IMG/VR virus record: IMGVR_UViG_3300021964_000268
Location: 1 to 33,310 of that record
DNA from: a virus
DNA: 33,310 nt
Strand: one strand, 5' to 3'
The notes under the pieces are model-generated. The model saw only the letters and a list, made by a program, of their open reading frames with translations. It had not been told where the DNA came from and ran no database searches. Positions 1-33,310 of the stretch are shown piece after piece (the first letter of the stretch is position 1; every line of letters starts with the position of its first letter). The position numbers and the translations under genes are program-made.

Positions 1-104
1 TCAACTCGGGTAAGTTATCAAACGGGATTGTCTGGAACGGTAAGCCATACAATACCATCTGGCAGTTGGGATTATATTGGCAGTTTAATCATAAGGGTGT
101 ATAG
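1..104 (+). CDS. C-terminal end of a tail/fibre-type protein (partial)
   Basis: Only the last 34 codons are inside the window, read from base 3 to a TAG stop. The residues are rich in G, N, W and Y (for example WNGKPYNTIWQLGLYW near the end), as in the C-terminal domains of phage tail fibres or spikes. The next gene starts 4 bases after the stop and resembles a fibre-associated protein, which supports a tail role. It could be the end of the fibre gene cut at the other window edge, but joining base 33310 directly to base 1 puts this stretch in another frame. Family not identified. Confidence 0.6.
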   Translation, partial: NSGKLSNGIVWNGKPYNTIWQLGLYWQFNHKGV

Positions 105-107
105 CGC

Positions 108-611
108 ATGACATATTTTGAATTTCCTTATTGCAAAATTGCTGATGGCGTTGCAGTTGCTTGTACGTTAGATCAGATTAGGCAGGACAATCCAAACGTA
201 TCTTTTCCTGTTAGCCCGTCAGCATCTACGCTTGCTGAGTACGGCGTTTATCCTTTAAATCACGACTCGCAAACAGGGTTTGCCATTGTTAACCGTGGTC
301 CTATTGAGGAGCGCAACGGGGAATATTGGCAAACATACAACGGGCGAAATAAAACACCAGAAGAATTGCGGGTTTCTATGTCTGTAACAATGCGACAAGC
401 AAGGCTGGCTTTGCTTTCGCAAAACTTATTGTCTCAGGTTGAAGTCGCGTTAACGGCAATGCCTGATGGACAAAGAGAGCAGGCAACAATTGAGTGGGAG
501 TATGGCGGTACGGTGGATCGTTTATCGCCCTTGGTTGTGAGCTTAATTCCCGCGTTAAGCCTTAATGATGATTCTATGGACGATTTGTTTGAGCTAGCAA
601 AGACGCTGTGA
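108..611 (+). CDS. Tail-fibre-associated protein (assembly-like)
   Basis: A 167-residue protein directly after the tail gene. The first half (to about residue 90) reads as a small globular domain containing YGVYPL and a stretch around EYWQTYNG. The second half is a helical segment starting at about residue 92 (MRQARLALLSQNLLSQVE) followed by EWEYGGTVDR and a short acidic C-terminus. Helical tails with the pattern R-x-A-R-L-A-L-L and I-E-W-E-Y recur in phage proteins encoded just after tail fibres, often annotated as fibre assembly or accessory proteins. Role is inferred from position and this pattern; no catalytic motif is seen. Confidence 0.6.
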   Translation: MTYFEFPYCKIADGVAVACTLDQIRQDNPNVSFPVSPSASTLAEYGVYPLNHDSQTGFAIVNRGPIEERNGEYWQTYNGRNKTPEELRVSMSVTMRQARLALLSQNLLSQVEVALTAMPDGQREQATIEWEYGGTVDRLSPLVVSLIPALSLNDDSMDDLFELAKTL

Positions 612-639
612 TTTACCGAGTTATTGAGGGGATATTGGT

Positions 640-927
640 ATGTGGACTGTTAACTTTAACGCTCGGAAGTGGCTTGCTAGCGTTTGGGGCTATGGGGTGC
701 GGATTGGCGATGCACTGTCTCAGCTAATTAATGTGGCTGTATTTTTTAGCGACAATCCAAATGAGTCTGTTTCTGCAAGGGCGCATAGGCAAAGACGAAC
801 GTGGTTTTGGGGCTGGATGGAAGCGGCCTTGGACTTTGTGTTTTTAGCTATGGGTCCTAATCACTGCAAAGCATCACACGAGGCTGATGTTGCAAGGGCA
901 AGTAAACTATTAAAAAGCTCTGTCTGA
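640..927 (+). CDS. Conserved phage protein of the lysis region
   Basis: A 95-residue protein with an ATG preceded by a GAGGGG-type ribosome site. Its middle reads NPNESVSARAHRQ followed by a Trp-rich segment and a hydrophobic stretch ending MGPNHCKAS. Small phage proteins with a similar 'DETLSARAYR ... DALFF..GHC' pattern are common beside holin genes; their function is not established. Two hydrophobic patches (about residues 22-38 and 55-72) might touch the membrane but are not clear transmembrane helices. It sits between the fibre-associated gene and a coiled-coil/TM protein, so a lysis or virion accessory role is possible. Confidence 0.6.
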   Translation: MWTVNFNARKWLASVWGYGVRIGDALSQLINVAVFFSDNPNESVSARAHRQRRTWFWGWMEAALDFVFLAMGPNHCKASHEADVARASKLLKSSV

Positions 928-938
928 GGTAATGCGGT

Positions 939-1208
939 ATGACAACTGAGCATAGGCTTGATCGGATTGAGCAAAAGCTAGATAAGTTAACAGAGGCGGT
1001 AAGCCAAATCGCAAGAGTTGAAGAGCAGATATTGTCTGTTTTTAAGCGGTTAGACAGGCATGAAAAGCGCCTTGATGAGCAAGAGGATGACATCAAGGTG
1101 TTAACTAGTGAGGTGCTTTCTAATAGCGGTTATATCAAAAACGCTGAGCGGTTTTTTTGGATAGCGGTTAGCGCGTGTATTTCGCTGGCTGTTTATATGG
1201 TGCGATAG
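939..1208 (+). CDS. Coiled-coil protein with C-terminal membrane anchor (lysis accessory)
   Basis: An 89-residue protein. Residues 1-60 are charged heptads (LDRIEQKLDKL, then FKRLDRHEKRLDEQEDD), a clear coiled coil. Residues about 70-88 (FFWIAVSACISLAVYMV) form one transmembrane helix at the very C-terminus. This shape, a cytoplasmic coiled coil plus a terminal anchor, is known from XhlA-like haemolysin and holin-partner proteins. The gene lies 3 bases before a 3-TM holin, so it probably belongs to the lysis cassette. Which role it plays (second holin, spanin-like or antiholin) cannot be read from the sequence. Confidence 0.6.
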   Translation: MTTEHRLDRIEQKLDKLTEAVSQIARVEEQILSVFKRLDRHEKRLDEQEDDIKVLTSEVLSNSGYIKNAERFFWIAVSACISLAVYMVR

Positions 1209-1211
1209 CTT

Positions 1212-1589
1212 ATGTGGCAAGCAATTATTTCTCCAGTAGCTAGTTTGCTTGGGCAATTCCTTAAGAATAAAGCCGAAGAAAAAACTGCAATTCACGAAGC
1301 CAAGATGGAAGTGATTAAAAACACTGCCTCTTGGGAACAGCTAATGGCAAGTGCAAGCGCAACCTCGTGGAAAGACGAGTGGTTTACGCTGTTGCTTTCT
1401 GCGCCCGTGGTAGCTGTTGTGTGGGGGATTGGCATGAATGACACCGAAATACTACAGCGCATTGGGATGGCTTTTGAAGAGCTAAATAGGCTTCCTGATT
1501 GGTATCAGTATTTGTTGTTTATGGCGGTTAGTGCCTCATTTGGTATTCGCGGTGCTGACAAGTTGTTAGCTCTTAAAGGGAAGGGTTAA
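1212..1589 (+). CDS. Holin, 3-TM family
   Basis: A 125-residue protein. Residues 1-45 form an amphipathic, charged segment; then WKDEW at about residue 53 leads into two strong hydrophobic helices (about 58-74 and 99-113, the second starting after PDWYQYLLF and ending in ASFGIRG). The 'WKDEW ... PDWYQ ... FGIRG' layout matches the GTA_holin_3TM family of phage holins, which open the inner membrane so that the endolysin can reach the peptidoglycan. The endolysin is not next to it: an M15 peptidase is encoded beside the terminase genes. Family assignment is by pattern recognition. Confidence 0.75.
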   Translation: MWQAIISPVASLLGQFLKNKAEEKTAIHEAKMEVIKNTASWEQLMASASATSWKDEWFTLLLSAPVVAVVWGIGMNDTEILQRIGMAFEELNRLPDWYQYLLFMAVSASFGIRGADKLLALKGKG

Positions 1590-1591
1590 TC

Positions 1592-4051
1592 ATGCCATCA
1601 AGTCCAATCCCAGAAGGCCCAGGCCCACTTATTAACCCTGGCTGGGATCTTAACAACGAAAGCTTTGACAATGCTGGAGATTGGGCTAATTACATTTCGG
1701 ATCTTCTTGCGGAGTTGCTTGGTAGTTTTTATGAAACAGGCCAAGACACTGACGACATTGATCGCATATACCGCCAAGAAGAAGCTCAAGCATGGATGGA
1801 TTTGCTTGACGAGATTGCCAATGGCAATGCTGGGATTGACGAATTAAACAATTTTGATGATGAATTTTTGTCTGACATTCCAGAGTGGAATGAGTATGAG
1901 CAATCAGTAAAAGACTCATATATTGCTGAGTCGGAAGCTAAAGAAGACGCAGAAACCGAGCCAGAAGAAAAAGAAAAAGATGCGGAAATAACTGATAAGG
2001 AAGATACCGAGTCCGAGGAAAAAGAAAAGGACGCGGAAGTTATTACTAAAGATGCAGAGTCTGAAGAAAAAGAAAAAGACGATGCTGAGGCTCAAGAAAA
2101 AGAAGACGCTGAAGTTGCTGAAAAAGAAGATGCAGAGATAGCAGAAAAAGAAGATGCGGAAATAGCAGACAAGGAAGACGCTGAGGCTCAGGAAAAGGAA
2201 GACGCTGAAGCGCAGGAAAAAGAAGATGCTGAGGTTTTAGATAAGGAAGACGCGGAAGTCACACAAAAAGAAGAAGAAGCTGAGAATAGGTTTAAAGAAA
2301 CCGAAAATGCGGCTAAAGAAGAGGCCGAGCAAAAAGAAAAAGAAGAGACTGAGAGTACAGAAAAGGAAGCTGAAGGCGAAGACAAGGACAAAGAAGCCGA
2401 AAAAGAAAAAGACTCCGAGGAAGAAGGTAAAGACAAAGAATCTGAGGCCGAAAAAGATAAAGAGTCTGAGGAAGAGGGTAAAGACAAAGAAGCCGAAACT
2501 GAAAAGGATTCTGAGGCAGAGGAAAAAGACAAGGAAGCTGAAACCGAAAAAGATTCAGAAGCAGAAACCAAGGACAAAGAAGATACGGAGGCTCAGGAAA
2601 AAGAGTCTGAAGGTCAGGAAAAAGAAACCGAAGGCGAGGAAAAGGATAAAGAAGCCGAAGCAGAAAAAGACAAGGATTCTGAGGCTCAGGAAAAGGAAGC
2701 TGAGAATCAAGAAAAGGATGCCGAGTCTGAGGAAAAAGACAAAGAAGAAGCTGAGATAGGCGAAAAAGAAGCCGAAGAAGAAGGCAAGGATAAGGAGGCT
2801 GACGAGCAGGCTGAAAAGGACAAGGATGCCGAAGCCGATAAAGATGCCGAGTCCGAAGAAAAAGACAAAGAAGCCGAAACACAAATCAAGGAAGAAGAGT
2901 CAGAGGATACTGGCAAGGAAACTGAAACACAAAACAAAGAACAAACCGAGCAGGAAAACAAAGAGGCTGAGGGGCAGGAAAAAGAAGAAGACGAGCAGGC
3001 CGAAAAAGACAAGGACTTTGAGGAAGCCGAAAAAGAAAAGGATGACGAAGAAAGCGAAACCAAAGATAAAGAAGCTACAGAGAGCATTCAGGATGCGGCT
3101 GGCATTAACAAGGAAGGTGAAAACGATACCACCGCTAGCACTGTGGACGGAAAGGAAGGCGAAACCGAAGAGCAAGATCCTGACACTAAGGACGGAGAAA
3201 CTGAAGAGCAGGACCCAGATACAAAGGATGGCGAGACTCAGGAAGAAGAGGAGGCTAATCCTACTAAGGATGCTGAGGGCTGGTGGCAAGTTATTATTGG
3301 CAACAAAGACAATGATGATGAAGGCGAAGGCCAAGTAGATATTTGGAACAATCCAACAAAAGATGCAGAGGGTTGGTGGGATACGCTAATCGGCAATAAG
3401 GAGGGCGAAGAAACTGAGAAAGAGCCTGAAGCCGACGAAAAAGAAGAGGAAGACCCTGAAAAGGATGATGACCCAGAAAATGCGGAAAAAGAAGGGGAAA
3501 CCGAAGAAGAGGCATTAGCCAATCCAACCAAAGATGGTGAAACAGTAGATGAAATTATCAATGGCAAGGATGACGATGGCGGCGATCCAGAGGATGCGGA
3601 AAAGGAAGGCGAGACAGAAGAAGAAGCGTTATTAAACCCAACCAAGGATGCTGAGCTTGTTGAGGATCTTATCGACAATAAAGACGGTGAGTTTGATGAT
3701 GCAGACACAGACACCAAGGATGGGGAAACTCAGGAAGAAATTTTTAACAAAGATGGCGAGCAAGTAGAAGAAATTGCTGGAAACAAGGAGGGAGAAGATA
3801 CCAGCAAGGAAGGCGGAGAATCTGACGTTCTTAACCTGTTTAAAGGCATTGGTCTTGCTGGTGGATCTGGCGGCATAGATGTGGAGTTTACTCCCTTCCG
3901 GTCTGGGATTACTTGGAAGGATCCACAGGTTCCTGACGTTCAACTGCCGCAAGAAGACTATGTTAAGAATCTTCAGTCTTCTATGTTTTTTGGCGGGGCT
4001 AGCAGTGCCCTAGACGGGCTTTTGCAACGAAACAGCAAAAAGAAGGGTTAA
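1592..4051 (+). CDS. Large acidic repeat protein, probable virion protein
   Basis: An 819-residue protein with three parts. Residues 1 to about 117 are ordinary sequence with aromatics (NPGWDLN, WMDLLDEI). Residues about 117-743 are a low-complexity region dominated by E, K, D and A with very few aromatics; it holds seven perfect-length 8-residue units of the form [E/D]KEDAExx (residues 169-224) and, further on, four NPTKDxE modules (starting at residues 556, 587, 644 and 682). Residues 744-819 are ordinary again, with GIGLAGGSGGIDVEF, QLPQEDYVKNL and FGGASSALDGLLQ. The K(i)-E(i+4) spacing could favour a long single alpha-helix, or the region may be disordered. It lies between the holin and the tail adaptor, so a virion role is inferred. 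I do not recognise a characterised homologue. Confidence 0.8.
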   Translation: MPSSPIPEGPGPLINPGWDLNNESFDNAGDWANYISDLLAELLGSFYETGQDTDDIDRIYRQEEAQAWMDLLDEIANGNAGIDELNNFDDEFLSDIPEWNEYEQSVKDSYIAESEAKEDAETEPEEKEKDAEITDKEDTESEEKEKDAEVITKDAESEEKEKDDAEAQEKEDAEVAEKEDAEIAEKEDAEIADKEDAEAQEKEDAEAQEKEDAEVLDKEDAEVTQKEEEAENRFKETENAAKEEAEQKEKEETESTEKEAEGEDKDKEAEKEKDSEEEGKDKESEAEKDKESEEEGKDKEAETEKDSEAEEKDKEAETEKDSEAETKDKEDTEAQEKESEGQEKETEGEEKDKEAEAEKDKDSEAQEKEAENQEKDAESEEKDKEEAEIGEKEAEEEGKDKEADEQAEKDKDAEADKDAESEEKDKEAETQIKEEESEDTGKETETQNKEQTEQENKEAEGQEKEEDEQAEKDKDFEEAEKEKDDEESETKDKEATESIQDAAGINKEGENDTTASTVDGKEGETEEQDPDTKDGETEEQDPDTKDGETQEEEEANPTKDAEGWWQVIIGNKDNDDEGEGQVDIWNNPTKDAEGWWDTLIGNKEGEETEKEPEADEKEEEDPEKDDDPENAEKEGETEEEALANPTKDGETVDEIINGKDDDGGDPEDAEKEGETEEEALLNPTKDAELVEDLIDNKDGEFDDADTDTKDGETQEEIFNKDGEQVEEIAGNKEGEDTSKEGGESDVLNLFKGIGLAGGSGGIDVEFTPFRSGITWKDPQVPDVQLPQEDYVKNLQSSMFFGGASSALDGLLQRNSKKKG
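2096..2263 (+). repeat. Seven tandem 24-bp coding repeats in the acidic protein
   Basis: Units start at 2096, 2120, 2144, 2168, 2192, 2216 and 2240 and encode [E/D]KEDAE followed by two variable residues (VA, IA, IA, AQ, AQ, VL, VT). The spacing is exact while synonymous codons vary (GAA/GAG, GAC/GAT, AAA/AAG), so the protein pattern is kept better than the DNA. The eighth unit degenerates into QKEEEAE. Confidence 0.85.
3257..3691 (+). repeat. Four NPTKD modules in the acidic protein
   Basis: Modules begin at 3257, 3350, 3521 and 3635. The first two read NPTKDAEGWW followed by an I/L-I-G-N-K segment; the third and fourth keep NPTKD and the closing N-(G)-K-D but have lost the two tryptophans. 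Between the modules lie acidic spacers of unequal length with DTKDGETxEE motifs. They look like short folded beads in a charged chain. Confidence 0.75.
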
Positions 4052-4054
4052 GAG

Positions 4055-4702
4055 ATGACCTATTTGGAAATAGTAAATAACGTGTTGCGGCGTCTTCGTG
4101 AGGACACTGTGACCACTGTTACAAACAACGACTACAGCACGATGGTTGGCGACTTTGTTAATGATGCCAAGGCAATGGTTGAGTCTGCCTGGGATTGGTC
4201 AGGCATTCGCACAACCTTAACTATTTCTACTGTTGCTGATGACTATACCTATTCACTAACAGGGAGTGGTGACAAAGGCAAAATTCTTAATTTGTTTAAC
4301 GATACATCTAATTTGAAAATGCAGTATCGACCTCAAGCGTGGTTTGATGACAAGTTTTTTGTTCAAAACCCTGTATCGGGGGCGCCGGAGTTTTACACGT
4401 TTGCTGGTGTTGATGGCAGTGGCGATGCTCAGATTGATGTGTACCCAAAGCCTGATGGCGTTTACTCCATTAAGGCAAAGACAGTAATTAGGAATTCTGC
4501 TTTAACTAGCGATAGCGATATTTTGGATGTACCAAGCGAGCCAGTGATTCATTTGTCATTGGCGTTGCTTTCTCGTGAGCGAGGCGAAACGGGAGGCACC
4601 TCAACAGCAGAGTATTTTGCAATTGCAGATAAATACCTGTCAGATGCTATTGCGCTAGATGCTCAAAGACATCCAGAAGAAACTATTTTCTATACCCCGT
4701 AG
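4055..4702 (+). CDS. Tail adaptor protein (gp11/gp4-like, tail tubular A type)
   Basis: A 215-residue protein beginning MTYLEIVNNVLRRLREDTV, then a long helix with VGDFVNDAKAMVESAWDW, a beta-rich middle (DDYTYSLTGSG), and a C-terminal helix LALLSRERGE followed by AIALDAQRHPEE. This matches phage head-to-tail adaptor proteins of podoviruses, which bind under the portal ring and build the start of the tail tube. The gene sits four bases after the acidic protein and directly before the large tail protein, the usual order for adaptor and nozzle genes. Confidence 0.75.
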   Translation: MTYLEIVNNVLRRLREDTVTTVTNNDYSTMVGDFVNDAKAMVESAWDWSGIRTTLTISTVADDYTYSLTGSGDKGKILNLFNDTSNLKMQYRPQAWFDDKFFVQNPVSGAPEFYTFAGVDGSGDAQIDVYPKPDGVYSIKAKTVIRNSALTSDSDILDVPSEPVIHLSLALLSRERGETGGTSTAEYFAIADKYLSDAIALDAQRHPEETIFYTP

Positions 4703-4710
4703 GAGCAGTT

Positions 4711-6228
4711 ATGGCCCAGCCATTACAAAGCATTAACCTGATTGCCCCTGGATTTAAAGGGGTAAACACAGAAGATTCTCCGTTAACGCAGGATCATTCT
4801 TTTGCGGACGTTGCTGACAATGCGGTAATTGACAAGCGTGGTCGTATTGCTTCGCGCAAAGGTATTGGTGTTTTAACAACAACTAAAACTGAGCTTGGCT
4901 CTGATTACCTTCATAAGATCCATCATTTTTATGATGAGGATGATAACGAGGTTATTTTTAGCACAGGCAATAACAAGATATTAAGCGGGACAACAACGCT
5001 GACAGACGAAACGCCTGGGTCTTATACGATTACTGCTAATGATTGGAAGATAGTCAACTTTAACAATAAGGCGTATTTTTTCCAAAGAGGGTATGACCCT
5101 CTTGTGTATGACAATGCAACGGGGTTGCGGTCTTTTGGGACGGTTAACAGCAACACAACAGCAGATATTTTAAAGTGCAACGAGGCATTGTCGGCATTTG
5201 GAAGGCTTTGGATTGCAGATAGCGGGCAGGAAGCCCAAACAGTTTATTGGTCTGATCTTTTGATTGGAACACAGTTTTCTGGGGGAAGTAGTGGATCAAT
5301 CGAAGTGGCAAAGGCATGGCCTGACGGTTATGACGAGATTGTAGCTATTGCCGCGCACAATAACTTGCTTGTGATTTTTGGCAAGCACAGCCTTTTGGTG
5401 TACGAAAATGCGTCGAGTCCAGCAAATATGTCGTTGGTTGATACTGTGTCTGGTGTTGGGTGTGTTGACCGAAACTCAGTACAAAGCATTGGTACAGATA
5501 TTTTGTTTATGTCCCAATCTGGACTACGAAGTTTGGGTCGCACAATACAAGAAAAATCACTACCAATTGCCGACCTAAGTATCAATATCCGCACCGAGCT
5601 TATCGCAGTTATCGATGCTGAGACTAAGCCACTGACTTCTGTTTTTAGCCCCGAAAACTCGTTTTACTTAATCTGCTTTCCTAATCAACAAACTGTTTAC
5701 TGTTTTGATATGAAGGGCAGGCTAGAGAATGGGGGCTACAGGGTAACGCGATGGAGTTCTGTGCCGCATAAGTCGTTTGCCAGAAACGTAGACGGAACAT
5801 TGTACATCGGCACATCGGATGGGGTAGGGACGTATAGCGGGTATCTAGATAATGCGGCTACATATCGCTTTAGGTACTTTAGCCCTGCTTTAACTTTTGG
5901 TGATCCCGCGCGGATTAAGCTGGTTAAGCAGATACGTCCTACTCTTGTGGGTCTAAATGATGGGACAATTTTTGTTAAGTGGGCCTACGATTTTGATACC
6001 GCCTTTAAACAATATGAAATCAATATTGGTAATCAGAATCCCTCGTATTTTGGTGAGGCTAAGTATGGAATTGATGAGTATACGGGCGGCGTATTGCTTA
6101 CTAGGCGGTCTGTGCAAGCCACAGGCAATGGGGGCGTGGTGACGATTGGGCTGGAGTCGGACATAAACGGTTCGGTTCTTTCTGTTCAGGAAATAAATAT
6201 CTTGGCATTGATGGGTAAAACAGTATGA
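4711..6228 (+). CDS. Tail tube/nozzle protein (tail tubular B-like)
   Basis: A 505-residue beta-rich protein. It contains features common to the podoviral tail-nozzle family (T7 gp12-like, P22 gp10-like): an N-terminal 'GVNTEDSPL' loop with DNAVIDKRGRIASRKG (about residues 17-50), repeated WxxDL/IGT type turns, and near residues 315-350 the segment FSPENSFYLICFPNQQ followed by YCFDMKGRLENGGYRVTRW. These proteins form the distal tail tube below the adaptor. The gene follows the adaptor gene by 8 bases and overlaps the next gene in an ATGA, so the three are translated as one block. Confidence 0.75.
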   Translation: MAQPLQSINLIAPGFKGVNTEDSPLTQDHSFADVADNAVIDKRGRIASRKGIGVLTTTKTELGSDYLHKIHHFYDEDDNEVIFSTGNNKILSGTTTLTDETPGSYTITANDWKIVNFNNKAYFFQRGYDPLVYDNATGLRSFGTVNSNTTADILKCNEALSAFGRLWIADSGQEAQTVYWSDLLIGTQFSGGSSGSIEVAKAWPDGYDEIVAIAAHNNLLVIFGKHSLLVYENASSPANMSLVDTVSGVGCVDRNSVQSIGTDILFMSQSGLRSLGRTIQEKSLPIADLSINIRTELIAVIDAETKPLTSVFSPENSFYLICFPNQQTVYCFDMKGRLENGGYRVTRWSSVPHKSFARNVDGTLYIGTSDGVGTYSGYLDNAATYRFRYFSPALTFGDPARIKLVKQIRPTLVGLNDGTIFVKWAYDFDTAFKQYEINIGNQNPSYFGEAKYGIDEYTGGVLLTRRSVQATGNGGVVTIGLESDINGSVLSVQEINILALMGKTV

Positions 6229-6479
6229 GTAATTACAGCAAAACAACGGACTTTGGTGCCAAAGACACTTTGCCTTCTGGCGACACCAATAAGATTATAC
6301 GAGGTACGGAGTTTGACACGGAGTTTGATGCAATAGAAACGTCTGTTGCTACCAAGTCAAATACTGCCTCCCCTACTTTTACTGGGACTGTTACGGTTCC
6401 AGCCTTAACGATTACGGGAAATGTGTCGGTTACTATGGACAGTAATGACACAGTGGTAATTGACGGAGGGACTTACTGA
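6225..6479 (+). CDS. Small tail-associated protein
   Basis: An 84-residue protein starting MSNYSKTTDFGAKDTLPSG and continuing with IRGTEFDTEFDAIETSVATKSNTASPTFTG before a Val/Thr-rich end. The first half is the 'YSKTTDFAAKD ... GTEINTEFDAIATA' pattern often seen in phage tail and collar proteins, and PTFTGTV is a fibre-type turn. It overlaps the nozzle gene by ATGA and the next gene by TGATG. It may be a short adaptor peptide that docks to the tail tube, perhaps linking fibre to tail; function not established. Confidence 0.65.
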   Translation: MSNYSKTTDFGAKDTLPSGDTNKIIRGTEFDTEFDAIETSVATKSNTASPTFTGTVTVPALTITGNVSVTMDSNDTVVIDGGTY

Positions 6480-7585
6480 TGTCTTTATTTGGGGATATTG
6501 CTGGCCTTGCGGCAATTAATACGGCTTACAATCAGCTTGGCGCTGTTGGAGAGACAGGTTTTTCAGAAGGGCGCGCACTTGCAAACGAGCTAGCCAATTA
6601 CAGCAGGTTTCAAGGCTTTGGTGTTACAGGCCCTCAAAGGGGCAGTATTTATGCTGATCCTGGGGGCAACATTACCATGCAGGAAGGCGCTACTGAGGCG
6701 TACTTGCGTGGGTTGTTAGAAACAGGTGCAAAGCAAAGACTGAATACCAACATAGATCCTGTTTTAAACCAATCAATTCAGCTTGGCGGGCAAGAAGCTC
6801 TTATCAGGGGCTTAGGCGCTCTTAGAACCACTCCCGCAGGATTGAGCGATATTTATGCGTCAGCAGATAGTAGGCTTGGTGCGGGCGATACAATGCTTAC
6901 TAGGGCTATGCAGGGCACAGCAGGTCGAGAACAGGATGTTTATGATCGGATTCGTGCCACCCAAATGGATGAAGAAGGGCGACAACAGTTAGCTCTTGAG
7001 GAGCGGCTGGCTAATCAAGGCAGGCTTGGGGTTCGCACAGCTATGTTTGGCGGTACTCCAGAGCAGTTTGCGTTTGAAAAAGCCAGGGGCGAAGCTCAAA
7101 ACCAAGCCGCTTTGATGGCTGTCCAACAAGCACAGCAGGAGCAGGCGCAACAAGCGGCCCTCTCAGGGCAGTTTACTCAGGCTGGGTCTAGCCTTTACGG
7201 TCAAGGAGAAGCCCTCCAGACGGCTCGTGCGGGGCGTGGAATGGCACTTCAGCAGGGTGGCGCAGGATTGCTTAGCACTGCCGATGCAAGAGAGCAGTTA
7301 AGGCAACAGATGGGCCTTGCGGATTTTCAAACAAGTTATCTTCCGCTCAACCAAAAACTTCAGATGCTTCAGGGGGGTATGGGCACAAGCCAGTTGGCTC
7401 AACGTGGTCAGCTTTATGGCACTGGATTGTTTGGCGAGGCACGATCTGCTGGTCTGGAAGCGTTCCTTGGCGCAGGATTGGGTCAAGCAAACCTTATCGG
7501 CAATGTTGGCGCAGGCGTTTTGGCGGCTGGCGCAAGCAGTAGCGATGGCGGGCTGTTTGACTTTATTAAAGACATCTTTGGGTAA
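6479..7585 (+). CDS. Internal virion protein, Ala/Gln-rich
   Basis: A 368-residue protein rich in A, G, Q and L, mostly helical. It starts with a hydrophobic MSLFGDIAGLAAINTAYNQL segment, has long helical stretches with many Gln (about residues 205-265, QQAQQEQAQQAALSG), and ends with a glycine-rich hydrophobic segment (GNVGAGVLAAGA) before FDFIKDIFG. Such composition is typical of podoviral ejection proteins packaged in the head that later form the trans-envelope channel. It is the first of three such genes after the tail tube genes. Family not named. Confidence 0.65.
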   Translation: MSLFGDIAGLAAINTAYNQLGAVGETGFSEGRALANELANYSRFQGFGVTGPQRGSIYADPGGNITMQEGATEAYLRGLLETGAKQRLNTNIDPVLNQSIQLGGQEALIRGLGALRTTPAGLSDIYASADSRLGAGDTMLTRAMQGTAGREQDVYDRIRATQMDEEGRQQLALEERLANQGRLGVRTAMFGGTPEQFAFEKARGEAQNQAALMAVQQAQQEQAQQAALSGQFTQAGSSLYGQGEALQTARAGRGMALQQGGAGLLSTADAREQLRQQMGLADFQTSYLPLNQKLQMLQGGMGTSQLAQRGQLYGTGLFGEARSAGLEAFLGAGLGQANLIGNVGAGVLAAGASSSDGGLFDFIKDIFG

Positions 7586-7597
7586 TGGAGATTTAAC

Positions 7598-9118
7598 ATG
7601 GCAATTAACTTTAGCAGTGCATTGATTGGCGCATTGGCTGAGCCTGACTTTGGCGGGGAAGGTTTAATGCGCACGTTTTCTGAAGCTGTTGCCGCTCCAG
7701 AGCGCAGAGAAGAAGAGCGTAAATCTAGAGCCGCAGAGCAAACTACGATGCAAACCTTAAGAGAGGGTTTGTTTTCTTCTGACCAAGGTGACATTAATGC
7801 TGTGAATGACAAGGCAAAACAGCTAATGGATTTGTTGCCTACCATTCGGGACGAAAATACTCGTGAAATGATTACGGAGGGCATTAACCAGCTGACGGAG
7901 CTTAGAGGCGTTACTCAAGATAAGGCGACCACTAATACTGCAAATGCAATTATTCAAACAGAGCGCGCATTGCAAGAGATTACTGAGCGACAGGCAACGG
8001 TATCTGGCCCGCCTTCAGATGAAGATGAGCTTGTTCGTCAAACGCTAGAAAAACGACTAGGCGTAATGCGGCAAAATGCTAAGGCGGTTACGCAGGCTGG
8101 GGATATTCGTTACAACGCAAAGCTTCAGGGGTATCAGCGCGAAAATGAAATTTACAGCCAGCAATCTGAAGTTGTAGAGAGGCAGTTGTACAAATCAGGA
8201 TATGGGTCGGAAGAATACAAAGCCGCCGCTGAGTCTGCTCGCAAAAACGGATTTGGCAAAGTCGTTGATAAGATTGAAAAAACTCAGATTGATCTTATGA
8301 AGGCTAGGGATGAAGCGGCTGAAATTCGCAGTAAAACCGCGCCTTTGACGCCTGCTGAAAAACAAGAATTAAAAGATGCAGGGTTGGATGTGCCTGATGA
8401 TGTCAAGCTTGCCCGTAAGATTTATGGGGATTTTTACGAACGCAAGTCTACTAGGCAGATTGTAATGGGCACTCGGAGCATCCAAGGAATTCCTAAGCCA
8501 ATGCCCGTAATTAAAGCAACCTTAGAAACATTGCAAGAAAGAGGAGACTTGCCTGGGAATTTCTTTTCTGATGACCTGTATAACAAGATGGAAGATTTGC
8601 TAGAAGACCCCGCAGAACTAAGCGCCCTTGAAGATCTTTTAACGGCACCAAAAGGCGAGGAATATAGCCGCGCAGAAATTGAGCAACGAGTAGTCGATTA
8701 CGTTAGAGATAAGTTTCCTGAACAATTCAAAGATATGCAGACTTATCGTGAGGAGCAAGCTAAAGAAGAAGAGCTTTTGCTTAGCGCCAGAAATGATTTG
8801 TTAGTAAAGGCTGGAGTTGCGAAAGTTGTAGACGGAAAGATTGATTTAAGCGGTGTTTCAGCAGAAGACATGGCGCAAGCAACATTAGCGGCAGAACGAA
8901 AGCTTAATGAAGAAAAAAATCCTCCCCCGCCTCCAAAGGCGTCGACGGAAAACCCCCCTGCTAGACCTCGTGGCGGTGCTGGCATGTCACAAATTGATGC
9001 GTCTCAAGCACAGAATCAACAGCAATTTAGAGGGATGCTTACAGGAGTTGGAGAGAGGCTAGAGGAAAGCAGGCAAGAAGAGCGAGAGGCGTTGCGCTCT
9101 GGTGGACGGATTATGTAA
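7598..9118 (+). CDS. Internal virion protein, helical/coiled coil
   Basis: A 506-residue, highly charged and almost entirely helical protein with no aromatic-rich core. Residues about 20-260 contain several coiled-coil stretches (REEERKSRAAEQ, LRQTLEKRLGVMRQNAK and others); the C-terminal part carries a PPPPPKASTENPPARPRGG linker (about residues 435-455) and a Gln/Glu-rich tail. It starts after a GGAGA ribosome site and ends in TAATG shared with the next gene. Position between two ejection-type proteins suggests it is part of the internal head core delivered with the DNA. Confidence 0.65.
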   Translation: MAINFSSALIGALAEPDFGGEGLMRTFSEAVAAPERREEERKSRAAEQTTMQTLREGLFSSDQGDINAVNDKAKQLMDLLPTIRDENTREMITEGINQLTELRGVTQDKATTNTANAIIQTERALQEITERQATVSGPPSDEDELVRQTLEKRLGVMRQNAKAVTQAGDIRYNAKLQGYQRENEIYSQQSEVVERQLYKSGYGSEEYKAAAESARKNGFGKVVDKIEKTQIDLMKARDEAAEIRSKTAPLTPAEKQELKDAGLDVPDDVKLARKIYGDFYERKSTRQIVMGTRSIQGIPKPMPVIKATLETLQERGDLPGNFFSDDLYNKMEDLLEDPAELSALEDLLTAPKGEEYSRAEIEQRVVDYVRDKFPEQFKDMQTYREEQAKEEELLLSARNDLLVKAGVAKVVDGKIDLSGVSAEDMAQATLAAERKLNEEKNPPPPPKASTENPPARPRGGAGMSQIDASQAQNQQQFRGMLTGVGERLEESRQEEREALRSGGRIM

Positions 9119-11799
9119 TGGTTGATTTTTCCAAGATTGAATTTTCGGATGAATTTAAAGCGTCTTTAACTAAAGACAATGCTAAGCAAGATCCAATTGA
9201 TTGGCGCTCTTTGGAGCTTTCAGAAGAGGGTCTTGCGGCTATTGACGAGTTACGCACTCGTAGAAATAAAAGGCTAAAGGGTCTTGCTGTTGAGTTTGGC
9301 GAGGGTATTACCCTTGGATTTTTGGGTGAGCTTGCGTCTTTGGTGCGCTCTGCTAATAGCGAAATGTCTTATAGAGAGGCTAAGGATCAGTACGAAGCCG
9401 CTCGCATAGCATTTAAACAGCAAAACCCACAGCTAGCAGATACGGCTTTTGCCGCAGAAATAATTGGATCTATACCTACAAGCTTTGGTCTTGCTGGCGC
9501 GGCAACAAAAGTCGGCATGGGGCTGACAAAAGCAGGCGCACTAGAAGGCGTTGTATATGGCGTAGGAAGTGGCGATTCTTTTGAAGAGCGTGTAGCTAAT
9601 GGTGTTATCGGCGGGCTTGCTGGCTTAACAGTCGGCAAGGTACTTGATGCCGCAGTAATGCCATCGTCCTCTGGCGGTTTTAAAGATGCGGCTAGCGACA
9701 TAGCTGATGATTCACTGCCTATTCCCAGCAAAGACTTTGATGTAGCTAATGAAAGGGCATTGGCTGAAGAGATTTTTGAGGAAGTAGATGACCCCAAGTA
9801 TTCAAGAAAGCCGCTTAGCGAAGCTCAAACCGCAGGAGAGTTGTGGGATGGCTTAAAGGGCGCATTCGTAAACTTTTACAACGACAAGGTTACGGGCATT
9901 TCTGACCAACTAATGCGATATAGCCCGCAGGTTGGCGCTAGGTATCAACGCGCTGACGAAACAGCTTTGAGAATTATTGATAAAGACATGAGCGATATGG
10001 CTAACGACCTTGTGCCTGTTATCAATATTATTAATGACAGCGAGCGGGCAAAAGGTATTTTGCTTGATTATGCTGGCGGGTTTCTTGGAAAAACTAGAAC
10101 TCAGGCAATGGCTCGCCTTGAAAGAGAACTTGCCAACGACCTAAATACTGCTCACATGGCAACGCTAAAGCGGTATCTTGATTACAGCTTTAACAAAAAC
10201 TCAACGCTCAATAAGAATGTTTTTGGCGCTAAGTTTTTTAGAGAAGACCAGGCTTATCTTCACACACGCAACCGCGCATATCGCCAAAAATTAAAAGATG
10301 ATGGGATGTCGGAGGCTGAGGTTGATAAGCTGTTTGAAGACCCCGCATTCAAAATTCGGACTAGGTCTTCATACCTAAAAGAAAATGCCGATTCTCCAAA
10401 GCCAGCTGAATACGACAACCCTATTGTTTCTGATATGCAACGGCTTTTTAAAATGGAGCGGTTTAATCAGCTACAAAGAATCTTTGGCGTTAATGTTGAT
10501 GAAGCATCAGAGGTGTTTGGTCGGTCACTAAGCCCTGCTGAGTTTATGGACGAACTTGCGTATACGCTAGTTAACAAGGGAATCAGCCAGGATGGTGCGT
10601 TCTTTATGCGGGACAAAATTACCGACGGAATTATGGGGCAGTCTGCAACACCGCACCCATTGATTCAGGCCGCAAGCTCTATGTCCTACGCCACTACTCT
10701 TGCTGGCCCTATGTCCGCAATCCTTAACTTAGCTGACATTCCGTTGTTGGGTGCAAAGTATGGTGGTCGCGCAGTTCTTGAGGGTTTAAAGGTACTAAGC
10801 CCGTTTCAAAAGGCTCCAAGTGCTGACCTGAAAAAAATGGGCCTTGGCAATCAGACGTTTGGCGAATTCGTAAATAAAATTAACGATCAGGTTCAGGACC
10901 GACGAGGGTTTTTGCTTGGCACTGTTGCTAAAGTTCGCGAAGGATCTGACATGCTTATGAAAGGATCTGGCTTTGCGGCTATTGACCAAGTAGGAAAGAA
11001 AGGCGTAATGCGTGGGGTTTTGCGCAGTGCAGCTGATGACGCAAACGCAGGCAAGCTGGCTGACAATTGGGGTTTTTATTTTAACGATGCGGAGTTAGAG
11101 GTTCTTACCAACCAGCTGAAACAGCATGGCATGGATTGGACTAAGTATACGGGCAAAGGCGCGGAGCTTGTAGAAGAACTTATGTTTGCAGGGCTTGGTC
11201 AGCAACAGCTGATTAGTGCGGCAGGAAGACCAGCGGCATGGGCTAGAAACCCAAACCTGCGCCCGCTTTGGGCATTGCGAGGTTTTGTCGTTAAGCAACA
11301 AGCCCTGGCACTGCGCGAAGTAGTTGGCAACATTAAAGCAGGCAAGCCTGAAGAAGCCGCCAAGTTTCTTGGTCGCTATGCCGCGTATGGCGCTGGCGGG
11401 TACGCTGTGATTAATGAGGCTCGGCAAGGAATATTCGGCGATGGCGAAGCGTCTGTTAGTGGATTGGTGCGCGGCTATGGAGATGCGTGGGCATCACTAT
11501 TAACTGCTAATACGCTGGGCCTTAATGACTACCAGTATGGTCGCATTAAACAAAATGGCCTGATGCTTACGTTCCTTGAGGGCATGATGCCGATTGCAGT
11601 TGACAGGCCGCTCGACATTGGAGGTCGTGTAGTTGATGCGTTAGATGGAAAGCGGTACGGCAGAGAAGTTTTGACCGATGCACTGCCTATTGTGAAACAG
11701 ACAGCGCGTGGCATTAAGAATATCGAAGAGCTTGCAGGCACATCCAGCCCTGCTCGTGATTTAGCTGAATCGTTACTTGAACGAAAGCCACAGGATTAA
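9118..11799 (+). CDS. Large internal virion (ejection) protein
   Basis: An 893-residue protein, the last gene of the late + strand block. Glycine-rich amphipathic or membrane-active stretches lie at about residues 57-75 (GEGITLGFLGELASLV) and 111-185 (ending GVIGGLAGLTVGKVLDAAV), with another at about 515-560 (SYATTLAGPMSAILNLADIPLLG) and one near residue 755 (YAAYGAGGYAVI). Charged helices fill the rest. This resembles the largest ejection proteins of podoviruses. No lytic transglycosylase motif was seen, unlike T7 gp16. Its TAA stop shares bases with the stop of the opposite-strand gene. Confidence 0.65.
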   Translation: MVDFSKIEFSDEFKASLTKDNAKQDPIDWRSLELSEEGLAAIDELRTRRNKRLKGLAVEFGEGITLGFLGELASLVRSANSEMSYREAKDQYEAARIAFKQQNPQLADTAFAAEIIGSIPTSFGLAGAATKVGMGLTKAGALEGVVYGVGSGDSFEERVANGVIGGLAGLTVGKVLDAAVMPSSSGGFKDAASDIADDSLPIPSKDFDVANERALAEEIFEEVDDPKYSRKPLSEAQTAGELWDGLKGAFVNFYNDKVTGISDQLMRYSPQVGARYQRADETALRIIDKDMSDMANDLVPVINIINDSERAKGILLDYAGGFLGKTRTQAMARLERELANDLNTAHMATLKRYLDYSFNKNSTLNKNVFGAKFFREDQAYLHTRNRAYRQKLKDDGMSEAEVDKLFEDPAFKIRTRSSYLKENADSPKPAEYDNPIVSDMQRLFKMERFNQLQRIFGVNVDEASEVFGRSLSPAEFMDELAYTLVNKGISQDGAFFMRDKITDGIMGQSATPHPLIQAASSMSYATTLAGPMSAILNLADIPLLGAKYGGRAVLEGLKVLSPFQKAPSADLKKMGLGNQTFGEFVNKINDQVQDRRGFLLGTVAKVREGSDMLMKGSGFAAIDQVGKKGVMRGVLRSAADDANAGKLADNWGFYFNDAELEVLTNQLKQHGMDWTKYTGKGAELVEELMFAGLGQQQLISAAGRPAAWARNPNLRPLWALRGFVVKQQALALREVVGNIKAGKPEEAAKFLGRYAAYGAGGYAVINEARQGIFGDGEASVSGLVRGYGDAWASLLTANTLGLNDYQYGRIKQNGLMLTFLEGMMPIAVDRPLDIGGRVVDALDGKRYGREVLTDALPIVKQTARGIKNIEELAGTSSPARDLAESLLERKPQD

Positions 11800-12221
11800 T
11801 CCCAGCTTTCAAACTCCAACCAGCCTACGGCTCCTGCCAGCCTTTTGTCTTCAAGACAGGCGGCTTGAGCCTTGTAGTGCTTGGCTACATCCTTTTCTTC
11901 TTTGACCATCCGCTTTCCCAACATGATGTCTTCTACTTTTTCTCGCAGTATTTTTAGCGCGCCCTCTCCATAAGTGCTGACGTAATGGCGGTAGAAGTAA
12001 TCAGGGTTGCTACCAAATTTCTGATGGCAACCATAGCAGTGAGAAAAAGCATTGAGGGCATCGTAGCGAACGCCCTTTTTTGCTCGACTAAAGTAATGAG
12101 AGCAGTGTAGTGCCTTGCTGTTTTCTGGATATTTGACACCGCATCCCTGGCAATAGAAGTCTGATCTTAGGCGAACGCATCGGCTAAACCAGTGATCTGC
12201 GGCAGTTCTTTTGATTCTCAT
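11796..12221 (-). CDS. NinG/Rap-like HNH-type recombination nuclease
   Basis: A 141-residue protein. The start is chosen at MRIKRTAADHWFSRCVR because this ATG overlaps the upstream stop in ATGA and has AAAGGA in front. Residues C24 and C27 (CQGCG), C40 and H42 (LHCSHYFSR), and C62, C65, H66 (HCYGCHQKFG) form two metal-binding pairs around an HNH-like core; NPDYF follows. This order is that of the lambda NinG (Rap) family, Holliday-junction or flap nucleases that act with phage recombination proteins. It is the last gene of the replication/recombination operon, next to a NinB-like gene as in lambdoid phages. Confidence 0.75.
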   Translation of the reverse strand: MRIKRTAADHWFSRCVRLRSDFYCQGCGVKYPENSKALHCSHYFSRAKKGVRYDALNAFSHCYGCHQKFGSNPDYFYRHYVSTYGEGALKILREKVEDIMLGKRMVKEEKDVAKHYKAQAACLEDKRLAGAVGWLEFESWD

Positions 12222-12634
12222 TGGAAGGCATCCTTTAGCGATTGAGGGAAGGGAATATAAACGCTTTTGTTTTCTGCCAGCCACCTTGTCAAAACCTCGG
12301 CTGATTCGCCCACCTCTTTTACTGTGAGCTTTCCTGTTGAGTCTTTCTGGTACATGGTTTTAACTATTGGCTTGTACAGCATTTCTTTAACTAACACATC
12401 TGTAAAGGGAATCTCAAGAGACTCGCTAAACGGATGTTTAACCCAGCATCCGCAATCGTTTAGCTCATCTGCGATTTGCCTAAACCACAGGTGCATGGCG
12501 CTGTTTTGTCTTTGCGTTCTATTTTCTTCTTTGAGTGAGTAGGTAATGATGTTGTTTGATTGAAGCTGATCTTTAACAAAAGCAATAAAAAACTCTGCTT
12601 TTTCTTTTGTGTCTACTATCCACCAATGCGACAT
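12218..12634 (-). CDS. NinB-like recombination protein
   Basis: A 138-residue protein starting MSHWWIVDTKEKAEFFIAFV, with AGGGGAG eight bases upstream; a longer reading exists but lacks a good ribosome site and would overlap the previous gene. The segment EENRTQRQNSAMHLWFRQIAD (about residues 36-55) resembles the 'R(T/S)xxQNxxxW...I' signature of NinB/YbcN, a single-strand DNA-binding recombination mediator of lambdoid phages. The C-terminal half (KEVGESAEVLTRWLAE) is consistent. The NinB-NinG order and the ERF gene nearby support a role in recombination-dependent replication. Confidence 0.65.
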   Translation of the reverse strand: MSHWWIVDTKEKAEFFIAFVKDQLQSNNIITYSLKEENRTQRQNSAMHLWFRQIADELNDCGCWVKHPFSESLEIPFTDVLVKEMLYKPIVKTMYQKDSTGKLTVKEVGESAEVLTRWLAENKSVYIPFPQSLKDAFQ

Positions 12635-12644
12635 ATCACTCCCC

Positions 12645-12875
12645 TTAGTGCATTTCGTAAAACTTTTCTCTGATTTCAAGTTCAGTTACTAAACTTGCAA
12701 GCCATACATCGTAAAACTCTTCAAGCGGCATGTCTACGGTAATGCCTTCTGGAAACGTGTCGGTGTAAACATCTGTTTGTTTCGGGTTTTTAGTATTGGT
12801 TGTGGCCCCGCCAATAGTTGACGTTAAGAATACGGCATTGCCAGCAGGAAGCTTTACGCCAATTAACGGGATCAT
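12645..12875 (-). CDS. Hypothetical protein
   Basis: A 76-residue protein overlapping the metallophosphoesterase gene in ATGA, so it is translationally coupled to it. The first half is beta-like and small-residue-rich (GVKLPAGNAVFLTSTIGG), the second half is acidic and ends in helices (LEEFYDVWLASLVTELEIREKFYEMH). No known motif. It has no obvious link to either neighbour apart from the shared operon. Confidence 0.65.
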   Translation of the reverse strand: MIPLIGVKLPAGNAVFLTSTIGGATTNTKNPKQTDVYTDTFPEGITVDMPLEEFYDVWLASLVTELEIREKFYEMH

Positions 12876-14032
12876 GCTCTTGGCCTTACGGTAGCTCTAG
12901 CAACTTCGCCAGCAGTTTTGTCATAGGTAATTACCTTTGCCCCTCTGAGCGACACCCAGCCGCCTCGGGCCGCATATGCATCCCTGCCGCTCAAGGTAGG
13001 ATGTTGTTCTGCAATGGCCCCAGCATCTTCTACCACCCGCTCATGATGGTAATGCCCAGTATGGATATAGGTGGATGAGCTTTTCCCCCACATCTCTCGG
13101 AATCGAGGCTCACTAGCAAACAGCTTATGCAGGTTAGCCAGCTTGACCTTGTGACCGTGGTGGAAACCTAGCATTGTTTCGCCGTGTAGATATGCGTAGT
13201 AAGGGAAGTCGTTATCAATTACCTCCAGCCGTGGCTCATCAGCAAACAACTGCTTGATATGTTTCCGCAACCATATACTGCCTGATATATCGTGGTTGCC
13301 TTCAGCTGATACCACTATGACTTTGTTGAATTTTTTTAACATCATCCTGACAGCCTCAGACATAACCGACATTGCTAGTTCAACCAGCTTGCCGTATCGG
13401 GTGTCGGCATCAAGAATGTGACCGGACTGTGGCGTTATGCTTAAGATTCCATCCCAATGCAGGAAGTCACCCAGCTGACAAAGAAACCCTGTGCCTGCTT
13501 TGGGAGCAGAATTAATCATGTCGTTGATTGAATTTAGAAACACATCCCTGGCTAACTTTACATTCCAATCGTCGCCTGTTTCTGCCTCATACGCATACAT
13601 TCCTAGATGGAAATCCGTAATGGTTAGCAAGGTGAGTAAATTGTCGTCGTAAGTTTTTGGTGCAGGGGTAGATTTAAACTTGGGGAGATTTTCTACAGCT
13701 GACTCTATGCGCTCAACAAGAATTTCAAACTGGCGCTGTTCATCTGTTTGCGACTTAACCCACTGCCGTACTGGTTGACCATCCTCATTGTAAAAGGTGG
13801 ATACGCCCTTGATTTTTTGACCGTCTGGTACGGGGTGATTCCAATCGTGGTCTGGGCTATAGCCTCGCTTGGAGGCTTTTATTTTTACCGCTCTAACATG
13901 ATCTCTTATAGCACTGCGAGAAACCCCCATTTTTTTTGCTATTTCGTATTGCGATAGTCCGTCAACTAAAAGCAATTTCATGACAGTTTTTTGTTTATCT
14001 GTCGAGCAAAACTCTAATAACACGTTGTCCAT
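12872..14032 (-). CDS. HTH-metallophosphoesterase
   Basis: A 386-residue protein in two parts. Residues 25-49 (LSQYEIAKKMGVSRSAIRDHVRAV) are a helix-turn-helix like those of sigma-factor or MarR-type DNA binders. Residues 133-386 are a calcineurin-type phosphoesterase: D140-x-H142, GD at 188-189, GNHD at 245-248, HGH at 292-294 and GHYHH at 326-330, that is all five metal-binding blocks. The family includes nucleases and nucleotide phosphatases; similar phage proteins are usually called phosphoesterases or exonucleases. With a DNA-binding head and recombination neighbours, a DNA end or nick processing role is likely but inferred. SD is GGGGG before ATG. Confidence 0.75.
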   Translation of the reverse strand: MDNVLLEFCSTDKQKTVMKLLLVDGLSQYEIAKKMGVSRSAIRDHVRAVKIKASKRGYSPDHDWNHPVPDGQKIKGVSTFYNEDGQPVRQWVKSQTDEQRQFEILVERIESAVENLPKFKSTPAPKTYDDNLLTLLTITDFHLGMYAYEAETGDDWNVKLARDVFLNSINDMINSAPKAGTGFLCQLGDFLHWDGILSITPQSGHILDADTRYGKLVELAMSVMSEAVRMMLKKFNKVIVVSAEGNHDISGSIWLRKHIKQLFADEPRLEVIDNDFPYYAYLHGETMLGFHHGHKVKLANLHKLFASEPRFREMWGKSSSTYIHTGHYHHERVVEDAGAIAEQHPTLSGRDAYAARGGWVSLRGAKVITYDKTAGEVARATVRPRA

Positions 14033-14062
14033 AACAATCCCCCAACTGTTAAGTGCCTGATT

Positions 14063-14290
14063 TTATTTTTGTTTTTCTATGGCGTCCAGCAATAACTGCC
14101 TGTATTTAGGAAGCGCGTCCTCTTTTTCGATAACGGACTCTACAAATTGGTATAACTGTTTTTCTATGAACCTGTGGCGCAATAGCTCTACCGCTACGGC
14201 TCTTTGCTGGCTGGGTAGCATAGACTTCCAGTGGTATTTTTGATTCACAAATAACTCTAAAGCTCGATCATCTACTATTTCAGCAGTCAT
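14063..14290 (-). CDS. Hypothetical small helical protein
   Basis: A 75-residue, all-helical, charged protein (VNQKYHWKSMLPSQQRAVAVELLRHRFIEKQLYQFV). It lies between the iteron arrays and the metallophosphoesterase gene, with AAAAGGAGC in front of its ATG. No motif recognised. The position next to a likely origin makes a helicase loader or origin-binding helper conceivable, but nothing in the sequence proves this. Confidence 0.65.
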   Translation of the reverse strand: MTAEIVDDRALELFVNQKYHWKSMLPSQQRAVAVELLRHRFIEKQLYQFVESVIEKEDALPKYRQLLLDAIEKQK

Positions 14291-14305
14291 TTAGGTGCTC
14301 CTTTT

Positions 14306-14435
14306 AGTTTGCCCAGTTTGCCCAGTTTGCCCAGAAAGTCCAGCCAGCCCATGTTTTACGGGGCCTTTCGCCCTGACCCGCCCCCTAAACTATGGGCATT
14401 AGAGGCATTGTGGGCATTCTGGGCATCCTGGGCAT
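14306..14435. repeat. Two facing arrays of five 9-bp iterons (candidate origin)
   Basis: On the + strand 14306-14350 is five 9-mers: AGTTTGCCC three times, then AGAAAGTCC and AGCCAGCCC. On the - strand 14435-14391 is again five 9-mers: AGGATGCCC, AGAATGCCC, ACAATGCCT, CTAATGCCC type units sharing NNNATGCCC with the first array's NNNTGCCC core. Both arrays are 45 bp and are separated by 40 bp that contain GCCCATGTTTTA and, inverted, GCCCATAGTTTA. The element lies just downstream of the RepA-like helicase gene. Iterons beside a replication ATPase are typical of plasmid and phage origins. Confidence 0.65.
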
Positions 14436-14443
14436 TCTGATTA

Positions 14444-15622
14444 TTACAGCTCTGCATTCCAAGAATAGAACTTTTTGCCATGCTCGCCTCTGCGTTCCAG
14501 CTTAAGGTGATTGCCTTTAAGCAACTCTATACAGTTTCGCAGAGTTTTGCGTGAGCATCCGTTTGGATTAATTTCGTCGTCATTTAACATGGAAAAAAGA
14601 TCGCTTTGAGAAAAGGTCTTGTGGTTTTTCATGACGCTACTTAACAACACAAACTCATCTTCATACTTGGCAAGAGCCTTGCCAATATTAATCTGCGCTC
14701 GTTGTTTTGTTTTAAGTCCTGCGATGTCGTCGCCACTCATGAACTGTACCGAATCTACGGACTCTTCATAATCTATCAATGCTCCAGTTTGTCTATATCT
14801 AAACCCACCCTCGAAGCTGACCTGACTACGATCCTTTTCATTAATTACTAAAAGCTCTTGATAAGGAGCAAACTTGTCGTTCAACGGATCGAGGCCAAAC
14901 ATACTGTCTACGTCTGCCTTTAGATCCCCCACTCCCTCATACACAAGCCTGCCGTCCATAGTGCGGTGCTTGTTGCAATGGCCCAGCAAAATAACGGTGC
15001 CGCCTGCCGCCGCAAACTCTCTAAAGACATGAAGCACCTCGCGCATATCAGCCTTGTTCAGAACTGGCGCAAACTTTTTAAGGGTATCGCAGATAACAAT
15101 CTTGCCATCAGCCTCGCCTTCTAGCCTGATTGCATTGAGTAGACGAAGGGCATCTGTTGTGGTGCGAAGCGAAGGATCAGGGGAGTTGGCTAGCGTTACC
15201 ATGGTCATGCCGTGTTTGTGACCAAGCTTGGCTTTTTGAAGCACTCCTTTGGCCCCATCGTCCTCGTTAAAATATATGACGTCTGACCCGCTAATTAGAT
15301 TATTGCGGATTGACTGAAATAAATTACCAAGGATCCATACTGTTTTGCCCGCCCCACTAGGCGCATAAACCAGCGTAACAGTGCCAGTAGTAATCATGCC
15401 TGGAATTACGTCACGCTCTTTTGCAAGCCTGCTTTCAAGTTCTTTTATCCGATCATTGATAGCGGCGTTCTTTAGCCGTATAAGCGACGATCCTGATGAT
15501 GTATGTGATACCCCATTGGTTGAGCTTTCGATTGATACAGCGCCATTGACGGGCTGTGAGAGGGGGGTCGTGATTGATGTTGAGTTTTTTTCTAGACAAT
15601 ACAACGCCCAATCGTCTGACAT
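14444..15622 (-). CDS. RepA-like RecA-fold helicase/ATPase
   Basis: A 392-residue protein. Residues 1-70 are a Ser/Thr-rich, probably flexible head. A RecA-type ATPase follows: Walker A APSGAGKT at 87-94, acidic FNEDDG at 118-123, Walker B KIVICDTLKKF at 174-184, and LLGHCNKH at 212-219. This is the RSF1010 RepA / AAA_25 pattern of replicative or primase-associated helicases. The last 80 residues look like a winged helix (FSQSDLFSMLNDDEINPNGCSRKTLRNC). No primase domain is fused. It starts the leftward operon after an AAGGAG site, opposite the ERF operon, with iterons directly behind it. Confidence 0.8.
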   Translation of the reverse strand: MSDDWALYCLEKNSTSITTPLSQPVNGAVSIESSTNGVSHTSSGSSLIRLKNAAINDRIKELESRLAKERDVIPGMITTGTVTLVYAPSGAGKTVWILGNLFQSIRNNLISGSDVIYFNEDDGAKGVLQKAKLGHKHGMTMVTLANSPDPSLRTTTDALRLLNAIRLEGEADGKIVICDTLKKFAPVLNKADMREVLHVFREFAAAGGTVILLGHCNKHRTMDGRLVYEGVGDLKADVDSMFGLDPLNDKFAPYQELLVINEKDRSQVSFEGGFRYRQTGALIDYEESVDSVQFMSGDDIAGLKTKQRAQINIGKALAKYEDEFVLLSSVMKNHKTFSQSDLFSMLNDDEINPNGCSRKTLRNCIELLKGNHLKLERRGEHGKKFYSWNAEL

Positions 15623-15717
15623 AAGACACTCCTTTTTGGTTGGGAGAAACCTTTAACTCTGGATTAACGTGCTGTGTTTGTCAACAACTTTGCTTAGTTT
15701 TATTATGTTTGCACAGG

Positions 15718-15746
15718 TTGACATCTTCAACGAAGTTCAATACAGT
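15718..15746 (+). promoter_or_regulatory. sigma70-type promoter of the ERF operon
   Basis: TTGACA at 15718-15723, a 17-base spacer, and TACAGT at 15741-15746, 28 bases before the ERF start. The -35 box is a perfect match and spacing is optimal. A second TTGACA on the - strand (15684-15679) faces the helicase gene, but its -10 (CAGAGT) is weak. Confidence 0.65.
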
Positions 15747-15774
15747 GAATGCAAATCAACTTAGGAGCATCGCA

Positions 15775-16179
15775 ATGTCTGAAGCGAAAAGCAAGCTATA
15801 CGAAAACCTGTTAGGCATTCAGCGTGAACTGTCACACGCCAAAGCATCAGCTACAAACCCGCACTTCAAAAGCCAGTACGTTCCATTTGAGGCGCTTTGG
15901 GACTATGCCAAAGAAGCCCTGAATGAGCGTGGCATTTTGATTCAACAGATCAGCCATGAGTGTGAGGTTGGTGCTTGTATCGAAACTGTCCTTGTCGGTT
16001 ACGGTGAAACATTTGGCACTGGCAAGATGATTGTCAGGGCAGATAAACCGACAGCCCAAAGTTTTGGAAGCGCCGTCACCTATGCCAAGCGATACAGTTT
16101 GTCAATGGCATTGGGTATTGGTGCTGACAAAGATGATGATGCAAACAAAGCAGAGTCAGGAACCAAGAGAGCATGGTAG
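15775..16179 (+). CDS. erf: ERF-family single-strand annealing protein
   Basis: A 134-residue protein. The start MSEAKSKLYENLLGIQ is preceded by TTAGGAG; a longer reading begins inside the promoter and is rejected. Residues 24-40 (ASATNPHFKSQYVPFEALW) and 98-123, with the signature AVTYAKRYSLSMALGI followed by acidic GADKDDDAN, identify the P22 Erf family. These proteins form rings on single-stranded DNA and anneal complementary strands, needed for circularisation or recombination-dependent replication. The protein is shorter than P22 Erf (about 200 residues): it holds the core and almost no C-terminal domain. The stop overlaps the next start. Confidence 0.85.
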   Translation: MSEAKSKLYENLLGIQRELSHAKASATNPHFKSQYVPFEALWDYAKEALNERGILIQQISHECEVGACIETVLVGYGETFGTGKMIVRADKPTAQSFGSAVTYAKRYSLSMALGIGADKDDDANKAESGTKRAW

Positions 16180-16418
16180 AAACCTACGAGGAGTTCCTTG
16201 TGTACATGGAATCTGTCCGTGACAACTTTGATTTTATTGCTGATGTGAAAACCGCAGTAGCAAATGAAGAGTGGGACCTTCTCAGGGCTATCATCGAAGA
16301 CACACCAAACAACGTGAAGGAGGCATTGAATTTAGCACAATCAAAAGGCGGTATTTTCACGACCTATGAAAACAAGGTCATTAAAACCAATCCAAATAGG
16401 AATAGATATGAGCACTGA
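16173..16418 (+). CDS. Hypothetical protein coupled to ERF
   Basis: An 81-residue, mainly helical, acidic protein (MVETYEEFLVYMESVRDNFDF) whose start lies inside the end of the ERF gene (7-base overlap) and whose end overlaps the next gene. The GAGAGC sequence before it may serve as ribosome site. The tight double overlap points to co-translation with ERF and the following protein. No family recognised. Confidence 0.6.
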   Translation: MVETYEEFLVYMESVRDNFDFIADVKTAVANEEWDLLRAIIEDTPNNVKEALNLAQSKGGIFTTYENKVIKTNPNRNRYEH

Positions 16419-16680
16419 AGAAAAAAACTTTGTTGACGGAATGATTGTTAAGCTTCCCGATGACAATGCCCCAGACTTTGTAAAGCTGAAGCTGTCTTTG
16501 AAGCTGGATGAGTTAGGCCAGTGGATTGCGGCTCAGAAAAAAGAAGATCCCGCAATGGAGTGGATCAACATTGAGATCAAAGAGGGTCGCTCTGGTAAGT
16601 GGTACGCCGAGCGTAATATGTGGAAGCCTGCTGACAGTCCGCAACCAGCGGCATCGGCGGGAGCAGACGTCCCTTGGTAA
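16408..16680 (+). CDS. Small protein with SSB-like C-terminus
   Basis: A 90-residue protein; the ATG at MSTEEKNFVDGM is preceded by ATAGGAATAG and overlaps the previous stop. It contains a beta-rich middle (FVKLKLSLKLDELGQW, WINIEIKEGRSGKWYAERNMWKP) and ends PQPAASAGADVPW. The linker plus a terminal D-V-P-aromatic recalls the C-terminal tip of single-strand DNA-binding proteins (DDIPF), and the place behind ERF fits a recombination helper. It is shorter than a canonical SSB, and no OB fold can be proven from the sequence alone. Confidence 0.65.
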   Translation: MSTEEKNFVDGMIVKLPDDNAPDFVKLKLSLKLDELGQWIAAQKKEDPAMEWINIEIKEGRSGKWYAERNMWKPADSPQPAASAGADVPW

Positions 16681-16682
16681 GA

Positions 16683-16699
16683 GTTGCGCGCTACGCAAC
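16683..16699 (+). other. Hairpin before the terminator
   Basis: GTTGCG at 16683-16688 pairs with CGCAAC at 16694-16699 around a 5-base loop. It starts right behind the stop codon and just before the terminator hairpin, giving two stacked stems at the operon's 3' end. Confidence 0.6.
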
Positions 16700-16704
16700 A
16701 ATGC

Positions 16705-16728
16705 GCCCCGCCTGTCGGGGCTTTTTTT
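16705..16728 (+). terminator. Intrinsic terminator after the ERF operon
   Basis: GCCCCG (16705-16710), loop CCTGT, CGGGGC (16716-16721), then seven T. A textbook rho-independent terminator on the + strand. Confidence 0.85.
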
Positions 16729-16739
16729 AAGGAGAGGCA

Positions 16740-16976
16740 ATGAGCGATCAAATTGAATATCTGTACTACCGTGATCTGTTTAACATTTTTAAGGCGTACA
16801 CTACGCCAAAGCTGATGCGAGTTCTTGACGCTCAAGGCATTAAGTATTTTGTCGACGCCAAGGGCAAGCCGTTTACTACCCGCGCCGCCATCGAAGAGTC
16901 CCTTGGGGGATCGGAGAGCGTTGACGTTCCTCCCGCTCCGGCAGGGGAAGCGCCATCGTCGGCATCGTTAGGCTAG
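16740..16976 (+). CDS. DUF4224-like small protein
   Basis: A 78-residue protein with GGAGAGG in front of its ATG. Residues 8-50 (YYRDLFNIFKAYTTPKLMRVL, then DAQGIKYFVDAKGKPFTT) resemble the DUF4224 pattern, a small helix-turn-helix-like domain found in phage and prophage regions; its function is unknown but DNA binding is suspected. The last 28 residues are a Pro/Ala/Ser linker without structure. It follows a terminator, so it may be read by readthrough or have its own promoter, which I could not identify. Confidence 0.65.
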   Translation: MSDQIEYLYYRDLFNIFKAYTTPKLMRVLDAQGIKYFVDAKGKPFTTRAAIEESLGGSESVDVPPAPAGEAPSSASLG

Positions 16977-17047
16977 ATAGGGAGGGTCGAGGCAGGGGCA
17001 GGCTCCGTGGTAACAACCTGCGGGGTCAGCGCCAGCTGAGAGATCGG

Positions 17048-17260
17048 ATGAATTGGGAACGCGAACAGATCGGTGGAAGTCATTACAAATCCCTGAAGAT
17101 ACAGCCCCTTGAATACGCCTTAGAAAATAATCTAGGGATATGCGAACACGCCATCATCAAATACGTTTCACGGTGGCAGTCTAAAGGTGGTGTTCAGGAT
17201 TTGCAGAAGGCCCGTCATTACATTGACATTCTTATTGAAAGAGAAAGGGCCGAGAAATAG
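17048..17260 (+). CDS. DUF3310 protein
   Basis: A 70-residue protein with QIGGSHYKSLKIQPLEY at residues 7-23 and IIKYVSRWQSKGGVQDLQKARHYIDILIE at 36-64, the hallmark of DUF3310. The family is very common in phages and sometimes annotated as nucleotide kinase, but the function is not settled. No P-loop is present here. It is the last + strand gene before a convergent set of - strand genes. Confidence 0.85.
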   Translation: MNWEREQIGGSHYKSLKIQPLEYALENNLGICEHAIIKYVSRWQSKGGVQDLQKARHYIDILIERERAEK

Positions 17261-17341
17261 AGCGGCAATTCTGTCCATCGGGGTGCCGCCAACCGACTCA
17301 ATCGGGCTTAGGAGTGATAGCCCTGGACTAGTCCGAGTCTA
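17261..17341. other. Convergent intergenic region with nested dyads
   Basis: Between converging operons. GCGGCA (17262-17267) pairs with TGCCGC (17284-17289). Then GACTC (17295-17299) pairs with GAGTC (17335-17339), enclosing GGGCT/AGCCC (17304-17308 and 17319-17323) and the perfect palindrome GGACTAGTCC (17325-17334). No T-run follows on either strand, so it is not a classic terminator. It may still block convergent transcripts or stabilise their 3' ends. Confidence 0.5.
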
Positions 17342-17506
17342 CTAACATTCTGGATCAAAGTCATGCCACTCCTGCGCTTCGCTGGGTTGACCGTCATCTT
17401 CCCACGGGGCGCACTCATCACACACCCCATCGTCATCCACAAATCCAGATTCACATTTTTGTCCGCACTCGGTACAGACCACCATTTCTGCAAGTATCTT
17501 ATCCAT
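17342..17506 (-). CDS. 54-residue zinc-ribbon-type protein
   Basis: A short gene that standard length cut-offs miss. It begins MDKILAEMVVCTECGQKCESG after a perfect AGGAGG (GCAGGAGGATAACA before ATG). Two CxxC pairs (C11, C14 and C29, C32, with C18) predict one zinc ribbon; the tail is acidic (PWEDDGQPSEAQEWHDFDPEC). Likely a small regulator or adaptor; such ribbons are frequent among early phage proteins. It is the last gene of the leftward cluster. Confidence 0.75.
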   Translation of the reverse strand: MDKILAEMVVCTECGQKCESGFVDDDGVCDECAPWEDDGQPSEAQEWHDFDPEC

Positions 17507-17508
17507 TG

Positions 17509-17691
17509 TTATCCTCCTGCATGTTTGTAAGCAATCTCTTGCCGTGCTTCTTCTATTACTTTTTCAAAACACCAGCAATGGTAACGGCACACGCTGTATC
17601 CACGATCAGGAATGTCATCAGGCAAATCATCGGGTAGTATTTTTTGATCTCCCTCGAGGATGTAGTCATTGCAATATTCACAAGAGTTCAT
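17509..17691 (-). CDS. 60-residue Cys-rich protein
   Basis: Starts MNSCEYCNDYILEGDQK and overlaps the upstream gene in ATGA. C4, C7 and then C35, H38, C41 (VCRYHCWCF) could bind one zinc ion; an acidic stretch with DDLPDDIPD lies between. No named family. It and the following zinc ribbon may form a pair of small metal-binding proteins in the early operon. Confidence 0.7.
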   Translation of the reverse strand: MNSCEYCNDYILEGDQKILPDDLPDDIPDRGYSVCRYHCWCFEKVIEEARQEIAYKHAGG

Positions 17692-17906
17692 TTAATCCTC
17701 CAGACACGCCAGCCACCGTCGACTTTACGCGATGCCATGCGCCGATCAAGACGCCTGCTAGTTGCTTGTAGGTTGCAAACATCTACTTGTTTTTTAACTA
17801 CTACCGAATCGCCTACTTCCATTTCTCGGATAGTGTTACCAAACTTGCCCCAGCCTGATCGTGTTTCAGGCATTGGAACTCCCTTTTCAATTGACAATTC
17901 AGACAT
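17688..17906 (-). CDS. Conserved small phage protein (KVDGGWRVWRI type)
   Basis: A 72-residue protein. The middle reads MEVGDSVVVKK and the end RRLDRRMASRKVDGGWRVWRIK. The pattern 'F..M..GDSF.V ... RKV(E/D)GG.RVWRI' is common in small proteins of phages and plasmids (a DUF7303-like pattern); I know no confirmed function. Predicted small beta-rich fold with a basic end, which may bind nucleic acid. Translationally coupled to the Cys-rich gene downstream. Confidence 0.7.
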   Translation of the reverse strand: MSELSIEKGVPMPETRSGWGKFGNTIREMEVGDSVVVKKQVDVCNLQATSRRLDRRMASRKVDGGWRVWRIK

Positions 17907-17907
17907 A

Positions 17908-18132
17908 TCAGTAATCTCCTAAGTCTGGTCTTTTATCCCAAAAATCATCTTCCAACCTATCCAGGTTAAACAGATTGCTTATATCCCGCTCGGGGAAAAC
18001 GCCATTAGCGTATATTTTTTCAATCTCCATATACGCTGGCTCGTCCCTGGTCCCGCGCTCATAATGGACAACAACAGTGACATCCACCCTCGGGTGTTGC
18101 CAATGAATCTTTGATCTAAAGTCCCGCTGCAT
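17908..18132 (-). CDS. Hypothetical protein
   Basis: A 74-residue protein starting MQRDFRSKIHWQHPRVDVTVVVHYERG, with AGGAGA upstream. A basic, beta-like N-terminal half is followed by an acidic C-terminal half (LDRLEDDFWDKRPDLGDY). The start lies 17 bases inside the upstream gene. No motif recognised. Confidence 0.65.
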   Translation of the reverse strand: MQRDFRSKIHWQHPRVDVTVVVHYERGTRDEPAYMEIEKIYANGVFPERDISNLFNLDRLEDDFWDKRPDLGDY

Positions 18133-18331
18133 TTCGGATCTCCTGATTTATTATTTCGCCTTCAATCAAAATAATTGCCGGCGTTACTCCAGCCGCCATG
18201 CCTTTCATGAAGCCAGTAAGGTAGTCACCTTGCCCATAATTTTTTTCGTACCGTCGATACTCTCTAAGGTAACGGGCTTTTTGGTCTCGCAAATACTGTC
18301 GCGTCCGTTGCAAATTATTCTTCTCGCTCAT
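18116..18331 (-). CDS. Hypothetical small basic protein with hydrophobic segment
   Basis: A 71-residue protein, start chosen at MSEKNNLQRTRQYL because GAGGAGA stands eight bases before this ATG. Residues 1-35 are Arg/Tyr-rich and helical (KARYLREYRRYEKNYG); residues about 42-58 (GFMKGMAAGVTPAIILI) are hydrophobic enough for a weak membrane association. It overlaps both neighbours. No family recognised. Confidence 0.65.
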   Translation of the reverse strand: MSEKNNLQRTRQYLRDQKARYLREYRRYEKNYGQGDYLTGFMKGMAAGVTPAIILIEGEIINQEIRNAAGL

Positions 18332-18521
18332 TGAATATCTCCTCAATTGTTTTGAATGATGGAATAAAATTGATGTGTTTGTTGCCCAGCACTTCAGCAA
18401 CAAAATCATGAAGCCCAACAAAGTCAGGCTTCATATCGTTTGCAATACACCAGTTAAAGTACGCCTTGATTAAAGACTCAGGGTAGTACCTGTCTGACCC
18501 AGATGGATTAGGCATACTCAT
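18315..18521 (-). CDS. Hypothetical protein
   Basis: About 68 residues from ATG (MSMPNPSGSDRYYPESLIKAYF); an in-frame TTG two codons earlier and an ATG two codons later are alternative starts. Helical, acidic near its end (FKTIEEIFNEREE). It overlaps the upstream gene by 14 bases. No motif recognised. Confidence 0.6.
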   Translation of the reverse strand: MSMPNPSGSDRYYPESLIKAYFNWCIANDMKPDFVGLHDFVAEVLGNKHINFIPSFKTIEEIFNEREE

Positions 18522-18870
18522 CACCAATCTCTTCGTTGAGGTAATGAATAACGCACTGAATATCTAATTTGATTTGGGCTTGATTATCAGATAGGCCATT
18601 GATTCGACCCATTATAAGATCCGCTTCATTGAGATAATCACGCGCTTTGCAAAGCCTGCTTTTTATAACGCCCTTGATCGGCAACACGTTGTCAGCTGGC
18701 CTAGCTTGATAAGGAAACAGACTTCGTGCGGCAACCCTTACAACATCAGGGTAAACAGCGGTTGGATCGTTGGTATCTAGCACATGATCTAACACAGCTT
18801 CGCACTCTGCTTTTGTTAGCTCTGGACATACCTTGCTTACATACTCAAAACTAAATCTTTGGGTCCCCAT
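18508..18870 (-). CDS. Hypothetical helical protein
   Basis: A 120-residue protein with AAGGAGA upstream of ATG. It begins MGTQRFSFEYVSKVCPELTKAECE and is helical throughout, ending IQCVIHYLNEEIGDEYA. The leader before it contains a TCATCAATTGA sequence and a strong GC hairpin. No known domain. Confidence 0.65.
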   Translation of the reverse strand: MGTQRFSFEYVSKVCPELTKAECEAVLDHVLDTNDPTAVYPDVVRVAARSLFPYQARPADNVLPIKGVIKSRLCKARDYLNEADLIMGRINGLSDNQAQIKLDIQCVIHYLNEEIGDEYA

Positions 18871-18908
18871 TTCTTTTCTCCTTTTTCAATTGATGAAGGC
18901 GGGAATAT

Positions 18909-18937
18909 CGGCCCCCGCACCCACTGGATCGGGGCCG
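18909..18937. other. GC-rich intercistronic hairpin
   Basis: CGGCCCC (18909-18915) pairs with GGGGCCG (18931-18937) around a 15-base loop. It sits in the leader between two - strand genes. No U-run follows on the - strand, so attenuation or transcript processing is more likely than full termination. Confidence 0.55.
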
Positions 18938-18950
18938 AATTCCTGCCGAG

Positions 18951-19112
18951 TCATGGCTTTTCAATGAATGCTTTAACAAGATTTCGTACACCATCTGGCA
19001 ACTCTTCTGGCGTCATTACTTTGTTTCCAAACTCGCCTTCGATAGTTTTCCAGCTGACCTCTACCTTGCCACAAGGAAGTATCTCTACTTCATACAACAC
19101 CTTATCGTTCAT
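18951..19112 (-). CDS. 53-residue hypothetical protein
   Basis: A short gene below usual cut-offs: MNDKVLYEVEILPCGKVEVS and onward to LVKAFIEKP. Its ATG overlaps the stop of the ArdC-like gene in ATGA, and GGAGG lies seven bases upstream, inside the end of that gene. The reading is beta-like with a helical C-terminus. Coupled translation with the ArdC-like protein suggests they are used together. No family recognised. Confidence 0.7.
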   Translation of the reverse strand: MNDKVLYEVEILPCGKVEVSWKTIEGEFGNKVMTPEELPDGVRNLVKAFIEKP

Positions 19113-19948
19113 GCCGCCTCCGAATCATATTTGCGCATCATGGTAAATTGAGACATGCAATACTCAGCCGCCTTCTGCGCAGACGAGGACGCTTTCAATA
19201 TGTATTGCGGGTCATCCTTAATTGCTTTCTGCCATGACTGTAAATAACTAGCGTGATGCTTGATGTCATAGGTAACACCAAGCTCAGCACACAGAAATAC
19301 ACTGCCAAGCTCTGCAATTAATTCTTCTTTTGCATAGTCTTCGCTACCAAACAAACCAGTTAGCGGCCTGTCTAATCTTTTGCGATGACCAGTTGCGTGA
19401 ATGCACTCATGGTAAAAGGTGGATTGATGCGCATCGTCTGATTCAAATTGTCCTGGCATCGGCATCTTTATTTTGTCAGTAGTAGGTGAGTAGCAAGGAT
19501 TAAAAGACTCATGCGACTCGACGCTTACCTGAATGGCCTCAGCTATTTCATAAGGCTGGTCTAGCTTGGTCTGTCGCATTTCAATTAGCGGTATTTCAAT
19601 GCCAATTTGATCTAGATTAAAAAGGTTATAGAGCTTGGCAAACTTGAACATCTTGTCAGGATCATCCTTGTCAGTGCCAGTACCAAAAAACACAGCTGGT
19701 GTTGCTGTTTGTCCTTTGACTGAGCCGCCAAGGTCTTTTGCCTGATTGAATGTCACCCAATATGGGCTTTTATATTCGTTAGCCCATGCTGAGATCATCG
19801 TCGTCAGCTGATTGGTGCCTGTGTATGGGCGTTTACTTAGCCAGTTGCAATGTAAACGAGACTGTGATTGCCATGTCTTGCGCCAAGTCAATTCATCTTT
19901 CATTGCCTCGGTAACAAGCTCGGTAATACGCTGATATTTTTTAGACAT
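19109..19948 (-). CDS. ArdC-like antirestriction zincin
   Basis: A 279-residue protein from MSKKYQRITELVTEAMKDEL (AAGGAG upstream; a longer reading is rejected). Residues 1-75 match the ArdC N-terminal domain: YQRITE, W22-W25, PYTGTNQL, PYWVTFNQAKDLGG, followed by KGQ. The C-terminal half is a zincin: HECIH at 180-184 gives the HExxH site, and EEL/AEL at 208-214 supplies the likely third ligand. ArdC proteins bind single-stranded DNA and block type I restriction on incoming plasmids; some also have protease-like folds. Here it probably protects phage DNA early in infection (inference). The gene has its own 85-base leader. Confidence 0.8.
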   Translation of the reverse strand: MSKKYQRITELVTEAMKDELTWRKTWQSQSRLHCNWLSKRPYTGTNQLTTMISAWANEYKSPYWVTFNQAKDLGGSVKGQTATPAVFFGTGTDKDDPDKMFKFAKLYNLFNLDQIGIEIPLIEMRQTKLDQPYEIAEAIQVSVESHESFNPCYSPTTDKIKMPMPGQFESDDAHQSTFYHECIHATGHRKRLDRPLTGLFGSEDYAKEELIAELGSVFLCAELGVTYDIKHHASYLQSWQKAIKDDPQYILKASSSAQKAAEYCMSQFTMMRKYDSEAA

Positions 19949-20001
19949 AAAATACTCCTTGATTGAAAGTAGGCTGGGAGTTTCCCCCCAACCTTTGATT
20001 A

Positions 20002-20031
20002 ACTTTACCAACCTTTGCAAAGTTATGCAAA
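20002..20031 (-). promoter_or_regulatory. Candidate promoter/operator of the ArdC-like gene
   Basis: On the - strand TTGCAT (20030-20025), 17 bases, TAAAGT (20007-20002): a weak sigma70-type pair. It overlaps the dyad TTTGCA-N6-TGCAAA (20014-20031) and one of two CCAACCTTTG direct repeats (19988-19997 and 20008-20017, 20 bp apart, two helical turns). The arrangement suits repressor or activator binding. The promoter boxes alone are only fair matches. Confidence 0.35.
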
Positions 20032-20033
20032 CA

Positions 20034-20441
20034 TTACCACCAACAATCATAGTAAACGTGGTCTCCTTCTTTGATTGTTTGCTTTGCCCACTCGCAAAAC
20101 TTTAAGTCTTGTTCGTGGTATTCGTCAGCAGAGTCGTCTTGGAATTGATGCCCATAGAAAAAACCGCCGCCAGATTCAGGCATTGATTTAGTAGCGACCA
20201 TTACTTCCAGTGCAGTGATAGTGTCCATCGTCAACTTCACTGGATTGCAATTAAAAGTGCTATCGATCAAGGGCGTTAAGTACCCTCGTTCAATTTGGTC
20301 TTCAAAAAATGACTGAAGCTTTGCGTGTTTCCGCCAGTAAAACTCCTCGCCATGAGTACCCTTAATTGAGTATTCGCCGTCACTATTTTTCTTAGCTACC
20401 AACGGCTCTGGTGAACTAAACGCATACTGGTCAAGTCCCAT
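20034..20441 (-). CDS. Conserved phage protein of unknown function (MGLDQYA family)
   Basis: A 135-residue protein starting MGLDQYAFSSPEP, with EEFYWRKHAKLQSFFED (about residues 32-48), FNCNPVKLTMDTITALE, PESGGGFFYG and an end EGDHVYYDCWW. This conserved pattern is frequent in phages of proteobacteria; database names such as phosphoglycerate kinase for it are not supported by any kinase motif. Four of its blocks are present at the expected order. TAATG overlap with the upstream gene. Confidence 0.75.
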   Translation of the reverse strand: MGLDQYAFSSPEPLVAKKNSDGEYSIKGTHGEEFYWRKHAKLQSFFEDQIERGYLTPLIDSTFNCNPVKLTMDTITALEVMVATKSMPESGGGFFYGHQFQDDSADEYHEQDLKFCEWAKQTIKEGDHVYYDCWW

Positions 20442-20635
20442 TACGCCACCTCCTTTTGCAGATGCTCAACCCACAGAATGAAGGTCCGACGAGCATCCTG
20501 TCTGCTCATCCCATATTCTTGCTGTAAGTATTGTGGTGCGCCCATCATGTTCATTACTCCTGAATCACGCAGAATTGTTAAAAGTTCAAAGTAATCACTA
20601 GGATTTACTTCGGTCATAAAAGCTGAATTACTCAT
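20441..20635 (-). CDS. Conserved small phage protein (MMGAPQYL type)
   Basis: A 64-residue protein; start at MSNSAFMTEVNPSDYFELL, with AAGGAGA upstream. It carries LRDSGVMNMMGAPQYLQQEYGMSRQDARRTF, a helical motif recurring in small phage proteins. A helix-turn-helix-like reading (YGMSRQDARRTFILW) is possible but not proven. It overlaps both neighbours. Confidence 0.7.
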   Translation of the reverse strand: MSNSAFMTEVNPSDYFELLTILRDSGVMNMMGAPQYLQQEYGMSRQDARRTFILWVEHLQKEVA

Positions 20636-21014
20636 GGTCTTTCTCCTTTGATTGGACTTCACTAAAAGGCTCAAGCAATGTCTTCAATGCCTGAGTCATA
20701 CAAGATTGTTTACCGAAAGATCGCTTAGGTGTTTGGATGTAAGCAATACTTACCGGAGTTAACGGGGTTGGCTTATCGCCATCGTCTTTTAGGGCGCTGA
20801 CATAGCCACCGTCGAAATGAAAACGTGACCATGGCTTAGCATCGTAAACGCCAACGTCAATTTTCTGGTCAGCAACCTTGTATGTGCTAGACCATTTGCC
20901 AAGCTCGGTCAGTAAGTAATACACGGCCTCAAGTTCGTTTCTGCCGTAGCCCCAAACACCACCCATGCCTACAGCTGTATAAGCCAGGTAATTTTTTTGA
21001 TAATCATTGCTCAT
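20628..21014 (-). CDS. Hypothetical protein
   Basis: A 128-residue protein beginning MSNDYQKNYLAYTAVGMGGVWGYG, followed by ELEAVYYLLTELGKW and a beta-rich, acidic middle. The end is charged (SEVQSKEKDHE). No motif recognised. Its tail overlaps the ribosome site of the next gene. Confidence 0.65.
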   Translation of the reverse strand: MSNDYQKNYLAYTAVGMGGVWGYGRNELEAVYYLLTELGKWSSTYKVADQKIDVGVYDAKPWSRFHFDGGYVSALKDDGDKPTPLTPVSIAYIQTPKRSFGKQSCMTQALKTLLEPFSEVQSKEKDHE

Positions 21015-21220
21015 CGCATTTCTCCGTAGTCAGCGATTAATTGACCAAGCTCAGATAGCTCGAGGTCTTTTGCAGGTGCGTAACCATAAGCGCTCATCGA
21101 CTCACAAATATCCTGCAAGTAAATAGGATGTAGCCCTTCGTCCAATCGGTCATGGAATCGCACCTCACACAGATGAATACCAGTGTGATCTACAATTCGA
21201 TATGTATTTTCAACATTCAT
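21011..21220 (-). CDS. Hypothetical protein
   Basis: A 69-residue protein, MNVENTYRIVDHTGIHLCEVRF, ending acidic and helical (LELSELGQLIADYGEMR). AAGGAG precedes its ATG, and a TCAATCAATTG motif stands just upstream of that. ATGA overlap with the next gene. No family recognised. Confidence 0.65.
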   Translation of the reverse strand: MNVENTYRIVDHTGIHLCEVRFHDRLDEGLHPIYLQDICESMSAYGYAPAKDLELSELGQLIADYGEMR

Positions 21221-21247
21221 AACAACTCCTTATTAACAATTGATTGA

Positions 21248-21332
21248 GCGGATGCTTTGAGGCATCACACGCGCGCGACCACCCGCGCTGTCCAGCGGGT
21301 ATAATGTCGCGCCGTGGGATCAAAGCGTCCGC
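21248..21332. other. 85-nt nested hairpin (candidate structured RNA)
   Basis: Three stacked helices: GCGGATGCTTTGA (21248-21260) with TCAAAGCGTCCGC (21320-21332), 13 pairs with one T/G position; GCGCGAC (21273-21279) with GTCGCGC (21306-21312); ACCCGC (21281-21286) with GCGGGT (21295-21300). It fills the gap between two - strand genes. The one imperfect pair is a U-G wobble in + strand RNA and an A-C mismatch in - strand RNA. No T-run follows on either side. Confidence 0.65.
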
Positions 21333-21333
21333 G

Positions 21334-21510
21334 TTACTTTTCAAACGGGTCCCAGATAAGTGCCGCTACCATCGTCATTGCCAGGACAAACATCCCAGCG
21401 CCATACCAGACGTCACGCGGGTCCATCGTCACTAGACCGTTCACTGCACAAACAAACCCACCGACTAAATAGATGGGAAACAACAGCTTAAACATCGTTG
21501 ACCACTGCAT
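21334..21510 (-). CDS. 58-residue protein with two membrane helices
   Basis: A gene shorter than usual cut-offs: MQWSTMFKLLFPIYLVGGFV and on to AALIWDPFEK, with CAAGGAG eight bases before ATG. Residues 7-27 and 37-54 are hydrophobic helices joined by TMDPRDVWYG. Such tiny inner-membrane proteins of the early region may be superinfection-exclusion or membrane-stress proteins, but this is only a guess. It follows a terminator and precedes the 85-nt hairpin. Confidence 0.75.
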   Translation of the reverse strand: MQWSTMFKLLFPIYLVGGFVCAVNGLVTMDPRDVWYGAGMFVLAMTMVAALIWDPFEK

Positions 21511-21531
21511 GTCTTTACTCCTTGTGGGAAG

Positions 21532-21553
21532 AAAAAAGGGACCCGAAGGCCCC
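21532..21553 (-). terminator. Intrinsic terminator with TTCG loop
   Basis: On the - strand GGGGCC (21553-21548), loop TTCG, GGTCCC (21543-21538) and six T (21537-21532). The stem contains one G-T pair. It ends the transcript of the 106-residue gene, so the genes below need readthrough or another promoter. Confidence 0.8.
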
Positions 21554-21560
21554 TTGGGGA

Positions 21561-21881
21561 TTAAGCTACCTTGCGGCGATTGTTGGAGGGAACTGCCTTC
21601 TCCGTGTGGTCAGGCTTCTCAGCTAACTCGTCACGAAGCTCAGGCTTCTCTGATTGGTTGCGAAGATACTCAAGCCGTGCCTCGGCCTGTGCGATCTGTG
21701 CTGAGACTAGATCCTCGACCTTGAGCCAAGCCATGTCTTTGCCGGACTTAGACTTCGTAATACCAAGTACTACTTTGATTCGCTGGCCGTTAAGATTTGC
21801 CTCACCTTCGTAGTAAACATTACCCGCTTTGCTAGTTTTGGGAAAAGCGAGTCCAGAGCCGATTTCAAGATTCAGTGCCAT
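21561..21881 (-). CDS. Hypothetical protein, first gene of the leftward cluster
   Basis: A 106-residue protein with AGGAGG upstream. Residues 1-52 form a beta-rich domain (YYEGEANLNGQRIKVVLGI, then KSKSGKDMAWLKVE); residues 53-106 are a charged helix plus a basic tail (NNRRKVA). It looks like a small nucleic-acid-binding fold with a flexible arm. As first gene after the structured control region and followed by a terminator, it is probably made at a higher level than the rest. No family recognised. Confidence 0.65.
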   Translation of the reverse strand: MALNLEIGSGLAFPKTSKAGNVYYEGEANLNGQRIKVVLGITKSKSGKDMAWLKVEDLVSAQIAQAEARLEYLRNQSEKPELRDELAEKPDHTEKAVPSNNRRKVA

Positions 21882-21932
21882 GATGGCCTCCTAGATTGAT
21901 TGATTGAACCAGTGTCGTTGCCGACATGAGCA

Positions 21933-22146
21933 GAACTCCACTGGCTGTGCCGGATTACAAGGGGAGAAGTTGAGCGTGAATCACTGAGGGTCCGCGGTTG
22001 AGGGCGAGCCTTTCCGCGCCAGCGGAAAAAATAGCCGCCCGATTGTGAGGGGGAGCTTTTCCGCTTCAGCGGAAAAATAAGCGCCCCGAACGCGTGGAAA
22101 CCGTTATTCTCGCGGCCCCTTGTAATACGGTGCAGACTGTGGATTC
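21933..22146. promoter_or_regulatory. Structured control region: long inverted repeat around two hairpins
   Basis: Left arm 21933-21964 and right arm 22116-22146 are inverted copies. The most conserved core is CCGGATTACAAGGGG (left) versus CCGTATTACAAGGGG (right, - strand). Over the whole arm only three mismatches, two wobble-compatible changes and one bulge are seen. Between the arms are two direct copies of a 35-base hairpin unit. The region lies between the leftward early cluster (21881) and the rightward late operon (22732). It could be a structured transcript, an origin, or a divergent operator. Confidence 0.6.
22006..22087. repeat. Two direct copies of a 35-base hairpin unit
   Basis: Units 22006-22040 and 22053-22087 start 47 bases apart. 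Each has an upper stem (TTTCCGC/GCGGAAA, and TTTTCCGC/GCGGAAAA), a tetraloop (GCCA, TTCA), an A-rich bulge on the 3' side (AAATA, ATAA) and a lower GC stem. The lower stem differs in sequence between copies (GGGCG with CGCCC; GGGG with CCCC) but stays paired. Confidence 0.7.
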
Positions 22147-22690
22147 GTCGCGGTTGTCAGGCTACGACGGGTACTGGTTCTAGCAAGCAGTCTAGGGGGT
22201 CAGCAGGGTGCTGGAGCTTGGGATTGGTGGCGGGCTTGATTTTGCCAAGACTAGCTGGGCACCCAACTCTAGACGAAGGTGAGGTGGATCTTAGCGGCTG
22301 GTGGAGCTTACCCCAATCCCAGATAAGTTCGGCAAAGGCGTGGCTTGGTGATGGTTGATTCTACTCTCTGTCAATTGGATAGGAATAGATAGCTATATGG
22401 TCCCACCCAGACTCTCACACTCGCCCATTCATGGCACCTCTAGCGGCTACTCCTCTCTCTATCGAATCTATCGGCTTATCAGACTAAAACATGGAACAAT
22501 TCAACAGGGGGGAGGGGGAATCTGCGTTGTTTATATATAGTAGTTGCCACCCAGATACAAAAAAGAGTGAAATTAGAAAAGAGGAAAGCCTTGCAATTAC
22601 TATCTAAACGGCCCATTCTGTTATGCGAATAAGTAATACCGGAAAGAGGATTTGTATTTCCATAGATTTATCTATAGGATAGGGGGGGTA
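22147..22690. other. Non-coding region with several dyads
   Basis: About 540 bases without a credible gene. Visible pairs on the + strand: CGTCG (22146-22150) with CGACG (22165-22169); AGACTG (22134-22139) with CAGTCT (22188-22193), which competes with the right arm of the preceding inverted repeat; CAGCA/TGCTG (22201-22213, 3-base loop); CTAG-flanked hairpin at 22251-22272; TGGGATTGG (22219-22227) with CCAATCCCA (22313-22321). TGGAGCTT occurs twice (22212 and 22302). From about 22330 on I see no further strong structure until the promoter-like region near 22652. Confidence 0.5.
22652..22680 (+). promoter_or_regulatory. Candidate late promoter with palindromic operator
   Basis: TTGTAT (22652-22657), 17 bases, TAGGAT (22675-22680), 52 bases before the first late gene. 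The spacer holds the palindrome ATAGATTTATCTAT (22662-22675), reaching into the -10. A dyad in the spacer is a common operator position. Box matches are moderate. Confidence 0.35.
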
Positions 22691-22693
22691 TGG

Positions 22694-22719
22694 CGGGCTT
22701 AGTGGCCCGTTTCACTTTT
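22694..22719 (+). promoter_or_regulatory. Leader hairpin before the late operon
   Basis: CGGGC (22694-22698), loop TTAGTG, GCCCG (22705-22709), then a T-rich TTTCACTTTT directly before the AAGGAG ribosome site. It looks like a weak terminator or attenuator in the 5' leader; the T-run is interrupted, so strength is uncertain. Confidence 0.4.
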
Positions 22720-22731
22720 AAGGAGTCCAAA

Positions 22732-22914
22732 ATGGAAAAGAAACCAGACCACACAGTTGAGTATACGTCCATTGATTACCACTCAATGTGCGAGAAATCC
22801 AAAAGGCGCGTAAAAGAGATGCAACAACAGGGCATCCCAACGATGCACGACTCTAAATCCAGCCCTGATGAAATAGGGCAGATGCCTAGTTATTCGATTG
22901 TGATGATGGGCTAA
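22732..22914 (+). CDS. Hypothetical protein, first late gene
   Basis: A 60-residue protein, MEKKPDHTVEYTSIDYHSMCEKS; start chosen for AAGGAG seven bases upstream (a longer reading from 22690 has none). Charged and helical, ending PSYSIVMMG. It is two bases before TerS and probably co-expressed with the packaging genes. No motif recognised. Confidence 0.65.
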   Translation: MEKKPDHTVEYTSIDYHSMCEKSKRRVKEMQQQGIPTMHDSKSSPDEIGQMPSYSIVMMG

Positions 22915-22916
22915 CA

Positions 22917-23330
22917 ATGGATAGCTCTAAATCTGGCGATGAGGCCAATCAACCACGAACTCAAAGCTCTGGTAGACCCTCAAAGCGCGACCTTGCTGTA
23001 AATTCCAAAAAAGGAAGAGGTAAGGTAGGGCGTCCAAAGGGTGACGCGGCGATAATTAACGAGTATAAGGCCCGTATGCTGGCCTCGCCACGCTCCAAGA
23101 AGGTGATGGATACGATTTTTGAGGCGGCTTTAGACCACGACCACCGTAATCAGGCGGCGGCATGGAAGCTGGTAATGGATAGAATCCTGCCAGTAGCGGC
23201 ATTTGAGAAGGATGTTGTGCAGAGCGGCGGCAAAAGCGCCATTCAAATCAACATCACGGGACTTGGCGCGGCAGAGGTGTCGGGCCACAGCACAATTGAC
23301 GGAGACTCCGGTGAGATACTTCGAGATTGA
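22917..23330 (+). CDS. Terminase small subunit
   Basis: A 137-residue protein. Residues 1-45 are a basic, disordered head (RGKVGRPKG, an AT-hook-like GRPKG). Residues 46-95 contain the conserved block SPRSKKVMDTIFEAALDHDHRNQAAAWKLVMDRILP with FEKD after it, a pattern I know from small terminase subunits of marine podoviruses; the last 40 residues include AIQINITG. TerS binds the packaging site and directs TerL. TerL follows after two small genes, supporting this. The last 20 bases overlap the endolysin gene. Confidence 0.75.
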   Translation: MDSSKSGDEANQPRTQSSGRPSKRDLAVNSKKGRGKVGRPKGDAAIINEYKARMLASPRSKKVMDTIFEAALDHDHRNQAAAWKLVMDRILPVAAFEKDVVQSGGKSAIQINITGLGAAEVSGHSTIDGDSGEILRD

Positions 23331-23652
23331 GGAGTTTGACTGCTCTGCCACAGGCAGAAATGCAATGAATCCTGCTTTCTTAGAAAGAATCGACGAACTC
23401 CGACATCGCTGTAACTTCCCTTTCCTAATTACCTCTGGGTATAGAGCGGAAACTCACCCTATCGAAGCTGAAAAATCTAAACCTGGCACTCACTCTAACG
23501 GCATTGCGGCAGATATAGCGGTTTCTAATGGGGCAGATCGCTACAAACTATTAACTACTGCTTTACAAATGGGATTTACAGGGATTGGCGTAGCCAAAAC
23601 CTTTATCCATGTAGATGACAGGAAAAGTGCCCCCGTAGTTTGGACGTACTGA
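23311..23652 (+). CDS. M15 peptidase endolysin
   Basis: A 113-residue protein with a GTG start (GGAGA five bases before it). It begins (M)RYFEIEEFDCSATGRNAM and has SGYR (42-45), GTHSNGIAADI (59-69) and FIHVDDR (98-104). H61, D68 and H100 are the zinc ligands of the M15/VanY-type L,D- or D-Ala carboxypeptidase fold; phage members cut peptidoglycan cross-bridges or stems. It is a single catalytic domain without a wall-binding domain. The start lies inside the TerS gene, and its stop overlaps the next ATG as TGATG. The holin is encoded far away at 1212-1589. Confidence 0.85.
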   Translation: MRYFEIEEFDCSATGRNAMNPAFLERIDELRHRCNFPFLITSGYRAETHPIEAEKSKPGTHSNGIAADIAVSNGADRYKLLTTALQMGFTGIGVAKTFIHVDDRKSAPVVWTY

Positions 23653-23993
23653 TGCTATATACAACGAACACAAACGTAACAACGACAGACACATCAACCA
23701 TTGTGACTGTGCCAAGCGGCTATGTTGCCCATTGGAATATGTTGTTTGTCAGTAACATTGGTGGATCTACCAATGGCGTTGGGATTTATGTGGATAAAGC
23801 AGACTCAACGAGAGTTGATGTGTTGGGCGGTGGAAACCTGTCTTCCAAAGATTACATTTTGCTTAGTGACGCTGTTTTTGTATTGCAAGCTGGAGATGTA
23901 GTGAAAGCATTTACCACATCCGCAGGTGATGTGGAGTTTGTTTTGACATTTGACCTGTTAGAAGCGCCAGCGACTTTCGTTAGCTTTTCATGA
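23652..23993 (+). CDS. Small beta-rich virion-type protein
   Basis: A 113-residue protein starting MLYTTNTNVTTTDTSTIVTV, coupled to the endolysin by TGATG and to TerL by ATGA. Alternating Val/Thr/Gly pattern (VPSGYVAHWNMLFVSNIGG, GVGIYVDKAD, FVLQAGDVVKAFTTSAGDVEFVLTFDLLE) predicts a beta-sandwich. Similar small proteins near terminase genes occur in podoviruses and are suspected decoration, fibre or head-completion proteins. Function is not established. Confidence 0.65.
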   Translation: MLYTTNTNVTTTDTSTIVTVPSGYVAHWNMLFVSNIGGSTNGVGIYVDKADSTRVDVLGGGNLSSKDYILLSDAVFVLQAGDVVKAFTTSAGDVEFVLTFDLLEAPATFVSFS

Positions 23994-25240
23994 CCGACCT
24001 GAATGTAGAGTTATTGCCGTGGCAAACCGATGTTTATTCGGACACTACGCGGTTTAAGGTTGTAGCGGCAGGACGCCGAACTGGAAAGTCTAGGCTTGCG
24101 GCATGGATGCTGATTATTAATGGCCTTCAAGCAGATAAAGGTCATGTTTTTTACGTTGCGCCCACCCAAGGTCAGGCCCGTGACATCATGTGGCAAACCC
24201 TTTTGGAGCTAGGACACCCTGTAATATCTGGATCGCATATAAATAATCTCCAGATCAGGCTGGTCAACGGGGCCACTATTAGTCTTAAGGGGGCCGATAG
24301 GCCAGAGACAATGCGTGGCGTGTCCTTGAAGTTTCTTGTGATGGACGAATATGCGGATATGAAGCCCGATGTATGGGAACAGATCCTACGTCCAGCACTT
24401 GCAGACCAAAAAGGAAGTGCTTTGTTTATTGGGACCCCTATGGGGCGCAATCACTTCTATGAGCTTTATAAGTATGCCGAGCTAGGAGAGGACGAAACCT
24501 ACAAAGGCTGGCACTTTACAAGTTACGACAACCCAATTCTGGATTCTGAAGAGATTGATATAGCCAAGAGGTCTATGTCCTCCTACGCATTTCGCCAGGA
24601 ATTTATGGCTTCTTTTGAGGCTAGAGGCTCTGAAATGTTTAAGGAAGGCTGGGTTCAGTTTGGCGATTGCCCAGATGTGGGTGATTACTATATTGCAATT
24701 GACTTGGCGGGCTTTGAGGATGTCAATAAGAAAAGAACAAAGAACACGAAGCTTGATGAAACCGCTATTGCTGTTGTGAAGACAAATCCTGATGGGTGGT
24801 TTGTAGAAAACATTATCCACGGGCGCTGGGATTTAAATGAAACAGCAGTCAAAATTTTTCAAGCAGTGCGTGATTACAGGCCCATTAGCGTTGGAATTGA
24901 AAAAGGAATTGCAAAGCAAGCAGTTATGTCTCCGCTAACTGACTTAATGAAACGGTATGGTGTTTTTTTTAGGATTGAAGAGTTAAGTCACGGCAATCGC
25001 AAAAAAACAGACAGAGTAATGTGGGCTTTGCAAGGGCGTTTTGAAAACGGTTATGTTACTTTAAACAAAGGGGAATGGAACAATAGATTTTTAGATCAGC
25101 TGTTCCAGTTTCCAGATGCACTAACTCATGATGACTTAGTTGATGCTTTGGCATATATTGACCAGCTAGCTCAAGTTGCATACGACTATGACTATGAAGT
25201 TGATAATCATGAGATCATGGATGTTATTGCAGGATATTAA
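23990..25240 (+). CDS. terL: Terminase large subunit
   Basis: A 416-residue DNA-packaging motor. The ATPase part has Walker A AGRRTGKS at 27-34, Walker B FLVMDE at 115-120 followed by YADMKP, and the coupling motif FIGTP at 147-151. The nuclease part has D238 (YYIAIDLAGFED), E304 (VGIEKG) and the D381-D382 pair (THDDLVDALAY), the usual RuvC-like metal-binding acids. Length is short but within the range for podoviral TerL. It pumps DNA through the portal, which is encoded 13 bases downstream. Confidence 0.9.
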   Translation: MTDLNVELLPWQTDVYSDTTRFKVVAAGRRTGKSRLAAWMLIINGLQADKGHVFYVAPTQGQARDIMWQTLLELGHPVISGSHINNLQIRLVNGATISLKGADRPETMRGVSLKFLVMDEYADMKPDVWEQILRPALADQKGSALFIGTPMGRNHFYELYKYAELGEDETYKGWHFTSYDNPILDSEEIDIAKRSMSSYAFRQEFMASFEARGSEMFKEGWVQFGDCPDVGDYYIAIDLAGFEDVNKKRTKNTKLDETAIAVVKTNPDGWFVENIIHGRWDLNETAVKIFQAVRDYRPISVGIEKGIAKQAVMSPLTDLMKRYGVFFRIEELSHGNRKKTDRVMWALQGRFENGYVTLNKGEWNNRFLDQLFQFPDALTHDDLVDALAYIDQLAQVAYDYDYEVDNHEIMDVIAGY

Positions 25241-25253
25241 ATAGGAATTCAAG

Positions 25254-27281
25254 ATGGCAGAAGAACTGTATAGCCCAGATCCAATGATGATTGAAGATTC
25301 TCTTGAGTCGTGGGTCATAAATAAGTGTGACCAGTGGAGAGATCATTATGAATCAAACTACGAAGCGCGTTTTGAGGAATACTATCGGTTATGGAGAGGT
25401 CAATGGGACCCTGTTGACTCCGAAAGAGCATCAGAACGTTCTCGCATTATCTCTCCTGCGCTTCAGCAGGCTGTAGAGTCTAATGTCGCAGAGCTTGAAG
25501 AGGCTACCTTTGGGCGTGGCAAGTGGTTTGATATTTCAGACGAAACAGGCGATACAAAGCGGGATGACGTTCTTTATCTGCGCAAAAAACTTTCAGAAGA
25601 CTTTGAGAGTAACAAAATTAGGAAGGCGGTTGCTGAGTGTCTAATTAACTCTGCTGTCTTTGGAACGGGCATTGGTGAAATTGTTTTAGAAGAAATCAAG
25701 GAAATGAAGCCTGCTACCGAGTCCATTATGGATGGAGAGCTTCAAGCTGTAGGCGTAAACATTACAGACCGCTTTGTTGTAAAGCTGAAGCCAGTGCTTC
25801 CACAAAACTTTTTAATTGATCCCGTAGCCACATCTATTGAAGATGCTTATGGCGTAGCTATTGATGAGTTTGTTAGCAAGCATCATGTTGAGATTTTGCA
25901 GGAAGAAGGCGTATATCGTCAGGCTCCTCTTGGGTCTGCGGCTCCTGATACTGACCTTGAGCCAGATCAGGATCTTACGATTTACAATGATGACAAAATT
26001 CGGCTAACCAAATACTACGGTCTTGTGCCTACTGAGCTTTTGAAGGCAGAAGGTTTGGATATTGAAGACGATTCTATGTACACCGAAGCTATTGTGGTAA
26101 TTGGCAATGGCGGCGTGTTACTGAAGGCAACAAGAAACCCTTACATGATGGGTGATCGGCCTGTTGTGGCATTTCCATGGGATGTGGTTCCTGGGCGCTT
26201 TTGGGGTCGAGGTGTTTGTGAAAAGGGATATAACAGCCAAAAAGCGTTAGACACTGAATTGCGAGCGCGCATTGATGCGTTGTCTTTGACAATACATCCT
26301 ATGCTGGCTGTAGATGCAACGCGATTGCCTCGCGGTGCTAAGCCAGAGGTTCGCCCAGGAAAAATGATCCTAACGAACGGCGACCCCCGAGAGGTTTTAC
26401 AGCCATTTAACTTTGGTCAGGTTGGTCAGATTACATTTGCGCAGGCGGCAAGCCTTCAGCAAATGGTTCAGCAGGCTACTGGTGCGGTTGATTCTGCTGG
26501 CATTGCAGGACAAGTAAATGGCGAGGCTACGGCGGCAGGCATTTCTATGTCGCTGGGCGCTCTTATCAAGCGTCACAAGCGAACCTTGATTAATTTCCAG
26601 CAGTCATTTTTGATGCCGTTTGTTACGAAGGCGGCCCACCGTTATATGCAGTTTGATCCAGAAAATTATCCAGTTAAAGACTACAAGTTTATTGCTACGT
26701 CTACGCTGGGGATTATTGCTCGTGAATACGAGGTTGCTCAACTGGTTCAGTTGCTACAAACCATGAAGCAAGACAGTCCTTTGTACCCTGTGTTGATTCA
26801 GAGCATTATCGACAACATGAATCTGAGCAACAGAGAGGAGCTAATTGCGGCAATGCAACAGGCATCACAGCCTAATCCGCAGGCTCAGCAAATGGCAATG
26901 ATGGCTCAGCAGAGTCAGCTTGAGTTTCAGCAGAGTCAAACTGCGGCATTGCAGGCACAAGCGGCTGAGTCGCAGGCAAGAGCAAGCAAGCTGTCAGTTG
27001 AGGCTGGTCTTGCCCCAGAAGAGTTACAAATCGACAAAATCAATGCAATCACGCGCAATCTAAAAGAAGGCTCGGAAGAAGATAAAGAGTTTGAGCGAAG
27101 ACTTAAGGTTGCGGATAGACTTCTAAAAGAACGTGAAGTGGAGGTGAAAAAACCCGATGTTAATGACGCAAACCGAAATGAACCGCCTGTTCAGCGAAGT
27201 GAACCAAGCATTCAAGAAGCACTCGGAACAAATGCTGGAGTTGCAGAACAGATTGGAGGCATTGGAGAGCAAATTCAATGA
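25254..27281 (+). CDS. Portal protein (head-tail connector)
   Basis: A 675-residue protein after AAATAGGA. It contains the segments YRLWRGQWDPVDSERASERSRII (about 44-66), FGTGIGEI (about 138), a central beta domain, WGRGVCEKGYNSQKALD (about 318) and a helical QQMVQQATGAVDSAGIAGQ (about 405-423), all features of podoviral (P22/T7-like) portal proteins; the C-terminal 120 residues are Gln/Ala-rich coiled coil (QANPQAQQMAMMAQQSQLEF) as in portal barrels. It forms the dodecameric ring for DNA entry and binds TerL. The 3' end overlaps a small reading frame in another frame. Confidence 0.85.
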   Translation: MAEELYSPDPMMIEDSLESWVINKCDQWRDHYESNYEARFEEYYRLWRGQWDPVDSERASERSRIISPALQQAVESNVAELEEATFGRGKWFDISDETGDTKRDDVLYLRKKLSEDFESNKIRKAVAECLINSAVFGTGIGEIVLEEIKEMKPATESIMDGELQAVGVNITDRFVVKLKPVLPQNFLIDPVATSIEDAYGVAIDEFVSKHHVEILQEEGVYRQAPLGSAAPDTDLEPDQDLTIYNDDKIRLTKYYGLVPTELLKAEGLDIEDDSMYTEAIVVIGNGGVLLKATRNPYMMGDRPVVAFPWDVVPGRFWGRGVCEKGYNSQKALDTELRARIDALSLTIHPMLAVDATRLPRGAKPEVRPGKMILTNGDPREVLQPFNFGQVGQITFAQAASLQQMVQQATGAVDSAGIAGQVNGEATAAGISMSLGALIKRHKRTLINFQQSFLMPFVTKAAHRYMQFDPENYPVKDYKFIATSTLGIIAREYEVAQLVQLLQTMKQDSPLYPVLIQSIIDNMNLSNREELIAAMQQASQPNPQAQQMAMMAQQSQLEFQQSQTAALQAQAAESQARASKLSVEAGLAPEELQIDKINAITRNLKEGSEEDKEFERRLKVADRLLKEREVEVKKPDVNDANRNEPPVQRSEPSIQEALGTNAGVAEQIGGIGEQIQ

Positions 27282-27363
27282 GCAAGAAAAAAGACCCAAA
27301 ACTGGAACGCGCGGGCGTAAGCGGGTACAACAAACCGAAGAGAACGCCGAAACATCCGACTAA
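27157..27363 (+). CDS. Possible overlapping coiled-coil gene at the portal 3' end
   Basis: A 68-residue frame overlapping the portal by 125 bases and the next gene by 86 bases. It reads MNRLFSEVNQAFKKHSEQ from the third ATG, followed by LELQNRLEALESKF, a convincing heptad coiled coil, then a basic and acidic tail (TRGRKRVQQTEEN). GGAGG stands 12 bases before the first ATG. Small coiled-coil proteins behind portal genes are known from related phages. Because all three frames are used here, part could be chance; the hydrophobic spacing argues against it. Confidence 0.45.
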   Translation: MLMTQTEMNRLFSEVNQAFKKHSEQMLELQNRLEALESKFNEQEKRPKTGTRGRKRVQQTEENAETSD

Positions 27364-27544
27364 AAAGTTTGTTGTTGTTGCTAAAAAGGGTGACAAGACA
27401 AAAACGATTAGGTTTGGGGATCAGAAGATGACGATCAAGAAAGACCAGCCTGCTCGGAGAAAGTCATTTAGGGCAAGGCACAAGTGCGATACTAACCCGC
27501 CAGATAAATTAACGGCTCGATACTGGTCTTGCAAAAAGTGGTAA
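27278..27544 (+). CDS. Basic conserved small phage protein
   Basis: An 88-residue basic protein, MSKKKDPKLERAGVSGYNKP, with KRTPKHPTKKFVVVAKKGDKTKTIRFGDQ (about 21-49) and an end RRKSFRARHKC...LTARYWSCKKW. The string 'AGVSGYNKPKRTP...KKFVVVAK' is recurrent in marine T7-like and other phages. Function unknown; high K/R content and place in the morphogenesis operon suggest a DNA-linked virion role. ATGA overlap with the portal. Confidence 0.8.
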   Translation: MSKKKDPKLERAGVSGYNKPKRTPKHPTKKFVVVAKKGDKTKTIRFGDQKMTIKKDQPARRKSFRARHKCDTNPPDKLTARYWSCKKW

Positions 27545-27565
27545 ATCATAACTAAGGAGTGTGTT

Positions 27566-28267
27566 TTGAGTGCATTGGAGCGTAAGTACAAGTTAAAAAC
27601 AAAAGATGGTATCGATACTGCAATTAAGTATCACCGATTTAAAAACCGCCCTGAAGAGAAGATTGTTGTGATGTACTCAGGCGGCATGGACAGCGTATCT
27701 CTCGCATGGAGTCTGCTAGAGCATACAAAGTTTGATGTACACATTCACTCAATTTACCTAGACAACTCTGAGGGTAGGTTTAAAGCCGAGGCAGAGGCTA
27801 TTCATAACAGCATCAACTGGCTAAGAGATAATCAACGGCCTTTTGAGTTTTCGGCTTCGCTTTATTCGTATCGCGCAAAATATCCTGGCGGCAGAGATAT
27901 GTCGTTAGCGCTGTTTCAAGCTGGTCGAGTAATTGCCGCTACCACAGAAAAAGTTGTTGGGGTATTTACTGGCGATTACAACATGAGCAAAGAGGAAAGT
28001 GCGGAGGCATACGGAGTTTTAACTGCTCTTTCTATGGCAAAAAACTACAAGCCAAAGTGGGCCGCTCCCTTTGATTATATGAGCAAGGTTTCTTTAGAAA
28101 GAAGCCTTGGTGTTTATTACGCAATGCCAGAGGGCTTGCGAAATTTGTATTGGTCGTGTAGAAGACCCAAGGAAGGCCCAGCTGGATTTTTAACTTGCGG
28201 CGAGTGTCATGCGTGTAAGCGCCAACATCAGATGAAGCAGGAGATAAAGCGTGGCGAAAAGCAGTAA
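27566..28267 (+). CDS. QueC-like PP-loop enzyme
   Basis: A 233-residue protein with a TTG start and AAGGAG six bases before it. Residues 33-43 (IVVMYSGGMDS) hold the ATP-pyrophosphatase PP-loop SGGxDS; HIHSIYLDN follows. Near the end C198 (YWSCRRP) and C211, C214, C217 (LTCGECHACKRQH) form a four-Cys zinc site like that of QueC, the enzyme that turns 7-carboxy-7-deazaguanine into preQ0. PAPS reductases share the PP-loop but not this site. The C198-C211 spacing is longer than in common QueC. No QueD, QueE or transglycosylase was seen in the window. Possible roles are 7-deazaguanine DNA modification or tRNA queuosine supply. Confidence 0.7.
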   Translation: MSALERKYKLKTKDGIDTAIKYHRFKNRPEEKIVVMYSGGMDSVSLAWSLLEHTKFDVHIHSIYLDNSEGRFKAEAEAIHNSINWLRDNQRPFEFSASLYSYRAKYPGGRDMSLALFQAGRVIAATTEKVVGVFTGDYNMSKEESAEAYGVLTALSMAKNYKPKWAAPFDYMSKVSLERSLGVYYAMPEGLRNLYWSCRRPKEGPAGFLTCGECHACKRQHQMKQEIKRGEKQ

Positions 28268-28505
28268 TCATTACAAGCGCGATGGCACTTTGTACTCAGG
28301 CGGGACTCACAAAATGCCAAATGGAGAGATTCACTCTGGCAAAACCCATACTAGCGGGTCAGTGCGGCTTTATCACTTTGATGATTTATCTAAAACAGCA
28401 CAGGAAAAAGCTATGAAATACAACAAGCCTACACCTAAAAAGTCACCTTCTCGCAAAAGAACGCCAGCAAAACCCAAGCGTAAGCCAATGAAGCGCGGTT
28501 ACTAA
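28251..28505 (+). CDS. Basic conserved phage protein (HYKRDGTLYSGG type)
   Basis: An 84-residue protein, GTG start, AGGAG seven bases upstream and inside the end of the preceding gene. It reads (M)AKSSNHYKRDGTLYSGGTH, then SGKTHTSGSVRLYHFDDLSKTAQEKA and a Lys/Pro/Arg-rich tail (SPSRKRTPAKPKRKPMKRGY). The central pattern recurs in marine phage proteins of unknown function; the tail looks like a histone-like DNA-binding arm. Confidence 0.75.
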   Translation: MAKSSNHYKRDGTLYSGGTHKMPNGEIHSGKTHTSGSVRLYHFDDLSKTAQEKAMKYNKPTPKKSPSRKRTPAKPKRKPMKRGY

Positions 28506-28506
28506 A

Positions 28507-28665
28507 GTGCCTAAAAAGCAAAAGAAAGCAAACGATGCTTGTGCAAAAAAGGTCAAAGCTCGTTACAAGGTATGGCCTTCTGCGTATGCGTCCGGTGCTG
28601 TAGCCAAATGCCGAAAGGTTGGCGCTAAAAACTGGGGGAATAAGAGTGGCAGTAAGAAAAAGTAA
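28507..28665 (+). CDS. 52-residue basic phage protein (KARYKVWPSAYASGA)
   Basis: A gene below usual cut-offs with GTG start directly behind the previous stop: (M)PKKQKKANDACAKKVKARY, then KVWPSAYASGAVAKCRKVGAKNWGNKSG. The motif K-V-K-A-R-Y-K-V-W-P-S-A-Y-A-S-G-A is very common in small phage proteins. No strong ribosome site is visible, so translation probably depends on coupling. It overlaps the next start by 20 bases. Confidence 0.75.
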   Translation: MPKKQKKANDACAKKVKARYKVWPSAYASGAVAKCRKVGAKNWGNKSGSKKK

Positions 28666-28915
28666 AAAAGGTGCCGCGCTTAAAAAATGGTTTAAAGAGG
28701 AATGGGTTGATTTAAAGACCGGAAAAGAATGCGGCAGAAAAACTGCTACCGGATCTAGTAGGCCATATCCTTCGTGTCGGCCTAAAAAAGTTGCGGCAAA
28801 AATGACATCAGCAGAAAAAGCTGAGTCAACAAGAAAGAAAACAGGGCGCAAAAGAGTACAACACGCGGTTACTGCATCAGGCAAGCGTCGAGCAAAGGTT
28901 AGAAAAAAGACTTGA
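28646..28915 (+). CDS. DUF5872-like basic phage protein
   Basis: An 89-residue protein from a GTG (GGGGGA upstream): (M)AVRKSKKGAALKKWFKEEW, then KTGKECGRKTATGSSRPYPSCRPKKVAAKMTSAEK and an end AVTASGKRRAKVRKKT. The block 'KKWF.E.W....G..CGR......YP.CRP' is typical of a widespread small phage family (DUF5872-like). The function is not known. The two Cys and the many K/R hint at nucleic-acid binding. Confidence 0.75.
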   Translation: MAVRKSKKGAALKKWFKEEWVDLKTGKECGRKTATGSSRPYPSCRPKKVAAKMTSAEKAESTRKKTGRKRVQHAVTASGKRRAKVRKKT

Positions 28916-28938
28916 CCTTTCCTTTGATATGTTAAAAT
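28912..28938 (+). promoter_or_regulatory. Internal promoter of the capsid block
   Basis: TTGACC (28912-28917) and, after 15 bases, TAAAAT (28933-28938) with an extended TG element (TGT just before the -10). It lies over the stop of the previous gene and 22 bases before the next start, and could raise scaffold and capsid expression. Spacer is short, offset by the TGN motif. Confidence 0.45.
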
Positions 28939-28959
28939 ATCCGCAAAAGAGAAAACCTT

Positions 28960-29214
28960 ATGGCCTCAATGAATAAAGAAACTGAATCTTATTACAATAA
29001 GTACTTTGACCTGTTTAGAACCGATGGTTGGAAGCAGTTAATTGAAGAGCTTACGCAGAATGCGCTGGTTATTAACAGTGTTGAAGCGGTAAAAGATAAA
29101 GATGACTTATATGTTCGCAAAGGGCAATTAAATGTTCTTGCATATGTTCTGAATCTTGAAGCAACAATCAACAACAACTTTGAAGAGTTGCAAAAGTCAG
29201 ATGAAGATATTTGA
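28960..29214 (+). CDS. Conserved phage protein (ETESYYNKYFDLF)
   Basis: An 84-residue, acidic, helical protein: MASMNKETESYYNKYFDLFR, then GWKQLIEELTQNALVINSVEAVKD and LYVRKGQLNVLAYVLNLEATI. The same pattern is found upstream of scaffold or capsid genes in several marine podovirus sequences; it may serve head assembly. A second ATG three codons in is a possible start. Function not established. Confidence 0.75.
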   Translation: MASMNKETESYYNKYFDLFRTDGWKQLIEELTQNALVINSVEAVKDKDDLYVRKGQLNVLAYVLNLEATINNNFEELQKSDEDI

Positions 29215-29434
29215 TTTCCGTTGCGAAAACGGTCATGTATTTGAAGATTTTGTAGAAAGCGGAACCACAACCAGTAGGTGCGGTTGTGGCGCAAATGCTA
29301 CAAAGATCGTCTCAGCGTCAAATTTTGTACTAGATGGGTCAACTGGGGATTTCCCTGGGCGGCACATGAAGTGGGTACGAGAGCATGAAAAAGCGGGGCG
29401 AAAAGGACGGGAAGCTCGCCGAGAGGAGAGTTAA
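29201..29434 (+). CDS. FmdB-like zinc-ribbon protein
   Basis: A 77-residue protein from MKIFDFRCENGHVFEDFVES. C8 with H12 and the pair C27-x-C29 (SRCGCGANATKIVSAS) form a small zinc ribbon of the FmdB type. It continues with LDGSTGDFPGRHMKWVREHEKAGRKG, a basic tail. Such proteins lie beside scaffold/capsid genes in many podoviruses. The start overlaps the previous stop region, which implies coupling. Regulatory or assembly role unknown. Confidence 0.75.
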   Translation: MKIFDFRCENGHVFEDFVESGTTTSRCGCGANATKIVSASNFVLDGSTGDFPGRHMKWVREHEKAGRKGREARREES

Positions 29435-29476
29435 TCCTAATTTTTTTCCATAACCTTTTAAGGCGGGAAAGTTTAT

Positions 29477-30280
29477 ATGATGTCACGAGCGACACTACTT
29501 GATGAGCGTTTGGAAGAGGATCTAGCAGAAGAGCAGGAAGTTACAGCTGAGCAACAAGAGGCTCCCATAGGGGAGGAACCTCAAGAGGTTGATTCAGACA
29601 TTCCAGAAAAGTACCAAGGCAAGTCTGTAAAAGATTTAGTGCAGATGAACCAAGAGCTTGAGAAGTTTTCAGGCAAACAGAGTACGGAAGTGGGCGAACT
29701 GCGTAAACTGGTTGATACCTACATTCAAGCAGAACTCGGCAAAAAGCAAGCACCTGCAACACAGCAAGAAGATACAAATGGTGATGTTGATTTTTTTATC
29801 GACCCAACATCTGCTGTTCAAAAAGCAATTGACAACCACCCCAAGATCAGGGAAGCGGAGCAATACAACCGCCAGTACAAACAACAGGCTACTCTTGCAC
29901 AGCTGAAGTCTAACCATCCAGAGATGGATGAAATATTGCAAGATCCTAAGTTTGCAGAATGGATTAAGGGGTCAAATGTCCGAACGAAACTGTTTGTGGA
30001 GGCTGACCAACAGTACGATTACGACTCAGCAAATGAGCTATTTAGTCTTTGGAAAGAACGCAAGGACGTAGCTCGCAGAACTGCTACAGCGGAACGCGCA
30101 AGTCGTAGAAATGCTATTAGGTCTGCCAATACAGGCAATGCTCGTGGGACAGGTGAGAGATCTGCTCGGAAAAAGTATCGTCGTGCTGACATTATTAAAC
30201 TTATGAGAGATGACCCCGAGCGTTATAAATCAATGTCTGACGAGTTTTTGAAGGCATACGCGGAGGGTCGAGTTACATAG
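29477..30280 (+). CDS. Scaffolding / capsid assembly protein
   Basis: A 267-residue, very acidic then basic protein. N-terminal Glu-rich part (EEDLAEEQEVTAEQQEAP), then DIPEKYQGKSVKDLVQMNQELEKFSGKQSTEVGELRKLVDTYI (about 41-84), the block typical of podoviral scaffold proteins, followed by coiled coil and a C-terminal basic helix near SARKKYRRADIIKLMRDDPERYK. Directly upstream of the major capsid gene, as expected. It guides procapsid assembly and is then removed. ATG at 29477; 29480 is an alternative. Confidence 0.85.
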   Translation: MMSRATLLDERLEEDLAEEQEVTAEQQEAPIGEEPQEVDSDIPEKYQGKSVKDLVQMNQELEKFSGKQSTEVGELRKLVDTYIQAELGKKQAPATQQEDTNGDVDFFIDPTSAVQKAIDNHPKIREAEQYNRQYKQQATLAQLKSNHPEMDEILQDPKFAEWIKGSNVRTKLFVEADQQYDYDSANELFSLWKERKDVARRTATAERASRRNAIRSANTGNARGTGERSARKKYRRADIIKLMRDDPERYKSMSDEFLKAYAEGRVT

Positions 30281-30298
30281 CCTTAAAAGGAGATTCCC

Positions 30299-31303
30299 AT
30301 GGCTACAGCACCCTATCCTGGCGCGGCAGGTAATACCGCATTAGCAGAAGCTAAAGGCGCAGATAGTATCGGTTTCGTTCCAGCAATTTGGAGCGACGAA
30401 ATTATCGCGGCTTATCAAAAGAACCTGAAGATGGCTCCCCTTGTCAAGCGTCTTTCTATGACGGGCAAGAAGGGTGACACCATTCATATTCCTAGCCCCG
30501 TCCGTGGCGATGCCAATGCAAAAGCGGCTGACACTGCGGTAACGATCATTGCCAACCAAGAGTCACAGCTGACCGTCACTATTGACCGTCACTTTGAATA
30601 CTCGCGTCTGATTGAGGACATCGTAGAGGTTCAGGCTTTGTCCTCTCTGCGTCAGTTTTACACTGAAGATGCTGGTTATGCTCTGGCTGTGCAGGTTGAC
30701 AACGACCTTCATGCCTCGGGCACTGGCTTTGGTGATGGTGGCGCTGTTGTATTTTCACCAGCCTCAACTGACTATGAGCACACTGGCTGTTTTATGAATG
30801 ATGTCTCAGCAGGTGGTGTTACTCAGTACACCGATGACACCATCATTGATGGCGATGTGTTTACGGATGATTTTTTCCGTGACATGATCCAAAAGCTGGA
30901 TGACAACAATGTGCCAATGGATAATCGCAGTTTGATTATTCCTCCTTCAGTACGAAACACAATCATGGGCATTTCACGTTATGTGTCTTCTGATTTTGTT
31001 TCAGGCACACCTGTCCAAAGCGGCTTGATCGGCAATCTGTATGGCGTAGACGTTTACGTTTCTGCTAACTGCCGAGTCATTGAGAGCGCAGGAGATAATA
31101 CCGCTGTGGGTGCAAACTTTGATACTCGTGCGGCTCTGTTGTTCCACAATGAAGCTGTCGTAATGGCTGAGCAAATGGGCGTTCGCTCACAGACTCAGTA
31201 CAAGCAAGAGTATCTTTCTACTCTGTACACCGCAGACACCCTTTATGGTGTTCAGGTCTATCGTCCTGAAGCGGGCTTTGTTCTGGCTCTTTCTGAGGGC
31301 TAA
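30299..31303 (+). CDS. Major capsid protein
   Basis: A 334-residue protein with AAAAGGAGA upstream. Features: PAIWSDEIIAAYQKNLKMAPLV (about 28-49), GDTIHIPSPVRGDANAK, IDRHFEYSRLIEDIVEVQ, DPVDNDLHASG, and near the end RTQYKQEYLSTLYTADTLYGVQVYRPE, all shared with HK97-fold capsids of podoviruses. It forms the icosahedral shell. Codon use is rich in common codons, as expected for a highly expressed gene. Followed by a strong terminator. Confidence 0.9.
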   Translation: MATAPYPGAAGNTALAEAKGADSIGFVPAIWSDEIIAAYQKNLKMAPLVKRLSMTGKKGDTIHIPSPVRGDANAKAADTAVTIIANQESQLTVTIDRHFEYSRLIEDIVEVQALSSLRQFYTEDAGYALAVQVDNDLHASGTGFGDGGAVVFSPASTDYEHTGCFMNDVSAGGVTQYTDDTIIDGDVFTDDFFRDMIQKLDDNNVPMDNRSLIIPPSVRNTIMGISRYVSSDFVSGTPVQSGLIGNLYGVDVYVSANCRVIESAGDNTAVGANFDTRAALLFHNEAVVMAEQMGVRSQTQYKQEYLSTLYTADTLYGVQVYRPEAGFVLALSEG

Positions 31304-31310
31304 TCCAATC

Positions 31311-31333
31311 GGGGGCTTCGGCCCCCTTTCTCC
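31311..31333 (+). terminator. Terminator after the capsid gene
   Basis: GGGGGC (31311-31316), loop TTCG, GCCCCC (31321-31326), then TTTCTCCTTTTT. A stable rho-independent terminator between capsid and fibre genes; it can set the high capsid to low fibre ratio. Confidence 0.85.
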
Positions 31334-31364
31334 TTTTTGCTTCGTGTTTTTCTTGGAGTAGTTC

Positions 31365-33310
31365 ATGGCAACAACGATAAAACTCAAGAATGGATCAGGC
31401 GCACCTTTAGCTGGTGATCTAGTCCAAGGCGAACCCGCGCTTGATTTAACCAATAAGCGACTTTATTCAGAAGACAGTGGTGGCGCGGTTGTTGAGATTG
31501 GCTCCAACCCTAGCAGTCTTTCTATTAACGGCACTGCAATTACCGCTACTGCAACAGAAATTAATGTGTTGGATGGGATTACGTCCACCACCGCAGAATT
31601 AAACATCCTAGATGGCGTTACCGCTACAGCGACAGAGCTAAATGCGCTGGATGGAGTTACTGCAACTACAGCAGAATTGAATATTTTAGACGGAGTAACG
31701 TCTACAGCCGCAGAGCTTAACTTTGTTGATGGCTCGCTGGCTGGCACTATTGTTAATAGCAAGGCCGTAATTTATGGCGCTGCCGGAGAGATAAATGCTA
31801 CTACCCTGCAAATAGCAGGAACAGCGATTACATCTACTGCGGCAGAGCTAAACATTTTGGATGGCGTTACCGCTACCGCATCAGAATTAAATGTCCTTGA
31901 CGGAATTACTAGCACTACTGCCGAACTAAATATTTTGGCAGGAAAAAGTTTTGTTGACGAGGATGACATGGTTAGCAACTCTGCTACCGGAATTCCTAGC
32001 CAGCAATCTGTTAAGGCTTATGTGGATGCTCAGCTTACGGCTTCTGATTTAGATTTTCAGGGCGATTTAGGCGGTGCATTAAGCATTGATCTTGATGCTG
32101 AAACTTTAACAATTGCTGGCGGCACTGGCATTGATACATCAGGCGCGATTAACACCCTGACTGTTGCTATTGATTCTACCGTAGCAACATTGACAGGCTC
32201 GCAAACCCTTACCAATAAGACATTAACTACCCCTGTTATTAGCTCTATTAGCAATACAGGGACGATTACTTTGCCCACATCAACCGATACATTGGTGGGC
32301 AGAGCAACAACAGATACGTTAACAAACAAAACTCTAACCTCGCCTGTTTTAAACACAGGGGTGTCTGGTACAGCAGTTTTGGATGATGATACGTTTGCAA
32401 CAGCAAGCTCTACGACTCTTGCTACTTCAGAGTCAATCAAAGCGTATGTTGATGCTCAAAGCGGTGGTGGTGGCGGGATTGCCCTTACCGACCTGTCTGT
32501 TACGACAAACTCAGTAGGCACTGCGGCTTTAAGTTACAACAATACAACAGGTGTGTTTTCTTACACCCCGCCTGACTTATCTAGCTACCTTACTAGCCTA
32601 GCAATTAATGGCATTTCTGATGTCACTATTACTACGCCAGCAGATAATGAAGTGCTTGCATACGATACTACATCTAGTGAGTTTATTAACCAGACCGCGT
32701 CTGAGGCAGGGTTAGCAACATCCACACAGGGATCTCTTGCTGACAGTGCGTTACAGCCAGCAGATTTAAGCGTTACTACCAATGCGGCAGGAACAGCGGC
32801 ATTAACGTACACCAGCGGTACGGGTGTATTTAGTTATACCCCTCCTGATCTTTCTAGTTATTTAACAAGCTACACAGAAACAGATCCCGTAGTTGGTGCG
32901 ATTAATGGCATTGTTAAGGCTGATGGTGCAGGGAATATTAGTGCGGCTGTTGCTGGCACTGATTACTTATCGTCAGTTACGTTTTCAGATATTGATGCAG
33001 GCGCTTATCTAACATCCCTGGAAGCATTTTCAGACGTTGATACGCAGTTGATGACAGCGGCGGCAATCAAGGATCTGGTTGAGTCTTATGGGTATATTTT
33101 TGATGGCGACACTGTTGCGTCTATTACTCTTACGTCTGCCGACATCAATGGCGGGACGATAGACAACGTAACAATTGGTGGCGCTACAGCCGCCGTAGGC
33201 ACGTTTACTACTGCTAACGCTACTACTGTCGATACTACAAACCTTGAGGTTACAAACCTGAAGGCAAAAGATGGTACGTCTGCTGGATCTATTGCTGACT
33301 CTACCGGAGT
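31365..33310 (+). CDS. Tail fibre protein (N-terminal part, cut by the window)
   Basis: 648 codons visible, no stop before the end. It begins MATTIKLKNGSGAPLAGDLV, with LTNKRLYSEDSGGAVVEIG, the usual N-terminal docking segment of this fibre type. Then come 13-residue repeats with E-L-N-x-L-D-G (eight units), followed by LTGSQTLTNKTLTTPVI-type triple-stranded repeats, SYTETDP and SSVTFSDIDAG turns. This fibre type is trimeric, beta-rich and widespread in marine phages; host binding lies in the missing C-terminus. GGAGTAGTTC is the ribosome site. Confidence 0.85.
   Translation, partial: MATTIKLKNGSGAPLAGDLVQGEPALDLTNKRLYSEDSGGAVVEIGSNPSSLSINGTAITATATEINVLDGITSTTAELNILDGVTATATELNALDGVTATTAELNILDGVTSTAAELNFVDGSLAGTIVNSKAVIYGAAGEINATTLQIAGTAITSTAAELNILDGVTATASELNVLDGITSTTAELNILAGKSFVDEDDMVSNSATGIPSQQSVKAYVDAQLTASDLDFQGDLGGALSIDLDAETLTIAGGTGIDTSGAINTLTVAIDSTVATLTGSQTLTNKTLTTPVISSISNTGTITLPTSTDTLVGRATTDTLTNKTLTSPVLNTGVSGTAVLDDDTFATASSTTLATSESIKAYVDAQSGGGGGIALTDLSVTTNSVGTAALSYNNTTGVFSYTPPDLSSYLTSLAINGISDVTITTPADNEVLAYDTTSSEFINQTASEAGLATSTQGSLADSALQPADLSVTTNAAGTAALTYTSGTGVFSYTPPDLSSYLTSYTETDPVVGAINGIVKADGAGNISAAVAGTDYLSSVTFSDIDAGAYLTSLEAFSDVDTQLMTAAAIKDLVESYGYIFDGDTVASITLTSADINGGTIDNVTIGGATAAVGTFTTANATTVDTTNLEVTNLKAKDGTSAGSIADSTG
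31542..31736 (+). repeat. Five 13-residue fibre repeats
   Basis: Units of 39 bases start at 31542, 31581, 31620, 31659 and 31698 with consensus T-x-T-x-x-E-[L/I]-N-x-L-D-G-[V/I]. Codons vary between copies. They form the shaft of the fibre. Confidence 0.85.
31830..31946 (+). repeat. Three more 13-residue fibre repeats
   Basis: Units at 31830, 31869 and 31908 with the same E-L-N-x-L-D-G core; the last one ends in LAGK instead of LDG. Separated from the first block by about 93 bases that encode a non-repeat segment. Confidence 0.8.

Follow-up and report, generated by a model that had tools for sequence, protein, structure and literature searches.

Genes and features of the locus

The window analyzed here is the whole of IMG/VR record IMGVR_UViG_3300021964_000268 (33,310 bases, positions 1 to 33,310), which carries genes of a tailed phage, among them those for a terminase, a portal protein, a major head protein, and an Erf annealing protein. 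Its structural block also encodes, at 1592-4051 (+), an 819-aa protein made up mostly of degenerate acidic and lysine-rich repeats (KEDAE/EKDKEAE). The element described below lies between a leftward gene, whose block also contains an ArdC-type antirestriction gene, and a rightward block whose first ORFs are a small one and a small-terminase-like one. The features of the locus are as follows.

21536-21555, - strand: intrinsic terminator directly 3' of the leftward gene, kept in the relatives examined
21561-21881, - strand: leftward gene, encoding 106 aa; homologues in relatives match phage single-strand-DNA-binding families (phrog_18154/phrog_7364)
21708-21953, + strand: left arm, from the fold of 21700-22365 and an unbiased arm alignment
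21954-21964, + strand: 5' side of stem P1 (ATTACAAGGGG), pairing with 22116-22126
21965-21973, + strand: conserved asymmetric internal loop AGAAGTTGA (GGAAGTTGA in most relatives), from the alignment
21974-21992, + strand: 5' side of P2/P3 in the core (GCG-U-GAAU-CACUG-AGGGUC), pairing with 22096-22113
21993-22095, + strand: exchangeable tip, 103 nt in the window and 12, 21, 38, 57, 63, or about 103 nt in relatives
22002-22040, + strand: tip hairpin 1 (GGGCG ... TTTCCGC-GCCA-GCGGAAA, A-rich 3' bulge, CGCCC)
22050-22087, + strand: tip hairpin 2 (GGGG ... TTTCCGC-TTCA-GCGGAAA, A-rich 3' bulge, CCCC)
22096-22126, + strand: conserved 3' side of the core (GGAAACCGTTATTCTCGCGGCCCCTTGTAAT)
22127-22363, + strand: right arm, which repeats the leader and 5' coding part of the leftward gene in inverted, degenerate form

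For the window's own leftward protein, we obtained no direct family match. A structural model of it, predicted with modest confidence (pLDDT 68), shows a weak resemblance to Pur-alpha and a weaker one still to PC4. The leftward proteins are homologous across lineages, with 33-61% identity to that of the window outside its own group. The leader of the gene holds a small conserved hairpin (TGTCG-GCAA/GAAA-CGACA; window 21912-21928, - strand), which is present in most lineages, carries a GNRA tetraloop on the - strand, and is perhaps a 5' mRNA stabilizer or an operator. Ahead of the rightward block, at 22500-22740, we noticed conserved G runs (GGGGGGAGGGGG and ATAGGATAGGGGGGGT) and a TATATATAG stretch, a possible late promoter or packaging signal.

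A giant hairpin on the + strand

We found that + strand positions 21708-22363 fold as a single hairpin of about 655 nt, with a predicted energy of -348 kcal/mol versus -233 ± 5 for shuffled sequences (z, -22.5), compared to -255 for the - strand (z, -7). A sequence-only reading had described the inner part, 21933-22146, as a closed multi-branch RNA of 214 nt with inverted arms of about 31 bases and had suggested selection on a + strand transcript. That inner part does fold far better than shuffles (-105.4 and z of -6.2 on the + strand; -89.5 and z of -5.3 on the - strand), and 21933-21964 pairs with 22116-22146 as described. However, both the fold and the arm alignment extend the arms to about 250-260 bases (left, 21708-21964; right, 22116-22363), into the leftward coding sequence, and the actual unit is a rod of 0.28 to 0.96 kb whose core lies close to the apex and whose tip is exchangeable. 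The + strand preference was borne out and proved far stronger than could be seen in 214 nt, as judged from the z scores of the whole hairpin and from the wobble counts given below.

The inverted repeat is the strongest in the window (alignment score of 125, the next best being 41), and uninterrupted helices in its rod reach 33 bp. Within the left arm, 21708-21881 is antisense to the 5' half of the leftward gene and 21882-21953 to its leader; the right arm is richer in G and T at sites occupied by A and C in the gene. A general strand skew was rejected as the source of this enrichment, the G/T values for the window being 0.59 in the arm and 0.50 to the right of it. We also rejected the right arm as a second gene, since it has no conserved start or frame.

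With DNA energy parameters, the + strand was again favored (z of -16, versus -5.6 for the - strand), so that sequence alone cannot separate an RNA from a single-stranded DNA; the tolerance of wobble-type changes described below would suit the latter as well. We found neither a sigma-70-like promoter across 21200-22800 nor a terminator on the + strand where the element ends on the right; the ends of a giant-hairpin RNA are thus guesses.

A nearly invariant core and an exchangeable tip

From the outside in, the element consists of the rod, stem P1, a 9-nt asymmetric loop (GGAAGUUGA), P2/P3, an internal loop (AGGG/AA), and the tip. The core, positioned near the apex, is nearly invariant in sequence among relatives. 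P1 is GCAAGGG/CCCUUGC in most loci and AUUACAAGGGG/CCCCUUGUAAU in the window, and P2/P3 is GCG-U-GAAU...AUUC-U-CGC, GCGG/CCGY. Core pair 64-82 is G.U, A-U, or G-C depending on the locus. We rejected the core as coding sequence, because the GTG frame of the window stops at TGA after three codons.

The tip takes the form of a triloop stem, an 8-nt loop, an insert of 57 to 63 nt or of 38 nt, or two TTTCCGC hairpins. The latter, seen in the window as TTTCCGC-NNNN-GCGGAAA at 22011-22028 and 22058-22075 (chance expectation, 0), are the two bulged hairpins on which the sequence-only reading had centered. They are real but do not define the element, as most relatives lack them, having a short loop or, in others, another insert in their place, and one relative (L060) carries a single hairpin of the TTTCCGC type just outside P1 instead of in the tip. 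Their proposed shape held in part: the L111 relative, which has different closing stems, prefers the two-hairpin tip, whereas in the free minimum of the window the two near-palindromic hairpins pair together (-57.6 versus -54.1 kcal/mol for two hairpins). The two-hairpin form is therefore plausible. The tip contains no terminator-like site on the + strand and one weak 5-bp site on the - strand (22093-22081).

Distribution of the element and searches for known families

We scanned IMG/VR with the terminase, the leftward protein, and core patterns and found the core in about 28 distinct relatives, with at most one copy of the element per genome. All core loci with enough flank form a long hairpin on the + strand; broken pairing, looked for in about 30 loci, was not seen, the pairing being kept. 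By arm alignment, the element spans 278 to 958 nt, and the arms extend beyond the core by about 120 to 410 nt depending on the lineage. They are short in L106 and L117, not reaching the part of the leftward gene, and in L111 and L060 the right arm covers the whole leftward gene, its stop codon, and its terminator. Contigs L027, L095, L098, L099, L108, and L096 break off no more than about 450 bases from the core, which would fit a hairpin that hampers sequencing or assembly.

The absence of a recognized RNA family, as noted from the sequence alone, was upheld: Rfam 15 (including GOLLD, ROOL, OLE, pRNA, and 6S) gave no match at gathering threshold for the window and eight relatives, and lenient searching of 21650-22700 gave none up to an E value of 5. 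The element was not found in phage records, either by DNA search or by search with the leftward protein of a relative, and terminase matches in these records were all below 60% identity. GTDB genomes yielded no copy; one pattern match, in a Methylobacter MAG (L124), lies within an S1-type ribosomal protein gene, has no surrounding core, and was discarded as due to chance. Likewise set aside were twelve loci elsewhere in viral contigs with the tip-hairpin motif and no core. A covariance search of other terminase relatives revealed no further members, with a model that was built without the tip and that missed or poorly scored versions with the 103-nt tip.

Three sister phages, L021 (700-1250), L034 (4990-5700), and L046 (4400-5000), have a different, unrelated structured RNA at this position. 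It is about 450 nt long and multi-branch, with conserved TCAGATTTCGCCGGTGTGTAGTGAAATCTGA and GTCAAGACAACTCGCG...GGTGTGGTCTTGA, shows 15 double-changed pairs among the three sequences, folds better on the + strand, and has no match in Rfam.

The right arm follows the gene of its own lineage

We then counted the differences between gene and right arm at 22 loci, using an alignment that treats all mismatches alike. Wobble-type differences (G.U in + strand RNA) numbered 480 (A>G, 341; C>T, 139), versus 61 of the A.C type (G>A, 26; T>C, 35), although these 541 differences are not independent events, since the loci are related. Tested singly, all eight lineages leaned toward the wobble type (from 7:0 to 46:5, leader and gene part summed), a lean seen in the leader as well as the gene part. 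Real right arms were also more stable than arms with the same number of changes placed randomly at all six loci compared (z of -1.3 to -4.2). Copying by a diversity-generating retroelement or another retroelement was rejected: RVT_1 is absent from the window and six relatives, and A>G dominates with C>T second, a pattern that tracks + strand pairing and not adenine-specific change to any base.

Compensatory change, which had been suspected from the two tip hairpins, was found in both core and arms beyond all shuffled and slid controls, in line with a conserved secondary structure. In the core, 95% of pairs are paired and 12 of 40 show double changes, a number reached in 0 of 500 shuffles and to be set against 1 to 3 in slid controls. 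The arms of the L112 group have 38 double-changed pairs, versus at most 34 in 200 shuffles and 3 to 13 in slid controls, and the signal is weaker in the group of the window (12, versus a shuffle maximum of 11); these shuffle controls, for core and arms alike, ignore the relatedness of the loci. Inspection of paired columns side by side showed scattered single-pair compensations with unchanged G.U pairs adjacent to them.

Among the long-armed lineages, no gene pairs better with the right arm of another lineage than with its own, near-ties being limited to close relatives. The right arms of different loci have common insertions relative to the gene, which shows that they are orthologous and not freshly recopied. 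L111 and L060 are nearly identical in the inner and outer parts of both arms, yet their middles differ jointly in gene and right arm. Plain compensation, one site at a time, does not account for this joint replacement, which could stem either from recombination acting on the folded stem or from recopying with fast wobble drift afterwards.

Proposed function and alternative explanations

As judged from the patterns of change described above, a + strand nucleic-acid hairpin is under selection, and it is most likely a non-coding RNA. In its more specific form, to which we give an even chance, a + strand non-coding RNA of about 0.65 kb in the window would fold on itself into a giant hairpin with a functional core and a self-sequestering arm. 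Function would reside in the near-apex core, comprising P1, the 9-nt asymmetric loop, P2/P3, and the second internal loop, which probably binds a protein or another RNA; the more distal tip could be swapped freely, and of the long rod nothing but pairing would be required. The 5' part of the RNA, starting near the end of the left arm, would extend in antisense over the single-strand-DNA-binding-like gene, with the right arm serving as an internal partner that folds this antisense stretch back, so that the stretch would neither pair with the mRNA nor be left open. Such self-sequestration would give a stable rod whatever the sequence of the gene, leaving the sequence of the rod free and its length lineage-specific, with the rod always starting at the gene. 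Variation in arm length, including cover of the whole gene in L111 and L060, would be expected if the arm covers the gene overlap.

The best rival is a strand-specific single-stranded DNA element of the Frpo/ssi kind, a promoter that we consider unlikely. The folded + strand, template of the leftward gene, would use the right arm as a stand-in for the non-template strand and would allow transcription of the gene, or the laying of a primer, before second-strand synthesis. Frpo of conjugative plasmids is likewise a large strand-specific hairpin upstream of ssb (PMC11541004), and here the adjoining gene belongs to a single-strand-binding family and shares its block with an ArdC-type gene, an arrangement known from plasmid leading regions. 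What the right arm copies is exactly the leader and gene start, and the strong + strand fold obtained with DNA parameters would suit such an element as well. However, Frpo carries -35 and -10 hexamers in its stem, whereas the phage stem has none (0 promoter-like sites across 21200-22800), and its long conserved core, rich in G+C, bears no likeness to a promoter. Frpo/ssi elements belong to conjugative leading regions that enter as single strands, but the phage hairpin sits amid genes of a tailed phage; tailed phages inject double-stranded DNA, and a single-stranded stage is not known for this one. Arms that run through the gene, and in L111 and L060 through all of it and its terminator, would also be unnecessary for a promoter.

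Slightly less probable is that the arms stay alike mainly through mutation, with template switching at the large quasipalindrome repeatedly copying one arm into the other and only the core, as an RNA or a DNA operator, being selected. Template switching during replication is known to homogenize imperfect inverted repeats (PMC7202029, PMC8604942), the joint exchange of whole blocks in the arm middles of L060 and L111 looks like copying, and arm length varies freely. Yet wobble-type differences outnumber those of the A.C type 8:1, which copying should not bring about, the compensated sites are single and flanked by G.U pairs that were not reset, and the orthology of the right arms speaks against fresh copies.

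An antisense regulator of the leftward gene appears improbable. Its long double-stranded RNA would be cut by RNase III and expression lowered late in infection, in keeping with a left arm that is antisense throughout to the gene's leader and 5' coding part, but most of this arm is paired in cis in long helices, which makes it poorly available to the mRNA. A plain divergent promoter/operator region, in which one copy of an inverted duplication of the gene start decays without any RNA function, is very improbable and largely refuted by the wobble counts, the double changes in the arms, and the pairing with the own gene: the right arm does hold degenerate leader and start-codon sequence, and the short dyad TGTCGTTGCCGACA could be an operator, but neutral decay gives neither a + strand wobble excess nor compensation, and each right arm fits the gene of its own lineage far better than those of others.

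Comparison with known hairpins and structured RNAs

Both GOLLD and ROOL have representatives in phages. Large structured RNAs of phages have precedents (PMC12286853), and the giant hairpin shares with GOLLD, ROOL, and OLE a size of hundreds of nucleotides, a non-coding nature, and a conserved structure. These are ornate multi-branch RNAs, whereas the phage hairpin is an extended rod that has no Rfam match and overlaps and covaries with a coding gene.

Among eukaryotes, hairpin RNAs and young MIRNA loci are born by inverted duplication of a target gene. As in such loci, one arm of the phage hairpin copies a gene, wobble pairs occur, and arm and gene coevolve (for comparison with mismatch-modified hairpins, see PMC9263138). 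It differs from them in belonging to a bacterial virus that has no silencing machinery and in having as one arm the antisense strand of the gene itself and not a distant copy. The cabRNA of staphylococcal phages (PMC10686824) is similar in being a structured phage RNA made near terminase genes.

We did not find an architecture in which one arm is the antisense of a coding gene that the other arm follows, either in Rfam or in the literature searched, and there is a fair chance that the giant hairpin is a class of its own. More tentatively, we propose a class of viral RNA defined by a giant self-complementary transcript, one arm of which would be gene antisense and the other would coevolve with it base by base, the near-apex core being the functional part.

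Significance

Long hairpin RNAs made from an inverted gene copy are known in eukaryotic silencing; a conserved phage hairpin RNA that coevolves with an overlapping coding gene would be new. If the proposed reading is true, one stretch of DNA would specify both a protein and an RNA rod, with the function of the latter residing in the near-apex core. A long inverted repeat could persist in DNA in this manner, as wobble changes keep the RNA pairing while breaking the perfect palindrome. The unrelated large RNA at the same place in sister phages suggests that the locus needs a large RNA, and with two unrelated large RNAs at one locus, the role of such phage RNAs becomes directly testable.
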